A stretch of 64,000 nt of DNA from Mycolicibacterium litorale (GTDB taxonomy: Bacteria; Actinomycetota; Actinomycetes; Mycobacteriales; Mycobacteriaceae). Both the position numbers and the translations under genes were made by a program. Where the stretch lies: NCBI RefSeq assembly GCF_010731695.1, contig NZ_AP022586.1, forward strand, positions 3,844,001 to 3,908,000. The letters are read 5' to 3'. The notes under the pieces are model-generated. The model had not been told where the DNA came from. It saw nothing but the letters and a program-made list of their open reading frames with translations, and made no database searches. Shown in pieces: positions 1-64,000 of the stretch (position 1 is its first letter; each line of letters begins with the position of its first letter).

Positions 1-1825
1 CGGCCGAAGGCGCCGGTTCCGGCTGGGGCTCGACCGACGGCGCCGGCTCGACCGAAGGCGCGGGTTCGGGTTCGGGTTCCGGTGCCGGCGCGGGTTCCGG
101 TGCCGGCTCGGGGGCCGGTTCCGGTTGCGGCTCCGCCGAAGGCTCCGGCTCCGGCGAAGGCTCCGGCTCCGGCGAAGGCTCGGGCGACGGCTGCGGTTGC
201 GGAGTCGGCGCGGGCGACGACGACGGCGGAGCGGCCGGCGGGACGGTGAACACCGGCAGCGGCAGCTGCGGCAGTCCGAACGCCGGGGCCGGAGCCGGCG
301 CCGCCGGTCGGGGCGCAGGGGCCGCCGGCCGCGGTGCTGCCGGGCGGGGCGCGGCGGGCCGTGGCGCCGCCTGCTGCGGTGCCGCCTGCTTCGAGGCCAC
401 TCGCCGCTCGGCCGAGGTGTTGGGGCTCGGCTGCTGCGGTGCCGGTGCGACCGCGCGCGGTGCCGGTGCGACCGCGCGCGGCGCCGGTGCGTTCGCGATC
501 ACGGTCTCGGTGACCGCGGCCGGCGCGGGTTGCGCGGCCGGCTGTTCGATCGGCGCGGTCGCCACCGGTGCGGTGATCGCCGAGGAGCCGGCCTCCACCG
601 CACCCGCGTCGCCGGTGTGCGAGGTCAGGATCAGACCCGTCGCCGCCAACGCGGCGAAGCAGGCCGCGCCCGCGAACAAGGCGCCCGGCCTGCGGAACCA
701 CCGCACATCGTCCGAGTCCTCGGCCTCCGGATGGTCGAACGCGATATCGGGCCGGGCCATCGCGGCGTCGTAGACCGGGTGCACGTACTGCGTCGCGGCG
801 TCGAAGTCGACGGTTTCGGCCGACCACGCCAGCGGTAACACCGCGGCGACGGTCGCCGGTTCGTCCGGCGCGGCGGCGATCGTGGTGACGGCGTCCTGCT
901 CCACGCCCCGCGACGCCAGCAGCTCGGCACCGGCCGCGGCGGCCACCTGCGCGTACGGACCGGTGATGACCGGCAACCGCAGCGCCTGCGAAAGGTGTTG
1001 CGTGACAAGCGGAATCCGCGCGCCACCACCGACGGTCGCGACCGCGGCGAGCTGCGCAGGCGCGATGTGGTTGCGGTGCAGCACCTCGAACACCGCCTCG
1101 ACCAGGCCGCCGAGCGGGGCCGCCACCAGCGCCTCGAGCTCGGGGCGGGTCAACCGAACCGCGGCATGCGGTCCTTCCAGCGCGGTGGCGGTCTGCACCG
1201 ACAGCCGCTCCTTGGCGTCGCGGCACTGCTCGCGCAGCGAGGTGAGCGAGGCCACCGCCGACGTACCGGTCGGGTCGACGTCGAGGTCGGCGAGCACATG
1301 CCGCAGCACCGCCTGATCGATCAGGTCCCCAGAGAAGTCGTCGTAGCGGACCGTCGAACCGATCGGGCGGAACCCGTCACCGGCATCGGCCAGCGTGATG
1401 CTGGTTCCCGTCGCCCCGAAGTCGCACAGGGCGACGACACCGTGGGCGGGCAGCCCGGGATTGGCCTGCAGCGCGGTGAGCGCCGCGACCGCGTCGGAGA
1501 CGACGGTCAGGTGTGGCACCACGGCGCGCAACGCCGCCACCGCGGTGGGCGACCAGTGCGCCGGGACCGCGACCGCGGCCACGTCGGGCCGCCGCAGCGG
1601 GTGCACGGTCCGGGTGAGCGATTCGACCGCCGCCGCGACCAGCTGACCGCCGTAGTAGGCCGACCCGTCGGCGGCCACCAGGGGGACCGGATCGCCGACG
1701 CGGTCGACGAAGCCGGTGAGGGTCTGACCGTTCAGCGTGAGCACCGCCGGGCGGACGGTCGGCCGGCCGTCGGCAACGGCGACCAGGTTGGCGGCACCGA
1801 GGGATACGCCGAGAGAAGTGCGCAT
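1..1825 (-). CDS. Membrane-anchored Hsp70-like protein, C-terminus cut by window edge
   Basis: The start ATG is at 1825 and the 3' end lies beyond position 1. Residues about 1-330 resemble the Hsp70/actin ATPase fold, with a phosphate-type motif CDFGATGTS near residue 150. A hydrophobic segment follows at about 376-396, then a long low-complexity tail rich in Ala and Pro with PEPS/PEPA repeats. This predicts a cytoplasmic ATPase-like domain, one membrane pass and an exposed tail. The gene begins 30 bp after iniC on the same strand, so it is probably the last gene of the iniBAC transcript. It is clearly paralogous to the protein at 7472-9271: the first ten residues align without a gap, and both contain [11 protein letters not shown]. 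Whether it is a real chaperone or a sensor is unknown; no substrate-binding domain is visible. Confidence 0.85.
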
Positions 1826-1855
1826 ACCTGTATGTCGCCGCAACGCGGCGAAACG

Positions 1856-3340
1856 TTAAGCGGGTCCGCGACCTTTCGCGGTATACGAGGCGACGAGCGC
1901 CTCGGCGCTGCGCACCGCCGCCCGGCAGGCCCGCGCGGTGAAGGGATCGTTGAGGGGATGCTCGGCCCGACGGCGCCACCGCTGCGCCGCGGCGAACGCC
2001 GCCCGCGGACCGTCGTAGGGGTCCTCGGGCTGCAATCCCAGCCGGCTGGCCGCGTCGGTGCCCGAACCGCCGATGAGCCGCCGCAGCGACGCCATCTCGT
2101 CCTCGGTCAACGTGGTTGCCCGCGAACGCAGCTGGCTCAGCAGCCGCAACTCTTCGAACGCGTGGGTGTCGGCCAGCAGCGGGTCGATGTCGGCGACGAT
2201 GTAGGGCGTCGCGTAGATCGGGTTCAGCTGCACGAACTGCCGCAGCGACAGCAGCGCCGTATGAGCTTTGAGCAGGTCGGAGCGCTGCGCGAACTGCTGG
2301 TCGATCACGTCGCGCAGGGCCACCAGACCGCTGCGTTCGAGCAGCTCGTCGGCCAGCGCCACCGAATCCTTGACTCCCGCGCGCAGCACCGCGATCGAGA
2401 TGCGGACACCGAACATCCCGAACCGGTCCAGCAGCGCCGCGCGTGTGGCCGCGTCGACAGGCAGCGGGCTGTCCTCGCGCACGAACCGGTCGACCGACAG
2501 CATCGCCTTGGCCAGCTCGGCGGGATCGACACCGGCGAGTTTCTCCAGCGCGACGAACTCGCTCTGCCGCAGCGTGCGGGCGGTGAGCGCCAGCAGGCCC
2601 GACACCGGGACCACGGCCTGGCAGATGCCGGTGCGGTCCATCTCCTCGGTGAAGCGGGTGGCGACATCCTTGGCCGAGAGCATCGCATCGATGCGGCCGG
2701 CGCCGATCTCGTCGGCGCGGGAGGCCACCCCGATCACGCCGAGCGCCCCCGACGAGCCGCCGACCAGTTCGCCGATCTGCTTGAGCAGCGCGATGTCGGC
2801 GGCATTGAGCGTGCGCAGCAGGAACACCACCGCGTCGACCCGCGGCACCCCGTCGTCGGGCACCAGGAGCCGCAGCGTGCGCGCCGACACGTCGCGATTC
2901 AGCGACGACGTTCCGGGCGTGTCGATGATCGTGGCGTCGATGAGTTCGGCGGCCGGCCACTCCACGTCGAGGTCGAGCACCTCCTCGGGGTCGAGCCGCG
3001 CGAAGTCGAACGTCAGGCCCCGGTCGTGCGGATCGCGGGTGATCGGCACGTTGGACCGCCGGCCGCCGCGGTGGTTCGCCGTGACCTTCGGCGTGGGTCC
3101 GTGGCGGAACCAGGTGACGATCCGGGTGGCCTCGGTCGCGTCGGTGGGCGCGATCTCCTCCCCCACCAGCGCGTTGACCAGCGTCGACTTACCCGCCTTC
3201 AACGTGCCGGCCAGCGCGATGCGGATCGGCTGGTTGAGCCGGGCGCCGATGCGCTCGAGTTCGTTGTGCACGTCGGGGCGCTGGCGGTATGCCGGATCCG
3301 CCCGGTACGCCGCGATGGCGCCGCCCAGGATCGCGCGCAC
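1856..3340 (-). CDS. iniC: IniC, dynamin-like GTPase of the isoniazid-inducible operon
   Basis: This 494-residue protein matches what I know of mycobacterial IniC along most of its length. GTPase motifs are visible: P-loop GTLKAGKST (45-53), DTPG (140-143) and SRAD (207-210). IniC works with IniA, a bacterial dynamin-like protein, in the envelope response to isoniazid, ethambutol and other wall inhibitors. It lies 84 bp downstream of iniA on the same strand. The listed start is a GTG at 3340. The six codons before it read LSTSDQ, which resembles the start of M. tuberculosis IniC as I remember it, so initiation at a CTG (3358-3356) is possible. Neither start has a strong ribosome-binding site. 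Confidence 0.93.
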   Translation of the reverse strand: MRAILGGAIAAYRADPAYRQRPDVHNELERIGARLNQPIRIALAGTLKAGKSTLVNALVGEEIAPTDATEATRIVTWFRHGPTPKVTANHRGGRRSNVPITRDPHDRGLTFDFARLDPEEVLDLDVEWPAAELIDATIIDTPGTSSLNRDVSARTLRLLVPDDGVPRVDAVVFLLRTLNAADIALLKQIGELVGGSSGALGVIGVASRADEIGAGRIDAMLSAKDVATRFTEEMDRTGICQAVVPVSGLLALTARTLRQSEFVALEKLAGVDPAELAKAMLSVDRFVREDSPLPVDAATRAALLDRFGMFGVRISIAVLRAGVKDSVALADELLERSGLVALRDVIDQQFAQRSDLLKAHTALLSLRQFVQLNPIYATPYIVADIDPLLADTHAFEELRLLSQLRSRATTLTEDEMASLRRLIGGSGTDAASRLGLQPEDPYDGPRAAFAAAQRWRRRAEHPLNDPFTARACRAAVRSAEALVASYTAKGRGPA

Positions 3341-3424
3341 TTGGTCGCTTGTGCTCAGGGTTTGCCCAGTCCGTTCCAGTTACCCGACTGCTGACCCATC
3401 GAGCTTAGAGACCCCGCCCGGCGA

Positions 3425-5320
3425 TCAGGTCGCCGCAACCGGCGCCGCGGCCGGTGCGCCGAGCTTCTCGGCGTGTTCGACGACCTGCCGCAGGATGTTG
3501 AGCTGCCGTTCGAGTTCCTTGACGCGGGTGTTGCGCTCGGACTCCTCGAGCTTGGCCGCGGCGATCGTGGCCTGCAGTGATTCGTTGAGTGAGCGGGTCG
3601 TCTGGTTGGCGATCTCGCGATAGTGGTCGCGCAGTTGCCGCTGAATTCCCTTGAGCCGGTCACGCGACTCCTTGCCGACGACGAACGCCACGTCGTCGAC
3701 GAACCGGCGCACGTTGGTCTTGGCCTCGCTGCGTACCCGGAGCATCCGGTTCTCCATGTCCTCTTTGTAGGCCTTGCGGCCGAGGACGAAGCCGGCGCCG
3801 AGCGACAGCGGGTTGAACATGCCCAACCCGGCGAATGACGTCAGCATGCCGAACATCAGCACGCCGCCGTAGGAGCCGCGCATCCCGGTGACGATCTTGT
3901 GGCCGAGCTTGAGCGGTTTGGCCTCGAGGTGGGCCAGCGAACGGAACTCGGAGAACTCCGCGCCCATCTCCCTGGCGTCGATCGCGGGCATCCGGACCGC
4001 GTCGAGACCCGCCTCCATGAACGTGCGGGCCACCTCGGCGGCCAGCGCCTCGGCGCGCTGATACGCCCACACGAAGTTGTCGCCCACGGCGGTGGCGACG
4101 GCCTCTTCGAGTTCGGCGCCGATCTCGGCCCAGTGCAGGGTGGGATCGCCGGCGTCGATGACCCGTTCGGTGTGAAAGGTGATGTTGCGGAAGCGCTGCC
4201 GCAGGTCGTGGTCGACGTCGGCGGTCAGGTCGGCGATGCCGTCGTTGAGAACCTGCTGCCACAGCGCGGTGTGCTGCAGTGCGTCCTGCGCCTCCTGTTT
4301 GCGCCGCTCGAGATCGGCGGTCAGATTGCCGCGGGCCTGCGGGTCGTTGAGCGCGGACAGCTCGGACTGCACCGCCATCGTGAGATGTTCGGCGGCGGCG
4401 CGGATCTCGTTGACCACCTGTATCCGGACGCGGTCGGTGTTGCGCGAGAGCACCTCCTCGGACAGGAACTTCACGATCGCCGGGAAGTTGGACTCTTCGT
4501 TGAGTTCCTTGTCGTTGAGCTGCACGGCGTGGCTGCGCAGCGTCGAGGACACAGGGATCATCGGCGTGGTGACGCCGGCGCGCTGCAGGTGGACGCGGTT
4601 GGCGTCGGCGACCTGGCGCCAGTGCGGATACAGGTCGGTCTTGGTCGCGACGATCGCGGCGACCGGGCAGATCTCCAGCGCCTGCCGGATGAACGTCATC
4701 TCCGGTTCGGTGAACTCCTGGCTCGTGTCGCTGATCATCAGCATCGCGTCGGCATCGGGCAGCAGACCCAGCGTCGCCGACAGGTGGGGCTGGCCGTGCC
4801 CGCCGACACCCGGGGTGTCGACGAACGCCAGACCGCCCTTGAGCAGCGGGCTGGGCACAGTCACCTCGACGCGCAGCACCTCGCGGCCGCCGGCCTGTGG
4901 CGCGCGCCGCAGATCCTTGCCCAGGTCGGTGGTCGGGATCTCGACGAGTTCGGGTTCCTCCCCTTCGGGCCGGGCCACCACCAAGCGCGCCGACGGCTGC
5001 TCGGCATAGGACACGACGGTGGCCAGTACGGTCGACTCGTCGTCGCCGACCCGCGCCACCGGCATGTTCAGCAGCGAGTTGAGCAGCAGGCTCTTGCCCT
5101 GTTTGAGCTGACCGGCGATCACCACCCGGATCTGCGGATCCCCGATGCGCTTGCGCGCCCGCGCCAGTCGCGCCACGAGGTCGCCGCGGTCCTGGGCTTC
5201 GGCGATCTTCGTCGTGTGCTCGATGAGCTCGAGGACGACTGAATTGGCCGGCCCGCCGGCCGCGACTGAATTGGCCGGCCCGCCGGCCGCGACTCTGCGG
5301 GTGTCGTTCGGTGGCGTCAT
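3425..5320 (-). CDS. iniA: IniA, dynamin-like membrane-remodelling GTPase
   Basis: This 631-residue protein carries a P-loop GQLKQGKS (70-77), DTPG (168-171) and TKTD (226-229). A hydrophobic Gly-rich stretch at about 478-511 fits membrane insertion, and a coiled-coil-like C-terminus follows. IniA in mycobacteria is a dynamin-like GTPase that binds and can fuse membranes; it is induced by cell-wall inhibitors and linked to drug tolerance. It sits between iniB and iniC on the same strand. The ATG at 5320 is the only obvious start. An unusual feature is an in-frame 27-bp tandem duplication near the start, giving a repeated VAAGGPANS in residues 10-27. A strong hairpin lies just upstream, between iniB and iniA. 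Confidence 0.95.
   Translation of the reverse strand: MTPPNDTRRVAAGGPANSVAAGGPANSVVLELIEHTTKIAEAQDRGDLVARLARARKRIGDPQIRVVIAGQLKQGKSLLLNSLLNMPVARVGDDESTVLATVVSYAEQPSARLVVARPEGEEPELVEIPTTDLGKDLRRAPQAGGREVLRVEVTVPSPLLKGGLAFVDTPGVGGHGQPHLSATLGLLPDADAMLMISDTSQEFTEPEMTFIRQALEICPVAAIVATKTDLYPHWRQVADANRVHLQRAGVTTPMIPVSSTLRSHAVQLNDKELNEESNFPAIVKFLSEEVLSRNTDRVRIQVVNEIRAAAEHLTMAVQSELSALNDPQARGNLTADLERRKQEAQDALQHTALWQQVLNDGIADLTADVDHDLRQRFRNITFHTERVIDAGDPTLHWAEIGAELEEAVATAVGDNFVWAYQRAEALAAEVARTFMEAGLDAVRMPAIDAREMGAEFSEFRSLAHLEAKPLKLGHKIVTGMRGSYGGVLMFGMLTSFAGLGMFNPLSLGAGFVLGRKAYKEDMENRMLRVRSEAKTNVRRFVDDVAFVVGKESRDRLKGIQRQLRDHYREIANQTTRSLNESLQATIAAAKLEESERNTRVKELERQLNILRQVVEHAEKLGAPAAAPVAAT
5237..5290. repeat. 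27-bp perfect tandem duplication inside iniA
   Basis: Two identical 27-bp units lie head to tail (5237-5263 and 5264-5290), followed by four bases of a third. The unit keeps the iniA reading frame and duplicates nine residues near the N-terminus, before the GTPase domain. This looks like a recent slippage event. Confidence 0.95.
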
Positions 5321-5355
5321 GGTGCCCCTCTTGTCCGGTCCCTCAACGGTATGCG

Positions 5356-5395
5356 CGCGAACTGGCGGGGACCATGTCGGTCCCCGCCAGTCGCG
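5356..5395 (-). terminator. Strong hairpin between iniB and iniA (attenuator or partial terminator)
   Basis: A perfect 13-bp stem (5361-5373 with 5379-5391) closes a 5-nt loop. Four further CG pairs extend it across one bulged base. It begins about 16 bp after the iniB stop on the transcribed strand and no U-tract follows. It could partly stop transcription, or protect the iniB 3' end, so that iniB mRNA exceeds iniAC mRNA. No other long inverted repeat occurs in the gap. Confidence 0.7.
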
Positions 5396-5410
5396 TTATC
5401 CGGTTGCCGA

Positions 5411-6475
5411 TCAGAAGGCGTCCAGATCGGTGTTGGTGTTGTTGTTCGAGGCGACGTCGGTCTCGATACCGGTGTTGGTCTCGAAGCCGGTGTCGTTGCC
5501 GGAGAACAGGTCGGTGTTGGTCTCGTTGCCCGACCCGATCGCGGTCTCGTTGCCCGAACCGATGTTGGACTCGTAGCTCGAGGAGTTGTCCTCGATCGAG
5601 CTCTCGGTGGACGTCGAGGTGTTGGTCTCCACCGAGGTGTTGATCGAGTTGTCCTCGACGTTGTCGCTGCCGTAGTCACCGTCGATCTGGGTGCCGGCGT
5701 TGACGTCGTTGTCGGTGATGATGATTCCGCCGCCGTTGCCGCCGTCACCGCCGACCGCGTTGCCGCCACCGATGCCGATGAGGCTGCCGCCGCCGTCGGC
5801 GCCACCGCCGTTGCCACCGCTGGTGTCGACGTCGTTGAGCACCGGGGCGTCGTTGTCGGCGATCAGGTCGCCACCCGCGGTCTGCGAGTTGTCCTCGACC
5901 TCGTTGTCCTTGCCGACGACCACGTTGGAGCCGGAGCCGGCGAGGATGTCGCCGTTGTTCATGGTGTTGCCGTCACCGAGGGCCGCGCCGTCACCGCTGA
6001 CGATGTCGCCGTCGTTGTCCCCGCCGACCACCACGCCGCCGTTGGTGGCGGTGTTGGAGGTCTTGTCACCCAGGGTGATGTCACCGAAGCCCAGGTTGAA
6101 CGCACCGTTCTGGGCGTTGGCGCCGGCAGCCTGGTCGGGGCTCGCGATCGGCACGTTGTTCCCGCTGAGCAGATCGGTGTCGTTGCGGCTCGCGAACTCG
6201 GTCGTCGGCGCGAACGAGGTCTGCGGCGAGAACGGCGAGGCGAAGTTCGACGCCAGCTGGTGGTGGTCGGCCACCGCCCGCTGCAGGCCGACGATCGGGT
6301 CACCACCGCCGAGGGCGTAACCGGCCGGCGCGGCCGTGGCGGCCACCGAGGCCAGCTGGGCGGCCGTCACGTTCGGCAGACCCGCGTCGCGCAGGGCGCC
6401 GTCCGGGTCGACGACGAAGGACGCGGCCGAGGCCGGGTTGCGGAACAGATCGAGGATGAAGTCAATGATGTTCAT
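5411..6475 (-). CDS. iniB: IniB, Gly/Asn-rich cell-envelope stress protein
   Basis: This 354-residue protein is the first gene of the iniBAC operon. Residues 1-85 form the conserved IniB N-terminal domain (it begins MNIIDFILDLFRNP). The rest is low-complexity sequence rich in Gly, Asn, Asp, Ser and Thr. The last 110 residues hold short degenerate repeats of the SGNET/ETNTD kind. The start ATG at 6475 has an AAAGG ribosome-binding site 8 bases upstream. The function is unknown; the family is strongly induced by inhibitors of arabinogalactan and mycolate synthesis. The same N-terminal domain occurs in the small protein at 6746-7258. Confidence 0.93.
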   Translation of the reverse strand: MNIIDFILDLFRNPASAASFVVDPDGALRDAGLPNVTAAQLASVAATAAPAGYALGGGDPIVGLQRAVADHHQLASNFASPFSPQTSFAPTTEFASRNDTDLLSGNNVPIASPDQAAGANAQNGAFNLGFGDITLGDKTSNTATNGGVVVGGDNDGDIVSGDGAALGDGNTMNNGDILAGSGSNVVVGKDNEVEDNSQTAGGDLIADNDAPVLNDVDTSGGNGGGADGGGSLIGIGGGNAVGGDGGNGGGIIITDNDVNAGTQIDGDYGSDNVEDNSINTSVETNTSTSTESSIEDNSSSYESNIGSGNETAIGSGNETNTDLFSGNDTGFETNTGIETDVASNNNTNTDLDAF

Positions 6476-6631
6476 GTGACTGCCTTTCGTGTCTTCCCGG
6501 TGTCCCGGGGAGGTTGTCTCGCCGGCCCTCCGGCGATCTGGAGACCAATTTATGGAGTTCGCGGCACCCGGCCAACGGGGTCACCACCCCTGCCTCTGCG
6601 GCCCGAGTGGGGGGTTTCCGCACTGCCCCGA

Positions 6632-6646
6632 TAGGGGATTAGGGGG
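6632..6646. promoter_or_regulatory. Paired TAGGGG motifs in the iniB promoter region
   Basis: The 6476-6697 gap holds the iniB promoter. Two TAGGGG elements occur at 6632-6637 and 6640-6645 (the second within TTAGGGGG), just before a TATAT patch. The same motif occurs three times upstream of the Hsp70-like/iniR genes, so it may be the binding site of the shared regulator IniR. Motif repetition is seen; regulator assignment is inferred. Confidence 0.45.
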
Positions 6647-6697
6647 TATATCGGGGCGTTTCGGGATCCCCCGCATAATGCCAGGTCAAACAGCAGA

Positions 6698-6729
6698 AAA
6701 CCCGCGCGGATCGGGATCCGCGCGGGTTT
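6698..6729 (-). terminator. Intrinsic terminator of the Rv0340-like gene
   Basis: A perfect 15-bp GC-rich stem (6698-6712 with 6715-6729) has a 2-base nominal loop. On the minus-strand transcript it is followed by a short T-rich run. It lies 16 bp past the stop of the 6746-7258 gene. It separates that gene from iniB, so iniB must have its own promoter. Confidence 0.8.
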
Positions 6730-6745
6730 CGGGAGAAGCAGAGGG

Positions 6746-7258
6746 TCAGTCGAAGAGGTCGAACCCCGGGGCGTGGTCCGCAGGCTGGGCGTCGTCGACG
6801 GCCGCACTCCACACGTCGGCGAGGTCGGCGCCGGCGGGCGAAGCATCGTCGAACGCCGGATCGGTGAGCTGGGGCGTCAGGTCGTCGACAAGGGTGGCCG
6901 GCTGGTCGAGGGCGTCGACCGCCGGGGCCATCGCCTGCGCCGTGTCGATGAGGGGCGCGCCGGTGTCGATGACACCCGACGCGGGGGCCGGATCGTCGAA
7001 CGCATCGAATGCCGCGGTGGCCGCGCCGCTGGCCCAGACGTTGCCCGCCAGCTCGGCACCGAACGCGTCCACCCCGGTCGACGGGGCGGCCATCGGCATC
7101 GACTCGGTCACCACAGGGATGAGGTTGTCGACGTCGATACTGGTCACGTCGGTCAGCTGAGCGTGTGCGAGGGCCGCGTCGGGATCGGCGGCGTACCGTG
7201 CAGCGGCATCGGGATCCCGCACCAGCGACATCACGAAGTCGAGTAGCGAGTTAGCCAT
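6746..7258 (-). CDS. Rv0340-like protein with IniB-type N-terminal domain
   Basis: The protein has 170 residues from the ATG at 7258. An upstream in-frame start at 7291 is less likely, because family members as I recall them begin MANSLLDF. GGAGAT lies about 9 bases upstream of the chosen start. Residues 1-60 parallel the IniB N-terminus (LLDFV.SLVRDP...). The remainder is Ala/Asp-rich with no signal peptide or membrane helix. In M. tuberculosis the homologous gene also sits between iniR and iniB. It ends at a strong terminator and is therefore a separate transcript from iniBAC. The function is unknown; co-regulation with iniB is likely from position. Confidence 0.82.
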   Translation of the reverse strand: MANSLLDFVMSLVRDPDAAARYAADPDAALAHAQLTDVTSIDVDNLIPVVTESMPMAAPSTGVDAFGAELAGNVWASGAATAAFDAFDDPAPASGVIDTGAPLIDTAQAMAPAVDALDQPATLVDDLTPQLTDPAFDDASPAGADLADVWSAAVDDAQPADHAPGFDLFD

Positions 7259-7389
7259 CGGAACACCATCTCCATATCGGCACGACATCAACGCGGAGTC
7301 GGGAGCCAGTCCCCCGACTGCTTGTCACGATGCTATCCACGCGGCACGGCCACGGGATCGGTGCGCAGCCCACCGTCGGCCACCGGACA

Positions 7390-7429
7390 TTAGGGGGTCG
7401 ACCGTTAGGGGCTCGACGCCACTAGGGGG
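7390..7429. promoter_or_regulatory. Three TAGGGG repeats in the divergent promoter region
   Basis: TTAGGGGG, TTAGGGG and CTAGGGGG occur at 7390, 7405 and 7422, in one orientation, with TAGGGG starts 15 and 17 bp apart. They lie between the Rv0340-like gene (leftward) and the Hsp70-like/iniR pair (rightward), 40-80 bp before the Hsp70-like start. The regular spacing suggests a multi-site operator read on successive helical turns. IniR is the obvious candidate ligand, by location only. Confidence 0.45.
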
Positions 7430-7471
7430 ATCTCCCGAGGATCGGGGGATCCCGGCGTTATTGTGGCCATC

Positions 7472-9271
7472 ATGACCGAACCCCTGGGGTTGTCGATCGG
7501 GATGACGAACCTGGTGGCCGCCCGAGTTGGCCGCCCGCCGGTGATCCGACGAGCCATCCTCACCCTCTTCTCCGACCGGGCTCCGGAAGTCGGTGTGCCC
7601 GCCGAGAACCCGAACCTCGATCAGCCCGGCCTGGTGCTGAGCGGTTTCGTCGACCGGGTCGGCGACCCGGTCCCCATCGTCGCCGCGGACGGTTCCGCCC
7701 ACCGCGGCGAGCTGGTGCTGGCCGAAGCCCTCGACGCGATGGCGCGGGCGGTGGACGGCGGTTCGCCGATCGCGATCGCGGTTCCCGCCCACTGGGGTCC
7801 GGGTTCGGTCGGTGCGTTGCGCGGGGCCCTGCGGGCGCGGCCGAACCTCGCGCCGCACGGGGTGCCCGCCGCGCTGATCCCCGATTCGACGGCCGCGCTG
7901 GCCGCACTGCAGGCCGCGCCCGGACTGCCCGGCCAGGGCGTGGTGGTGCTCGTCGATCTCGGCGGCAGTGGCACCAGCGTGTCGCTCGCCGATGCGGGCG
8001 CCAACCTCGACACCGTGGGCCAGACCGTGCGGTACCCGGAGTTCTCCGGCGATGCGATCGACCAGGCCCTGCTCAACCATGTGCTCGTCGGTATCGCCGA
8101 CGCCGGCAGTGCCGACCCCGCCGGCACTGCAGCGGTCGGATCGCTGGCCCGTCTCCGCGACGAGTGCAGACAGGCCAAGGAACGTCTCTCCGCCGAGACC
8201 GCCACCGCGGTGCCCGTCGAACTGCCGGGGGTGCACTCCGACATCCGGGTGACCCGGCCCGAACTCGAGCAGCTGATCTCCGAACCGCTCGGCGGACTGC
8301 TGAACGCGATCGAAGACACGTTGCAGCGCAACCACATTCCGCCGGCCAACGTGTCGGCGGTCGCTACCGTGGGCGGCGGGGCGGCCATCCCGCTGGTGAC
8401 GCAGCGGCTGTCCGAGCGGTTGCGGGCCCCGGTCGTCACGACCCCGGAGTCGCAGCTCAACGTCGCCGCGGGCGCGGCCCTGGTGGCCAACCAGAGCGCC
8501 GACGCCGACGCCCCGACCGGGATGGCGCCCGCCGCCGACGCCCCGACCGGTCTTGCGCCCGCCGCGTGGGCCGCCGGTGCGGCAGGCCTGGCCGCCGGGG
8601 AGACCGCGGCCGACGGCGCATCGTCGGCGACGTTCCGCGCCCTGGCCTGGTCACAGGACGACGCGCCCGCGGGAGAACCCGTGCCGTACACCGGTGAGGA
8701 CTACGACCCGTCCGCGACCGGAGCCCGTCCGCCGATGGCGTTCGCGTCCGACGACACCGGTTACGGCGCCGCCTACGACGAGGAACCAGGACCGCTGCCC
8801 TGGTACAAGCGGCCGCCGGTGCTGTTCGGTGCGGCCGCCGCGGCGGCGCTACTCGCCGTCGGCGGGTTGGCAGTCACGCTGACCAGCAACGAGGGCGATT
8901 CGTCGCCGGTGACCGAGACGGCGACGACCGTGTCGATGGAACCGTCACCGCAGGCGCCGCCCCCGCCGGTCACGACCGTCACCGTGGGCCCGGACGGCCG
9001 GGCGACCACGACGGTGAGCCAGCCGCCCCCGCCGCCGCCACCGACGACGACGCAGGCCACGACGACCACCACGCAGCCGACCACCACGACGACCACGACC
9101 ACCACCACGGCGACGACGACGACCACGCAGCCGACCACCACGCGCCCGACCACCACACAGCCGACGACCACACAGGCGCCGCCGCCGACCACCACGGTCG
9201 CACCGCCGCCGACGACGGTCGACCCGCCCGACCCGCCGACCTCGATTCCCGTCCCCGACGACGGCGCCTGA
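7472..9271 (+). CDS. Membrane-anchored Hsp70-like protein with Thr/Pro-rich tail
   Basis: This 599-residue protein has an Hsp70/actin-like N-terminal region (about 1-345) with a phosphate motif VDLGGSGTS (161-169) and a second Gly-rich motif near 290 (VGGGAAIP). One transmembrane helix lies at about 448-471. A tail of almost only Thr and Pro follows, probably exported and possibly O-mannosylated. The ATG at 7472 is chosen because it aligns with the start of the paralogue ending at 1825. A GTG three codons earlier (7463) is also possible. It lies 9 bp upstream of iniR, so both are probably one transcript. Known biology would allow a stress-sensing ATPase that talks to IniR; that link is inferred from position. 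Confidence 0.88.
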   Translation: MTEPLGLSIGMTNLVAARVGRPPVIRRAILTLFSDRAPEVGVPAENPNLDQPGLVLSGFVDRVGDPVPIVAADGSAHRGELVLAEALDAMARAVDGGSPIAIAVPAHWGPGSVGALRGALRARPNLAPHGVPAALIPDSTAALAALQAAPGLPGQGVVVLVDLGGSGTSVSLADAGANLDTVGQTVRYPEFSGDAIDQALLNHVLVGIADAGSADPAGTAAVGSLARLRDECRQAKERLSAETATAVPVELPGVHSDIRVTRPELEQLISEPLGGLLNAIEDTLQRNHIPPANVSAVATVGGGAAIPLVTQRLSERLRAPVVTTPESQLNVAAGAALVANQSADADAPTGMAPAADAPTGLAPAAWAAGAAGLAAGETAADGASSATFRALAWSQDDAPAGEPVPYTGEDYDPSATGARPPMAFASDDTGYGAAYDEEPGPLPWYKRPPVLFGAAAAAALLAVGGLAVTLTSNEGDSSPVTETATTVSMEPSPQAPPPPVTTVTVGPDGRATTTVSQPPPPPPPTTTQATTTTTQPTTTTTTTTTTATTTTTQPTTTRPTTTQPTTTQAPPPTTTVAPPPTTVDPPDPPTSIPVPDDGA

Positions 9272-9280
9272 CCCGAAGCG

Positions 9281-11809
9281 ATGACGAGCCCGTCGCCGCA
9301 CCGGCAGGCGGATGTCCCGGCCGCCGCCCGCGAGGTCGTCGCGGCGATCGAAACCGATCCGGCGACGCCGGCGAAGGTGCTGGTCACCGGCGGGATCGGC
9401 ACCGGCAAGTCGACGGTGCTCGCAGCGGTGCGCTCCGCACTGCGGTCCGCGGGCCGTGCGGTGCTGTCCCGCCCGCGGCGACGCGACGATCCTGCGGATG
9501 CGGCGGTCGTCGTCGACGATGCGCACCTGCTCGACGACGCCGAGATCGAACGGCTCACCGACCTGGTGGCCGACTCGGCCGCGACCGTGGTGATCGCTAC
9601 CCAACCGCTGGCCCATCATCCGGCGCTGCGTGCCCTGGTCACCGCACTGGAGCGCGAAAACCCCTCTGTCACACTGGGTTCCGTCCCGCCGGTGGAAGTG
9701 GGCCGGGCAGTCGCCGCGACGCTGGGCGCCGCGCCGGCGCCTGAGGTGGTCCGATTGGTCACGACGGTCACCGCGGGTCTGCCGTTCCTGCTGCGCCCCG
9801 CGCTCGCCGCGGTCGGCGACGGGGCGGCCGCGGTCCGGCAGGCCACCCGCATCGCGCTGAGCGAACGGCTGCGCCGCCTCGACGAACCGCTGCTCGACAC
9901 GCTGCTGGTGGCGTCGCTGAGTCCCGAGCTGGGGCCCGACGACGTCGCCGCGGCGCTGCACATGACCTCCGACGCCGGGCTGGCCGCGGTCGACCGGGCC
10001 CGCGCGAGCGGTCTGCTGGAACCGAGCTACCACCACAGCTTCCTGCGCGCCGTGCACGACGGGATCGCGCAGATCGCCGGCGCCGCGCGCCATCATGACA
10101 TCGAGGTGTCGCTGCTGCGCTCGCAGCTCGAATTGTGCACGTTGACAGCCGATTTGGCGCTGCGCATGGCCGAGCACGGGTTACGCGACGAGCGGCTGGC
10201 CACGGCCCTCGCCGACCTGGCGACGCGCACCGGCGACGATCCGGCCCGCGCGGCGCGGCTGTACCGGGCCGCCGCGGACGCGGGCGCCACCGCGCTGAGC
10301 GCCCGACTCGCCGACGCGCTCGCACTGACCGGGGACTGCAGCACGGCGGGGCGCCTCGCCGACGAACTCCTCACCTCGCCGGATGCCGGCGAGCGTGCCG
10401 CGGCGGTGCGGATCTCGGCGAGCATCGCCATGCACGACGGCAGTGCCACCCAGGCACTCGACCTGTTCCGCTGGCTCGGGCCGTCGTCGGATGCGCTGTT
10501 GAGCGCGGCCGGCACCGTCGCGGCTCTCGCCGCGGGCGACGCGGGCACCGCCAAAGAGCTGTCGCAGACACAATCCGCCGGGCCGCCCACGTCGACCGCG
10601 CGGGCGGCCCGCAGCCTCGCCGAAGGCCTCGTGCTGTCCCTCGATGAGCCCTATCCGGTCGCGGTGGCGCGGTTGGGACAGTCGCTGGGCCCGGAGCAGC
10701 GCCGGGCGGAAGTCACCCCGGATTCCCCGGCGGCGCTGGTGACGCTGGCCGCACTGCACGGTGGCGATCCGGTGCGCGCCCGCAGCGTGATCGGCCGCGC
10801 GGTCCGGGGCGGGGACGAGGATGCGATCTTCGTCACGCATCGGCACCGGTTGCTGCTGGGTTGGACGCACATGCAGGACGGCCAGCTGCAGGCGGCGGCC
10901 GCGAGCGTTCCCCGGGCGGACGCCGGGCTGCACCGGCGGGACGCGCTGTGGGCCACCGCGCTGCAGACCGCGATCGCGCGCCGCAGCGGGGACAGCGGCG
11001 CCATGCAGATGCACTGGTTCTCCGCGATGGAGGTGCTGGCCGAGTACTCCGTTGACCTGTTCGCGCTGCTTCCGCTCGGTGAGCTGTGGGTGGCTGCCGC
11101 GCGGCTGCGTCAGGTCGAGCGGTTGCAGCACACCCTCGACGAGGCGTTCGCGCTCCTTCGTGCGCTGGGCGATCCGGTGCTGTGGTCGGTTCCCCTGCAC
11201 TGGGCGGGCGTGCACGCCGGCATCCTGGCCAACTCCCCTGAGGCGGTCGCACCGCACGGACAGGCGCTGACCGCCGCCAGCCGTGACGAACGCGCACAGA
11301 GCGCGTTCGCGAAAGCGCTGGCCACGGCCGGTCGGACCTGGTTGCGGGTGCTGGCCAACCACGTCGAGGTCGAGGAGGTGACGGCCGCGGCCCGCGCGCT
11401 CGCGCAGTTCGGCCACACCTGGGATGCGACTCGACTGGCGGGTCAGGCGGCGCTGCAGACTCCCGACGCCCGGGTCTCGCAGGCGATGCTCCAGTTGGCG
11501 CGCGACCTCAAGCAGACGGTCGCCGCCCCCGATATCCCGGTGGAGGTGGCGGCGCCCGGCCGGGCCGCGGCCGAACCCGTGCCGGCGCCGGCCCCTGCGC
11601 GACCGGCCTCGGCACAGCTGTCGGAGCGTGAGCGCGAGGTGGCCGAGCTACTGCTGCTGGGCATGCCCTACCGCGACATCGGTGCGCAGCTGTTCATCTC
11701 AGCGAAGACCGTCGAGCACCACGTGGCGCGGATCCGGCGGCGTCTCGGGGCGGAGTCGCGCTCCGAGATGTTGTCGATGTTGCGCGCCCTGCTGGCTCCT
11801 TCGGGCTAG
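9281..11809 (+). CDS. iniR: IniR-type ATPase/LuxR transcriptional regulator
   Basis: This 842-residue protein has an AAA-type ATPase domain at its N-terminus: Walker A GGIGTGKST (37-45) and Walker B VVVDDAH near 77-82. A long alpha-helical middle follows, then a LuxR-type helix-turn-helix at about 779-838 (LSEREREVAELLLLG, SAKTVEHHVARIRRRL). This domain order and the place beside iniB match Rv0339c, the IniR activator of iniBAC reported to respond to trehalose-related signals. It follows the Hsp70-like gene by 9 bp. No sensor domain is recognised in the middle. The assignment rests on architecture plus synteny and is strong. Confidence 0.9.
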   Translation: MTSPSPHRQADVPAAAREVVAAIETDPATPAKVLVTGGIGTGKSTVLAAVRSALRSAGRAVLSRPRRRDDPADAAVVVDDAHLLDDAEIERLTDLVADSAATVVIATQPLAHHPALRALVTALERENPSVTLGSVPPVEVGRAVAATLGAAPAPEVVRLVTTVTAGLPFLLRPALAAVGDGAAAVRQATRIALSERLRRLDEPLLDTLLVASLSPELGPDDVAAALHMTSDAGLAAVDRARASGLLEPSYHHSFLRAVHDGIAQIAGAARHHDIEVSLLRSQLELCTLTADLALRMAEHGLRDERLATALADLATRTGDDPARAARLYRAAADAGATALSARLADALALTGDCSTAGRLADELLTSPDAGERAAAVRISASIAMHDGSATQALDLFRWLGPSSDALLSAAGTVAALAAGDAGTAKELSQTQSAGPPTSTARAARSLAEGLVLSLDEPYPVAVARLGQSLGPEQRRAEVTPDSPAALVTLAALHGGDPVRARSVIGRAVRGGDEDAIFVTHRHRLLLGWTHMQDGQLQAAAASVPRADAGLHRRDALWATALQTAIARRSGDSGAMQMHWFSAMEVLAEYSVDLFALLPLGELWVAAARLRQVERLQHTLDEAFALLRALGDPVLWSVPLHWAGVHAGILANSPEAVAPHGQALTAASRDERAQSAFAKALATAGRTWLRVLANHVEVEEVTAAARALAQFGHTWDATRLAGQAALQTPDARVSQAMLQLARDLKQTVAAPDIPVEVAAPGRAAAEPVPAPAPARPASAQLSEREREVAELLLLGMPYRDIGAQLFISAKTVEHHVARIRRRLGAESRSEMLSMLRALLAPSG

Positions 11810-11880
11810 CGAAATCGGGGGTTAGGGCAGCCTTCGTAGCGGCCCCGGTACCGGTGATGTCACTATGAGCAGGATCGAGC

Positions 11881-11927
11881 CTAAGTTACTGACGGGTAAC
11901 TTAGTCTAAGTTACTGTTGAGTAACTT
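11881..11927. promoter_or_regulatory. Two tandem palindromic operators upstream of etfD
   Basis: The first site (11881-11904) is a perfect inverted repeat, CTAAGTTAC, six bases, GTAACTTAG. The second (11906-11927) has the same left arm, a six-base spacer and GTAACTT. Their centres are 25 bp apart. They end 18 bp before the etfD start codon and flank its ribosome-binding site, so binding would block transcription or initiation. A TetR-family regulator of lipid metabolism is a reasonable guess; none is encoded next to it. Confidence 0.75.
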
Positions 11928-11945
11928 CATACCGGGAGGCCGCTG

Positions 11946-14900
11946 GTGGACACGCAGATTCTCATCCGACTCATCGTCGGGTTGCTGATGACCGGCATCG
12001 TGATCGCCCTCGCCGCAAAACGCGTGCTGTGGCTGACGAAGCTCATCCGGTCGGGCCAGCCCACCAGCGAGGCCAACAACCGCAAGGACAACCTCGGCAA
12101 GCGCATCACGACCCAGTTCGAGGAAGTCTTCGGACAGACGCGTCTGCTGCGCTGGTCGATCCCCGGCATCGCGCACTTCTTCACGATGTGGGGCTTCTTC
12201 ATCCTCGCGTCGGTGTACCTCGAGGCCTACGGCCTGCTGTTCGACCACGATTTCCACATCCCGATCGTCGGCACCTGGGATGCGCTGGGCTTCCTGCAGG
12301 ACTTCTTCGCCGTCGCGGTGCTGCTCGGCATCATCACCTTCGCAATCATCCGCGTGATGCAGGAGCCCAAACAGCACGGCCGCGACTCGCGCTTCTACGG
12401 CTCCCACACCGGTGGCGCATGGCTGATCCTGTTCATGATCTTCAACGTCATCTGGACCTACGCGCTGGTCCGCGGCGCCGCCGCCGACGTCGGCAACCTG
12501 CCGTACGGCAACGGCGCGTTCTTCTCGCACTTCATGGGCTGGGTGCTGAGCCCGCTCGGCCACGACGTCAACGAGTGGGTCGAGACCATCGCGCTGCTGC
12601 TGCACATCGCGGTCATGCTGGTCTTCCTGCTGATCGTGCTGCACTCCAAGCACCTGCACATCGGCCTGGCACCCATCAACGTCACCTTCAAGCGGCTGCC
12701 CAACGGTCTGGGTCCGCTGCTGCCGATGGAGTACAACGGCGAGCCGATCGACTTCGAGGATCCCGCCGAGGACGCGGTGCTGGGGCGCGGAAAGATCGAG
12801 GACTTCACGTGGAAGGGCTACCTCGACATGACGACCTGCACGGAGTGCGGTCGCTGTCAGTCGCAGTGCCCGGCGTGGAACACCGGTAAGCCGCTGTCGC
12901 CCAAGCTCGTGATCATGAACCTGCGCGACCATCTGTTCGCGAAGGCGCCGTACATCCTCGGCGACAAGGAGTCGCCGCTGGAGAACACCCCCGAGGGTGG
13001 TCTCGGCGAGGAACTGCGCGGCGAGAAGGACTCCGAGAAGCACTCGCACGACCACGTCCCCGAGTCCGGCTTCGAGCGGATCATGGGATCGGGCCCCGAG
13101 CAGGCCACCCGTCCGCTCGTCGGCACCGAAGAACAGGGTGGCGTGATCGACCCGGACGTGCTGTGGTCGTGCACCACCTGCGGCGCCTGCGTCGAACAGT
13201 GCCCGGTGGACATCGAGCACATCGACCACATCGTCGACATGCGCCGCTACCAGGTGATGATGGAATCCGAGTTCCCCGGTGAGCTCGGTGTGCTGTTCAA
13301 GAACCTGGAGACCAAGGGCAACCCCTGGGGTCAGAACGCCAAGGACCGCACCAACTGGATCGACGAGGTGGACTTCGACGTGCCGGTCTTCGGCAAGGAC
13401 GTCGACTCCTTCGAGGGTTACGAGTACCTGTTCTGGGTGGGCTGCGCCGGCGCCTACGAGGACCGCGCGAAGAAGACCACCAAGGCCGTCGCCGAACTGC
13501 TCGCGATCGCCGGCGTCAAGTACCTCGTCCTCGGCGAGGGTGAGACCTGCAACGGCGACTCGGCACGCCGCTCGGGCAACGAGTTCCTGTTCCAGCAGCT
13601 CGCCGCGCAGAACGTCGAAACCCTCAACGACCTGTTCGAGGGTGTGGAGCGAGTCGACCGCAAGGTCATCGTCACCTGCCCGCACTGCTTCAACACGCTG
13701 GGCCGCGAGTACCCGCAGGTCGGCGGCAACTACACCGTCCTGCATCACACCCAGCTGCTCAACCGGCTGATCCGCGACAAGAAGCTGGTGCCGGTCTCCC
13801 CCGTCGACGGCGGTGCGGACATCACCTACCACGACCCCTGCTACCTGGGCCGCCACAACAAGGTCTACGAGGCGCCGCGTGAGCTGATCGGCGCGTCCGG
13901 CGCGAAGCTCACCGAGATGCCGCGCCACGCCGACCGCGGTCTGTGCTGCGGCGCGGGCGGTGCGCGGATGTGGATGGAAGAGCACATCGGCAAGCGCGTC
14001 AACCAGGAGCGGGTCGAGGAGGCGCTCGACACCGGGGTGTCGAAGATCGCCACCGGCTGCCCGTTCTGCCGCGTGATGATCACCGACGGTGTCGACGACG
14101 TCGCCGCCACCCGGAACGTGGAGAAGGCCGAGGTCCTCGACGTCGCCCAGCTGCTGCTGGGCTCGCTCGACACGAGCACGGTGACGCTGCCGGAGAAGGG
14201 CACCGCCGCCAAGGAGGCCGAGGAGCGCGCCGCCAAGGCTGCTGCGGCCGCACCCGCTCCGGAGAAGGCACCGGCCGAAGAGCCGGCCGAAAAGCCGGAA
14301 GCCCCGGCCGCCAAGGCGTCGACCGCGACCGAGACCAAACCGGTCACCGGCCTCGGACTCGCGGGAGGTGCGAAGAAGCCGGGCGCGAAGAAGACCGCGG
14401 CCGCCGACGACAAGCCCGCTGCCGCGGCAGCGCCTGCCAAGGGCCTCGGCATCGCCGGTGGCGCCAAGCGCCCCGGCGCCAAGAAGACCGCGGCCGCACC
14501 GGCGGAAGCCAAGGCAGAGACCGCCACGGCGGAGACCACCGAGGCGCCGGCCGCACCCGCGGCGAAGGGTCTCGGCATCGCCGCAGGTGCCAAGCGCCCC
14601 GGCGCCAAGAAGACGGCCGCTGCACCGGCGGAAGCCAAGGCCGAACCCGCGAAGGCAGAAGCGGCGGAGGCACCTGCGGAGGCCAAGCCCGAGCCCGAGG
14701 TCAAGGGTCTGGGTATCGCCGCGGGCGCGCGTCGGCCCGGTGCGAAGAAGGCCGCTCCGAAGGCGTCGCCGAACGAGGGCGCCTCCACGGTCGTCCAACC
14801 CGCCAACGTCGATCCGGATCAAGCCAAGGCCGGAACGGAGGCAGCGGACACCGCCGACTCCGATCTGGGTCTGGAGAGCAAGCCGGAACCCGAGGTGAAG

Positions 14901-15170
14901 GGGCTCGGTATCGCCGCGGGCGCACGTCGCCCGGGTGCGAAGAGGAAGGCCGCCCCCGCGCCGAAGCCGGCCGAGGCCAAGCCGGAGCCCGCAGCGGAGC
15001 CTGCGGCCGAGGTTGAAGCGCCCGCGCCTGAGGCCGAACCGGACGCCACGCCCGAACCGGAAGCCGCGCCGAAAGCCTCCGGCAACGGCGACGCCCGGAT
15101 CGTCGGCGACGAGCCGCCGGTCAAGGGTCTGGGCATCGCCAAGGGTGCCCGTCGCCCCGGAAAGCGGTAA
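11946..15170 (+). CDS. etfD: EtfD, membrane Fe-S oxidoreductase for electron-transfer flavoprotein
   Basis: This 1074-residue protein has several N-terminal membrane helices of the NarI type (about 1-240). Two 4Fe-4S motifs follow, CTECGRCQSQCP (about 298-309) and CTTCGACVEQCP (about 409-420), then two heterodisulfide-reductase-like CCG domains (about 495-745). It corresponds to M. tuberculosis Rv0338c, shown to be the membrane dehydrogenase that takes electrons from EtfBA during fatty-acid beta-oxidation and passes them to the respiratory chain. The GTG start has GGGAGG six bases upstream. The C-terminal 275 residues are an Ala/Pro/Lys-rich extension with six KGLGIA.GA.RPG repeats, making it longer than I remember for M. 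tuberculosis (about 880 residues). Two palindromes control the promoter region. Confidence 0.9.
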   Translation: MDTQILIRLIVGLLMTGIVIALAAKRVLWLTKLIRSGQPTSEANNRKDNLGKRITTQFEEVFGQTRLLRWSIPGIAHFFTMWGFFILASVYLEAYGLLFDHDFHIPIVGTWDALGFLQDFFAVAVLLGIITFAIIRVMQEPKQHGRDSRFYGSHTGGAWLILFMIFNVIWTYALVRGAAADVGNLPYGNGAFFSHFMGWVLSPLGHDVNEWVETIALLLHIAVMLVFLLIVLHSKHLHIGLAPINVTFKRLPNGLGPLLPMEYNGEPIDFEDPAEDAVLGRGKIEDFTWKGYLDMTTCTECGRCQSQCPAWNTGKPLSPKLVIMNLRDHLFAKAPYILGDKESPLENTPEGGLGEELRGEKDSEKHSHDHVPESGFERIMGSGPEQATRPLVGTEEQGGVIDPDVLWSCTTCGACVEQCPVDIEHIDHIVDMRRYQVMMESEFPGELGVLFKNLETKGNPWGQNAKDRTNWIDEVDFDVPVFGKDVDSFEGYEYLFWVGCAGAYEDRAKKTTKAVAELLAIAGVKYLVLGEGETCNGDSARRSGNEFLFQQLAAQNVETLNDLFEGVERVDRKVIVTCPHCFNTLGREYPQVGGNYTVLHHTQLLNRLIRDKKLVPVSPVDGGADITYHDPCYLGRHNKVYEAPRELIGASGAKLTEMPRHADRGLCCGAGGARMWMEEHIGKRVNQERVEEALDTGVSKIATGCPFCRVMITDGVDDVAATRNVEKAEVLDVAQLLLGSLDTSTVTLPEKGTAAKEAEERAAKAAAAAPAPEKAPAEEPAEKPEAPAAKASTATETKPVTGLGLAGGAKKPGAKKTAAADDKPAAAAAPAKGLGIAGGAKRPGAKKTAAAPAEAKAETATAETTEAPAAPAAKGLGIAAGAKRPGAKKTAAAPAEAKAEPAKAEAAEAPAEAKPEPEVKGLGIAAGARRPGAKKAAPKASPNEGASTVVQPANVDPDQAKAGTEAADTADSDLGLESKPEPEVKGLGIAAGARRPGAKRKAAPAPKPAEAKPEPAAEPAAEVEAPAPEAEPDATPEPEAAPKASGNGDARIVGDEPPVKGLGIAKGARRPGKR
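14348..15167 (+). repeat. Six KGLGIA-GA-RPG repeats in the EtfD C-terminal tail
   Basis: Six copies of a motif close to KGLGIAAGAKRPGAKK are spread over residues 801-1074, separated by Ala/Glu/Pro/Lys-rich linkers. Copies 2 and 3 also share the linker TAAAPAEAKAE. The tail is soluble and highly charged, and lies beyond the catalytic domains. Its role is unknown; the copy number probably varies between species. Confidence 0.85.
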
Positions 15171-15221
15171 CCCGCACGCGTACGTCGCGGGTGGCCGCGA
15201 GCCGCGCGAATTTCTAATTGA

Positions 15222-16520
15222 TTGGACGGCAGTGCCACCATGGACGACGTGACCATGCCTCAGACGCCCGCGACCTGGCACGCCGGCGGCCATCAGCAGC
15301 GGCCTCGGACGTTCACGCAGTCGTCGAAGCTGCAGGACGTCCTCTACGAGATCCGCGGGCCGGTACACGAGCACGCCTCGCGGCTCGAGGCCGAGGGCCA
15401 CCGCATCCTCAAGCTCAACATCGGCAACCCGGCGCCGTTCGGCTTCGAGGCACCCGACGTGATCATGCGCGACATGATCGCGGCGCTGCCGACCGCGCAG
15501 GGCTACTCCGACTCCAAGGGCATCGTGAGCGCCCGCCGCGCGGTGTTCACCCGCTACGAGCTGGTCGACGGCTTCCCCCGCTTCGACATCGACGACGTGT
15601 TCCTCGGCAACGGCGCCTCCGAGCTGATCCAGATGACGTTGCAGGCGCTGCTGGACAACGGCGACCAGGTGCTGATTCCGGCCCCGGACTATCCGCTGTG
15701 GACGGCGTGCACCTCGCTGGCCGGTGGCACCCCGGTGCACTACCTGTGCGACGAGACGCAGGGCTGGAATCCCGACGTCGCCGACATCGAGTCGAAGATC
15801 ACCGACCGCACCAAGGCGATCGTGGTGATCAATCCGAACAACCCCACCGGCGCTGTGTACAGCCGGGAAACGCTCGAACAGATCGCCGAACTGGCGCGCA
15901 AGCACCAGCTGCTGCTGCTGGCCGACGAGATCTACGACAAGATCCTCTACGACGACGCCAAGCACATCTCGCTGGCGTCGGTGGCGCCCGACGTGCTCAC
16001 CTTGACGTTCAACGGGCTGTCGAAGGCCTACCGGGTGGCGGGTTACCGGTCGGGTTGGCTGGTGATCACCGGCCCGAAGGAGCATGCCAGCAGCTTCATC
16101 GAGGGCATCAGTCTGCTGGCCAATATGCGGCTGTGCCCGAATGTGCCTGCGCAGCACGCCATTCAGGTCGCACTCGGCGGCCACCAGAGCATCGACGATC
16201 TGGTGCTGCCCGGCGGGCGGCTGCTCGAACAGCGCGACGTGGCGTGGGAGAAGCTCAACGGCATCCCCGGGGTCTCGTGCGTGAAGCCGGCCGGTGCGCT
16301 GTACGCGTTCCCGCGGCTGGACCCCGAGGTCTACGACATCCACGACGACGAACAGTTGGTGCTCGACCTGCTCCTGCAGGAGAAGATCCTGGTCGTGCAG
16401 GGCACCGGGTTCAATTGGCCCACACCGGATCACCTGCGCATCGTGACGCTGCCGTGGGCCCGTGACCTGGCCGCCGCCATCGAGCGGCTCGGCAACTTCC
16501 TGGTCAGCTACCGGCAGTAG
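15222..16520 (+). CDS. Pyridoxal-phosphate aminotransferase (AlaT/AspC-like, Rv0337c type)
   Basis: This 432-residue class I/II aminotransferase has NPNNPTG near residue 206 and the PLP lysine in NGLSKAYRVAGYRSGW (Lys268 with this start). It strongly resembles Rv0337c, annotated as an aspartate or alanine aminotransferase. The expected reaction is transfer between alanine or aspartate and 2-oxoglutarate. The listed start is a TTG at 15222; it gives the same distance to the conserved region as M. tuberculosis Rv0337c as I remember it. ATGs at 15240 and 15255 are alternatives, and no strong ribosome-binding site decides. It follows etfD by 51 bp on the same strand, as in M. tuberculosis. The exact substrate is not fixed by sequence. 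Confidence 0.9.
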   Translation: MDGSATMDDVTMPQTPATWHAGGHQQRPRTFTQSSKLQDVLYEIRGPVHEHASRLEAEGHRILKLNIGNPAPFGFEAPDVIMRDMIAALPTAQGYSDSKGIVSARRAVFTRYELVDGFPRFDIDDVFLGNGASELIQMTLQALLDNGDQVLIPAPDYPLWTACTSLAGGTPVHYLCDETQGWNPDVADIESKITDRTKAIVVINPNNPTGAVYSRETLEQIAELARKHQLLLLADEIYDKILYDDAKHISLASVAPDVLTLTFNGLSKAYRVAGYRSGWLVITGPKEHASSFIEGISLLANMRLCPNVPAQHAIQVALGGHQSIDDLVLPGGRLLEQRDVAWEKLNGIPGVSCVKPAGALYAFPRLDPEVYDIHDDEQLVLDLLLQEKILVVQGTGFNWPTPDHLRIVTLPWARDLAAAIERLGNFLVSYRQ

Positions 16521-16582
16521 CCGGACGGCGTCGCCGCCGAAGGGTGCGAGTGGCCCGCGGGCCGGACCTCTACCCTGGCCGG

Positions 16583-17860
16583 GTGACGCACACCCACTCG
16601 CACTCGCACTCGCTGGGCGGTCCGTCGCCGCTCGGCCCGCTGGCCGCCAGGATCGTGGTCGGCCTGCTGATCGCGATCGGCGTCGTGGTGTCGATCGGTG
16701 CGGTGCTGCTGTGGCCCAGCCAGCAGAAGGCCGACATCCCGCTGCCGTTCCAGAACGCCGAAGGCGGCGCGGTGACGACGGAGGCCGGGCAGGTGCGCGC
16801 CACCAGCCTGGCCCCGTGCGGCAGCCCGTCGGCGGGCCAGGTCCTCACCTCCGACCCGGCGCCGACACCCGGCGACGGTCAGCAGTGTGTGCAGGTGCTC
16901 GTCGCCATCGACTCGGGCCCGAACAAGGGCGCCAACACGCTGCTGGAGTTCAGCGGCGGCCCCGGTCAGCCTCAGCTCGCCGCCGGGGACGACATTCGGC
17001 TGAGCCGCCAGGTGGACCAGGGCGGCGCCACCAGCTACACGTTCTACGACTACGCGCGCGGCTGGCCGCTGGCCGGGCTGGCCGCCGCATTCGCCGTCGT
17101 CGTGGTGGCGGTGGCGCGCTGGCGCGGCCTGCGCGCCCTGGTCGGCATCGTGGTGGCGTTCGCGGTGCTGGTGGTGTTCCTGCTGCCCGCGCTACGCGAC
17201 GGGGCGTCGGCCGTCCCGGTTGCGCTGGTGGCGTCCGCGGTGATCCTCTACGCCGTCATCTACCTCGCGCACGGGGTGAGCCTGCGCACCAGCGCCGCCC
17301 TGCTCGGCACGCTGACCTCACTGCTGCTCGCGGCCTTATTGTCCTGGGGTGCCATCGAAGTCGCGCATCTGACCGGCCTGTCAGAGGACCAGAACAACGA
17401 GGTCGCCGCCTATCTGGGCAACGTGTCGATCACCGGTCTGCTGCTGGCCGGGTTCATCATCGGGTCGCTCGGTGTCCTCAACGACGTGACGGTGACCCAG
17501 GCGTCGACGGTGTTCGAACTGGCCGAACTGCAGGGCAGTTCACGGCGGACGGTCTTCGTGGGTGCGATGCGGGTGGGCCGCGACCACATCGCCAGCACGG
17601 TGTACACGCTGGTGTTGGCCTACGCCGGCAGCGCGTTGCCGCTGCTGCTGTTGTTCAGCGTCGCCAACCGCTCGCTGGTCGATGTGCTCACCAGTGAGAG
17701 CGTGGCCATCGAGATCGCCCGGTCGGCCGTCGGCGGTATCGCGCTGGCGCTGTCGGTGCCGCTGACCACCGGCATCGCGGCGGTGCTGGCGACGCCCCGC
17801 GTTTCGCGATCAGGGCCGGGGGTACCCCCGCGCCATGACCCAGCCCACCGGTCATCATGA
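16583..17860 (+). CDS. YibE/F-family membrane permease
   Basis: This 425-residue protein has a His/Ser-rich N-terminus (THTHSHSHS), a first membrane helix at about 20-44, an extracytoplasmic domain of about 130 residues, then at least six further helices. This is the YibE/F family, of unproven transport function. The GTG at 16583 is chosen because TACCCT (16571-16576), a good -10 element, ends six bases before it. That is the layout of a leaderless mycobacterial transcript, and no Shine-Dalgarno is present. An earlier in-frame start (16544) lacks support. The His-rich start could bind metal, but this is a guess. The 3' end overlaps the next gene by 26 bp. Confidence 0.85.
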   Translation: MTHTHSHSHSLGGPSPLGPLAARIVVGLLIAIGVVVSIGAVLLWPSQQKADIPLPFQNAEGGAVTTEAGQVRATSLAPCGSPSAGQVLTSDPAPTPGDGQQCVQVLVAIDSGPNKGANTLLEFSGGPGQPQLAAGDDIRLSRQVDQGGATSYTFYDYARGWPLAGLAAAFAVVVVAVARWRGLRALVGIVVAFAVLVVFLLPALRDGASAVPVALVASAVILYAVIYLAHGVSLRTSAALLGTLTSLLLAALLSWGAIEVAHLTGLSEDQNNEVAAYLGNVSITGLLLAGFIIGSLGVLNDVTVTQASTVFELAELQGSSRRTVFVGAMRVGRDHIASTVYTLVLAYAGSALPLLLLFSVANRSLVDVLTSESVAIEIARSAVGGIALALSVPLTTGIAAVLATPRVSRSGPGVPPRHDPAHRSS

Positions 17861-18356
17861 CGTGACCCTCGAAGTCGACGGCGAACAGCGGACGCTGCGC
17901 CTCGACAACCGCGTCACCCTGCTCGACGCGCTGCGCGAGCACCTCGGGGTGACCGCACCGAAGAAGGGGTGTGACCACGGACAGTGCGGTTCGTGCACCG
18001 TGCTGCGCGACGGTCGCCGGGTCACCACCTGTCTGACGTTCGCCGTCGCCGCCGACGGTGCGTGCATCACCACCGCCGCCGGACTCGGTGACGGCGACGA
18101 TCTGCATCCGGTCGCGCAGGCGTTCCACGACGAGGACGCGTTCCAGTGCGGCTACTGCACCCCGGGCCAGATCTGCTCGGCGGTCGGCATGCTCGACGAA
18201 GTCAAGGCGGGCGCACCGAGTTTCGTCAGCGACGACCTCGACGCGCCGCCCGAGCTGACCGACGACGAGATCCGGGAACGCATGAGCGGCAACCTGTGTC
18301 GGTGCGCGGCATACCCGAACATCGTCGCCGCGATCGAACGGGCCGCGGCCCAGTGA
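17835..18356 (+). CDS. Molybdenum hydroxylase, 2Fe-2S subunit (PaoA/YagT type)
   Basis: This 173-residue small subunit carries the two 2Fe-2S clusters of xanthine-oxidase-family enzymes. The plant-ferredoxin-type cysteines are C46, C51, C54 and C66; the second set is C105, C108, C155 and C157 (CGYC and CRC). It passes electrons from the molybdenum site to FAD. It starts inside the end of the YibE/F gene (26-bp overlap) and is followed after 10 bp by the FAD subunit. It lacks an obvious Tat signal, unlike the periplasmic PaoA, so the complex is probably cytoplasmic. Confidence 0.93.
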   Translation: MTQPTGHHDVTLEVDGEQRTLRLDNRVTLLDALREHLGVTAPKKGCDHGQCGSCTVLRDGRRVTTCLTFAVAADGACITTAAGLGDGDDLHPVAQAFHDEDAFQCGYCTPGQICSAVGMLDEVKAGAPSFVSDDLDAPPELTDDEIRERMSGNLCRCAAYPNIVAAIERAAAQ

Positions 18357-18366
18357 GGAGCGTCCA

Positions 18367-19359
18367 GTGAGGACGTTCGACTACCACCTCGCCGAGAGCC
18401 CGGCCGATGCCGTCGCAACGCTGACCGCGCACCCTGACGCCGCCTATCTCGCGGGGGGCACCAACCTGGTCGACCACATGAAGCTCGGTGTCGCCACACC
18501 CGGCCTGCTCGTCGACGTCAGCCGGCTGGCCCTCGACGAGGTCACGAACACCGGCGACGGCGGGGTGCGTGTCGGCGCCACCGTCCGCAACAGCGACCTC
18601 GCCGCCCACCCGCTGATCCGTTCCCGCTATCCCGGCCTGTCGCGGGCGCTGCTGTCGGCGGCGTCGGGGCAGCTGCGCAACTCGGCCACCACGGCCGGAA
18701 ACCTGTTGCAGCGCACGCGGTGTGTGTATTTCCAGGACGTCACCACACCGTGCAACAAGCGCACCCCGGGCAGCGGCTGTTCGGCGATCGGCGGCTACGT
18801 GCGCTACCACGCAATCCTCGGCGCGTCCCCGCAGTGCATCGCGGTGCACCCGTCGGACATGGCGGTGGCGATGAGCGCCCTCGACGCCGTGGTGGTCGTC
18901 GAGGGTGGCGACGGGGAACGCCGCATCCCGATCGACGAGTTCTACCGGCTGCCAGGCGACGAACCGCACCGCGACACCGTCCTTCGCCACGGCGAGCTGA
19001 TCACCGCGGTGGAACTCCCCGCGCCACCGGACAACGCCGTGTCCGATTACCGCAAGGTCCGCGACCGGGCGTCGTTCGCGTTCGCGGTGGTGTCGGTCGC
19101 CGCGGAGATCACCCTGCGCGGCGAGGAAATCGCCTCGGCGCGAATCGCTTTGGGTGGGGTCGCGCACAAGCCCTGGCGTGCCCGCAGCGCCGAGGAGGTG
19201 CTGACCGGCGCCGCCCCCACCGAGGAGACGTTCGCCGCCGCGGCCGACGCCGAACTCGCGGCCGCCCAACCGCAACCCGGCAACGAGTTCAAGGTCACGC
19301 TCACCCGCCGCACGCTGATCGCCGAACTGCGCGCGCTGACCGGACGGGGACCCCGATGA
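18367..19359 (+). CDS. Molybdenum hydroxylase, FAD subunit (PaoB/YagS type)
   Basis: This 330-residue subunit of the CO-dehydrogenase flavoprotein family has the FAD-binding stretch LAGGTNLVDHMK (28-39). Four cysteines at 119, 129, 138 and 157 match the extra 4Fe-4S cluster found in PaoB-type aldehyde dehydrogenases and in 4-hydroxybenzoyl-CoA reductase. This separates it from plain xanthine dehydrogenase. It follows the 2Fe-2S gene and overlaps the large-subunit start by ATGA. The expected role is to pass electrons to the final acceptor. Confidence 0.92.
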   Translation: MRTFDYHLAESPADAVATLTAHPDAAYLAGGTNLVDHMKLGVATPGLLVDVSRLALDEVTNTGDGGVRVGATVRNSDLAAHPLIRSRYPGLSRALLSAASGQLRNSATTAGNLLQRTRCVYFQDVTTPCNKRTPGSGCSAIGGYVRYHAILGASPQCIAVHPSDMAVAMSALDAVVVVEGGDGERRIPIDEFYRLPGDEPHRDTVLRHGELITAVELPAPPDNAVSDYRKVRDRASFAFAVVSVAAEITLRGEEIASARIALGGVAHKPWRARSAEEVLTGAAPTEETFAAAADAELAAAQPQPGNEFKVTLTRRTLIAELRALTGRGPR

Positions 19360-21458
19360 CAATCCTCGACCCGCAGGCCATCGGCGCCCCGCTGACGCGG
19401 TTGGACGGCAGGGCCAAGGTCACCGGCGCCGCGCCGTACGCCTTCGAGCAACCCGTCGACGATCCGGCGTACCTGCATCCGATCCAGTCGACCGTCGCCC
19501 GCGGGCAGGTCGCAGCCATCGACGTGAACGCCGCACGGCAGATCGACGGCGTGCTGGACATCCTCACGGTGTTCGACGCGCCGAAGCTCGCCGACGCCTC
19601 CGACGGGGAGCTGTCGATCCTGCAGGACGACCGTGTGCACTTCCGCGGTCAGATCATCGGCGGCGTCGTCGCGGAGACCGCTGAGATCGCCCGGCACGCA
19701 GCCTCTCTCGTCCAGGTGATGTACACCGAGGAGGCGCACGACGTGGAACTGACCGTCGACCACCCCGGCCTCTACACCCCCGAGGAGGTCAACCCGTCCT
19801 ACCCGTCGGACACCGACGAGGGCGACGTGGACGCCGCGCTGGCGGCCGCCGAGGTCACCGTCGACCAGACGTACTCCACACCGATCGAGCACAACAACCC
19901 GATGGAACCGCACGCCTGTATCGCGGTGTGGACGACACACGACGGTCGGCCAACGGTCACGATGTACGACTCCACCCAGGGCGTCCACGCCGCGCGCAAG
20001 GCGCTGGCGCCGATCGTCGGGCTCGAACCCGACCAGCTGCGCGTGATCGCCCCGCACGTCGGCGGCGGATTCGGGTCGAAGGGCGCACCGCACGCCCACG
20101 ACGTGCTGGTGCTGCTGGCCGCGCAGCGCAGCGGTGGCCGCCCGGTGAAGCTGGCCCTGACGCGTCAGCAGATGTTCTCGCTGGTGGGTTATCGCACCCC
20201 GACGATCCAGCGCATCCGCCTCGGCGCGGCGAAGGACGGCAGGTTGACCGCGCTCGCCCACGAAGTCGTCGAACAGACCGCCACGGTCAAGGAATTCGCC
20301 GAGCAGACCGCGGTGACGTCGCGCAAGATGTACGCGGCGCCGAACCGGCGCACCGCGCACAAGCTGGCCGCACTCGACGTGCCGGTGCCGTTCTGGTTCC
20401 GCGCCCCCGGGGAGTGCCCCGGCACGTACGCCGCGGAAGTCGCGATGGACGAATTGGCGCTGGCCTGCGGTGTCGATCCGATCGAGCTGCGGGTGCGCAA
20501 CGATCCCGACGTCGACCCCGAGACCGGTAACCCGTGGTCCGGCCGCCACCTCGTCGAATGCCTGCGGCTGGGCGCCGAACGGTTCGGCTGGTCCGACCGC
20601 GATCCACGGCCCGCGCAACGGCTTTCGGGTGACTGGTACGTCGGCCTGGGCGTCGCGTCGGCGACTTACCCCGCCATGCAGATGCCGGGGAACACCGCCC
20701 GCATCACCTACGCCGCCGAGGGCCGGTACCTGGTGCAGATCGGCGCCGCGGACATCGGCACCGGCACATGGACGACGTTGACACAGATCGCCGCCGACGC
20801 CCTGGGCTGTGACGTCGCCGCGGTCGAGTTGCAGATCGGGGACACCGACCTGCCCGAGGCGTCGGTGGCCGGCGGTTCCTCGGGGATCAACTCGTGGGGC
20901 CGGGCGATCGTGGCCGCCGCACGCCGATTCCGCAGTGACCACGGCGATCCGGCGGTGATCGGCGCCTCCACGGAGGCCGAGGCGCCGGAGAACCCTGACG
21001 CCGAGAAGTACACGATGCAGTCCTTCGGTGCGCATTTCGTCGAGGCGAGGGTCAACCGGGACACCGGCGAGGTGCGGGTGCCGCGGATGCTCGGCGTGTT
21101 CTCGATCGGCCGCGCGATCAACGCCCGCACGCTGCGATCCCAGCTCATCGGCGGGATGACGATGGGCCTGTCGATGGCGTTGCACGAGGAGAGCGTCCGC
21201 GATCCGCGGTTCGGGCATGTCGTCACACAGGATTTCGCGACCTATCACATCAGCGCGCACGCCGACGTGGCCGGCATCGACGCGATCTGGCTCGACGAGG
21301 TCGACCAGTACGCGAACCCGATGGGCTCGCGTGGCGCCGGTGAGATCGGCATCGTCGGAGCGGCCGCCGCCGTGGTGAACGCGGTCTACAACGCCACCGG
21401 CGTGCGGGTGCGCGACCTGCCGGTCACCCTCGACAAGGTGCTCGCCGGCCTACCCTGA
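19356..21458 (+). CDS. Molybdenum hydroxylase, molybdopterin-binding large subunit
   Basis: This 700-residue catalytic subunit binds molybdenum cofactor (probably the cytosine dinucleotide form). The hallmark GGGFGSKG motif is near residue 233, and the catalytic glutamate of the GxGE motif is E663 (SRGAGEIGIVG). PaoC/YagR-type enzymes oxidise aromatic and other aldehydes; this substrate is unknown. The ATG at 19356 overlaps the FAD-subunit stop. An apparent N-terminal extension of this frame back to 18720 is antisense-like translation of the FAD gene and is excluded. Its stop codon abuts the stop of rmlA on the other strand (TGATCA), with no gap. No XdhC/PaoD-type cofactor-insertion gene follows. 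Confidence 0.93.
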   Translation: MTILDPQAIGAPLTRLDGRAKVTGAAPYAFEQPVDDPAYLHPIQSTVARGQVAAIDVNAARQIDGVLDILTVFDAPKLADASDGELSILQDDRVHFRGQIIGGVVAETAEIARHAASLVQVMYTEEAHDVELTVDHPGLYTPEEVNPSYPSDTDEGDVDAALAAAEVTVDQTYSTPIEHNNPMEPHACIAVWTTHDGRPTVTMYDSTQGVHAARKALAPIVGLEPDQLRVIAPHVGGGFGSKGAPHAHDVLVLLAAQRSGGRPVKLALTRQQMFSLVGYRTPTIQRIRLGAAKDGRLTALAHEVVEQTATVKEFAEQTAVTSRKMYAAPNRRTAHKLAALDVPVPFWFRAPGECPGTYAAEVAMDELALACGVDPIELRVRNDPDVDPETGNPWSGRHLVECLRLGAERFGWSDRDPRPAQRLSGDWYVGLGVASATYPAMQMPGNTARITYAAEGRYLVQIGAADIGTGTWTTLTQIAADALGCDVAAVELQIGDTDLPEASVAGGSSGINSWGRAIVAAARRFRSDHGDPAVIGASTEAEAPENPDAEKYTMQSFGAHFVEARVNRDTGEVRVPRMLGVFSIGRAINARTLRSQLIGGMTMGLSMALHEESVRDPRFGHVVTQDFATYHISAHADVAGIDAIWLDEVDQYANPMGSRGAGEIGIVGAAAAVVNAVYNATGVRVRDLPVTLDKVLAGLP

Positions 21459-22322
21459 TCAGCGGTCGAGCAGCTCCAGCAGATAGCCGCCGTACCCGGA
21501 TTTGAGCAGCTGCTGCCCGCGGGTGGCCAGCTGTTCGTCGTCGATGAACCCGACGCGCCAGGCCACCTCCTCGGGCACCGAGATCTTCAGCCCCTGACGA
21601 CGTTCGATGGTGCGGACGTAGTCGCTGGCGTCGAGCAGCGAGTCGAACGTGCCGGTGTCGAGCCACGCGGTGCCGCGGGCGAGGACCTCGACGCTGAGCC
21701 TGCCCTGATCCAGGTACCGCTGGTTGATCTCGGTGATCTCGTACTCCCCGCGCGCCGACTTCTGCAGCGAGCGGGCGATCTCGATGACGTCGTTGTCGTA
21801 GAAGTACAGGCCGGGCACCGCGTAGTGCGACTTCGGGGTGGCCGGCTTCTCCTCCAGCGACAGCGCGGTGCCGTCGGCGCTGAACTCCACCACCCCATAC
21901 GCCGACGGGTTGGCGACCCAGTAGGCGAAGATCGCCCCACCGGAGACGTCGTGGAAACGGCGCAGCCCGGTGCCGAGCCCGGGACCGTAGAAAATGTTGT
22001 CCCCCAACACCAATGCCACCGAGTCGGTGCCGATGTGGTCGGCGCCGATGACGAAGGCCTGCGCGAGCCCGTCGGGCTGGTCCTGTGTCGCGTAGGTGAG
22101 GTTCACCCCGAACTGCGCACCGTCGCCGAGCAACCGGTGAAACGCCGGGGCGTCGTCGGCGGTGGTGATCACCTGGATGTCGCGGATGCCGGCCATGATC
22201 AGGGTGGACAGCGGGTAGTAGATCAGCGGTTTGTCGTACACGGGCAGCAACTGCTTGCTGGTCCCGAGCGTGATCGGATACAGCCGGGTGCCCGACCCGC
22301 CCGCCAGGATGATTCCCCGCAT
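21459..22322 (-). CDS. rmlA: RmlA, glucose-1-phosphate thymidylyltransferase
   Basis: This 287-residue nucleotidyltransferase begins [16 protein letters not shown], the signature of the family. It makes dTDP-glucose from glucose 1-phosphate and dTTP, the first step towards dTDP-rhamnose. Rhamnose links arabinogalactan to peptidoglycan, so the pathway is essential in mycobacteria. Length and motifs ([22 protein letters not shown]) match Rv0334. The ATG at 22322 is the only start that fits; it shares one base with the stop of the upstream NTF2-like gene (TGATG), indicating translational coupling. Convergent with the molybdenum-enzyme operon. Confidence 0.95.
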
Positions 22323-22690
22323 CAGCCGGTCAGGTCGTCTTCGTCGAGGTCGGTGGCGGCCAGTGCGGTGGCCAGGTCCGGATGCCGGAAGACCGAGGTC
22401 ACCTTGTCGTGGACCACCCGGAACGCCGACGCCCCGGTCCCCGTCTCCCCGGTGACCGAAGTGATCTGCTGTTCGACGACCACCACGCCGTCGTGGACGT
22501 AGATCCGGCCCGGCTCGACCTGGACGTCGAGCCCCCGAGCCCAATCCTGCAGCGCCGCATGGCCTTGCGCGGCGCCGTGCGCGTCGCCGATCTCGATGTC
22601 GTCGCTGGACAGCTCGACCAGGGTGCCGAGGTCACGGGCATTGAGCGCGTCGTGCCAGGCGAGCACCGTCGCCATCTCCGATGTGGTCAT
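22322..22690 (-). CDS. NTF2-like (SnoaL-type) small protein
   Basis: This 122-residue protein has the NTF2/SnoaL-like cone-shaped fold pattern: an N-terminal helix pair ([15 protein letters not shown]), DDIEIGD, then a series of beta strands ending in a short acidic tail. Such proteins are often small isomerases, hydrolases or binding proteins. No catalytic residues can be assigned confidently. It is coupled to rmlA by a one-base stop/start overlap and lies 19 bp after the mycothiol-dependent isomerase-like gene, so it belongs to the same leftward operon. No substrate is suggested by context. Confidence 0.8.
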
Positions 22691-22709
22691 GTTCGTGAAG
22701 GTACGCCAC

Positions 22710-23459
22710 TCAGAACGGCGTGCGCTCCAGCCACCGGTCCCAGATCGCCGTCTTCCCGAAGGCCTCGAGGCCGCTGTCGGCCAGCGAGCGGCGACGGGTC
22801 ACCGCCAGCAGCAGGTCGGTGACGGGCCCGCGGACCGCGACGTCACCCTTGCCGTGCTCATGGGTCCAGTCGATGCCCTCTTCACTGCTGGTGATCATCC
22901 ACTCCCCGACCCCGCCGAGGCTTTCGTCGGTGGCGTGCAGGTGCAGCGAGCGGCCCCGCTCGATGGGCAGTCCGTGCCGGCCGGCCTGCACCGCCGCCAG
23001 CTCGATCCACTCGCTGAGGGCGTCGGCGGCCAGTTCCGGCGGCAGCTCGAACGGCACGCCGAGCGCCAAAGCGGCGTCCGCGCGGTGGACGGCGACTTCG
23101 TGCACGCGGCGGCGGATCCACCACCCGGCCGCCCTGGGGCCGAGGAACGTCCACACCTTGGTCCCCGAGCCGACCCCGTCGACGGCGTTGATCAGAAGCT
23201 GGGCTCCGTCGCGCAGCCATTCGAGGGCGCCGGCCTGGTCTTCGGGCGGTCGACCGTCGCGCACCTCACGCGGGTCCAGCGGTTCGTTGCGCCGTTCGGC
23301 GACGATCTGCGCGGCCCACCGGTTTCCGCGCCCGACGTGGCGGAACAGCTGTTTGAGTTTCCAGTCCCCACAGGTCGACACGGGCGTCTCCGGATCGCCC
23401 GTCGCGATCAGGTCGCCGAAGGTGTTGGTCTGCTCGAGCAGCGCCGCCCGGAAGTCCAC
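22710..23459 (-). CDS. Maleylpyruvate isomerase family, mycothiol-dependent enzyme
   Basis: This 249-residue protein has the DinB-like four-helix N-terminal domain of the mycothiol-dependent maleylpyruvate isomerase family. The metal-ligand signature RRVHEVAVHRADA is near residues 114-126, with a further conserved histidine in FRHVGRGN (about 40). A C-terminal SCP2-like domain follows. Related proteins transfer or remove mycothiol, or bind metal without a known substrate. The gene starts directly after the P450 stop and precedes the NTF2-like gene. The true reaction is not predictable. Confidence 0.85.
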   Translation of the reverse strand: MDFRAALLEQTNTFGDLIATGDPETPVSTCGDWKLKQLFRHVGRGNRWAAQIVAERRNEPLDPREVRDGRPPEDQAGALEWLRDGAQLLINAVDGVGSGTKVWTFLGPRAAGWWIRRRVHEVAVHRADAALALGVPFELPPELAADALSEWIELAAVQAGRHGLPIERGRSLHLHATDESLGGVGEWMITSSEEGIDWTHEHGKGDVAVRGPVTDLLLAVTRRRSLADSGLEAFGKTAIWDRWLERTPF

Positions 23460-23460
23460 G

Positions 23461-24804
23461 TCACGAACCTAGCGCGGCACGCGCCGTTCCGAGCGAGATC
23501 GGCAAGGTCGACCACCCGCGCAGCACCCGGGTGTCGCGGCGGCTGCCCGCCCCGGCGAGCCGGGCGTCGGGGAACCACTCGAAGAACGTCCGCAGCCCCA
23601 CTTCACCTTCGGCCCGCGCCAGCGCGGCACCGAGGCAGAAGTGCCTGCCGCCGGAGAACGAGAGGTGCTTACCGGCGTTGTCGCGTTCGACGTCGAAGCG
23701 GTGCGGTTCGTCGAACACCTTCGGGTCACGGTTGGCGCCGGCGAGGTGGATGATGATCAGCTCGCCGCGGCGCACCGGCATACCGGCGACCTCGACGTCC
23801 TTGCGGGCCACCCGCGCGCTCATCTGCACCGGGGAGTCCAGCCGCAGGATCTCCTCGACGGCGGTCGGCCACAGCTCAGGGCGCTCACGCAGCTTCGCGA
23901 GCTGTTCGGGGTGGTCGAGCAGCATCTTGATGCCGTTGCCGAGCAGGTTGACGGTGGTCTCGAAGCCGGCCGCCAGCACCAGCCCGGCCGTCGCCTGCAG
24001 CTCCCGTTCACTGAGGCCCGCCCCGTCCTCGGTGGCCGAGATCAGCTGGCTGAGCAGATCGTCGCCGGGGTTGCGACGCAGGTTCTCGAGGTGGTTGGTC
24101 AGCCAGGCGTTGAACCCGACGATCCCGCTGTGCACCCTCAGGTACTGGGGCCAGCTCAACCCGATGTCGAGGCTGGGCGCGCCGAGCTCCCCGTAGTGCA
24201 GGATCTGGGCGCGGTCGGCGTCGGGGACCCCGAGCACGTCGCTGATCACCGAGACCGGCAGCAGCGAGCAGTACCGCGCCACGATGTCGACGGCGCCGGA
24301 GCCGGTCGCGTCGCGTTCGAGGTCGTCGAGCAGCTTCTCGGCGGTGGCGGTGACCCCGTCGCGCAGCGCGGCGACGGCGCGGGTGGTGAACACCGAGGAC
24401 ACCAGCTTGCGGCAGCGGGTGTGGTCGGGCGGCTCGATGGACAGCAGCGACGGCGGTTCGATCGGATGCAGCAGCCCGGTGTCGGTGCGGTCGATCACCC
24501 GGCGCAGCGGTTTGGGCAGTTCCCCGCCCAGCGACGACACCCGGAAGTCATCGGAGCGCAGCAACTCGTTGGCGACGGCGTGGTCGAACGTGATCAGCCC
24601 GACCCGCCCACGCAGGACCGGGCCTTTGACGCGGTGTTCGTCGGCGAAGGCGGCGGGGTTCTGGCGGACCGTCGGATCGGCGATGAGCCGCGCCTGCGGG
24701 TCGCCGCGCCGCATGCCGAGCCGCGCCATCGTGCGCACGAAACCGTGCAGCGCCAGCCACCGGACCCGCTGTCGGACCGTCGCTCGCGTGGAGTCCAGCA
24801 CCAT
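23461..24804 (-). CDS. Cytochrome P450, family unassigned
   Basis: This 447-residue P450 has all key elements: I-helix AGFETT (279-284), ExxR at E318-R321, and the haem motif FSGGRHFCLG with the cysteine at 390. It is soluble; the first 25 residues are amphipathic rather than a signal anchor. The start ATG (24804) shares a base with the stop of the upstream DUF1330 gene. Bacterial class I P450s need a ferredoxin and reductase, and neither is encoded nearby. I cannot place it in a numbered CYP family from memory. It sits in an operon with an isomerase-like and an NTF2-like gene, which hints at a small-molecule pathway. Confidence 0.93.
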   Translation of the reverse strand: MVLDSTRATVRQRVRWLALHGFVRTMARLGMRRGDPQARLIADPTVRQNPAAFADEHRVKGPVLRGRVGLITFDHAVANELLRSDDFRVSSLGGELPKPLRRVIDRTDTGLLHPIEPPSLLSIEPPDHTRCRKLVSSVFTTRAVAALRDGVTATAEKLLDDLERDATGSGAVDIVARYCSLLPVSVISDVLGVPDADRAQILHYGELGAPSLDIGLSWPQYLRVHSGIVGFNAWLTNHLENLRRNPGDDLLSQLISATEDGAGLSERELQATAGLVLAAGFETTVNLLGNGIKMLLDHPEQLAKLRERPELWPTAVEEILRLDSPVQMSARVARKDVEVAGMPVRRGELIIIHLAGANRDPKVFDEPHRFDVERDNAGKHLSFSGGRHFCLGAALARAEGEVGLRTFFEWFPDARLAGAGSRRDTRVLRGWSTLPISLGTARAALGS

Positions 24805-25127
24805 CACTCGAGCTTAAGGAGGGGCCGCAGATCATCCAAGCGATCGAACAGATGCCAGATGTATTTCGAGGAACCGTTCTCGCGGTGCGGATGCAGATCG
24901 GCGAGGTCGGGGTCGTCGCGGTAGCTGTCGAACGCCTCCTTGGACTCCCATTCGACGAGGATCAGCACCTGCCGCGGTTCGATGTCCCCGGTGACCGACT
25001 CGCGGAACTGACCGAGGGCGACGACGCGGCCGCCGTGTGCGGCCACCGCGGCGGGCGACCGCCTGGCGTAGGCGAGGTATTCGTCGCGGTCGGCGACGTC
25101 GAACAGGTTGAGCGCATAGACCGGCAC
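24804..25127 (-). CDS. DUF1330 / dimeric alpha-beta-barrel protein
   Basis: The protein has 107 residues from the GTG at 25127, 10 bp after the udgA stop. The start was chosen because family members begin close to MPVYALNLFDV; upstream codons fall inside udgA. The pattern (strand, DRDEYLAYARRSPAAVAAHGG, strand, ILVEWESKEAFDSYRDDPD) is the ferredoxin-like barrel shared by DUF1330 and antibiotic-biosynthesis monooxygenases. No cofactor residues are evident. It is coupled to the P450 by TGATG. A role as a small decarboxylase, isomerase or monooxygenase is possible. Confidence 0.83.
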   Translation of the reverse strand: MPVYALNLFDVADRDEYLAYARRSPAAVAAHGGRVVALGQFRESVTGDIEPRQVLILVEWESKEAFDSYRDDPDLADLHPHRENGSSKYIWHLFDRLDDLRPLLKLE

Positions 25128-25137
25128 GGCCGTGACG

Positions 25138-26466
25138 CTACGCCGCGGGCCGCCGGCCCAGCGCGTACACCCGCCAGCCGGCCTGCCGCCACCGTGCGGC
25201 ATCGAGGCAATTGCGGCCGTCGACAACGACTTTGGCGCGCACCACGTCGGTCAGGGTGGCGGGTTCGAGGTCGACGAACTCGGGCCATTCGGTGAGCACC
25301 AGCACCGCGTCGGCGTGCTCGCACGCCTCGGTGACCGAGGTCGCGTAGGCCAGCGTGGGGAACACGCGGCGGGAGTTGTCCATCGCCTTCGGGTCGTAGA
25401 CGCTGACCGCGGCGCCGTTGAGTTGCAGCATGCCGGCGACGTTCAGCGCCGGTGAGTCACGGACATCGTCGGATTGGGGTTTGAACGCGGCGCCCAGCAC
25501 CGCGACGTTCGCACCCAGCAGCGACCCGCCGCACGCCGCGGTCGCCAGCTCGACCATCCGGGTGCGGCGCCGCATGTTGATGCTGTCGACTTCGCGCAGG
25601 AAGGTCAGCGCGTGGCTGGCGCCGAGTTCACCGGCGCGTGCCATGAAGGCCCGGATGTCCTTGGGCAGGCAGCCGCCGCCGAAGCCGAGGCCGGCGTTGA
25701 GGAAGCGCCGGCCGATGCGGGGGTCGTGGCCGAGCGCGTCGGCGAGCAGACCGACGTCGGCGCCTGCGGCTTCGCACACCTCGGAGATGGCGTTGATGAA
25801 CGAGATCTTGGTCGCCAGAAAGGCGTTCGCGGAGACCTTCACCAGTTCCGCCGTCTGCAGATCGGTGAGCAGGAACGGCACGCCCGCGTCGAGCAGCGGC
25901 GCGTACAGCTCGCGGACCACCTGCTCGGCACGCCGCGAATCCGGTTGCACCCCAAGGACGATGCGGTCGGGGTGCAGGGTGTCGTGGACGGCGAGGCCTT
26001 CGCGGAGGAACTCCGGGTTCCACGCTACCTCGACGTGCACCCCGCGCGGTGCCAGCGCGCGGGCGCGGTCGGCGAGCTCGGCGGCGGTGCCGACGGGCAC
26101 CGTCGACTTGCCGACGATCACCGCGTCGCGTCGCAGCCGCGGCACCAGCATGTCGATGACGGCGTGTACGTGGCGCAGATCGGCGCCGTACTCACCCTTT
26201 TTCTGCGGGGTGCCGACGCCGAGGAAGTGCACGTCGGCGAACTCGGCGGCCACGTCGTAGTCGGTGGTGAACGACAACCGACCTGCGGCGAGGTTCGCGC
26301 TGAGCACCTCGGGCAGACCGGGTTCGTAGAACGGGATGTCGCCGGCGGCCAGCTTGGCCACTTTGCCCGGGTCGATGTCGACACCGACGACTTCGTGACC
26401 CAATTCGGCCATTCCGGCGGCGTGGGTGGCGCCCAGGTAGCCGGTGCCGAACACAGCGCATTGCAT
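25138..26466 (-). CDS. udgA: UDP-glucose 6-dehydrogenase
   Basis: This 442-residue enzyme of the UDP-glucose/GDP-mannose dehydrogenase family has the NAD site GTGYLG (7-12), a catalytic Lys near 210 (ELVK) and the catalytic cysteine C266 in GFGGGCLPKD. It oxidises UDP-glucose twice to UDP-glucuronate, with a covalent thioester on the cysteine. It matches Rv0322 in motif content and in lying close to dcd. The ATG at 26466 is the start. It begins the leftward operon that runs through the DUF1330, P450 and rmlA genes, with short gaps throughout. Confidence 0.94.
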   Translation of the reverse strand: MQCAVFGTGYLGATHAAGMAELGHEVVGVDIDPGKVAKLAAGDIPFYEPGLPEVLSANLAAGRLSFTTDYDVAAEFADVHFLGVGTPQKKGEYGADLRHVHAVIDMLVPRLRRDAVIVGKSTVPVGTAAELADRARALAPRGVHVEVAWNPEFLREGLAVHDTLHPDRIVLGVQPDSRRAEQVVRELYAPLLDAGVPFLLTDLQTAELVKVSANAFLATKISFINAISEVCEAAGADVGLLADALGHDPRIGRRFLNAGLGFGGGCLPKDIRAFMARAGELGASHALTFLREVDSINMRRRTRMVELATAACGGSLLGANVAVLGAAFKPQSDDVRDSPALNVAGMLQLNGAAVSVYDPKAMDNSRRVFPTLAYATSVTEACEHADAVLVLTEWPEFVDLEPATLTDVVRAKVVVDGRNCLDAARWRQAGWRVYALGRRPAA

Positions 26467-26540
26467 ACCGCCTTGGTAGGCGGGTCCGATGAGCGGACCG
26501 CTACGTGCCGACGAGCAGGACGCGAACGTCCGGTGGACGC

Positions 26541-28292
26541 TTAGCGACCGCCGCCGAAGGACGGGAACGGCCAGAGCGTGTCCTCGCCGCCGGACGACGA
26601 TCCCCCGCCGTCGTACGAGCCGGAGCCCGAGCCTGAGCCGTAGTCACCACGACTCGACCCCGCGCCCGATCCGCCGGTGCCGCCCGTTCCACCCGTGGGC
26701 GGGTAGTACGGATTCGACGGTGCCTGGGGCACCGATGGCACGTAAGGCGTCTGCTGCCGCGGCGCCTGGGGCACCACGGGAACCGACGGTGCCTGCGGGA
26801 CGACCGTCCGCGTCGGCTGCTGCGGCAGCGGCCAACTGGTGTCGGGCTCCTCCTGCTGCGGCGGCTTCTGCGGGTTGGGCTGCCACGGCGGCTTCCACGG
26901 GCTGGGCCACGACGGACGGTCGGGCTCGTCGTCGTCGTCGTTCGGCGGCCGGAAGATCGGCGGCAGCTGCGGGCGTGGCAGCTGGATCACCGGCGCGGGC
27001 AGCCGGAACACCGGCGCGGGCGCGACCGGAACCGGTGCGGGCACCGGAACCGGCGCGGCGGGCACCGGGACGGGAGCGGGCGCCGCGGGGGCAGGCGCGG
27101 GTGCGGGGGCCGGTGCGGCGGGGACAGGCGCGGGCGCCTTCTCGACGTACACGGTGCGCGGCGCCTGGGGAGCCTGTTGCACGACGGGGATCGGGGCCTT
27201 GATGGTCTCGGCCGGCGGCGGCGGGGGCGCGACCGCCGGTTGGGCCTCCGGCGCGGGCGCCGGCCGGGGCGCCTGCGCGCTGGGCACGATCGCGGACTCG
27301 GCTGGGCTCGGCCGCTGGTCGGCGGTGGGCCGGATGTTGACGGCCAGCGAGATGACCAGGGCCACCACGCCCACCACGAAGATCGACGACAAGGCGCTGC
27401 CGACCAGCAGGAACGGCTTGCGGTTCTCCTCGTCGATCGACGAGCGGACGTCGTCAGCCGGTGTCGCGGCTTCGGCGTAGGCCATGGGTGCGACGGCGGG
27501 AACGCTCGCCGGGGCCATCTGCGTGGCGGCCGCGCCAAACGCGGCGTAGGCGCTGCCCGCGGTGGTGCCGTCGTCGGGATCCTGCGAGTAGGCGAGCCCG
27601 ACGGTGGAGGCCTCGAAGGCGGGGGCGTGGGCGGAGGCCAGTGCGGCGCCGCGGGCGAGCGCGAGTTCGGGCTCTTCGGGGGCGTTGATGGGCAACGACA
27701 GCAGACGCCCCAGGTGCGCCTTGACCTCGCTGACGTCGACGCCGGAGCCGACGACGAACATGCCCTGCGGCGGGGAGTCCTGCGCGTCGACGGCGGCGGC
27801 CATCTCGGTGAGGACAGCCATCGCGTCGGTGCTGTGCAGGCTGCGGCTGAGCACCTTGGTGACCGAGCCGTCGTCGGTCTGCACGACCGACAGCGTCGCG
27901 GTGTCGCGGTCGATGAAGAACAGCGCCGTGGACGCGTAGCCGACGGCGCGGCCGACCGCCTGGGCCAGCGATGCGGCGGCGTGGCCTTCGGAGACCAACA
28001 TGACGTCTTCAATCCCGCGGGCGGTCAACGTGTCGCGCAGGGCGGCCGCTTCGGCGTGATCACTCCACGCCACACCGATCGACCTGAGATGGTGGCCGCC
28101 TGCGGCGGCGCTCTCCTGTGTCCCGAGCACCGCGGCGACGACCTGATCGGCCGCGCTCGACGTTGCTGAACCTTCGACAGCGTTGATGTCGAAGACGTCG
28201 TGGTCGACGGTCACACCGTCGGCCTTCTCGCCCTCGACCAGCACCATGCGGACCGTCTTCGGTGTCATCGAGACACCAAGTACGATGTCCAC
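26541..28292 (-). CDS. DUF7159-family membrane protein with Pro-rich tail (Rv0312-like)
   Basis: The protein has 583 residues from the GTG at 28292, which has GGAGG about six bases upstream. The frame extends further upstream but without a comparable ribosome-binding site. The N-terminal domain (about 1-265) begins VDIVLGVSMTPKTVRMVLVEG, typical of the family that includes Rv0312. One membrane helix lies at about 290-316. The remaining 260 residues are Pro/Ala-rich (PAPAPAP), ending in a Gly/Ser-rich stretch. The predicted topology is cytoplasmic head and exported tail. The function is unknown. A paralogue lies at 47000-48286. Confidence 0.87.
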   Translation of the reverse strand: MDIVLGVSMTPKTVRMVLVEGEKADGVTVDHDVFDINAVEGSATSSAADQVVAAVLGTQESAAAGGHHLRSIGVAWSDHAEAAALRDTLTARGIEDVMLVSEGHAAASLAQAVGRAVGYASTALFFIDRDTATLSVVQTDDGSVTKVLSRSLHSTDAMAVLTEMAAAVDAQDSPPQGMFVVGSGVDVSEVKAHLGRLLSLPINAPEEPELALARGAALASAHAPAFEASTVGLAYSQDPDDGTTAGSAYAAFGAAATQMAPASVPAVAPMAYAEAATPADDVRSSIDEENRKPFLLVGSALSSIFVVGVVALVISLAVNIRPTADQRPSPAESAIVPSAQAPRPAPAPEAQPAVAPPPPPAETIKAPIPVVQQAPQAPRTVYVEKAPAPVPAAPAPAPAPAPAAPAPVPVPAAPVPVPAPVPVAPAPVFRLPAPVIQLPRPQLPPIFRPPNDDDDEPDRPSWPSPWKPPWQPNPQKPPQQEEPDTSWPLPQQPTRTVVPQAPSVPVVPQAPRQQTPYVPSVPQAPSNPYYPPTGGTGGTGGSGAGSSRGDYGSGSGSGSYDGGGSSSGGEDTLWPFPSFGGGR

Positions 28293-28545
28293 CAAGCCCT
28301 CCAAAAGTTTGCTATATCGATTATTCAGTTCCGGCGCGCCGGTACCGCACGAGCCGACAACTAGATACTTCATCGGCGCGACCAGCCGGGCCGTTACAGG
28401 CAACGGCGTTAGCTGATCGCATCGAGTCTCCGTATGAGAAAACCCTACTCGGGACAACGACAACGGGCCCGGGTCGGTTCACATTCCCGGTTGACTCTGC
28501 GTCTGCGGCGTCGCCTAATCGCACATCTGCGCCGTGGCCGCAGAG

Positions 28546-29118
28546 TCAGCTGAGCTTGATGAAGTTCTGGTAGGACCGCGACGGCGTCGGCCCCCGCTGG
28601 CCCTGGTATTTCGAGCCGACCTTGGCGCTGCCGTAGGGGTGCTCGGCCGGGCTCGTGAGGCGCAGCAGGCAGAGCTGGCCGATCTTCATGCCCGGCCACA
28701 GCGTGATCGGGAGGTTGGCGACATTGGAGAGCTCGAGGGTGATGTGGCCGCTGAAACCGGGGTCGATGAACCCGGCGGTGGAGTGGGTGAGCAGGCCGAG
28801 CCGCCCGAGCGAGGACTTGCCCTCCAGCCGGCCGGCGAGGTCGTCGGGCAGCGTGCACAGTTCGAGGGTCGAGCCGAGGACGAACTCGCCGGGATGAAGC
28901 ACGAACGGCTCGCCGGGGTCGGGTTCGACCAGGGTGGTCAGCTCGTCCTGCTGCTTGGCCGGGTCGATGTGGGTGTACCGGGTGTTGTTGAAGACGCGGA
29001 ACAGGGTGTCGAGGCGAACGTCGATGCTCGACGGCTGCACGAGACTGTCGTCGAACGGATCGAGAGCCAGCCGTCCGGCGTCGATCTCGGCTCGAATGTC
29101 ACGATCAGAGAGCAGCAC
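28546..29118 (-). CDS. dcd: Dcd, dCTP deaminase (probably dUMP-forming)
   Basis: The protein has 190 residues from the GTG at 29118, the same length and beginning ([12 protein letters not shown]) as mycobacterial Dcd. Family motifs are present: [24 protein letters not shown] with the catalytic Glu, and [11 protein letters not shown]. The enzyme deaminates dCTP. Mycobacterial members are bifunctional and also hydrolyse the product to dUMP for thymidylate synthesis. It stands alone, leftward, beside the divergent tRNA-Gly. An upstream in-frame start at 29160 would add a non-conserved extension. Confidence 0.95.
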
Positions 29119-29177
29119 CCGACGAGAGTATCGGCTCCGGGTGATAATCTCCGTGATCACCAGCGCCAGCTGGTAAG

Positions 29178-29251
29178 GCCGATGTAGTTCAATGGCAGAA
29201 CATCAGCTTCCCAAGCTGAATACGCGGGTTCGATTCCCGTCATCGGCTCCA
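29178..29251 (+). tRNA. tRNA-Gly (anticodon CCC)
   Basis: The acceptor stem GCCGATG pairs with CATCGGC, the discriminator is T and CCA is encoded (29249-29251). The anticodon stem TCAGC/GCTGA carries loop TTCCCAA, giving anticodon CCC. The T-arm GCGGG-TTCGATT-CCCGT is standard. The 3' 45 bp of the gene is the left end of an integrated island, so the gene was rebuilt on integration and remains functional. Confidence 0.96.
29207..29251 (+). repeat. attL: 45-bp core inside tRNA-Gly
   Basis: This is identical to 33788-33832. It spans from the anticodon loop to the encoded CCA. Flanking bases differ on both sides, so the repeat ends are exact. Confidence 0.93.
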
Positions 29252-29297
29252 GGTCTACCAGGGGTTTTGCCCTATTGCGCTAGGCGCCAGCGGCGCT

Positions 29298-29318
29298 CGG
29301 TCCCGTAACGGTCCCGTA
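29298..29318 (+). repeat. Arm-type repeat pair next to attL
   Basis: The 10-mer CGGTCCCGTA occurs twice, at 29298 and 29309, 11 bp apart. A matching pair with the same 11-bp spacing lies near the right end (33623 and 33634). Such pairs are typical of integrase arm-binding sites. Confidence 0.6.
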
Positions 29319-29409
29319 CCGACTTGAGGACCGTTTTGCATGTGACCGCGCAGTACGTGTCAGACTCCAGCGATAAGTTGCAAACCAGCGCGCCCCCAGG
29401 GGGAGGGTT

Positions 29410-29967
29410 ATGTCAGCAACCGCGCCGGTGTCCCTCTATGGCGTGCGTGGGTCCGTTGAAGAGACGGCGTCGAAGGAACTACTGCAGGAGGGCGCGTTGC
29501 ACGCACTTGTTGCCGCCGCCGGTTGCGACCTCGCCCCTCCCAGGCCCGATAGGCGAGCAGTCGACTGGACCGTCACCCTGACATCGTATAACCATCAATA
29601 CATCATCGACGCCCAGATAGACGTGCAGCTGAAATGTACTCACCAATCCAAACCAGGCGATTCTGGCGACTTTCCATTCACTCTGAAGAACGACCAATTC
29701 AGAAAGCTTGCGTCAACTCACATTTCTCATCCCAAGCTCCTACTTGTGATGCTGTGCCCAGAGAACGTTGATCGATGGGTATACAACAGCAGCAACTTCA
29801 CCGCGCTTCGCCACTCGATGTATTGGCTCAATCTGTACGGCAAAGAGCCTACGGGCAAGGATGAATCCGTAGTACGTGTCCCATTCTCGAATAGGCTCGA
29901 CCCACATGAGTTATGTCGGATACTTCACATAGTCGGTAACTCACAAGGAAAGCCATGGACTTTCTGA
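29410..29967 (+). CDS. DUF4365-like nuclease-fold protein, first gene of island pair
   Basis: This 185-residue protein starts at an ATG with GGGGGAGGG just upstream. The pattern E..G...L....G followed by VDW (D52), a strand, then IDVQLKCT (Q73-L-K75) is the DUF4365 signature. It resembles the PD-(D/E)XK core, with D52 and Q73/K75 as the metal and catalytic positions. DUF4365 domains occur in defence effectors, for example the DREN nuclease of SPARDA systems. The C-terminal part (PKLLLVMLCPEN, WLNLYG) continues the family pattern. It overlaps the next gene by 13 bp, so the two are translated together. Codon use is AT-richer than in chromosomal neighbours. Nuclease activity is inferred, not shown. 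Confidence 0.75.
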   Translation: MSATAPVSLYGVRGSVEETASKELLQEGALHALVAAAGCDLAPPRPDRRAVDWTVTLTSYNHQYIIDAQIDVQLKCTHQSKPGDSGDFPFTLKNDQFRKLASTHISHPKLLLVMLCPENVDRWVYNSSNFTALRHSMYWLNLYGKEPTGKDESVVRVPFSNRLDPHELCRILHIVGNSQGKPWTF

Positions 29968-31247
29968 CGATTCCCGATCGAGACCTACAAGGCATTGGGC
30001 CGCAAGAGGTCGAAGCACTTCTGCAGAGCATCGGCTGGCAGCAACAAGGCGGCGTCCCCGGGATTTCTCGCCAGTGGGTTTACAGCGGAGACGAAAGCCA
30101 CCATGCCAGATCTGTAGTAGCCGTCGTTCCCCTCGACGCTACGTTTGATGATTACACGCGGAGGATTCGCGAGGTCCTCGACAAAATATCGAAAGTGTAT
30201 CCTCGCCGACCAGAAAGCATCCTTCTCGAGATCGAGTTGCCCGGGTCGGATGAGATAGAGAACCGCAAATATTCTCCCTCGATTTCGGGATCTATTGCAT
30301 GGCGTGCCGCAGAACGGCAGATCGTCGGTTTTCGGAAGGCCTTAGTGGCCTCAGCTAAGGCGGCCGAGGATCGACAACGTCAGTTCGCCCGATCCCACCG
30401 AAAGATTGCCCAAGAATATCTTGGTCAACTACGAATGGGGCAGACACGCCCCGGCAGCTTCATAATTACCGCACTGTCGCCTACCGGCGTATTGCCAGCG
30501 GCAGACCGAGGCGGCGTTTATGACGCTCACCTCGGAATTACAGGACGCGAAGTTGTCGAAACGCTGACGAGCAGCCTTAACACGCTTCATATCGCCGCGG
30601 ACGAGTATTTGAATGAAGATCGAGAGGAAGTCTTCGACGACACAATCGCAGATGGTGTATCAATCGATCTGATAAAGGGCATGATCGAGAATCTAGGCAC
30701 CGCCGAAGGTACCGAAATCTCTATCGACTGGAACCCCCGCGTGCCCAGAGAAGGCGGCGTGAAGTCAACTACCGTCGTCTTCGAATCCAAGCACGTCACT
30801 GCGCTGAAAACAGCCCAAAGTCGTCTGCAGAAGTTGAGCGCGCCGAGAAGCGTCACCATTATCGGCAACGTCATCAACCTTGATCGGAAGTCACCAAGAG
30901 ACCCCGGTGTAATCACCGTTGATGTCATCGACGGAGTTGACGCCGCCACGGTCAAGATTCGACTCGGCAGCGAATACAACGACACAATTGACTCGCATAA
31001 ATCCGGCGATCTCATCCGAATCGATGGAATTCTTCGCCAAGAAAACACCCAGCACTGGTTCACGGCTGTAAACGAATTGGCTTTGTTCGACTCTCGCGGA
31101 GACGTTCGCGTAGTGATAGGACCTGACACTGGAGAAGAGAGCGACCGAGCGGCTGCGCAAATCTCCACCGCCGAGATCGAACGCCAAGGTGACCCCGACG
31201 GCGATGAAGATTCCGAAAATGAGGACGCCACCGGCGAGGATGTGTAG
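29955..31247 (+). CDS. Unrecognised island protein with possible OB-fold, partner of DUF4365 gene
   Basis: This 430-residue protein is one I cannot assign to a family. The start ATG lies inside the end of the DUF4365 gene, with AAGGAAAG before it. Visible parts are: an N-terminal alpha-beta region (1-110); a helical, charged middle (about 115-165, with SHRKIAQEYLGQLRMGQT); a second helical stretch (about 195-240); and a beta-rich region at about 300-375 (SVTIIGNVINLD, GDLIRIDGILRQ) compatible with an OB-fold. The last 25 residues are strongly acidic. There is no signal peptide, membrane helix, Walker motif or nuclease motif. Overlap with a nuclease-like gene suggests a sensor, inhibitor or nucleic-acid-binding partner; this is inference. 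GC is low relative to the host. Confidence 0.8.
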   Translation: MDFLTIPDRDLQGIGPQEVEALLQSIGWQQQGGVPGISRQWVYSGDESHHARSVVAVVPLDATFDDYTRRIREVLDKISKVYPRRPESILLEIELPGSDEIENRKYSPSISGSIAWRAAERQIVGFRKALVASAKAAEDRQRQFARSHRKIAQEYLGQLRMGQTRPGSFIITALSPTGVLPAADRGGVYDAHLGITGREVVETLTSSLNTLHIAADEYLNEDREEVFDDTIADGVSIDLIKGMIENLGTAEGTEISIDWNPRVPREGGVKSTTVVFESKHVTALKTAQSRLQKLSAPRSVTIIGNVINLDRKSPRDPGVITVDVIDGVDAATVKIRLGSEYNDTIDSHKSGDLIRIDGILRQENTQHWFTAVNELALFDSRGDVRVVIGPDTGEESDRAAAQISTAEIERQGDPDGDEDSENEDATGEDV

Positions 31248-31285
31248 GTAGATCTGCTGGCTACCCGTGCATCGGGATTACGTTG

Positions 31286-32345
31286 TCATAGTTGGCTTTC
31301 TGCGCCGGAGCGGATAGCGCGCCGAGCGCGGCCATGTTTGCCCGTGTGGTCGTCGGTGTTGATGAGGTGCGCGTACACGGTCAGCGTCGTCTTCACGTCC
31401 GGTGCCCCATCAACTCCGCGACGTCGATGGGCCGGATGCAAGCCGCGAGGCACAAGCTCGCGTATGTGTGGCGGAGCGAGTGAAACGACTGGTTGGGGTC
31501 GAGCTTGGCGGTCGGCGTGAGCCGATTGGCGCGCAGCACCGCCGGGCGGTAGAGGGCTTTGTGAAAGGTCGCGTGGCGTAGCGGCGTCGTCCATCCAGCA
31601 CCAACCGCTTCTCGGTCTCCGCCACGGTGAGGGCGGCCAAGGCGTCGGCCTGCCGTCGCGCGCGGGCCTACGCGGTGGCTTTCGGCGGTAAGTCTTCGAC
31701 GCCTGTAGCCCTCACTACCGATGCGACGGGCGTTGTCGGTACCGCCGCTAGGCCGGGGACGCGTCAACGTCGTACCGGGGAACAGCGGGGCGTCAGGCTC
31801 ACCCTGCGCGGATGCGCCGCGAGGTAGTCCCGCAGCAACTCGGTCGTCTCGGCGGTAAGCGGCACGCGACGGTAGCTCTGCTTGGTCTTGAGCGGGCCGT
31901 ACTCGATGGCCGCACCCTTTGCGCGCGCAGCCTGCTCGACCCGCAGCACGCCTGGCTTGGCCGGGGCGTTGGGTTCAACGGCGGGTCCGGCAGTTCGACG
32001 TTGGCGATGGTGAGCCCGCCGAGTTCCGCCGCTCGCAACCCCGCCCACGCCGCGACGTGGACCAAGACGTTGTAGGGCAAAGGGGTCGCGGCTACGAGCG
32101 CGAAACCTGTGCAGGGGTGAGGAACTCGCCCGGTCCACGACCACCCCGACCTGACCACCGTTGGTGCCGGTCTCAGTCGGGAGCTTGATGTACTCGGCGG
32201 GGCTCTTCGCCAGCCGGCCATCCACAACCGCCTGCTCCAGGACCATGCGAACGGTCCAGAACCTACGCCAAGGCGTTCGCCGTCCATGCCCGTCAGCGCC
32301 GGGGTGATCGTTCGCGCGGATATCCCGGCGAGCGCGTCTGAAAAG
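31286..32345 (-). pseudogene. Degenerate tyrosine-type integrase of the island
   Basis: Recognisable integrase pieces lie in order but in changing frames. They are: the core-binding end TVRMVLEQAVVDGRLAKSP (about 32255-32195); box I AAWAGLRAAELGGL with the catalytic Arg; LKTKQSYRRVPLT; box II FHSLRHTYASL with His and Arg; and TLTVYAHL with the catalytic Tyr near the 3' end. Consecutive pieces need four frame changes, so no functional protein can be made. The N-terminal DNA-binding part is missing or unrecognisable. This was presumably the enzyme that inserted the island into tRNA-Gly. The 5' boundary is approximate. Confidence 0.85.
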
Positions 32346-32490
32346 GACCTTGCTTAGGCAGCCATGGAACAGCTCTTGCCACATTTCGTGGCAACCGATA
32401 TCTTGATCCACATGTTGTAGCTCTTGCCAGCGACCGGTGGACTCCACAGCTGGAGTCTGTCCAAAACCGGTCGACGGTAGGGAGCGCGCA

Positions 32491-32649
32491 GTGATCACAG
32501 TTCTGGGGATTATATTCCTCATCAGCACCGTAGTGCTGGCAGCGAGCCGGACGCTCGCTATCGCAATCGCTCTGAAGGGCGCCGATTCGCGGCACCGCGC
32601 TGATATTCTGCGTGGTCTCGCCCACTGCATGCGGTGGTGGAGGCGGTGA
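32491..32649 (+). CDS. Small single-pass membrane protein in the island
   Basis: This is a 52-codon gene with GTG start 32491 and a good AGGGAG ribosome-binding site six bases upstream. The product is one long hydrophobic helix (VLGIIFLISTVVLAAS) followed by a basic end (CMRWWRR). Similar short proteins occur in actinobacteria, but I do not recognise a named family. It lies between the dead integrase and the Mrr gene, on the opposite strand to both. It could be a remnant, a small toxin-like peptide or an unrelated hypothetical. Confidence 0.45.
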   Translation: MITVLGIIFLISTVVLAASRTLAIAIALKGADSRHRADILRGLAHCMRWWRR

Positions 32650-32703
32650 TGGCTGGCGTTTCACGAGCGTCACCTCCATTCGTCCCAGGAATGGAAGTGC
32701 CTA

Positions 32704-33588
32704 CTATTTGGGTTCGAGGGAAGCAAAGTAGCCGGTTTCGACCTTCACGTCTTCAACCACACGCTCGGTGGTGGTGACGCCGATGGCGTTCTCCTTCAGC
32801 AAATCACACAACCGGTCCCCGTCGATCAAGTCGATGGGCGGCGCTCCATCACGCTTGGCTTCCGCCCGCGCATCGTTCGTGAAGCTGCCGGTTGTGATCA
32901 ACAGCCCCTTTTCTCCGCGACCGGCCATCGCTCCGCGAAAGTCCCGAACGGCTGAGCTACCGACACTGCCCTTGTATCGCTTGCACTGAAAAAACACCGG
33001 GAAGCTCAGCAGTGAAATTTGGTACACGCCGAGCCCATCGATACCGCCGTCGCCCGTTCTCCCGGTAACCGCCGCACTACTGAATCCCGATTCCCGCAAC
33101 AGCCGTTGAGCTAGGCGCTCGAACGCGGTCGGCGACATCTTTAGCAGCGTTTCCAGAAGCGCATCCTTCCAATCCGCCTCGGCCTCCGCTTCTACTTGGT
33201 CAAGCTCGCCCGAGACGTTCGACTTCGAAGTCTTCTTCTTGCCCTTCTTCTTGGAAACGTTCACGAACTGCTGGTGCAGCGGGACGATGTCTCCCTGCTT
33301 CGCGGCCTGCCCGGCCTCGGTTACCGTCCAGACACCCCGCTTACTGTCTGTGAGCAGTCCCATGCCCTTGAGATAGGTCCGCGCCCAACCGAGCCTGTAT
33401 TGAATTTCGGTTAGCGGTCCGTCGCCGTGCAGCACTTCTTGCTGTTTCGGCGAGTACTGCTCGCGGTCGATGACCGCCGCGTCCAATTCTGCAATTGACG
33501 CCGACCCGCCCAGGGCGATCGCAGCCTGGAGTGTCGGCCAGAGCATGTCCGTATAAGGCGGTACCGCAGCAGTCACGGTTACCAGCAT
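32704..33588 (-). CDS. Mrr-family restriction endonuclease (probable type IV)
   Basis: The protein has 294 residues from the ATG at 33588. A GTG at 33576 or a TTG at 33618 are possible alternatives; AGGA precedes the GTG. An N-terminal winged-helix domain (about 10-95, MLWPTLQAAIALGGSASIAEL) is joined by a Lys-rich linker (KKKGKKKTSK) to a Mrr catalytic domain. The PD-(D/E)XK residues are visible: D184 in GDGGIDG, and Q201-C-K203 in FFQCKRY. Mrr-type enzymes cut DNA carrying foreign methylation, and no partner methylase is present, which fits type IV. It lies next to the right end of the island. Confidence 0.9.
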   Translation of the reverse strand: MLVTVTAAVPPYTDMLWPTLQAAIALGGSASIAELDAAVIDREQYSPKQQEVLHGDGPLTEIQYRLGWARTYLKGMGLLTDSKRGVWTVTEAGQAAKQGDIVPLHQQFVNVSKKKGKKKTSKSNVSGELDQVEAEAEADWKDALLETLLKMSPTAFERLAQRLLRESGFSSAAVTGRTGDGGIDGLGVYQISLLSFPVFFQCKRYKGSVGSSAVRDFRGAMAGRGEKGLLITTGSFTNDARAEAKRDGAPPIDLIDGDRLCDLLKENAIGVTTTERVVEDVKVETGYFASLEPK

Positions 33589-33622
33589 CCTAAAGTGCAA
33601 TGGACGGTTCCAGGTCAACGCG

Positions 33623-33643
33623 CGGTCCCGCTTCGGTCCCGTA
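33623..33643 (+). repeat. Arm-type repeat pair near attR
   Basis: CGGTCCCGCT (33623) and CGGTCCCGTA (33634) are spaced 11 bp apart, exactly like the pair near attL. They lie 144 bp inside the right end, directly upstream of the Mrr gene. Confidence 0.6.
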
Positions 33644-33787
33644 GACGCAGCCGAACTGCGGGAGTACCTCGGCGTTACTAGAGGCGTTCATTAGCCGTAG
33701 CGAAAGTGAGCTTTACCAGCGCAGACAGTGCTACTTCCAGGCCCTCCTACCAGCCGGTCTCGCTCACTCGTTTGGGCATCGTAAATA

Positions 33788-33832
33788 CTTCCCAAGCTGA
33801 ATACGCGGGTTCGATTCCCGTCATCGGCTCCA
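33788..33832 (+). repeat. attR: 45-bp copy of tRNA-Gly 3' end
   Basis: This is a perfect copy of 29207-29251, carrying the anticodon loop, T-arm, 3' acceptor strand and CCA, but no 5' half. It is not a functional tRNA. It marks the right junction with the chromosome. Confidence 0.93.
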
Positions 33833-33919
33833 CGACGACCTGGGCGATGGTCCGTTCAGCCGGGCGTCGGCTCAGCGGCGAGCGTCGGGCAGACTGCCGG
33901 GCTCGTGCTCCTCATCGCA

Positions 33920-34465
33920 TCAGTCGAATACCGGTGCGACGAACCGTTGCACGATCTGGTGTTCGACGTCGCTGTTGCCGATGGGCCAGTAAGCCAGCGA
34001 CATGACGACGCGAACGATCCATTGGGCGGCCTCTGGGTCGTCGTCGGTGATCCCGGTGAGGTCGGCCGCGAGATGGCCCAGCACCGGCGACGAAGGAAGC
34101 TCGGTCAAATCTCGGCCGGCGCTCAAGCCCGCCATCATTTGACGCATCGGGTCTGACCGGATGTGTTCAAGTGCGACCGTGATTGCTTTCACTACCCGCT
34201 CCGGGCCCGTCAGGCCATCGACGGCGCGCCGAACCGAGTCGACGATGCGAGCTGCAAGGCGCAGCAGAACGGCGTCGCGGATCTGGGCTTTACCTCCCGC
34301 ATAGCGGTAGATAGTGGCCCGCGAGCAGTGCACTCGCGCGGCCAGGGCGTCGATGTCAAAGGCTTCGAGGCCGTCGCGGACGACGAGGTCGGTGGCGGCG
34401 GCATAGATGCGGTCTGCGGCAGCCGTACGACGCTCGCCGCCAATGAGCCAATCATCTCGAGCCAC
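33920..34465 (-). CDS. TetR-family repressor, divergent from cyp144
   Basis: This 181-residue protein has an N-terminal helix-turn-helix (RIYAAATDLVVRDGLEAFDIDALAARVHCSRATIYRYAGGK) and an all-helical ligand domain. It faces the CYP144 gene across 185 bp, the same arrangement as Rv1776c/Rv1777 in M. tuberculosis. A perfect 8-bp inverted repeat in the gap is a fitting operator. It probably represses itself and the P450. The ligand is unknown, perhaps the P450 substrate. Confidence 0.9.
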   Translation of the reverse strand: MARDDWLIGGERRTAAADRIYAAATDLVVRDGLEAFDIDALAARVHCSRATIYRYAGGKAQIRDAVLLRLAARIVDSVRRAVDGLTGPERVVKAITVALEHIRSDPMRQMMAGLSAGRDLTELPSSPVLGHLAADLTGITDDDPEAAQWIVRVVMSLAYWPIGNSDVEHQIVQRFVAPVFD

Positions 34466-34495
34466 GGGTCCACCCCTCCATACGTGGGAATCCGA

Positions 34496-34515
34496 TCGTC
34501 TCAGGATTGAGACGA
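34496..34515. promoter_or_regulatory. Palindromic operator between tetR and cyp144
   Basis: TCGTCTCA, four bases, TGAGACGA is a perfect 8-bp inverted repeat. It starts 30 bp from the tetR start and lies 135 bp before the P450 ATG. It is the only strong palindrome in the promoter gap, and its size suits a TetR dimer. Confidence 0.75.
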
Positions 34516-34650
34516 ACTCGGCGGCTTATTCCAACGTTGACGCAGGTGCGAAGGACGGCGTGAGACGGCACCTCGCACGCTGCCCGAGCAGCGGTTTCAA
34601 CGTGGCTGCAATCTCTTGACGCGGCAGTCATCGCCGCCCAGCGTGAGGGA

Positions 34651-35886
34651 ATGACGTCATGCGATGGCCGGCTCGGCATCCAGTTGTTCGATGACGAGTG
34701 CATCCAAGACCCTTACCCGCTCTACCGGCGAATGCTGGACACGGCACCGGTGCATCGGATTGGCGATTCCGGGTTCTATGCGGTGTGCAGTTGGGATGCG
34801 GTCAACGACGCCATCGCTCGACCCGAAGACTTCTCCTCGAATCTGACCGCGACGATGACCTACCAACCTGGCGGCTCGGTGGGCGTTTTCGAGATGGAAG
34901 GTCTAGGGGGCAAGAGCCATGTGCTGGCCACCGCCGACGAGCCGATGCATGCGGTCCACCGGAAAGCGTTGCTACCGCAACTGGCGGCCAAGCGTATCCG
35001 CGAGTTCGAGCCGTTCATCGCGCAAACAGCCGAGCGACTCTGGCACGCCAACGTGCGGGGCGGGCGCATCGAATGGATGCACGCCATCGCAAATCGACTG
35101 CCGATGATGATCGTCGGGCGCATCATCGGTGTCCCGGACACCGACATCGACAAGCTCGTCGGCTGGGGGTATGCAGCCACCCAGGTGGTCGAAGGCCTTG
35201 TGAGCCAAGATCAGCTCGCCGCTTCCGGCGTCGCCGTGATGGAACTCGCCGCATACATCGCCGATCAGTTCGGGCAGGCCGCCGCCGACCCGCACGACAA
35301 CCTCCTCGGCGATTTGGCCGTGGCATGCGCATCGGGCGAGATCGAAGAACTCACCGCGCAGGCGATGATGATCATTCTGTTCAGCGCGGGCGGTGAGTCC
35401 ACCGCGTCGCTGATCGGTTCCGCGGCTTGGATTTTGGCGACCCGTCCCGACATACAACAGCAGGTGCGTGAAGATCCGGAACTACTCGGCGCATTTGTCG
35501 AGGAGGTGCTGCGCTACGAACCACCGTTTCGAGGCCATTACCGCCACGTCGTCAACGACACGACGCTGTGCGGTGTGGACCTGCCAGCGGGGTCGCGCCT
35601 GCTGCTGTTGTGGGGAGCGGCCAACCGGGACCCATCGCACTTCGAAGATCCCGATCAATTCCTACTGGGCCGCTCCGGTGGAAAGGGTCACCTCACCTTC
35701 GGCAAGGGAGCCCATTTCTGCGTCGGAGCGGCGCTCGCGCGGTTGGAGGCAAAGATCATGGTGGGCCAACTCCTGGAACGCACCTCGAACATCGAAGCCA
35801 CTGAAACAGGGCGGTGGCTGCCGAGCCTGCTCGTACGTCGCCTCGAGCGACTAGAGCTGGGCTGCGACGCTGTCTCGGCCATCTAG
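34651..35886 (+). CDS. cyp144: Cytochrome P450 of the CYP144 family
   Basis: The protein has 411 residues from the ATG at 34651. It is very similar to M. tuberculosis CYP144A1 as I remember it (FSSNLTATMTY, PPFRGHYRHV, WGAANRDP). Key motifs are AGGEST (246-251), E285-x-x-R288 and the haem site FGKGAHFCVGAA with C357. The in-frame codons just upstream (LQSLDAAVIAAQREG) also resemble the CYP144A1 N-terminus, but no ATG, GTG or TTG occurs between them and a stop. This start therefore corresponds to the shortened CYP144A1 form that lacks about 30 residues. Electron partners and substrate are unknown. Regulated probably by the divergent TetR. Confidence 0.93.
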   Translation: MTSCDGRLGIQLFDDECIQDPYPLYRRMLDTAPVHRIGDSGFYAVCSWDAVNDAIARPEDFSSNLTATMTYQPGGSVGVFEMEGLGGKSHVLATADEPMHAVHRKALLPQLAAKRIREFEPFIAQTAERLWHANVRGGRIEWMHAIANRLPMMIVGRIIGVPDTDIDKLVGWGYAATQVVEGLVSQDQLAASGVAVMELAAYIADQFGQAAADPHDNLLGDLAVACASGEIEELTAQAMMIILFSAGGESTASLIGSAAWILATRPDIQQQVREDPELLGAFVEEVLRYEPPFRGHYRHVVNDTTLCGVDLPAGSRLLLLWGAANRDPSHFEDPDQFLLGRSGGKGHLTFGKGAHFCVGAALARLEAKIMVGQLLERTSNIEATETGRWLPSLLVRRLERLELGCDAVSAI

Positions 35887-35946
35887 CGAGTCACGTCGCC
35901 TGGTTCGCGTCCGCCACGGTGGGGAGCGTAGCGCCGTTCGAGACGA

Positions 35947-35978
35947 CGACGGCCCCCTCGTCGCCGAGAGGGCCGTCG
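35947..35978. terminator. Bidirectional hairpin between convergent genes
   Basis: CGACGGCCC (35947-35955) pairs with GGGCCGTCG (35970-35978), with a further CTC/GAG inner pairing. It sits between the 3' ends of cyp144 (rightward) and the GjpA-like gene (leftward), so it can serve both. Confidence 0.7.
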
Positions 35979-35994
35979 CTGCTACTGCGTCGAA

Positions 35995-37521
35995 TTACTT
36001 GGCGGTGTCGCCACCGGCGTTGTCGCCGCCAGCGTCTCCACCAGTCGTGCCACCGGTGCTGCCGGTGTCAGCGCCGGCAGCCCCGCCCTCGTTGCTGTCC
36101 TTCTTCTTGGGACTGAAGAAGTTCTTGACGCCCTTGTTGAAGTCGTCGCCGGCCTTCTTCAACGCCTTGAGACCGTCGCCGGGCTTGTAGCTCACCTTGC
36201 CCGGAGTGACCTTGGTGTCATCCTTGGTCTCCTCGACGATCTCCCCGGACTCACCGGCGGTGGTGTCGACCTCGTTGTCGCTGACCAGCTTCGCCGTGTC
36301 GTCGGCCGACGCCCCCGCGGGAAGCTCGGCGGCCGGCTCGGTCTCCTTGACGGTGCCCTCCGGCGCGGCCGCGGCTGCGAGCAGCGCGCTTGTCTGCGCA
36401 CCGGGAGCGGTCGGCGCCGGCGGCACCTGCGGCACGTACGGCGTTCCGCCCAGCGCGGTAATGAGCTGGTTGGGCAGGTCGACCGCGAGGTACTTGAACA
36501 GACCGGCCTGCTGCTGCCTCGGGTCGAGCAGGCTGGGCCACTCTTCCCCACCCGGGCTGAAGCTCGGGGCGAAGCCGTTGACGAACGCGTTGACCGTCCG
36601 GAGAGGCAGGTTGGTCAGCTCGTTGATCGCGACTTCGGTGTCGCCTTCTTCGTAGGCCGCCAGTGCGTCGTCCAGCGACTTCGCGACCTGGAAGAACGCC
36701 GTCTGGAACGGACCGACAGCGGCACGGACGAGCGTCTGCTCGTTCAACACGTTGATCAGGTTGTCGAGTCGGTCGAAGCCGGGCAGAGCACCCTCGAAGC
36801 CACCGGCCACCTCGCCGCCCAGGAAGTCGCCCGGGATGGAGAACAGCGGGACGACGCCCGCGGGTGTGCCGCCGATCAACGGGCGGAGGTTGTCGAGAAC
36901 GCCGAACACGAAGAAACTGTTGATCTCGAAGGCCGCATTGGTGAACCGACCCTGCGTCGGATCGGTCGTCGGCGGGTCGTAGTTCTGGAGATCCGCCAGC
37001 AGCGTTTGGAACTCCGTGTTCGCCAGCTGGTAGCGCTCGAAGACGCCGTCGTAGTTCTCGTTGGCCGTCGTGGTCGGGTCGTCCTCCCGGCCGAAGAAGG
37101 CGATCTGCAGGTCGTCACCGTGGACGGCCTGGAACTGCGACAGGCGCGTCAGCAGCGGAGTCGGGTTGGACAGGTTGCCCAAGACGATGTCCGACAGTTC
37201 GCCGAAGAGGTCGGCGTCCACGAACGCCGACGCCACCGCCGCGTAGGCGTTCGTGGCGTTGCTGCCGAGGTACCCCGAATTCAGCAGGGTCTCTGCGACG
37301 AATCGCTGGAACACGACGAGCGGGTCCGCCGCAGCCGTCAGCGCGACCGCGCGCTGCTCGGCCTGGGCCTCGATCCTGACGTCTTCGAGCACCGGCGACA
37401 CCGGAGTGACGGCGATGGCGGCAGCGCCGGCGGCGGCTACGCCGGCGGCGAGGAACTTGCTGACGCGCGACTGCGGGGCGGCGGAATGCCGGCCCGAGTC
37501 AGCGGCATGGGCGTGGTGCAC
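35995..37521 (-). CDS. Exported GjpA-like envelope protein with Lys/Gly-rich tail
   Basis: The protein has 508 residues from the GTG at 37521, with GGAGA five bases upstream. A twin-hydrophobic N-terminus (about 20-45) looks like a signal peptide. The body (about 65-370) has the repeated pattern seen in mycobacterial GjpA/PE-PGRS-related exported proteins (QLITALGGTPYVPQVPPAPTAPG). A charged tail rich in Thr, Lys and Gly follows. A porin-like or cell-surface role has been proposed for relatives; nothing here proves it. It is transcribed alone. An iron-box-like sequence lies about 316 bp upstream. The gene at 61919-63232 is a more distant relative. Confidence 0.78.
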   Translation of the reverse strand: MHHAHAADSGRHSAAPQSRVSKFLAAGVAAAGAAAIAVTPVSPVLEDVRIEAQAEQRAVALTAAADPLVVFQRFVAETLLNSGYLGSNATNAYAAVASAFVDADLFGELSDIVLGNLSNPTPLLTRLSQFQAVHGDDLQIAFFGREDDPTTTANENYDGVFERYQLANTEFQTLLADLQNYDPPTTDPTQGRFTNAAFEINSFFVFGVLDNLRPLIGGTPAGVVPLFSIPGDFLGGEVAGGFEGALPGFDRLDNLINVLNEQTLVRAAVGPFQTAFFQVAKSLDDALAAYEEGDTEVAINELTNLPLRTVNAFVNGFAPSFSPGGEEWPSLLDPRQQQAGLFKYLAVDLPNQLITALGGTPYVPQVPPAPTAPGAQTSALLAAAAAPEGTVKETEPAAELPAGASADDTAKLVSDNEVDTTAGESGEIVEETKDDTKVTPGKVSYKPGDGLKALKKAGDDFNKGVKNFFSPKKKDSNEGGAAGADTGSTGGTTGGDAGGDNAGGDTAK

Positions 37522-38028
37522 GTGGTCTCCTGGTGGAAGTAACTGAGGGTCGCCTTATCAGGCAGGACGGACCGTAACTGAGCGTTAGCTGATGAACAAT
37601 GCCTACGTCTCACCTGCGATGACTGACGAGAATCGAAAACGCCCTGTGAGAACCCTGAGACCTGCCTGACAGCACCGGTGCTAGCTGAAACCCGCTTCAA
37701 GTGCGAGGACACGCCCAGCCGCACGATCCGCGCCGAACTGCCGTTCTCCGCACGACGTAGCATCCTGCTGGGGACATTGACGATGTAACTTCACGCTAAC
37801 CAGCCCGGCCGACGCGTAGCGTTGTGAGCTGCTGGTTTAGGGCAGCCTATCCTAATGAGCTAATCAGTTCGCACGCGTGATCGCCCACGACTCATGTTTG
37901 CTGCCGGAACCGCTTGGGCCCGCTCCGGGGTTCGCGCGCAGGCTGTTTCCCGCGCGGCCGACAGCTCCTCGCGTCAGCATCAGACGCCCGGTTGTGATTC
38001 TGGTCACAGCGGCTCGCGAGCGACGATC
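37522..38028. other. Long intergenic region upstream of the GjpA-like gene
   Basis: These 507 bp separate the GjpA-like gene start from the SDR stop, both leftward. I see no convincing coding frame. It contains the IdeR-box-like sequence at 37837-37855 and otherwise nothing that I can name. Confidence 0.6.
37837..37855. promoter_or_regulatory. Candidate IdeR iron box
   Basis: This 19-mer matches the known IdeR consensus (TTAGGTTAGGCTAACCTAA) at 15 of 19 positions by my count, with both outer TTAGG/CCTAA arms intact. The only gene it could serve in a normal orientation is the leftward GjpA-like gene, 316 bp away. Confidence 0.5.
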
Positions 38029-38898
38029 TCAGCGGCCGCTGTCCGTTGATTTTCGCGCGAAGGCATTGCCCTCGGTCGGCTCCGTCGACTCGTCCGTGAA
38101 GGCGACCGCGCGCAGGAACGGACCCACCAGAGCGTCATAGATCGACGGCAACAGGCGGTACATCGCGATGGCGGGCAGGTTGGCCAACCCCACCTGCCGC
38201 TCACTGGACCGCTGACGATCCGTGGCACGCACGATCGCCGACACCACGGTCGACGCCTTGACCGCGGTCGGCGGCACCCGCGGCGTGCGGCCGTAGTAGT
38301 TGCTCGCGGCGCTGTACACCGGGGTGTCGACCGGCCCGGGGTACACGCCATGGATCTTCACCCCGGGACGGTCGCGATTCTCCTGGCGCAAGGCCCGGAC
38401 CAGCCCGTTGAGCGCGAACTTGCTTGCCACATAAGCGGATTGATAAGGCACCGCGGCGCTTCCGAGCAGGGAGCCGATCAGCACCAGGTGCCCGCTTCCG
38501 CTCACTCGGAACGCGCTCAGCGCACACCGCGCCACGTTCGCGGCCCCGATGAGGTTCGTTCGGATGATGTTGTCGAACACGTCAACCGGCACATCCTCGA
38601 ACCGGCCGAACGCCGTGATCGCGGCGGACTGCACCGTGATGTCGATCCGGCCGAAGCGTTGGAGCGCGACGTCGAACAACTTCTCGACCTCGCCGCATTC
38701 GCCGATATCGGTCGCCTGGACCAGCACCGCCTCGGCGCCGGCTGCGCGGCACTCGTCGGCGACGCGTTCCAGCGCATCCTCGTTGCGCGCGGCCAACACC
38801 AGTCGCGCTCCCCGACCGGCGTAGCGCAGGGCCGTCTCCTCCCCGATGCCGCTGGAGGCACCGGTCACCACGACCACTTCGGACTGTAAAACACCCAT
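38029..38898 (-). CDS. Short-chain dehydrogenase/reductase
   Basis: This 289-residue classical SDR has the cofactor motif TGASSGIG (12-19) and catalytic S143, Y156 and K160 (YVASK). The usual NNAG is replaced by QSAA near 90-93. The arginine after the second strand (AARNED) favours NADP. The C-terminal extension (about 230-289) is typical of a mycobacterial SDR group often seen beside lipid or secondary-metabolite genes. It starts 9 bp after the epimerase gene stop, so both form an operon. The substrate is unknown. Confidence 0.9.
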   Translation of the reverse strand: MGVLQSEVVVVTGASSGIGEETALRYAGRGARLVLAARNEDALERVADECRAAGAEAVLVQATDIGECGEVEKLFDVALQRFGRIDITVQSAAITAFGRFEDVPVDVFDNIIRTNLIGAANVARCALSAFRVSGSGHLVLIGSLLGSAAVPYQSAYVASKFALNGLVRALRQENRDRPGVKIHGVYPGPVDTPVYSAASNYYGRTPRVPPTAVKASTVVSAIVRATDRQRSSERQVGLANLPAIAMYRLLPSIYDALVGPFLRAVAFTDESTEPTEGNAFARKSTDSGR

Positions 38899-38907
38899 TA
38901 CCGGGCA

Positions 38908-40305
38908 TTACCCGCCCGCAGCAGGCGAAAACGACTGAGTTATAACGGCTTTCTTGCGTTGGTTGCGTTCGGACATGCGCAGCAACTGCAAGGCGCCGGT
39001 GGCGGCAACCGCAAGCCAACCGCCACGCACCGTCGCGCCCAGCGCAGCTATGACGGCCACCGGCGCGAGCAATGCGACCGGATCCGCGCGCCGATCGAGC
39101 ACCCGGTCCAGCGCCATCGGCGTCCCGGTGACGAGGTTGGCTGCCACCACTGCCGCGTCCACCGCGCGTGCGCGGCGCACGCCGACGGCCCGCGCCAACG
39201 CCGACACCCCCCACAACCCGAGGGTGACGTCGTGCGCGCGGTCGATCGCGCCGCGGACATCCCTGCGGGGCCGCAGCTGCCAGCCCATGGCGGCGCTGGT
39301 GCCCACCGCCTCTTCGGCCAGGCCTTCGATCAACTCCCGCGCGCTTTCCGCTGAGGACCGTCCCGGCGTCCAGCCCAGAACTCGGCGGGCTTTCGACGTG
39401 TCCATCAGCGGGGTGTTGAACGCCACGTCGTACCAGCCCGGGGTCAGCGCCACGATGCGCAGAGCACTCAAGGCGGCCACCACAGTGCGCACGGCGGTCG
39501 GCGGAACCTCGACCGGGCGTGCGCCGACGAGGTCGGCGAGCGCGGCGGTGTCCAGCACGTCGGCCGCGATGTTGAACGAGCCGCGGGCCCGCTGGGTGGT
39601 CAGCCGGATCACCGCGTCGCCGACGTCGTCGGCGTGGACGAACTGCAGTCTCAGACGCGCGGGCAGCGGCAGTACAGGCAACTCTCGCCGACGCAGCAGG
39701 CCCAGCGCGGACCTGGGCACCAGCGGGCCGAGGTACAGCGATTTGATCAGCCAGGCGGCCTCACGCTGCACCACGACGGTGGGCCGGAACCGCGACACGG
39801 TGACCTCGGGGTGCTGGCGCTCGAACTCGTCGAGGATCTGCTCGACCATCACCTTGTGCCGGCTGTAGATCGAGGTGGCCTGGCCGGTCGTCGGCCAGTC
39901 CTCGGTCACCGGTTCCCCGGACCCGGGCGCGTAGATGCCCAGACTGGACGCGTAGACCAGCTGCCTCACGCCGGCCGCCGTCATGGCATCCAGGACTGAT
40001 TGTGTGCCAACCACATTCGCTCGATACAGGTAGTCCTCGTCGCGCACCGGCTGGACCGCCAACGCCAGATGGATCACGACGTCTGCGTCCGTCATGGCGG
40101 CCCCCATGTCTGCGACGGCGCTCGGTGCGGCCAGATCGACGGCGTGCCAACGCACACGCTCGTAGGGATGACCGTGCGTAGGAGGTCGCCGGCACACGCC
40201 GACGACCTGGGTGTCGGGCAGTTGCGAGGCAAGGGCGCGCAGTACGCCGGTTCCGACGTTGCCGGATGCACCGGTCACCACTACGCGGGAAGGTTGGGCT
40301 GGCAC
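38908..40305 (-). CDS. NAD-dependent epimerase/dehydratase with C-terminal membrane region
   Basis: The protein has 465 residues from the GTG at 40305; the frame runs further upstream into the neighbouring promoter without support. The extended-SDR N-terminus VVVTGASGNVGTGVLRAL is followed by YASSLGIY and a Y...K pair (YSRHK). The C-terminal 130 residues include hydrophobic stretches (PVALLAPVAVIAALGA), suggesting membrane association. It is divergent from the GlxA-type regulator across 98 bp and followed by an SDR. Sugar or sterol/lipid substrates are both conceivable. Confidence 0.88.
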   Translation of the reverse strand: MPAQPSRVVVTGASGNVGTGVLRALASQLPDTQVVGVCRRPPTHGHPYERVRWHAVDLAAPSAVADMGAAMTDADVVIHLALAVQPVRDEDYLYRANVVGTQSVLDAMTAAGVRQLVYASSLGIYAPGSGEPVTEDWPTTGQATSIYSRHKVMVEQILDEFERQHPEVTVSRFRPTVVVQREAAWLIKSLYLGPLVPRSALGLLRRRELPVLPLPARLRLQFVHADDVGDAVIRLTTQRARGSFNIAADVLDTAALADLVGARPVEVPPTAVRTVVAALSALRIVALTPGWYDVAFNTPLMDTSKARRVLGWTPGRSSAESARELIEGLAEEAVGTSAAMGWQLRPRRDVRGAIDRAHDVTLGLWGVSALARAVGVRRARAVDAAVVAANLVTGTPMALDRVLDRRADPVALLAPVAVIAALGATVRGGWLAVAATGALQLLRMSERNQRKKAVITQSFSPAAGG

Positions 40306-40403
40306 GTGGATCGACGTCCGTTCTGTCGGATGGTCCCGGCTACCCGCCGCACGGGCGGCCAAACCGTGCGCGGCTGGGCCGGCATCGGCCACATAATCGG
40401 CGA

Positions 40404-41396
40404 GTGACCGCGTCTCCCCTCGCACGCACGACTGCCCCGCGCCGCGTCGCGTTCCTCGTCTACGACGGAGTGACACTGCTGGACGTCGCCGGACCGGCGG
40501 AGGTGTTCAAGGAGGCCAATCGACTCGGCGGCGAATACGAACTCGTCATGCTGTCGCCCACAGGCGAGAGCATCAGGTCGAACCTCGGCTTCGGCGTCAC
40601 GGTCGACGGCGGGGTCTCCGACGAGCCCGCACCCGACACGTATCTGGTGCCCGGCTCGGACCGCTTTCCGCGGACGCGGGTGCCCCAGGACCTCGCCGAC
40701 GCCGCACGCGTTCCCGCGGCCGGGGCGCGCCGCGTCGCGTCGATCTGCACCGGCGCGTTCGTCCTGGCCGCCGCCGGCCTCCTCGAAGGCAAGCGCGCGA
40801 CCACACACTGGAAGGCGACGCAAGCACTGGCGACCCGGTGCCCGACGTGCCGCGTGGAAACCGACGCCATCTACGTGCGGGACGGCAGCATCTACACCTC
40901 GGCGGGAGTGACCGCGGGCATCGATCTGGCCCTCGCCCTCCTCGAGGAGGACCACGGACCGGACCTGACCCGCGACGTCGCCCGTGCCCTCGTCGTGTAC
41001 ATGCAGCGCTCAGGGGGCCAGTCGCAGTTCTCCGCTCCCCTGCAGGGACCGCCACCCCATTCGCCGGCCCTGCGCAAGATCACCGATCGGGTGACGGCAG
41101 ACCCGCACGGCGACCACTCGGCCAGTGAACTCGCCCGGCACCTCAACGTGAGCACCCGGCATCTCACCCGGCTGTTCCGGGAGGAGATGGATACCACCCC
41201 CGGCCGGTATGTGGAGAGCATCCGCTTCGACATGGCGCGGGCCCTGCTCGATCAGCGGCACACCGCGACACAGGCCGCGGCCCTCGCCGGCTTCCCCAGC
41301 TACGAGAGCATGCGGCGCGTTTTCGCCAGACAGCTGGGAATCAGCCCTGCGGCCTACCAACGCCGGTTCAGCACCGCGCGCGCCGGTTCGGGCTGA
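40404..41396 (+). CDS. GlxA-type AraC-family regulator with DJ-1/PfpI domain
   Basis: The protein has 330 residues from the GTG at 40404. The N-terminal DJ-1/PfpI-like domain has the nucleophile-elbow cysteine C115 (SICTGAF). The C-terminal domain holds two AraC helix-turn-helices (ASELARHLNVSTRHLTRLFREE and TQAAALAGFPSYESMRRVFARQLG). Such regulators usually activate catabolic or detoxification genes in response to small molecules. It is divergent from the epimerase gene and convergent with the cupin end of the HD/MFS operon, either of which may be its target. Confidence 0.9.
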   Translation: MTASPLARTTAPRRVAFLVYDGVTLLDVAGPAEVFKEANRLGGEYELVMLSPTGESIRSNLGFGVTVDGGVSDEPAPDTYLVPGSDRFPRTRVPQDLADAARVPAAGARRVASICTGAFVLAAAGLLEGKRATTHWKATQALATRCPTCRVETDAIYVRDGSIYTSAGVTAGIDLALALLEEDHGPDLTRDVARALVVYMQRSGGQSQFSAPLQGPPPHSPALRKITDRVTADPHGDHSASELARHLNVSTRHLTRLFREEMDTTPGRYVESIRFDMARALLDQRHTATQAAALAGFPSYESMRRVFARQLGISPAAYQRRFSTARAGSG

Positions 41397-41432
41397 GGAT
41401 GCCTGCGACGACGCGCCTCGAGCGGGCTGAGG

Positions 41433-41882
41433 TCAGGGCTGCGGATCGTCGACCTTGAGTTGTTCTCCGTCGGTGGCGACGAAGACCACCAGCAGTTTCG
41501 CCTCGTCGCTGCGGCTGATGTTCTCGGTCGCGACATGGTGCGCGCCCGGCGGCTCCGACCAGCTCTGCCCCTGGTGGTACACCTGCGCGGGCGTGCCCTC
41601 GAGCTGGCTGCTCACGGCGCCTTCGAGCACGTAGGCGTAGACGAAGGCGTCGCCGTGCCGGTGGGGTACCGCGCGTGCGGCAGGCGGGAAGGTCACCACC
41701 GCCGAGGTGAAGGTCTTGCCCGGGACGTTCGGCAGCGCCTGGGAGAACAACGGCGTCAGCGTCTCCCCGACCGGCGCCGAGGTGGCGTCGGTCTGCGGAC
41801 TCGACGCGGCGGAGCCGCACGCGAGAACCGCCGCCGCCGTCAGGGTGCTCAGCAGCCCCGTGACGATGCGCGCCCCGGTCAT
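41433..41882 (-). CDS. Exported cupin-domain lipoprotein-like protein
   Basis: The protein has 149 residues from the ATG at 41882, which overlaps the stop of the upstream oxidoreductase (ATGA). A signal sequence ends at LTAAAVLACGS, a lipobox-like LACG motif, so it may be a lipoprotein. The remainder is a single cupin barrel with metal-type histidines (VPHRHGDAFVYAYVLEG, GAHHV). It is the last gene of the HD-MFS-oxidoreductase-cupin operon. The ligand is unknown. Confidence 0.87.
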   Translation of the reverse strand: MTGARIVTGLLSTLTAAAVLACGSAASSPQTDATSAPVGETLTPLFSQALPNVPGKTFTSAVVTFPPAARAVPHRHGDAFVYAYVLEGAVSSQLEGTPAQVYHQGQSWSEPPGAHHVATENISRSDEAKLLVVFVATDGEQLKVDDPQP

Positions 41883-42817
41883 TGCCGTGCTCCGTCCCGG
41901 TCGTCGGCCACCGCGATGATGGTCTTGCCCGGTACCCGCCGGCGACCGGCGAACGCGTCGGCCGTCTCGGTGAGCGGACGCACCGCGCCGACGATGGGCC
42001 GTAGCCGGCCATCCCTCACGCGCTGCGCCAGATCGGCGAGCTGCGTCCGGTCCGGTTCGACGACGAAGAAGACCGCGCGCCCGTCTTTCGGCTGTGCCTT
42101 GGGTGGCACGGCGATGGTCACGACCGTGCCGCCGGGACGCACCAGCTCGATCGACCGCTCGAGGATGTCGCCGCCGATGACGTCGAACACCACATCGGCC
42201 TCGCCGACATCCCGCAGGTCGTCGGCGGCCAGATCGACGAAAGCCTGTGCACCGAGGCCGAGGACGACGTCGCGGTCGTCCGACCGTCCCGTGCCGACGA
42301 CCCTCGCACCCACCTCGCGCGCGAGCTGGACGGCGATCGATCCCACACCGCCGGCGGCACCGTGCACGACGACGGTCTGGCCGGTCCGGAGCCCGGCGTG
42401 GACGAACAGCCCCTGCCATGCGGTGAGCCCCGAGATCGGCAATGCCGCTGCCACGACGTGGTCGATGTCCGCGGCGAGAGGGGCGAGGTTGCGCGCCTCG
42501 ACGGCGGTGTATTCGGCCAGCGCGCCGTCACGCGCCCAGTCGGCGAGCCCGAACACCCGTTGCCCCACGGTGAGGCCGGTGGTGCCGTAGCCCAATTCGA
42601 CCACCACACCCGACAATTCGTGGCCGGGAACGGTCGGCGTGCGATCACGACCGGCCCGGTCGGTCCAGGTGGCGGGCCATTCGAGTTCGCCGGGAGTGAA
42701 CCCGGCCGCGTGCACGCGCACGATGACGTCGTTCTCGGCGGCGTGCGGGTAGGGCAGTTCGGTGAGGGTCAGCCCACCGACACCGGCGTCACGGTCTCGT
42801 ACGGTGATGGCTTGCAT
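41879..42817 (-). CDS. Zinc-independent quinone oxidoreductase-like dehydrogenase
   Basis: The protein has 312 residues from the ATG at 42817, with AAAGGA seven bases upstream. It is a medium-chain dehydrogenase/reductase of the QOR type: GHELSGVVVELG near 70-81, and the NADPH motif VHGAAGGVGSIAVQLAR near 155-171. Catalytic-zinc ligands are absent. It reduces quinones or enones with NADPH. It lies 11 bp after the MFS gene and overlaps the cupin gene by 4 bp. In this operon it may detoxify an electrophile exported by the MFS protein; that is inference. Confidence 0.92.
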   Translation of the reverse strand: MQAITVRDRDAGVGGLTLTELPYPHAAENDVIVRVHAAGFTPGELEWPATWTDRAGRDRTPTVPGHELSGVVVELGYGTTGLTVGQRVFGLADWARDGALAEYTAVEARNLAPLAADIDHVVAAALPISGLTAWQGLFVHAGLRTGQTVVVHGAAGGVGSIAVQLAREVGARVVGTGRSDDRDVVLGLGAQAFVDLAADDLRDVGEADVVFDVIGGDILERSIELVRPGGTVVTIAVPPKAQPKDGRAVFFVVEPDRTQLADLAQRVRDGRLRPIVGAVRPLTETADAFAGRRRVPGKTIIAVADDRDGARQ

Positions 42818-42828
42818 AACGTGTCCTT

Positions 42829-44112
42829 TCATGGGTTCTGACGGACGTCCAGGCCCTGCGGGCAGGGACGGGTGGCTAGCGGGGTCAGGACGAGTTCGGC
42901 TCTGGCGCAACGTCGGATCGTCGACGCGGCGTGAAGGGCGGCGACGACCGACAGCACGCCGATGAACGTGATGTACACGTAGCCGGTGGTCTGCAGCCCC
43001 CACAGCGGCGACGCCAGGCCGGCGGCGAGAGACGGAACACCCAGCGCCGCGTAGCTGACCACGAACGCGGCGGAGAACACCTCCGATCGCGACCCCGCTT
43101 CGGTGGCCTCGCTGATGCCGCGCAGAGTTCCGTTGAACGTCAGGCCGGCACCCACCCCGCAGACGATCGCTCCCCCGATGAACACGGCCGTCGAGGTCGC
43201 TGAGAGCGCAGCGCCCAGACTCGCCGCGCCCACTGAAAGCAATACTGCGCCAATCACATTGGCTCGCCGCGCGGTGAGCCGCGCCGCCCACAGACCGCCT
43301 CCGCTGTTGGCGAGGAACAGCACCGTGATGCTCAATCCTCCGGCGGCGCCCCAGCGGACGTGCATCACGTCTCGTATCAAGCTCGGTGCGAGCGCGAGGA
43401 ACAGCCCCGTCATCGACCAGCCCGCGACGATCGCGGGGATCGCGGCCACGAACCCCCGCCGCGCCTCGCGGGGGACGCGAACACGGGGCCGCATCGCGGC
43501 GAACCCGGCCTTGCGGCGCGCGACGGTCTCGGGGATCAGGGAGACCAGCGCGGCGAGGAGCAGCAGCGCCATCGTGAGGGCCGGGAAGACGACCCCGTCA
43601 GGACGTGGGCTGAGCGAAACGAGCAGACCTGCCGAACCGCCGCCGACGGCGAGCCCGAAGGTCGTCCCCACGGCGGTCATCGTCGGTCCCCGATGCGGTC
43701 GCTCCGCAGGGGCGAACTCGAGCAGCCCGGCGGCGAGGGCGCCCGTCGCCGTTCCCGTCGCGACGCCCTGCACCACCCGGGCGAGCGCGAGCCAGACGGG
43801 CCCTTCGGCCGCCCAGAAGATCGCGGTTCCCGCCGCGGCTACCACGAGTGAGGCGATCAGCACGGGCCTGCGCCCGACACGGTCGCTCAGCGATCCCACC
43901 GTCAGCAGCGCCCCGACCAGTCCCAGGACGTACACCGCGAAGATCGCCGTCAGAGAAGTCACCGACAGGCCCCAGCGCTCCAGGTACAGCGGGTAGACCG
44001 GAGACGGCGCGCTCGTCGACGCCATCAGCACCACGGTGGCCGAGACGAGCACACTGAAGGACGCGCCCCGGGTGAGTCGTTGGCCGCCCGTCGAATTCAT
44101 CAGGCCTCGCAT
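42829..44112 (-). CDS. MFS drug/metabolite exporter
   Basis: The protein has 427 residues from the ATG at 44112 and twelve predicted membrane helices. The family motif A region (GSLSDRVGRRPVL) lies between helices 2 and 3, typical of proton-driven exporters. The start follows the HD gene by 23 bp. An upstream extension of the frame overlaps the HD gene and is not supported. The substrate is unknown; the neighbours suggest a toxic organic compound. Confidence 0.92.
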   Translation of the reverse strand: MRGLMNSTGGQRLTRGASFSVLVSATVVLMASTSAPSPVYPLYLERWGLSVTSLTAIFAVYVLGLVGALLTVGSLSDRVGRRPVLIASLVVAAAGTAIFWAAEGPVWLALARVVQGVATGTATGALAAGLLEFAPAERPHRGPTMTAVGTTFGLAVGGGSAGLLVSLSPRPDGVVFPALTMALLLLAALVSLIPETVARRKAGFAAMRPRVRVPREARRGFVAAIPAIVAGWSMTGLFLALAPSLIRDVMHVRWGAAGGLSITVLFLANSGGGLWAARLTARRANVIGAVLLSVGAASLGAALSATSTAVFIGGAIVCGVGAGLTFNGTLRGISEATEAGSRSEVFSAAFVVSYAALGVPSLAAGLASPLWGLQTTGYVYITFIGVLSVVAALHAASTIRRCARAELVLTPLATRPCPQGLDVRQNP

Positions 44113-44135
44113 CGCCGTCTCCTGGCGCCGCGTCG

Positions 44136-44774
44136 TCAGCTCGGCCAGGCGGAGCTGTGAATGCGCTCCACCGAGGTCGTGCGCTGGAAGTTCGGGATGA
44201 AGTGCTCCAGGACGTCGGAGTTCACTGTCCCGTAGGTCGTTTCCGGGCGGTTCTTGAGTCCGTCGAAGTAGGCACTGAGGAAGTCGTTCTTGAAGTCCCC
44301 GCGCGGATGTACGGCGACGATGTGATCCATCTGGTCGGGATCGAGCCGGTCGAGACCGAAGCCGACGACATCGGTGAGCACGCCGAGTTGGGTGGCGGCG
44401 ATCTCCGGACCCATCCGCCCCGGGATACCGGGCGTGGTGTGCAGCGCGATGGCTGTCCACACGGTGTCGGCCGCGGCACTGGAGAATCCGTGTTCGAGCA
44501 AGAAGGCGCGGCCGTGGTCGGCGCCGTCGACCTCGAACCGCTGCTCCACCTCGGAGAAGGGCCGCAGCAGTCCGGTGTCATGGAAGACGGCCGCCAGGTA
44601 GAGCAGCTCGGGATCCGGTTTGACGGCGAAGTCCTGCGCGTGGAGCTGTCCGAAGAAGTAGACCCGGCGGGAATGGTGGTAGATCAGCGGACTGGTGGTC
44701 TCCCGAACGTGTCGGGTCGCCTCGGCGACGGCGGCGGTGTCGGGGACCTCCACCCCGGCGATGACTTCCGACAT
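44136..44774 (-). CDS. HD-domain hydrolase (cyanamide-hydratase-like)
   Basis: This 212-residue protein has the HD metal site: H34 in YHHSRRVY, H65-D66 in AVFHDTGL and a further histidine in the region GRAFLLEHG. This pattern is like the cyanamide hydratase/isonitrile hydratase group of HD proteins. It is the first gene of the four-gene leftward operon, with its promoter in the 225-bp gap to the right. A hydrolytic step on a small nitrogen compound is a guess from family only. Confidence 0.88.
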   Translation of the reverse strand: MSEVIAGVEVPDTAAVAEATRHVRETTSPLIYHHSRRVYFFGQLHAQDFAVKPDPELLYLAAVFHDTGLLRPFSEVEQRFEVDGADHGRAFLLEHGFSSAAADTVWTAIALHTTPGIPGRMGPEIAATQLGVLTDVVGFGLDRLDPDQMDHIVAVHPRGDFKNDFLSAYFDGLKNRPETTYGTVNSDVLEHFIPNFQRTTSVERIHSSAWPS

Positions 44775-44999
44775 GATTGCTGCCCCTTCCCGTGTTCGTT
44801 GCGTCTGACCTCCATGCTGGTCCCACGGGTGCCTTGGGCGCCGCCTCCGTCCGGCCAGAAATCCCTCGAAAACGGACCGCGAATCAAGACGGCGACACAG
44901 CGGAGCACGCCGCGAGTCGCGACGTGGGTGTCAGTGCACGACGGCATCGCACACGACCGAACGACCGGCCGCGTGCGATGCCGAGGAGAGGAACGGCGG

Positions 45000-45881
45000 C
45001 TAGAAGACCCGGATCCAGTCGACCAGCATGTCGGCCGGATAGTTTCCGCCGGCGGGCTCGCGGCCCCCGGAGCCGCCGACGGCGATGTTGAACACCGGGG
45101 CCATGGTGTAACCGGGATCGTTGAACGGCCACTCGGGCAGGGAATTGGCCAGCACCGTGAAGAACGGCTCCATACCGGGCTGGTAGTCCTTCCAGAAGTA
45201 CATGCCTTCCGGTTTCCAGGTCATGCGCCAGGTGTGCCAGTCGCCGTCGACCGGGTGCTTGTTCGTCTGGAATTGAGTGCCGTCCAGTCGTGCGTGCACG
45301 GTGGTGCCCGACGGCCAGTCGCGGTTCCCGTACCACTCCACGAGGTCGACTTCACCGCCCCGCACCGGGTTGTCATTGATCAGCCAGAACGCCGGCCATG
45401 CGCCGTCGGTCAGGCAGTTCAGCTTGATGCGGGCTTCCCAGGTGGTTCCGACACCGCCGCGCCAGTTCCCGATGATCTTCGCGCTGGCGTACTTCTCCTG
45501 GATGTTGGCGCCCTCGCCGCGGGTGGCGCGGATGACCAGGTTGCCCGCCCCGTCCTGGAAGACATGCTGCTGGTCGGTGACGTAGCGGCCCATGTTGTAG
45601 GGCTTGTCCCATTCGACGGGGTTCCGGATGGTCTCCCGGGCCGGAACGATGAACCACGACGCGGGGTCCGGCGGCGCCCCGGCCGGACCGTTGAACTCGT
45701 CGGCGAACAGGAGGCCGGGTCCGGGCTGCGCTGCGGCCGCGGGATCCCCCAGCCCGCCGGGGCCGGGAGGCGGCCCGGGCGGGGCGTCCCCGATCACCGG
45801 CTGGGCTCCGGCCTGGGGGATCGGCAGGGCGGCAGCGGCCACACCGAATCCGAACATCATCATTGCGCGGCGACGATCCAT
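45000..45881 (-). CDS. Tat-exported GH16 beta-glucanase-like hydrolase (Rv0315-like)
   Basis: The protein has 293 residues from the ATG at 45881, with a GGGGG run about 9 bases upstream. The N-terminus DRRRAMMMFGFGVAAAALP is a twin-arginine-type signal. The GH16 active-site motif is intact: E177 and D179 with E182 (GEVDLVEWYG), the nucleophile and acid/base of beta-1,3(4)-glucanases. The C-terminus NIAVGGSGG...MLVDWIRVF is typical. It resembles Rv0315, a secreted beta-1,3-glucanase reported to be immunogenic. It stands alone. A proline-rich linker (PPGPPPGPGG) follows the signal. Confidence 0.92.
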   Translation of the reverse strand: MDRRRAMMMFGFGVAAAALPIPQAGAQPVIGDAPPGPPPGPGGLGDPAAAAQPGPGLLFADEFNGPAGAPPDPASWFIVPARETIRNPVEWDKPYNMGRYVTDQQHVFQDGAGNLVIRATRGEGANIQEKYASAKIIGNWRGGVGTTWEARIKLNCLTDGAWPAFWLINDNPVRGGEVDLVEWYGNRDWPSGTTVHARLDGTQFQTNKHPVDGDWHTWRMTWKPEGMYFWKDYQPGMEPFFTVLANSLPEWPFNDPGYTMAPVFNIAVGGSGGREPAGGNYPADMLVDWIRVF

Positions 45882-45995
45882 GCTTGGCACCCCCAAACCG
45901 TAGACGGAAGGGGTGCTTTTTTGGGTGCCAAACCCGCCGATGTCTTGATACGAACGCGCAGCGCGAAGACGAGAGCCCCACAGGGGCCAGGCGAA

Positions 45996-46670
45996 TCAGC
46001 GGAAGTACGTCTCCGAACCGGTGGGATATCCGCCGCCGGTCGTGGTGATGTGGACGTGGTCGAAGTGCCCGTTTCCCGAACCGCGCGGACCGTTGGGCGT
46101 GTAGTAGACACCGCGCCAGATCGCGTCCTGCATACCGAACCGTTCGGCGTTCTTGATCACGTACGCGACGATCTGGTTGCCGAGCGCGATGCCTTCGGCG
46201 CTACTCGGATTCGGGATCATCACGTCGACCGCGAGCCCGTCAGGATGCCAGCGGAGCGCATCGGCCCGCACGCCGCCGATCTGGCGGATCTCCGGGAACA
46301 CCGCGCTGACGCTGCGCGCCACCAGGATGGTCTTGACCTGCAGGCCGCGCTCGGACGCGACGCCGACGGGCAGCGCCTGCCGCACGGCACGATCCGCCAC
46401 CCGCCAGTTCGAGACGGACGCCATCTGCCCGGGCGCGACCTTGAGGTCGGCGGGCCCGGCGGCAGGTCCGGAAGCCACGACCTCGAGTTTGTAGTCCGGC
46501 GCGTCGGGCAGCGGCGGCGGTACCGGCGCGGGCGCGGCGACGGGTTCGGCCTCCCTGTGCACGTCGGCACCGGCGGCGATCACCATCGCTGCGGGGGCGG
46601 CGAGCATCGCCAGCGCGAGCGATGACGACGGAATCCGTCGCTGCTCGCTGGGCTTCGAGTGCCTACCCAC
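45996..46670 (-). CDS. Exported conserved protein (Rv0320-like)
   Basis: This 224-residue protein has an N-terminal basic segment, a hydrophobic stretch (SLALAMLAAPAAMVIAAGA) and a Pro-rich linker, so it is exported or anchored. The C-terminal domain (about 75-224) with DALRWHPDGLAVDVMIPN and GHFDHVHITT resembles the ARB-07466/peptidase-like domain of mycobacterial exported proteins. The conserved His and Asp (HPDGLAVD; HFDHVH) recall zinc peptidase-like folds. It corresponds in position to Rv0320, near dcd in M. tuberculosis. Activity has not been established to my knowledge. Confidence 0.82.
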   Translation of the reverse strand: MGRHSKPSEQRRIPSSSLALAMLAAPAAMVIAAGADVHREAEPVAAPAPVPPPLPDAPDYKLEVVASGPAAGPADLKVAPGQMASVSNWRVADRAVRQALPVGVASERGLQVKTILVARSVSAVFPEIRQIGGVRADALRWHPDGLAVDVMIPNPSSAEGIALGNQIVAYVIKNAERFGMQDAIWRGVYYTPNGPRGSGNGHFDHVHITTTGGGYPTGSETYFR

Positions 46671-46776
46671 GCCAGCACTCTACGAAATAACCTGCGTTAT
46701 GTCACGGCGCGGTCACGGAATGATGTCGAACCGGGGTTCAGCAGGGCGCCCGGCCGACGCGCCTACCCTCGGATAC

Positions 46777-47028
46777 ATGCGGCCCGCCACTGCGCTGAGC
46801 ATCGTCTCGGTGATCCTGATCGTGAAGGCCCTCCTGATCGGGTGGGTCACCTGGGGGCGCGCGCAGATGCTGGGCGTAGCACCGCCCGCCGGTCAGGCCG
46901 GGCTGACCATTGCCACCGTCGCGTTGGCGATCGGCCTGGCATGCGCCGTCGCGAGTCTGCTGCTACGGCGCCACGACCGGCGCATGGCCGCTGCGGACCC
47001 TAGTACTGCGGTTCGTGGAAGCGGTTGA
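46777..47028 (+). CDS. Small two-helix membrane protein
   Basis: The protein has 83 residues with two predicted membrane helices (ALSIVSVILIVKALLIGWV and LTIATVALAIGLACAVASLLL) and a basic end. The ATG at 46777 is preferred over an upstream start at 46699 because TACCCT ends seven bases before it, a good -10 for a leaderless transcript. The 3' end overlaps the convergent DUF7159 gene by 29 bp. Function unknown. Confidence 0.6.
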   Translation: MRPATALSIVSVILIVKALLIGWVTWGRAQMLGVAPPAGQAGLTIATVALAIGLACAVASLLLRRHDRRMAAADPSTAVRGSG

Positions 47029-48286
47029 TGATCGGAAGGCGCTCGATGATCCGGTCACGCAGCCGGGGCTGCGGGGGGACCGGCGGCACGTAGCCGGGCT
47101 GCGGCTGGGTGTACGCGGGGGCGACCGGTGCCGGCGGCACGTAGGCGGGCTGCGGCGCGACGGCCGGCGCGGGTGGCACGTACACCGGCGGGGCCGGCGG
47201 CACGTAGACCGGCGCGGGCGGCGGGGCGGCCACGGGTGCGTCGTACACGGGCTCGATGACCGGCGGGGCCTCGGGCGCGGGGGCCGGCGCCTCGGGCACG
47301 TCGACGACGGGCGCGACCGCCGGGGCCGGTGCCGGCGGGGCCTGCGGGGGTGGTGGCGGCGGGGCGGCCGGTTTCGGCGCCGCCTTCGGCAGCGCCTCGG
47401 CGGCGGGTGCGCTGACGGCCTTCGGCTGATCCGATGAGCTGGCGACCTGCTGGGTCGCCGCATCGTCCGACCGCATCTGCGGCGTCAACTGCAGTCCGAG
47501 TGCGACCGACAGCGAGACGACGAAGGTGACCACGGCCGCGACCAGCACCGAGGTGAGCGCAGGGATCCGCCACGTCCGCCACGACTTCGGCTGTTCGGCG
47601 GCCACCTGAGCCAGCATCATCGGGGCGTCGACGCCGACCGAGCCCTGCGCCGACGCCACGGCGGCACCGCGCGCCAGCGCGAGGTCCGCCTCGGCGGCCG
47701 ACAGCACCGGGGCCGTCACCCGTCCGGCGAGCTCGCCGACCACGGCATCGACGTCGTCGGCCGAGCCGAGCACGTACAGCGCCTCGGGGCGCACGTCGGA
47801 CGAGTCGACGGCCTCCTGCACCCGGCGAGCGAGCGAAGCGGCACCGTCGTGCGCGACCTGGTCCACGTGCACGGCGTCCGCGGTGACGACCGCGACGAGC
47901 GCGGCGTCGGGTTCGGCCACGCACACCGCGAGGTCGTCCTGGGCGGTGAGATCGCCGAGACCAGCGGCCAGCGCGGCCGCGGATTCCGCCGGCGAGAGGG
48001 CGACGACGTTCTGTGCGCCCCTGGCGGTCAAGGCGGCCACCAGCGTGGCGGCCTCCTCCGCGACGGCCTCGGTCCACGTCACGCCGACCGCGCGGGGCCG
48101 AACTCCGGGGACGGCGGCGTATTGGCCCTCGCCGAGCACCGCGCTGATCAGCGCGTCGGCGCTGGCTGCGGACACCGGCATGTGGAGCGTTCCGCTGTCG
48201 AGGGTCGCGCCGTCACCGGTCGCCCCTTCGACGAGCACGAAGCGAAGCGCCGTCGATGTCATCGACACGCCGAGTACTAGGTCCAC
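47000..48286 (-). CDS. DUF7159-family membrane protein, second copy
   Basis: The protein has 428 residues from the GTG at 48286. It begins VDLVLGVSMTSTALRFVLVEG, like the protein at 26541-28292. The N-terminal DUF7159 domain covers about 1-235, one membrane helix about 240-265, and a Pro/Ala-rich tail with YVPPAP repeats follows. A short basic motif at the end (RLRDRIIERLPIINRF) is a difference from the first copy. An upstream TTG extension lacks a ribosome-binding site. It probably arose from duplication of an Rv0312-like gene. Function unknown. Confidence 0.86.
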   Translation of the reverse strand: MDLVLGVSMTSTALRFVLVEGATGDGATLDSGTLHMPVSAASADALISAVLGEGQYAAVPGVRPRAVGVTWTEAVAEEAATLVAALTARGAQNVVALSPAESAAALAAGLGDLTAQDDLAVCVAEPDAALVAVVTADAVHVDQVAHDGAASLARRVQEAVDSSDVRPEALYVLGSADDVDAVVGELAGRVTAPVLSAAEADLALARGAAVASAQGSVGVDAPMMLAQVAAEQPKSWRTWRIPALTSVLVAAVVTFVVSLSVALGLQLTPQMRSDDAATQQVASSSDQPKAVSAPAAEALPKAAPKPAAPPPPPPQAPPAPAPAVAPVVDVPEAPAPAPEAPPVIEPVYDAPVAAPPPAPVYVPPAPPVYVPPAPAVAPQPAYVPPAPVAPAYTQPQPGYVPPVPPQPRLRDRIIERLPIINRFHEPQY

Positions 48287-48382
48287 TGATCTGTCCCGCT
48301 CTGGTTGCACAATTCGGACTGACCATACCGCTGTGTTGACGCGGTTCAAGTTTGCCCGGGCACCGGGCCCCTGACCAGGGCC

Positions 48383-48859
48383 TCAGCCGGCCTGCCAGAG
48401 GCAGTCGCCGTCCAGGTGGATCGAGAACATCACCGGGAGCACCTCGAATCGCAGTGGTTGGCCCGGCTCACCTTCGGCCACCTGCGGTGCGCCCACCTTG
48501 CCGGCGGTGACGACGGCGGTCTGCTCGGCGCGGCAGGTGGTCGCGGGATCCTGCGGGATCCCCGTCCACGGACCGGACAGCATCTCCGGGTTGCGCATGC
48601 CCTGGCCGTGCAGGTCCAGGCCGTCGCCGTGGGACAGCCAGCGGTCGCTGGAGGGATACGGCCCGGCGTAGACCTGCCACCGACCGCCGCTGCACTGCAG
48701 GACCGCGTCGTCGGCGACCTGCGACAGTGCGCCCTCGACCGGTGGCGGGCAGGGCGCGCCGGGTTGAGGGGCCGCGGGCGCCGCGTGCGCGACCGCGGTG
48801 GCCGGCAGGCCCAGTACGGCAGCGCTGACGGCCAGCGCTGCCAGCGTCCTTCGCTTCAT
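48383..48859 (-). CDS. Small secreted protein of unknown function
   Basis: This 158-residue protein has a clear Sec signal peptide (MKRRTLAALAVSAAVLGLP...AHAAP). The mature part has four cysteines (CPPP, LQCSGG, TCRAEQ, CLWQ), probably two disulfides. Conserved aromatic blocks (GRWQVYAGPYPSSDRWLSHGDG) suggest a folded mycobacterial domain of unknown function. It stands alone between the DUF7159 and DUF4185 genes. I do not recognise a named family. Confidence 0.8.
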   Translation of the reverse strand: MKRRTLAALAVSAAVLGLPATAVAHAAPAAPQPGAPCPPPVEGALSQVADDAVLQCSGGRWQVYAGPYPSSDRWLSHGDGLDLHGQGMRNPEMLSGPWTGIPQDPATTCRAEQTAVVTAGKVGAPQVAEGEPGQPLRFEVLPVMFSIHLDGDCLWQAG

Positions 48860-48890
48860 ATCTGAATTGTCGTCCCCGGAAGCCGTGTCG

Positions 48891-51005
48891 CTACACCTTC
48901 GTCAGATCGGTGCGCATCAGCTTCACCTGGTAGTCGTCCCAGGTCGACAGATTCCAGTAGAGGTACTGCTGCTCCTCGGGGCTGAGGTTCTCCGTCGACG
49001 ACCAGGGGTGGATCATCGGCGCGTACAGCCCCGGCATCTTCGACGCCGTCACCAGCGTCACAGGGGCCGACCACGGCCCCTCGGGCGAATCGGCCTTGCG
49101 CATCACGATGTTGTTGTTCTTGTCGCCGTACAACATGATGTATTTCTTCTCGTAGCTGTTGTACTGCACCGACATCTCACTGACGGTCGGATATGTGGTG
49201 GTCCTGACCAGCCCGAAGAAGCTCGTGGTGGTCGTCGACGGCAGGATCGGTTTGGCCGCGGCCGGATTCCCCGGCGTCCAGGACGTCCCGTTCCAGTACT
49301 CGTACTTCGTCTTGTCGAGGATGTCGGCTTCGGCCACCCGAGACACGTAGGCGGTCCCGGCGCGGCCCGCCGGGGTGCCGTAGGAGTAGATGTAGCCGTC
49401 GGTGATCTCGCGTCCCGCGGCGTCCTTGAGCGGCTTGCCGGTGACGGGGTCGACCGTGTACTTCCTGACGTAGGCGCCCTGCTGGAAGTTCTGGTCGCCG
49501 TTGACGAACGGCAGCGTCGTCCGCCCGGCGGCGGCGGGCCGCACCGAGGACTGCGGGACGACGGTCCAGTTCTGGCCGTTGTCGTCGGAGTAGGCGATGG
49601 CCGAGTAGTTCGTCGTCCAGCGGCCGGGGGTGTCCCACGACTTCACCGCCATGTAGTTGATGTACTGGCGCGTCGCACCGTCCTCACCCGCGCCGGGCAC
49701 CGAGATCGCCGCGGTCGGGATCATCGTCACCTCGGGTCCGATCCCGTAGTGGTAGTTGCCGATGATCTCGCGGGAGAAGTTCGGGTCGCTCATCGGTGAG
49801 CCGCTGTACATGCCGGGGTCGTGGGGGATGCCGTCGGCGACGTACATGCCGTTGGACAGCTTGGTGTCCGTGCTGCGGAACAGCGTGTTCATCCGCCAGA
49901 TCCCGGTGCGCACAGGCGTGCGGTTGCTGAAGGTGTCACCGAATGCGATGAGCACCTGGTGTTCGTTGACCGCCGTGTTCGGGTTGTCACGAATTCCGTT
50001 GTCCCACATGATTCCGAGGTCCGTACCTCCGATACCGAAACGGGAGGTGGTGTTGTTCAGCCCGCCGGGACCGGTCACGTTGGTGATCCGGACTGTGTTG
50101 CCGCTGACCGTCACCGGGGTCACCACGTAGTCCTTGGCCGGGTCGTACGGAGCCGCCGCCGCGGCCAGGGCGACGGTGGACTGGCTGGTGCTGACCGACC
50201 GCGTCGCCAACGTGCGGTCCACTTCGCGCCGCGAGGCCAGCGCCATCAGTGCGCTGACCGCCCATGTCGGGCTGGGCAGGGCGGGCAGGTGGCGCAGCGA
50301 GCCCAATCCGAACGCGGCGAGCAGTCGGTTGAGCACCGGCGCGGCGGACCGGGCCGCGGTCGGCGCGGTCATCGCCGTGACCACGGCCGCCGTCTGCGGG
50401 ACCAGCGTCTGCCCCAACTCCGAGACGTCGTCGGCGACGGCGCCCCGCAGCGCCGCCAACGGCTGCCCGGTCGGCTGGTCGGCCCCGAAGGAGGCCGTAT
50501 CGGGTTCTTCCGCGGTGGCAGAAAGCGTTTCGGCTTCCTGCGCCGCTGCGCTGTCCGAGGCTTCCGACACCTTAGGGGGCTCCGGAGCTGCGGGTTCGTG
50601 GTCGCGATCGCGGCTGCGCGCGAAGCTCTGCGGCGGCGCCGGCGCAACCGGTTCCGCTTCGATGGTCGTCCCGTCGGGGTCCGTCTCCTCGGGGTCGGTC
50701 ACCATGGAGTCCTCGGGGTCGACCGTGACATCCTGCGGCTCGGCCTCGGCGTCGTCAGCTTCGATGTCGTCGACATCCTGCTCGTCGGCGACCTGCTCGT
50801 CGGCGACCTGTGCGCTCTCCGTCTGCCGCGGCGAATCCTGTTCCGCTGCAGGCGTGTTCGCAGAATCACCGTCATCGGTCTGCGACGTCGGCTCGGTGTC
50901 GGTGGTCGCGAACGCCGCGCCTGGGCTACCCAGCACCACCGCGGCGCCCACCCCCAGCGCCACCGCCAAGCCGCCGACGCGCCCTATGTACGCCGAAGCA
51001 TCCAT
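48891..51005 (-). CDS. Exported DUF4185 protein, possible GH183-type arabinanase
   Basis: The protein has 704 residues from the ATG at 51005, preceded by GGGGAGAG. A signal-like N-terminus is followed by about 260 residues of low-complexity Glu/Asp/Ala/Pro sequence. A DUF4185 domain then covers about 330-700 (FGIGGTDLGIMWDNG, VLIAFGDTFSNR, MYSGSPMSDP, WNLSTWDDYQVKLM). Some DUF4185 proteins are endo-D-arabinanases (GH183), so an action on the organism's own arabinan is possible. The acidic D and E residues expected at the active site cannot be assigned here. The start was chosen over 51206 because the extra residues are not signal-like. Confidence 0.85.
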   Translation of the reverse strand: MDASAYIGRVGGLAVALGVGAAVVLGSPGAAFATTDTEPTSQTDDGDSANTPAAEQDSPRQTESAQVADEQVADEQDVDDIEADDAEAEPQDVTVDPEDSMVTDPEETDPDGTTIEAEPVAPAPPQSFARSRDRDHEPAAPEPPKVSEASDSAAAQEAETLSATAEEPDTASFGADQPTGQPLAALRGAVADDVSELGQTLVPQTAAVVTAMTAPTAARSAAPVLNRLLAAFGLGSLRHLPALPSPTWAVSALMALASRREVDRTLATRSVSTSQSTVALAAAAAPYDPAKDYVVTPVTVSGNTVRITNVTGPGGLNNTTSRFGIGGTDLGIMWDNGIRDNPNTAVNEHQVLIAFGDTFSNRTPVRTGIWRMNTLFRSTDTKLSNGMYVADGIPHDPGMYSGSPMSDPNFSREIIGNYHYGIGPEVTMIPTAAISVPGAGEDGATRQYINYMAVKSWDTPGRWTTNYSAIAYSDDNGQNWTVVPQSSVRPAAAGRTTLPFVNGDQNFQQGAYVRKYTVDPVTGKPLKDAAGREITDGYIYSYGTPAGRAGTAYVSRVAEADILDKTKYEYWNGTSWTPGNPAAAKPILPSTTTTSFFGLVRTTTYPTVSEMSVQYNSYEKKYIMLYGDKNNNIVMRKADSPEGPWSAPVTLVTASKMPGLYAPMIHPWSSTENLSPEEQQYLYWNLSTWDDYQVKLMRTDLTKV

Positions 51006-51174
51006 CGCTCTCCCCTTGAAGATGCATCCCCCGACGCCATCTGAGATTCCCTCGACGCTCCGGCCGGTGGTTATTTGAAGATAGCGGCAAAACCCCTGCA
51101 CATTGCAAATTTCGCCCGAAATTCTTCGTTTGCTGACCAGGCCAGGCATGATTTCCGCCGATACCGGCGTTGTA

Positions 51175-51189
51175 GTTATCGTCGATAAC
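51175..51189. promoter_or_regulatory. Perfect 15-bp palindrome before two small rightward genes
   Basis: GTTATCG, one base, CGATAAC. It lies 15 bp before the ATG at 51205. Degenerate copies occur at 54985 and 55064, around the tetR/kinase genes, so it may be that TetR's operator. Confidence 0.55.
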
Positions 51190-51204
51190 AGACGGAGGGA
51201 TGCC

Positions 51205-51357
51205 ATGGGGTATCGAATCCAGGAAGCGCTGCTGAAGGCCTACGCCGTCTTCACCTCCTGCATGGACGCCGGACGGTCATGGCCGAGCTCCGCCGACGTG
51301 CATGAGGTCACTCGGAGGTCGAAACCGACGGGCGACCAACACGAAAGGGGTAAGTAA
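51205..51357 (+). CDS. Putative 50-residue leader-like ORF coupled to the next gene
   Basis: The ATG has GGAGG seven bases upstream. The 50-residue product is not hydrophobic and matches nothing I know. Its TAA overlaps the ATG of the secreted protein gene (TAATG), typical of translational coupling. It could be a real small protein, or a leader ORF controlling its neighbour. The frame continues upstream to 51103 without a comparable ribosome-binding site. Confidence 0.45.
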   Translation: MGYRIQEALLKAYAVFTSCMDAGRSWPSSADVHEVTRRSKPTGDQHERGK

Positions 51358-51605
51358 TGAACAAGTTCCGATTGACCACGATCGTCGCCGGTGGACTGGC
51401 CCCAGCCCTCCTCACCCTGGCTGCCCCCACTCAGGCCGCGCCCGCGGGCCCGAGCAACGCCCAGGACGTCATCAGCCAGCTCGACGACCGCGGATACCAG
51501 GTGCGCATCAATCACCACGGTGCGGTCAAGCCTCTCGATGAGTCACAGATCGTGTCCGTGCGGTACGACAACCACGACCGCGTCGTCTACGTCGACGTCC
51601 GCTGA
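51357..51605 (+). CDS. Small secreted protein (82 residues)
   Basis: The protein has a Sec signal peptide (TIVAGGLAPALLTLAAPTQAAP), and the mature part is about 55 residues. The mature sequence DVISQLDDRGYQVRINHHGAV...YVDVR resembles the short secreted-protein family seen in many mycobacteria, without assigned function. AAAGGGG lies six bases before the ATG. It is coupled to a short upstream ORF and preceded by a palindromic site. Confidence 0.8.
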   Translation: MNKFRLTTIVAGGLAPALLTLAAPTQAAPAGPSNAQDVISQLDDRGYQVRINHHGAVKPLDESQIVSVRYDNHDRVVYVDVR

Positions 51606-51611
51606 ACGCAG

Positions 51612-52598
51612 TTACCGTCGGGGGACGATCCCTACCGCGCCGGCGAAGGCCCGTAGTTCACGCTCGATGTGAGGGCCGCTCGGCTGGTAGACGAGTTCCG
51701 TGACGCCGGTCGCGGCATATCGGGTGGCGGCGCCGGCCACTTGGGCTGCGGTACCCGTCAATCCGATTGCGTCGCGGCACGTTACGAGCCGATCGAGGGG
51801 GACCCGCGGCCCGGGCTCGACCAGGTGTATCGCCAGATGACTCTCCCCTGCCGGTTGCGCATCGAGCGCGGTGCGCCACGCGTGTCCCCCCGGCAGTGCA
51901 TCGACAGCGGCAGCTCCCGAACGCTGATATATGGCGTGGTAGTGCAGTACCGCCGCAGCAGCGACGGCGCCGACCGCCCGTGGTGATGTCACCTCTTCTC
52001 CCTCGTCGAGCACCGTGCCGAAGACCAACTGCGCGCGCCAATTCCCACCGGTCGCCCCATCGGCAACGGGCGGCGCCACGGAGAAGAGTCCGTCGCCCAA
52101 TTCTGCGGCGACCCTGCGCCCCTTGGGTCCGTCAGCGGCCACCAGGATCGGCACGTCGATGGGACGCGGAGCGCCGAAGCCCGGCAACTGCATCATGCGC
52201 AGTTTCGCGCCTCGCCATTCGGCGGTTTCGCCGGCCAGCAGGGTGCGCAGGCACCGGATGTAATCGGCGACATGCTGCCACCGCATCGGCCGCTCCCCGA
52301 GGGCCAGCCGGCCGGTGAAGCCGGCGCCCACCGCGACCGCAACCCGTCCGGGGGCTTGTTCCACGAGTTCTGCAATCGCGGAGGCATTGACCATCGGGTG
52401 ACGCAGGCTAGGCACCAGGACGCCTGGGCCGATTCCGATGCGGGTGGTCTGCTCGGCGCACCGGCTGAGGACCATCCACACATCGGTGACGACGGCAGGC
52501 GACTCGTAAAGCCATGCGCGCTCGTACCCGAGCGATTCGGCCAACCGCACATGAGCCGGCGTACTCGACGCCGTGGCGAACGCACAAGAGATTTCCAT
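51612..52598 (-). CDS. LLM-class F420/FMN-dependent oxidoreductase
   Basis: The protein has 328 residues from the ATG at 52598, with a luciferase-like TIM-barrel pattern (RIGIGPGVLVPSLRHP, VAVAVGAGFTGRLALGE, PILVAADGPKGRRVAAELGDGLF). Mycobacterial members often use coenzyme F420. The upstream in-frame ATG at 52679 would add residues from the promoter and is less likely. It is divergent from a GMC oxidoreductase across 132 bp that hold repeated elements, so the two are probably regulated together. Substrate unknown. Confidence 0.9.
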   Translation of the reverse strand: MEISCAFATASSTPAHVRLAESLGYERAWLYESPAVVTDVWMVLSRCAEQTTRIGIGPGVLVPSLRHPMVNASAIAELVEQAPGRVAVAVGAGFTGRLALGERPMRWQHVADYIRCLRTLLAGETAEWRGAKLRMMQLPGFGAPRPIDVPILVAADGPKGRRVAAELGDGLFSVAPPVADGATGGNWRAQLVFGTVLDEGEEVTSPRAVGAVAAAAVLHYHAIYQRSGAAAVDALPGGHAWRTALDAQPAGESHLAIHLVEPGPRVPLDRLVTCRDAIGLTGTAAQVAGAATRYAATGVTELVYQPSGPHIERELRAFAGAVGIVPRR

Positions 52599-52646
52599 GC
52601 GAGTGATCCCCTCAGACGAACGATGGATTCTGTCGGCCGTTTCGTG

Positions 52647-52717
52647 CGTTATCAGTGGTACCACTCGGCATGCTACCAACGTAGCTACCGATGGTACTGT
52701 CTAATCGTTATCAGTGG
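52647..52717. promoter_or_regulatory. Divergent promoter with 12-bp direct repeat and palindrome
   Basis: CGTTATCAGTGG occurs at 52647-52658 and again at 52706-52717, 59 bp apart. The first copy overlaps a perfect palindrome AGTGGTACCACT (52654-52665). The gap separates the LLM and GMC oxidoreductase starts, so one regulator could control both. The TetR at 54250 is the nearest candidate. Confidence 0.6.
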
Positions 52718-52730
52718 AAACGGAGCGCGC

Positions 52731-54236
52731 ATGTCGCAAACGCAGGACTACGACTTCATCATCGTCGGTGCAGGCACAGCGGGTTCGGTACTCGCCGGCC
52801 GCCTCAGCGAGAACCCCGACGCCCGTGTGTTGCTCATCGAAGCCGGCAGCACGGTGCTGCCACCGGCGAGTGCGAGACCGCCGGAGTGGCACACGCTCAT
52901 GGGTGGACCGGCCGACGGCGGCTTTCTGACGACCGTGCAGGCCACCACGGGTAAGGCGGTCCATTTACCGCTCGGCCGCGGTATCGGCGGTTCGTCGGCG
53001 ATCAACGCGATGATGTTCGCCCGGGGGAACCGCGAGAGCTACGCCGACTGGCCCGCCGGTTGGCGCTTCGACAACCTGCTGCCCTACTTCAAGCGAAGTG
53101 AAACGGCGCGCAACGGCGACCCGGCGGTCCGCGGCGTCGACGGACCCCTCCACGTGGGTCCTGCCGATCCTCCGAACGATGTCCTCGCCGCAGGATTGGA
53201 GGCCGCCGTTCAATGCGGCTACCGGGCGGCGTCCGATATCAGCAGCGGCATCGAGACCGGCTTCGCTGCAGCAGATCTTGCGATTGTCGATGGGCGCCGT
53301 CAGAGCGCCGCGGACGCCTACCTGCTACCGGCACTGAACCGGCCGAACCTCGAGTTGATCTCCGATGCCGTGGTGCACCGGCTGATCCTCCTCAGCGGAC
53401 GCTGCGTCGGAGTCGAATTCCATGCCGCAGACGGGCATTCCACATCCATCCGCTACGGCAACGAGATCGTGCTGGCCGCAGGTGCGATCCGCTCACCGCA
53501 GCTCCTCATGGTGTCGGGGATCGGTCCGCGGGCTCATCTGCGTGACTTGGGTATCGACGTCCTCGAGCACCTGCCGGGAGTTGGATCGAATCTGCAGGAC
53601 CATCCCCTCAGCGGTCTCATCTGCCGTTCACCGCAACCGCTTCCGAAGCCTCGCTACAATCACGGTGAGGTGATGGGATTGATCGACACCTCCTCCTCCG
53701 ACGGTGGGGCGCCTGACTTGCAGATCGTCATGTCCGACACCGCCGCGGTAGTGGGACTCGACATGCCCGACTCCTATCTGATCGGTGTGTCGGCCATCCA
53801 ACCGCACAGCCGCGGCAGCGTCCGGTTGGCCACTGCGAACTTCGAGCAACCACCACTCGTCGACCCCAACTATCTGGGCGATGAACGAGACTGGAAGACC
53901 CTTCTCGAGGGCTTCCGCATCGCACGCGACATCAGTACCGCTCCCGCGTTCACCCCGTGGCTCGGCGAGGAACTGGCTCCCGGTCCGGACGTCGACAATG
54001 AAGGCTCGTTGCGCCAGTATCTGAGAGAGGCGCTCGGTACCTACTTCCACCCGGCAGGGACGTGCGCGATGGGCGACTCCGACGAGTCGGTCGTCGATGC
54101 GAAACTGCGGGTGCACGGCGTTCCCGGCCTTCGGATCGCCGACGCTTCGGTCATGCCGACGCTGCCGTCGAACAACCCCATGGCGACGGTGTACGGCATC
54201 GCCGAACGCGCCGCGGCGTTGATCCGCGGATCGTGA
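52731..54236 (+). CDS. GMC-family FAD oxidoreductase (choline dehydrogenase-like)
   Basis: The protein has 501 residues from the ATG at 52731, with GGAG about six bases upstream. The FAD motif is at the N-terminus (IIVGAGTAGSVLAGRLSE), with GMC signature 1 near 90 (GIGGSSAINAMMFARGN) and signature 2 (GAIRSPQLLMVSGIGP). The catalytic His lies in YFHPAGTC and Asn in LPSNNPMATVYG. It oxidises an alcohol group. The following TetR is tail to tail with it, 13 bp away. Substrate unknown. Confidence 0.92.
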   Translation: MSQTQDYDFIIVGAGTAGSVLAGRLSENPDARVLLIEAGSTVLPPASARPPEWHTLMGGPADGGFLTTVQATTGKAVHLPLGRGIGGSSAINAMMFARGNRESYADWPAGWRFDNLLPYFKRSETARNGDPAVRGVDGPLHVGPADPPNDVLAAGLEAAVQCGYRAASDISSGIETGFAAADLAIVDGRRQSAADAYLLPALNRPNLELISDAVVHRLILLSGRCVGVEFHAADGHSTSIRYGNEIVLAAGAIRSPQLLMVSGIGPRAHLRDLGIDVLEHLPGVGSNLQDHPLSGLICRSPQPLPKPRYNHGEVMGLIDTSSSDGGAPDLQIVMSDTAAVVGLDMPDSYLIGVSAIQPHSRGSVRLATANFEQPPLVDPNYLGDERDWKTLLEGFRIARDISTAPAFTPWLGEELAPGPDVDNEGSLRQYLREALGTYFHPAGTCAMGDSDESVVDAKLRVHGVPGLRIADASVMPTLPSNNPMATVYGIAERAAALIRGS

Positions 54237-54249
54237 AATCCTGTGTTGC

Positions 54250-54984
54250 TCAGGTGCTCTGATCCGCGAGTCGGCGCAGCCACTCGTTGAGCAGGGACCG
54301 CTCGGCGGAGGTCATCGGAAGGGCCTCCCCGCCGCGCAGCGCTTCGGCGAGCGCCACCGCACGCGCCGGGAGCTTGGTGTTGCGGGCCCGTGAACCCGAT
54401 TTGCGGTGCACGATCACCGACAACGCGTTCTCCCTCGCCAGCTCGGACAGCTCGAGATCCCGCTCGCCGGGCGGTTCCTGCAACAGAGACAGCGTGGTCC
54501 CCAGGCCGGCGGCGAAGATGTAGCGGGTGGCGCGGTCGACGCTCATGGAGAGCTTGCTCTGGTTCCCCAGTTCGGCGACCATGCCCTTGAGGAGGCTGAC
54601 CGTCTCCCGCTTGGCCGCGGCACCGAGCTCCCCAGGGGGGCGTGGCGCGGCGTAGGCGAGCACGTAGGCATCTGGATGCTGTAACCCGAAGTCTACGTGC
54701 AAGTCCCAGGTTTGCCGCAGTTGATCGATTGGGTCGGCGGCGGCGTCCAGGATCTGGATCTTTGCCTTGACGTACTCCTGGAGCAGATAGTGCGTCAGTG
54801 CGTCGAGCAGTCCGTCCTTATCTCCGAACCGCCGGTAGATGACCGGAGGTTGAACACCGGCGGCAGCAGCGACCGCCCTGGTGGACACCGCATCGACACC
54901 TCCTGACTCGAGGAGTTCCGCTGCCGCTCTCAGGAGGTTCTCGGCGGTACTCAGCCGCTGTCGGCCCTTCGGTCCGTCACCCAT
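54250..54984 (-). CDS. TetR-family regulator
   Basis: This 244-residue protein has an N-terminal HTH (RAAAELLESGGVDAVSTRAVAAAAGVQPPVIYRRFGDK) and a helical ligand domain. The ATG at 54984 directly abuts an imperfect palindrome (54985-54999), probably its own operator. It is convergent with the GMC gene and divergent from the histidine-kinase gene. It likely controls one or more of the surrounding oxidoreductases. Confidence 0.9.
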   Translation of the reverse strand: MGDGPKGRQRLSTAENLLRAAAELLESGGVDAVSTRAVAAAAGVQPPVIYRRFGDKDGLLDALTHYLLQEYVKAKIQILDAAADPIDQLRQTWDLHVDFGLQHPDAYVLAYAAPRPPGELGAAAKRETVSLLKGMVAELGNQSKLSMSVDRATRYIFAAGLGTTLSLLQEPPGERDLELSELARENALSVIVHRKSGSRARNTKLPARAVALAEALRGGEALPMTSAERSLLNEWLRRLADQST

Positions 54985-55078
54985 GTTTCCGACGATAACA
55001 AGTGACGGGCTCGCCGCGCGCGCCCACGATCCAAGTCAGTGTTTTCGCCGGTACTACCATTGCATTATCGTTGATACC
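54985..55078. promoter_or_regulatory. Divergent tetR/kinase promoter with two degenerate palindromes
   Basis: GTTTCCG-A-CGATAAC (54985-54999) and ATTATCG-T-TGATACC (55064-55078) match the perfect palindrome at 51175 in most positions. They lie at the two edges of the gap, next to each start codon. Confidence 0.45.
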
Positions 55079-55084
55079 GAGTTG

Positions 55085-56311
55085 ATGTCGACTCGTCACG
55101 ATTCAGCACACCGACAGAGAGGAAACCCCATCGAAGAAACCGAACGTCTGCACCGGCTCTGCGAACTGGCCGACACACAGGCCGCCTTGAAGCGTCTCGC
55201 CGTGCTGATCGCACGAAATGACTCTCCCACAGAGGTGTTCGCCGCGGTGACCAAGGAGATCCGGCGACGGTTCGGATCGGTGACCGCGCGGATGATCCGT
55301 TTCGAGAGCCACGGTACCGCCACGATCGTGGCTAACGAGGGCACCGCGGGTCCGCACGTCCGCGTCGGTGAGGAGTGGACGAACTTCCCGGAGCGCGGTC
55401 TCACCTGCACGGTATGGCGTACGGGGCGGCCGGCGCGGGTGGATGACTATCGCGAGGTCCCCGGCGGCGAGGTCTATCTGACTGAAGGTCTGCTCAGCGC
55501 GGTCGCGGTGCCGGTCTACGTCAGCGGCAGTCTCTGGGGTCTCATCGCGATCGGCTCGGGGACCGGTCCGCTTCCAGCCGATGCCGAGGAGCGACTCAGC
55601 GAGTTCACCGGCCTGACCGCCACCGCGATCGCCACTGCACAGAGCCGCGCCGAGCTCATCGCGTCGCGCGCGAGAATCGTCGCCGCAGCCGATGAGGCGC
55701 GTGAGCGCATCGAGCGGAATCTGCACGACGGCGCTCAACAGCAGCTCGTCACTCTCGCGCTGCGGATCGCGACATTGACCGAATGTCCTGACCTCACCAC
55801 GAGTGTGCGGGGGGAGTTGCAGACGGTGTTGTCCGATCTTCGGACTGTGCTCACAGAACTGCGGGAGATCGCGCGCGGAATCCACCCCGCGGTGCTGTCC
55901 GAGGCCGGTCTCGGACCCGCATTGCGGTCGCTCGCGTCCAGATCGGCGCTGCCCCTTCGGGTCCGGGTCGACGTTCCCGGGCGGTTGGCTGCGCCGGTCG
56001 AGGTCGGTGCTTACTATGTCGTCTCGGAGTCGCTCACCAACGCGGTCAAACTTGCGAGGGCGACGCACGCTGAGGTCTCGGCGGTGCTGGACAACGAGGT
56101 GCTGTGTGTCCACGTTGCCGATGACGGCATCGGTGGCGCCGTCTGCCGAGGAGGGTCTGGTCTGCTCGGTCTGCAGGACAGGGTCGAAGCCCTCGGCGGC
56201 CGGTTGCTGGTCGACAGCCCACTTGGCGGAGGAACGCGGATCCACTGCGAGATTCCGGCAGGAAAGCATGGCGCGGGCCGCGCTGAGCTCAGCGACTTTC
56301 CAGGTAGATGA
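55085..56311 (+). CDS. GAF-domain sensor histidine kinase (NarX/HisKA_3 type)
   Basis: The protein has 408 residues from the ATG at 55085, with no membrane helix. A GAF domain (about 35-190) is followed by HisKA_3 dimerisation with the phospho-acceptor H214 ([14 protein letters not shown]), then a HATPase domain ([36 protein letters not shown]). It is a cytoplasmic sensor, perhaps of a small molecule or redox state. The partner is very probably the NarL-type regulator on the opposite strand, whose 3' end overlaps this gene by 23 bp. Confidence 0.92.
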
Positions 56312-56942
56312 TCACCGCCTGCACCCGCCGGTGCTGATCGCCGATGTCCGGTAAGTCCAGCTTGGCCAGCACGTTTCGGACGTGTTTCTCAACGGTGGCC
56401 TCGGCGAGGTAGAGGCGCCGGGCGATACCGGCATTCGACAGCCCTTCCGCCATCAGCACGAGTACCTCACGTTCGCGGCGGCTCAACCGCTCCAAGGGAT
56501 CACTTTGACGGGGCGTGTTCACCAACTCCTGCACGAAGACCGGGTCCAGCACGGATTCGCCGCCGGCGACCCGGTCGACCGCCTGGAGAAAGCCGGCCAC
56601 TTCCGTGACGCGGCTCTTCAGCAGATAGCCGATCGGTTTACCCTCGCGGAGAAGCTCTTTAGCGTGATGGACATCGACGTGTGCCGACAGCACCAGGATC
56701 GCGGTTCCCGGCATCTCCTGTTGGACGACCCGCGCCACGTCGATGCCGTCGGTGCGGTGATGGGGCGGCATACGGATGTCGAGCAATGCGAGATCAGGCT
56801 TCGTCTGCCGCACCAGGGCGAGCGCTTCGTCGGCGTCACCCGCTTGGCCCACCACCTCCAGCCCCGATCGAGCGAGCAGGCTGCACAGGCCCTCTCGCAG
56901 CAAGACCTCGTCTTCGGCCACGACCACCCGAATCCCGGACAC
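56289..56942 (-). CDS. NarL/LuxR-type response regulator
   Basis: This 217-residue protein has a receiver domain with acidic pocket E10/D11, phospho-acceptor D55 (LLDIRMPP), S86 and K109. A LuxR HTH covers about 153-210 ([43 protein letters not shown]). An insertion HHRTDG after the phospho-acceptor is common in this subfamily. It is convergent with, and overlaps, the kinase gene, an unusual layout for a two-component pair. Confidence 0.93.
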
Positions 56943-57507
56943 CGATCCCTCCTGGCACGCCCCGCGGTGGTGGCGTCGTTACGGAACAACGGCTTTCGTC
57001 TACGGGCCGATTCCCGGTTTCACCGAATCCCGGTCAACCGTTTGAGGCAGTACTTCGCCACGGCCAGGGACGTCGCCAGGCCCACGAGAACTCCGAGGAT
57101 GAGTACGTCAACCATGCGATCGATGCGGTGACAGTCCAGTTCCGTCGAACCGGAGGTTCCGGCGATAGGCCGTACTCCAGGTGAGCCCCATGAGATGCAC
57201 TTCGATCACCGCGGCGATTTCGGGAGTATGTCGCTTCTGTCGGCGTGATGTCATTTTCATGCACTGGACCCTGCCGAATCGGGACGCCGTTGTCGGTGCC
57301 GCTAACCCCCAATTCCGGCGCGACGGCGTCCGGGCACCGGCGCTACCGGCTAGCCTCCGGGACCCCCTGCCAACCGGTAGTCGGCCTACCGGGCAGTGCC
57401 CAGTGGAGATGGTGGACAGCATCGACGACAGATCGTCGTCCGTCCAGGAAAGTCATGCTGCGAAGCGACCTGAAACGAACCGGTTCAACCAAGGCGAGGA
57501 GAACCCC
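56943..57507. other. Gap between the response regulator and the SDR gene
   Basis: Apart from a possible 31-codon ORF at 57020-57115 on the minus strand, I see no gene. It contains the promoters of the regulator (leftward) and SDR (rightward). Confidence 0.5.
57020..57115 (-). CDS. Possible 31-residue single-helix membrane peptide
   Basis: The ATG at 57115 opens a short frame giving a peptide that is almost entirely one membrane helix (VDVLILGVLVGLATSLAVA) with a basic end (KRLTGIR). No strong ribosome-binding site is visible. It precedes nothing obvious on its strand except the response regulator. It may be real, but cannot be proven from sequence alone. Confidence 0.3.
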   Translation of the reverse strand: MVDVLILGVLVGLATSLAVAKYCLKRLTGIR

Positions 57508-58272
57508 GTGAAGATCTCCGGAAACACCATCTTCATCCCCGGCTCCACCAGCGGCATCGGATTGGCGCTGGCACTAGCCCTGCACGCCAGGGGCAACACC
57601 GTCGTGATCGGTGGACGGCGCAGAGAGGAACTGGACAGGATCGCCACCGAGCACCCCGAGTTGGGTGCGGTCACCATAGACACCACCGACCCCGACAGCA
57701 TCCGGCGCGCCGCCGCCCAGGTACAAGCGGAGTATCCCGACCTCAACGTCCTCATCGCCATGGCCGGCATCATGCGGATGGAGGACTGGCACCATCCGGA
57801 CACGTTCCTCGACACCGCGACGACCACGGTCGAGACCAACCTGCTCGGACCGATTCGGCTGATCGCCGCGTTCATCGAGCACCTGCAGAAGCAGCCGGAC
57901 TCGACCATCGTCACCGTGTCCTCGGGGCTGGCGTTCGCGCCTCTGCAGGTCACTCCCACATACAACGCGTCCAAGGCGGCAATCCACATGCTCGGCGAAT
58001 CGATTCGGTTGCAGCTGGCGGACACGAGCGTCAAGGTCCTCGAACTGGTTCCACCTTCGGTGCGGACCGGGCTGATGCCTGGCCAGGAGACGAACGATGC
58101 CGCGATGCCGCTCGATGAGTTCGTCGCCGAGGTGATGGCGCTCATCGAAGCTGAGCCCGAGACCCACGAGATCCTCGTCGACCGCGTGAAATTCCTTCGC
58201 TACGGCGAGGCGCGCGGGGACTACGACGACGTCGTCGCACGGCTCAATGCTGCCGATCCGCACGGAAAGTGA
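57508..58272 (+). CDS. Short-chain dehydrogenase (DltE-like)
   Basis: The protein has 254 residues from the GTG at 57508, with GGAG six bases upstream. The cofactor motif is GSTSGIG (12-18) and catalytic residues are S139, Y152 and K156 (YNASK). The GGRR segment after the second strand favours NADP. The sequence pattern MKISGNTIFIPGSTSGIG is that of DltE-type SDRs. Eight bases after its stop a truncated SDR fragment begins, and then a cupin gene, all rightward. Confidence 0.92.
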   Translation: MKISGNTIFIPGSTSGIGLALALALHARGNTVVIGGRRREELDRIATEHPELGAVTIDTTDPDSIRRAAAQVQAEYPDLNVLIAMAGIMRMEDWHHPDTFLDTATTTVETNLLGPIRLIAAFIEHLQKQPDSTIVTVSSGLAFAPLQVTPTYNASKAAIHMLGESIRLQLADTSVKVLELVPPSVRTGLMPGQETNDAAMPLDEFVAEVMALIEAEPETHEILVDRVKFLRYGEARGDYDDVVARLNAADPHGK

Positions 58273-58280
58273 GTACGTCG

Positions 58281-58358
58281 ATGAGACAGGTCGTTCTGAT
58301 CAGCGGTGCCTCCAGTGGCTTCGGGTGGCTCGCCGGCGACGCGGTCATCGCACGGTGA
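58281..58358 (+). pseudogene. 25-codon stub of a second SDR gene
   Basis: The frame MRQVVLISGASSGFGWLAG... is the first beta-alpha unit of an SDR (cofactor motif GASSGFG), then stops. The remaining 220 or so residues expected are missing. Its TGA overlaps the GTG start of the cupin gene, as if a deletion joined the SDR N-terminus to the cupin start. The stub may still promote cupin translation by coupling. Confidence 0.7.
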
Positions 58359-58873
58359 GCGCGCACCCCTTCCTCACCCGGCTCACCGAAGGCACCGGAG
58401 GTGAGGTGCTGGACGTGCTCGGCCCCACAGTCGAATTCCTCAATCTGTCGCAGGGACAGTACAAACAGTTCTGCCTGATGCGCGGCGTGGTCCCGCCCGG
58501 CGTGACCGTGCCCCTGCACAGTCACGACGACGTCGAGGCGTTCTACATCGTGTCCGGTGCGCAGGAGGTCCTGGTGCCGGGTGCGCACGGGCTGGAGTGG
58601 CGAACCGCGCACGCCGGCGACTTCGTCCATGTCGCCGGCGGAGCGCTGCACGCCCACCGGAACATCGGCGACGAGGATGCCGTCGACCTGATCATCACCA
58701 CGCCGCGATTGGGCGCCTTCTTCCGCGAGATCGGTGTGCCCGTCGGTGACGTCGGAAGGTACACGCCGGCGCAGCGTTTGAGCCGGTTCGTCGAGACCGC
58801 ACTGCGTTACGGCATGCGGCTCGGCACGGCGGAGGAGAACGCGGCCGTCGGCATCGAGCTTCCGACACCCTGA
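58355..58873 (+). CDS. Cupin-domain protein
   Basis: The protein has 172 residues from the GTG at 58355. The cupin motif is complete: H.H (PLHSHDDVEAFYIVSG), a Glu, and a C-terminal His (GALHAHRN), fitting a metal site. It belongs to the rightward SDR group. Such proteins are isomerases, dioxygenases or simple binders; no substrate can be named. Confidence 0.87.
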   Translation: MSAHPFLTRLTEGTGGEVLDVLGPTVEFLNLSQGQYKQFCLMRGVVPPGVTVPLHSHDDVEAFYIVSGAQEVLVPGAHGLEWRTAHAGDFVHVAGGALHAHRNIGDEDAVDLIITTPRLGAFFREIGVPVGDVGRYTPAQRLSRFVETALRYGMRLGTAEENAAVGIELPTP

Positions 58874-58916
58874 TCGAGGCCGTGAGAACTCGAAGGTCCG
58901 CGTGGGAACTGTTGCA

Positions 58917-58934
58917 ACGCCTGTCGGCAGGCGT
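58917..58934. terminator. Small hairpin between convergent cupin and LuxR genes
   Basis: ACGCCTG, TCGG loop, CAGGCGT. The stem is 7 bp and there is no U-tract. It lies at the 3' ends of both genes and is the only stem in the 60-bp gap. Confidence 0.5.
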
Positions 58935-61663
58935 CACTGCGTAGCGCGCTCCCGGAAGGCGATCGTCAACTGCACACGCGACCTCACCTCCAGCTTGCGG
59001 AACACCGAGCGCAGATGCGCGTTCACCGTATTCGGTGAAACCCCCAATTCCATTGCGGCGGAACGATTCGTGTGACCCGAGCTGATCAGCTCGACCACCC
59101 GGTGCTCGGTGTCGGTCAACGACGACCACCCGGTGCTCGGTCGGGGACCCGCGGGGCGGGCGCCTCGGACGCCGTGTTCGCGCAGGATCTTCGCCACCGC
59201 GCGAGAGCCGGACACCGCGCCGACCCGCTGGTAGATGTCAGCCGCCTCGGTCAGCGCTGTCACACCGTCGCCGTCCTGGTTCAGCTGCGTGGCTCCGAGG
59301 TCTCTGAGCGCGTCGGCGATCAGGAGCGGTCGCGGAGAACCGCGCAGTACGCGCACGGCCTCGGCGAGCATGTCGATGTCAGCGTCCAGCAGACCACGGA
59401 TGTGCAGCGCGGTTCCCTCGACACTCGCGACACCCGGATTGCGTTGTGCGGCAGTCTCGGCCATTCGTGCCGTGCCGGCGCAGAACGAACGATCCCCGGC
59501 GTTGAGCCCGATGGCGGCCAGGGTCCGCATCCACGGTGGGGACCACATCCACGCCGCGCGCGCGTTCTCGGGATCGTCGAGCAGCGGGGCCAGGATAGCC
59601 ACGCTCGCGGTGAAGTCACCGGCACCGGCTTTCAGCCAACCGCGCAACAGACTCGAACAGCGGTGCAGCCCGTCGTCCGTCGACTCGGCGTGGCCGAGTT
59701 CGAGCAACTGAGTGGCGGCCGGCCGATCTCCCCGGTACATCGCGACCGCGGTCAGCACCAGGCGGGCGCTGAGCCGGTACCGGGAGTTTCCCGTCTCCTC
59801 CGCGAGCCGCAGCAGCGTTCGGGCGCCGGCGTCGGCGGCATCGAACCGGGCGAGGTTGTGGTCCTGCCACATCTGCGCATACAGCACCGACGGCAACCGA
59901 CTGTCCGCACCGTCCTGCGCCTCACGGATCTTGGCCAGCATCGCCTCGGCCTCGTCGTAGCGGTCCAGGTGCTGCAGCGTGCGGATCTCCTCCGCCTGAT
60001 ACGCCGTGTCCGACAGCCGGCGCAGGTCGGCGAAGCGATCGAGCGCCAGCCGATGCCGTCCCTCATTGCGCGCCACCTCGATGAGGGCCACAAGGGCCAT
60101 CCGCTGGGCGTGTTGATCGGCCAGTCGCCGCCCCTCGGCGAGCGCGCTTTTCGCCAAACCCTCTGCGGCCGAGGTCGATTGGACGCGAGAGGCGCCCAGC
60201 GCCCGGACCGCTGACAGCCGGGCCCGAACTTCCGCTGAGGCGTCCCGGCGCGCCAGCGCGGCACTCGCGCGACGTTCCAGCTCACTGCTCTCGCCCGCGC
60301 ACCACAGTGCCAGACAGGCCTGCAACTCGAGGCGGGCGACGGTCTCCGGCTCGACGGCGACGGCGAGTAGCCGGTCCGCCACCGCGAGCGCTTCGGTCTC
60401 GCGCTGGACTTTGACGAGCGTCTCGACGGTCCGCTCACCGGCCAGCAGCCACAGCGGGTGGCCCACCGAGGTCAGTGCGAAGGCCTGCTCCGCCAGCTCG
60501 ACCGCCTGCCCGGGAATCGATGCGCTCTCCCGCGCCGCCTTCTCCAGCGCGAGGATGGCCTCTTCGTCGTCTTTCACCGCGCTGGCGCGGAAATGCCTTG
60601 CCGCACAGAGGATCGAGCCATCCTTGCCGACGATGTGGCGGGCGCAGGCGCGGTGCAGCGCCCGCCGGTCGTCCGGGGCGATGGCCGCATACACCGCCTC
60701 GCGGACGAGGTCGTGAGCGAAACCCACTTCGGCGCCGTCACTGGTGAGCAGGCCGTTGGCGGCCGACTCATCGATCCGCGCCGCGGCGTCGGCTTCGGAG
60801 ATTCCCAGCAGCTGGGTGGCGTCCTCGATGTCCAGGGGACGTCCCCAAACGGCGACCAGCCGGACCAGCGCGGCCGCCTCGGCCGTGAAATCGGCCAGCC
60901 GGCTGCGCACTCCGACGGCCAGTTCGGCAGCCAGCCCGCCGGCTTCGTCGGCGTGTCCGCGGCGGCGCGCGAGACCGTCGAGCACCTGCACCGCCCAGAA
61001 CGGGTTGCCGCCCACCCGCGCGAGGAGCGCGCGTGTCTGCGCCGACGGGGCTGCGCCCAACCGGTCGGCTGCCAGGGCTTCGATGTCGGCGCCGGGTAGC
61101 GGGCCGAGCGAGACGCCGACGATGGCGGTGTCGTCGTCGATGTCGGCGATCACCTCGGCGAGTGGATCGCCGGGCATCTTCCTGCTGGTCACCGCCCACA
61201 CCACGGGAGATCGGGCCAGCCGGGCGGGCAGCACACGAAGCGCGAACCGCGTCAACCGGTCCGCCCAGTGCATGTCGTCGATCGCGATCAGCACCGGCGC
61301 GTCTGCCGCCAGATCCTCCACGAGCGCACTGATCCGGTCGACCAGCCACAGCGGCTTGTCGTAGAGCGAGGCCAGGCCGGCGAAGGCTTCGCCGCTCAGC
61401 AGCGGCCGGGGACCGGATCGCAGGGCGACGAGAAGCGGTGCCCCAGGGGCGATCTGGTCGCCGTGCTCGGCCTTGCCGGCACCCACGAGGAAGCCGGCGC
61501 GAGACGCCTGTTCGACGAGGTCGCGCAGAACGGCCGACTTGCCGATTCCGGGTTCACCACTGATCGCGACCACGGCGCCCTGGCCGGTGCGGGCGGAGCG
61601 ACGGAGCGCATCCAGAGCGCGCGACATCGCGTCGCTGCGCCCCCTGAGCACGGTCCGCGTCAT
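58934..61663 (-). CDS. Large ATP-binding LuxR-family regulator (LAL type)
   Basis: This 909-residue protein has an N-terminal ATPase domain with Walker A GEPGIGKSA (36-44) and a Walker-B-like stretch IAIDDMHWAD. A long TPR-like helical region (about 350-820) and a C-terminal LuxR HTH follow (LTDTEHRVVELISSGHTNRSAAMELGVSPNTVNAHLRSVFRKLEV). This is the LAL (MalT-like) class. It stands alone, leftward; the genes on its right are rightward and may be targets. No inducer is suggested by sequence. Confidence 0.91.
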   Translation of the reverse strand: MTRTVLRGRSDAMSRALDALRRSARTGQGAVVAISGEPGIGKSAVLRDLVEQASRAGFLVGAGKAEHGDQIAPGAPLLVALRSGPRPLLSGEAFAGLASLYDKPLWLVDRISALVEDLAADAPVLIAIDDMHWADRLTRFALRVLPARLARSPVVWAVTSRKMPGDPLAEVIADIDDDTAIVGVSLGPLPGADIEALAADRLGAAPSAQTRALLARVGGNPFWAVQVLDGLARRRGHADEAGGLAAELAVGVRSRLADFTAEAAALVRLVAVWGRPLDIEDATQLLGISEADAAARIDESAANGLLTSDGAEVGFAHDLVREAVYAAIAPDDRRALHRACARHIVGKDGSILCAARHFRASAVKDDEEAILALEKAARESASIPGQAVELAEQAFALTSVGHPLWLLAGERTVETLVKVQRETEALAVADRLLAVAVEPETVARLELQACLALWCAGESSELERRASAALARRDASAEVRARLSAVRALGASRVQSTSAAEGLAKSALAEGRRLADQHAQRMALVALIEVARNEGRHRLALDRFADLRRLSDTAYQAEEIRTLQHLDRYDEAEAMLAKIREAQDGADSRLPSVLYAQMWQDHNLARFDAADAGARTLLRLAEETGNSRYRLSARLVLTAVAMYRGDRPAATQLLELGHAESTDDGLHRCSSLLRGWLKAGAGDFTASVAILAPLLDDPENARAAWMWSPPWMRTLAAIGLNAGDRSFCAGTARMAETAAQRNPGVASVEGTALHIRGLLDADIDMLAEAVRVLRGSPRPLLIADALRDLGATQLNQDGDGVTALTEAADIYQRVGAVSGSRAVAKILREHGVRGARPAGPRPSTGWSSLTDTEHRVVELISSGHTNRSAAMELGVSPNTVNAHLRSVFRKLEVRSRVQLTIAFRERATQ

Positions 61664-61918
61664 CTTCTGTCCGTTCCATGTCGAGTTCGCAAGGAAGAAC
61701 GGTGGTCGGCCGGAAATCTATCCCGCGCTGCGGGGCACGTCGGCGTCTCGCGCGAACAGGCTAGGCCGCCACGGCGGACCTCCGCCCACGCCGTGTCGAC
61801 ATCGTCAATTCGCGCGATGGGCACCCGTGGCCGGGGGGTGATTCACTTCCGAGGCGAGTGACATTACTCGCAAGTAAGTTCGCGCCGTGCCGGCGCTCAC
61901 ACCAGCCAAGGGGTTTCC

Positions 61919-63232
61919 ATGCACGTTGCTGTTCGTCCGCCGCTCGCCGCCACCGCGCTCATCGGGGTCGGGTTGTTGGCCGCTCCGGCCGTTGCTCCGA
62001 TGCCGGCCGTCCAGCTGCCGGCCGTCGCCCGGACCGCCCAGACCGCAGCCGTGGACCTGCTCGCTTCGAGCTCGGTGTTCGCACTGTACGAACAGGTCTT
62101 CACCGCAGCGGTCGCCAATGCGGAGAAGCTCGGCGAGGATTCGGCACTGGAAGACTTCGTGCGTCAGTTCGTGACCAATCAGGTCAGCACGCTGACCACC
62201 CTGGCCGAAGGCCTGGGCGCCACCGGCGGCAGCATCGCCGATGCGCTGACGACCCAGGTGCCGACGCTGGCGGCGGCCGCCGTCGAACACCTTGCGGCCG
62301 GCCAGGTGTCGGATGCGGTGAACAGCCTGCTGCAGATCCCCCTCGTCGTCGCCCTTCCCGCTACCGACCTGCTCCCGGCGCTGCAGACCGTCCTGACCCG
62401 GCCACTGCAGAGCCTGGTCAACGTCGTCAACGCGTTCACCGCCGACCCACTCGGCGCGCAGCTGCTGCTCAGCGGTTTCATCGCCCCGCTGATCAGTACG
62501 CCGGCCGCGGCCGCGGTCGCGTTCCAGAACGTCCTCGACGCCGCGGCCACGCTGGATCCCGTCGCCGTGGCGACCGCGCTCGGCGCCGCACCGGCGGTGA
62601 TCGCCGACGGGTTCCTCAACGGTGGTTACGGACCGGACCTCGGCGCACTGGTCTCCCCGGGGCTGACCGTCAAGGCCGGCGGCCTGCTCAGCACCAGCGA
62701 CCTCGTCTTCAACCCCGACGGCACCTTCTACGTCAACACCGGCGGGCCCATCGCCGCGTTGCAGCAGGTGTTCGCCAAGCTCGCTACTGCGATCACGCCG
62801 CCGATGACCGTGCGGGTGGCGAAAAGCGAGGTCGCGTCCGTTCCCGATACGGCCGCCGCGACCGTCATCGTCGCCACCCCGACCGCACCCGAGACCTCGG
62901 CAACGACCGCGCAGCCGGAACCGCAGACGGACACCGCTGTGGCGGACGCACCGTCGGTGACGCCGGCCGACCCGCGCGACGACGAGGCGTCGGGGGATCT
63001 GACCGACGACACCGAATCTGGCACGAAGACCGACGATTCGACGTCCGAAGCCGACGGCACCACCACCGGCGACGACGTCACGAACGTCGAGCACGAGATC
63101 GCCACCGGCAACACCAACGACGACACGGACGCGGAAGGGCCCGCGGCGAAGCCATCGAAAGAGACCGAGAAGGGTTCGGACAAGGGCTCGGACACCACCG
63201 CGTCGACGGCGAAGGACGACGCGCCGGCGTAG
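61919..63232 (+). CDS. Exported GjpA-like envelope protein, second
   Basis: The protein has 437 residues from the ATG at 61919 (AAGGGG six bases upstream). The signal peptide (PLAATALIGVGLLAAPAVAP) is followed by an Ala/Val/Leu-rich body (about 40-300) with TVLTRPLQSLVNVVNAFTAD, typical of the GjpA/PE-PGRS-associated exported family. An acidic Thr/Asp/Glu/Lys tail follows. A surface or outer-membrane role is likely. The tail has a composition similar to that of the exported protein at 35995-37521. It is convergent with a TetR gene, 7 bp away. Confidence 0.78.
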   Translation: MHVAVRPPLAATALIGVGLLAAPAVAPMPAVQLPAVARTAQTAAVDLLASSSVFALYEQVFTAAVANAEKLGEDSALEDFVRQFVTNQVSTLTTLAEGLGATGGSIADALTTQVPTLAAAAVEHLAAGQVSDAVNSLLQIPLVVALPATDLLPALQTVLTRPLQSLVNVVNAFTADPLGAQLLLSGFIAPLISTPAAAAVAFQNVLDAAATLDPVAVATALGAAPAVIADGFLNGGYGPDLGALVSPGLTVKAGGLLSTSDLVFNPDGTFYVNTGGPIAALQQVFAKLATAITPPMTVRVAKSEVASVPDTAAATVIVATPTAPETSATTAQPEPQTDTAVADAPSVTPADPRDDEASGDLTDDTESGTKTDDSTSEADGTTTGDDVTNVEHEIATGNTNDDTDAEGPAAKPSKETEKGSDKGSDTTASTAKDDAPA

Positions 63233-63239
63233 GCGCGTC

Positions 63240-63818
63240 CTACTTCAACTTCTGGTCAAGCACCCGCAGGCATCGCGAGATCGGGTCACCCGGCAGCGGC
63301 GTGTTGTGGGAGGCCGCGATCAGCACGCCGACGATCGCCCCGGCCAGCACCCGACGCTCGAGTTCTCCGGTCGGCTGGTCGGGGCGCTTGGTGAGCGCCT
63401 CGGTGATTTGGTCGATCAACCGGACGTACTCGGTGTAGAGCAGGCCGCGCGCCTCGGGCACCTCGTACATCAGCCGCTGGCCGGTGATCGCCTCCTCTCG
63501 CTGATCGTCGGTCAACGCACCGAACGTCGTCTCGACCGCGTGCCGGTAGGCGTCGATGACCGACAACTCGGCGGGCGCCTCGACGAAAGCAGAGACGATC
63601 GGGGCAATATGGTCATCCGACAACAGAACTGCTTCTTTGGTGGGGAAATACCGGGAAAAGGTGCGTGGCGAGATCTCGGCGGCAGCGGAGATCTGTTCGA
63701 CGGTCGTGTTCTGGTAGCCCTGCTCTTTGATGAGCCGGAACGCCTCGCGCCGGATCGTCGCGCGGGTCTTGAGTTTCTTCCGTTCCCGCAAACCCGCAGG
63801 TTCGCCCGACATCGACAT
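63240..63818 (-). CDS. TetR-family regulator
   Basis: This 192-residue protein has an N-terminal HTH (TRATIRREAFRLIKEQGYQNTTVEQISAAAEISPRTFSRYFPTKEAVL), with the FSRYFPTKE ending typical of a common mycobacterial TetR group. It lies 32 bp after the FAD-monooxygenase-like gene on the same strand, so it may regulate that operon. ATG at 63818 or 63812. Confidence 0.9.
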   Translation of the reverse strand: MSMSGEPAGLRERKKLKTRATIRREAFRLIKEQGYQNTTVEQISAAAEISPRTFSRYFPTKEAVLLSDDHIAPIVSAFVEAPAELSVIDAYRHAVETTFGALTDDQREEAITGQRLMYEVPEARGLLYTEYVRLIDQITEALTKRPDQPTGELERRVLAGAIVGVLIAASHNTPLPGDPISRCLRVLDQKLK

Positions 63819-63850
63819 CGCACGATTGTCTCAGAAAGTGCTCCGCTGTC

Positions 63851-64000
63851 TCACGTTCGGTACACGAGCCCGCTGAGGCGCCACCCGAGCGCCGCCCGCA
63901 CGGCCGCGATGCGCCCGACACCGCCGATTGCCGTGTTGCGCAACGGCCGTAACCCGCGCGGCAGCGTGGCCAGCCGAGTCAGCCGGTCGGTCATCGCCAC
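63851..64000 (-). CDS. C-terminal end of a probable FAD-dependent monooxygenase
   Basis: Only the last 49 codons are in the window (5' part beyond 64000). The end LTRLATLPRGLRPLRNTAIGG, followed by WRLSGLVYRT, is the C-terminal pattern of mycobacterial FAD-dependent (UbiH-like) monooxygenases. No catalytic residues are visible in this fragment. Confidence 0.6.
   Translation of the reverse strand: MAMTDRLTRLATLPRGLRPLRNTAIGGVGRIAAVRAALGWRLSGLVYRT

Follow-up and report, generated by a model that had tools for sequence, protein, structure and literature searches.

DUF4365 nuclease-like gene and 430-residue partner gene in a tRNA-Gly island of Mycolicibacterium litorale match the phage defence candidate PDC-M02

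Two adjacent genes of the analysed window, the whole 64,000-nucleotide stretch of Mycolicibacterium litorale DNA, are assigned by profile matches to PDC-M02, one of the phage defence candidates (PDC) catalogued in PADLOC-DB (2023), v2.0.0. The product of the first gene, protein A (185 aa), matches PDC-M02A (best model PDLC04282, E 4.5e-77), and all 25 families listed for it carry that name; the product of the second, protein B (430 aa), matches PDC-M02B (best model PDLC04322, E 8.5e-211), as do all of the best 25 of its 34 families. Six B and two A relatives, scanned in the same way, also match PDC-M02. The two genes lie side by side on one strand and overlap, and no feature was found which separates this locus from the catalogued system. 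An earlier note on this DNA had described the pair as a candidate undescribed defence system with no named counterpart known to it; both genes match PDC-M02 models, so the pair is catalogued and not undescribed, and on these matches it is a further member of the candidate system.

According to passages of a 2026 paper (PMC12988326), PDCs come from a guilt-by-embedding approach, credited to a 2024 preprint by Payne et al., and most of them are without experimental validation. The name PDC-M02 occurs in none of 5.39 million open-access papers, a set without preprints in which 10 papers name DUF4365, nor was any phage test of the pair found there. Added here are a quantified pairing of the two genes, a HicA-like and a weaker OB reading of protein B, a minimal form in Nostoc and an exchange of the pair at a prophage slot; the Payne preprint may already hold some of these. 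Outside PADLOC-DB, NCBIfam matched neither protein, and PHROGs matched both only with families without known function.

The tRNA-Gly island

The features of the locus are listed below, with the evidence for each in brackets.

29178..29251, + strand: tRNA-Gly (CCC) (ARAGORN; Rfam RF00005)
29207-29251, + strand: boundary repeat 1 of the island, the last 45 bp of tRNA-Gly (exact repeat)
29410..29967, + strand: PDC-M02A, DUF4365 PD-(D/E)XK-type nuclease, predicted, 185 aa, putative active site D52, Q73, K75 (PF14280, PDLC04282, conservation, active-site analogy with passages of PMC10810196)
29955..31247, + strand: PDC-M02B, 430-aa partner (PDLC04322, domain profile comparisons)
31289..32630, - strand: tyrosine integrase, broken remnants in several frames (weak PF00589)
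32704..33618, - strand: Mrr-type restriction endonuclease (Mrr_N + Mrr_cat), 304 aa (PF04471 E 1.6e-31, PF14338 E 1.1e-18; PADLOC mREase_IV E 7.1e-33)
33788..33832, + strand: boundary repeat 2, the second copy of the 45-bp tRNA-Gly 3' end (exact repeat)

Both reading frames of the pair were recovered at the positions first given for them (29410-29967, +, 185 aa; 29955-31247, +, 430 aa), with the 13-bp overlap. The description of the surroundings as a tRNA-bound island with a Mrr enzyme also holds: exact 45-bp repeats stand at both ends, and the Mrr gene is found at 32704-33618 on the minus strand. The 4.6 kb enclosed by the repeats contain the A/B pair, the remnants of a tyrosine integrase and the Mrr gene. 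GC content is 54.8% in the pair, 59.7% in the island and 68.6% in the window. Integrase similarity is limited to a PF00589 match under the family cut-off (E 0.0056, residues 81-123 of the ORF at 31396-31767), and the genome-wide profile search gave no integrase match at E<=0.001 within 31289..32630. The island is taken to have arrived by horizontal transfer, as an element with a now broken integrase. The Mrr enzyme, encoded on the strand opposite to the pair, represents a separate type IV-like restriction candidate. The tRNA was the sole match of an Rfam scan, and a promoter and terminator scan returned values at or under the shuffle means. On the other side of the tRNA lies a minus-strand gene (28546-29160), which by eye is taken for dcd.

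Integration at this tRNA-Gly(CCC), a hotspot, is seen in other genomes of the genus too. Among the matches listed from 60 genomes searched, 17 same-genus genomes were picked for a nearby second copy of the tRNA end, and in 13 of these 17 an exact 27-bp core stands at either end of the retrieved stretch, whose length ranges from 1 to 35 kb. Neither PDC-M02 A nor B was found in any of the 19 tRNA-Gly stretches of the 17 picked genomes (L094-L112). When 139 non-overlapping ORFs from these stretches alone, each 130 aa or longer, were scanned with PADLOC, the best 25 of 111 families included strong matches to Druantia DruE, to the methyltransferase models DruM, MTase_II and DrmMII, and to SoFic; the DruM, MTase_II and DrmMII matches perhaps come from the same two genes.

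Pairing and distribution of the two genes

A and B form one module, carried by mobile elements. The set of B loci comprised 39 distinct cases, namely 11 from 401 Mycobacteriaceae genomes, 5 from other genome contigs (a sixth contig came from a genome already among the 11), 1 viral contig, 1 prophage type, 8 from genomes of another genus of the same class and 13 from plasmids, after removal of three plasmid records (Entomospira, Paenarthrobacter, Caballeronia) out of 16 as duplicates by their equal scores. A DUF4365 gene lies directly upstream of B in 37 of these 39 loci, L009, in which a single frame covers A incompletely, being counted as a pair. In the remaining two the locus appears damaged: L028 retains only B model positions 65-358, and L040 has sequence directly upstream that by eye looks like a transposase.

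Approached from the side of A, the 401 Mycobacteriaceae genomes contain 43 PF14280 matches, distributed over 39 genomes. B follows the DUF4365 gene in 22 of 22 cases with a short frame (303 aa or less), among them L089, counted as a pair with B split and about 1 kb off, and in none of the 21 stretches with a long frame (325 aa or more), a division by frame length that was noticed after the fact; 19 of the 21 long-frame stretches continue for 1.5 kb or more beyond the frame, and the other two run into a contig end after 202 and 386 bases. The conserved co-occurrence that the earlier note had named as a check is borne out. Distances among A proteins follow those among B proteins (Mantel r 0.93 over 43 non-redundant pairs, a value reached by 0 of 2000 permutations), and 27 of the 43 pairs have a 4-base overlap between the stop of A and the nearest start of B. 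Four of the long-frame proteins (from L220-L240) were tested against Pfam, which sees DUF4365 alone in them; the long-frame proteins possibly belong to other effector systems.

The distribution of the pair is patchy. It was found in at least 21 of the 401 Mycobacteriaceae genomes, and among the same-genus genomes of that sample B was matched solely in the window's own genome. Pairs were recorded in Actinomycetota, Alpha- and Betaproteobacteria, Spirochaetota, Bacillota and Cyanobacteriota, and B alone on one Bdellovibrionota plasmid. Three Nostoc plasmids combine DUF4365 with a B of only 179-180 aa (L118, 5510-6543; L215, 2640-3673; L216, 2375-3405). The short B of L118 aligns to model positions 2-75 joined to 281-356, which corresponds to the N- and C-terminal parts with the middle missing; it is still recognised as PDC-M02B by PADLOC (E 2.2e-39). 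Integrase genes were seen near DUF4365 and the short B on Nostoc plasmids.

Domain composition of the two proteins

Protein A matches PF14280 (DUF4365) with E 1.1e-13 over residues 29-173 of 185. D52, Q73 and K75, singled out earlier as marks of a DUF4365 nuclease-like protein, are invariant in a 21-row alignment; over the 43 non-redundant pairs D52 and Q73 are conserved in all 43 and K75 in 42, the exception being L088. In TmuRE, a DUF4365-APAZ protein, passages of PMC10810196 describe Q62 and K64 as potential active-site residues, with Q62A/K64A used as the inactive form, and report that the TmuRE complex degrades DNA non-specifically after its Argonaute has found a target. Because the D, Q and K residues are conserved and the Q and K have this counterpart in TmuRE, the prediction of A as a PD-(D/E)XK nuclease is well supported. 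A search of PDB sequences gave no match for A.

Protein B, reported earlier as not assignable, indeed matches no Pfam family at E<=0.001. Besides an acidic tail, three parts may be distinguished in it: a HicA-like N-domain (about 14-90), a middle (about 90-290) and an OB-like C-domain (about 298-378). Against a HicA profile (22 sequences), hhalign gave the N-domain 78.6% and a score of 26.1; the maximum over 50 column shuffles was 12.9, the reversed profile scored 9.6, and, as background, the DUF4365 profile scored 18.3 (6%) against the same HicA profile. Single sequences point in the same direction below the Pfam cut-off, PF07927 (HicA) being matched by 3 of 31 B relatives (best E 0.0024, P0007). 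HicA proteins carry a catalytic histidine, and at its position only 2 of 30 aligned rows have H. These alignments suggest that B begins with a HicA-like domain without the histidine, and B differs from HicA also in being far larger.

At the other end, PF01336 (OB) is matched by 8 of 31 B relatives (best E 6.2e-5); P0007 matches both PF01336 and PF07927, each under its Pfam cut-off. The C-domain aligned to PF01336 with hhalign at 32% and a score of 21.7, above a shuffle maximum of 15.9, and one cross-control, with the C-domain columns shuffled and set against HicA, reached 29% and 20.4; because of this cross-control the hhalign match is weak, and the OB reading leans more on the PF01336 matches in relatives. 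The OB-like beta region of the earlier note has its PF01336 matches in 8 of 31 relatives and gains little from an hhalign score hardly above one cross-control shuffle, and the C-terminus is described, with less assurance than the N-terminus, as possibly OB-like. The acidic tail is present in the window's B; it is not conserved and is missing in distant relatives. The middle, the largest part of B, was assigned to no family; its RMGQT...GS block is the most conserved in nearer relatives and much less so over all 43 pairs. That the large protein senses or restrains, as the earlier note supposed, stays an inference; with a HicA-like and an OB-like part at its ends, nucleic-acid binding becomes more likely, and B probably binds nucleic acid.

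A search of PDB sequences with B gave four weak unrelated matches. An Argonaute- or APAZ-like identity of B was considered and rejected at the sequence level, there being no such match in Pfam or PDB (E<=1), in agreement with the earlier statement that the partner is not an Argonaute.

Proposed mode of action and alternative explanations

The best explanation, held with confidence about midway, is that of a PDC-M02 candidate defence pair carried by a small integrative element at tRNA-Gly, with A as a PD-(D/E)XK nuclease effector and B as a multidomain nucleic-acid-binding sensor and scaffold, whose HicA-like and OB-like ends would flank the middle that is absent from Nostoc. B would hold A inactive in the uninfected cell; upon infection it would recognise an infection-specific nucleic acid or nucleoprotein and gather copies of A, which would then cut DNA (or RNA) and thereby end the infection or the cell. 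Such a mode would resemble that of the SPARDA effector DREN, with B in place of the APAZ-Argonaute; DREN alone is described, in passages of PMC12205087, as a monomer with undetectable activity which is activated by tetramerisation.

The likeness to SPARDA (short Argonaute + DREN-APAZ; TmuRE-Ago, NbaSPARDA) lies in the DUF4365/DREN effector with its Q73-x-K75, to be compared with Q62/K64. Differences are that no APAZ is fused to A (185 aa, DUF4365 at 29-173) and that no Argonaute stands beside it, B having no Argonaute match and the other intact gene of the island being Mrr; on its sequences, the pair is not a SPARDA member. More tentatively, PDC-M02 could represent an Argonaute-free immunity in which a DREN-type collateral nuclease is placed under a modular sensor (dead HicA-like + OB); the 180-aa Nostoc partner would then be the sensor in its minimal form, to which the middle adds recognition or regulation. 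The papers cited here explain DUF4365 nucleases through Argonaute systems; a widespread pair with the same kind of effector and another partner would illustrate how a single nuclease can be coupled to various sensors. With its 180-aa partner, the Nostoc form would be a compact version for testing.

Among contextual features, the strongest sign of a defence role comes from M. abscessus prophages. Two prophage records of 60,696 bp match the pair, which occupies genes 1 and 2 in the one that was read. The same slot holds an antitoxin and a GepA-like toxin in prophiGD04-1 and prophi68-1, two sister prophages without a difference in the 7 kb that were compared. Both kinds of prophage begin with 102 bp in common (94%) and agree again over 2939 bp from positions 3918/1685 onward (96.5%); between these parts the sequence is replaced, save for a 307-bp piece at 78.5%. 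In related MabE1 prophages (L035, L217), either the PDC-M02 pair or the GepA-like toxin-antitoxin is found at the same att-proximal end, which amounts to a natural allele swap, the two differing in annotated proteins and in strand. Passages of an mBio paper (PMC8092301) place the GD04-1 toxin-antitoxin proximal to the attachment site, and several mycobacteriophage toxin-antitoxin systems in att-linked defence loci. The record MW584148 (L218) has prophiGD25-1 in its title and prophiGD57-1 in its locus tags, and its length is 52,581 bp, the table of the same paper giving 60,696 bp for prophiGD25-1.

This exchange of slots also fits a toxin-antitoxin pair, in which A would be a toxic nuclease, B its neutraliser, and any phage protection would follow from the release of A. 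The small size of the first gene, the tight overlap and the resemblance of the N-domain of B to the HicA fold point the same way. B is, however, mostly 370-430 aa long, with probably two recognisable domains, and usual antitoxins are smaller; its HicA-like part is without the histidine, and the 180-aa Nostoc B is compatible with either explanation. A toxin-antitoxin identity is considered unlikely.

Little weight is likewise given to a type IV-like restriction system, with B as a specificity subunit which reads modified or foreign DNA and A as the subunit that cuts, no cell death being involved. The type IV-like Mrr lies in the same island as the pair, A has a motif of restriction-endonuclease type and B may bind DNA; moreover, no methyltransferase was found among the seven longer island ORFs covered by the Pfam scan, which also distinguishes the locus from type II restriction-modification. 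Against this, B has neither a Pfam base-recognition domain nor a motor, and two DUF4365 nucleases cut non-specifically once activated, according to passages of PMC10810196 and PMC12205087.

The defence-island enrichment that the earlier note had proposed as a check was evaluated on 20 loci, of which five similar ones (L188, L189, L192, L194, L196) and L184, without called A/B, were dropped, leaving 14 loci with 104 of 144 neighbour genes; the control consisted of 104 of 144 genes from 14 of 16 stretches. The neighbours matched 72 PADLOC families and the control genes 77, the counts being of families and not of genes; an enrichment is not demonstrated, because the 72 do not exceed the 77. The best 25 of each set were listed, and generic helicases dominate among those of the control. 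A mobile-element maintenance or DNA-processing pair which travels with islands by chance would be consistent with this result and with the carriage of the pair by plasmids and prophages, and is nevertheless judged improbable in view of the patchy presence in at least 21 of 401 Mycobacteriaceae genomes, the swap with a toxin-antitoxin at the attachment end of prophages and the independent cataloguing of the pair as a PDC. The five similar loci and L180, all of one genus, seem to have the genes around the pair in common, by gene sizes alone, suggesting a fixed chromosomal position there. Single neighbours of the pair match the HamB, DrmMI, PD-Lambda-3_B, DpdE and PDC-M23B models of PADLOC, and DUF262 and Abi genes are found close to the pair in Entomospira.
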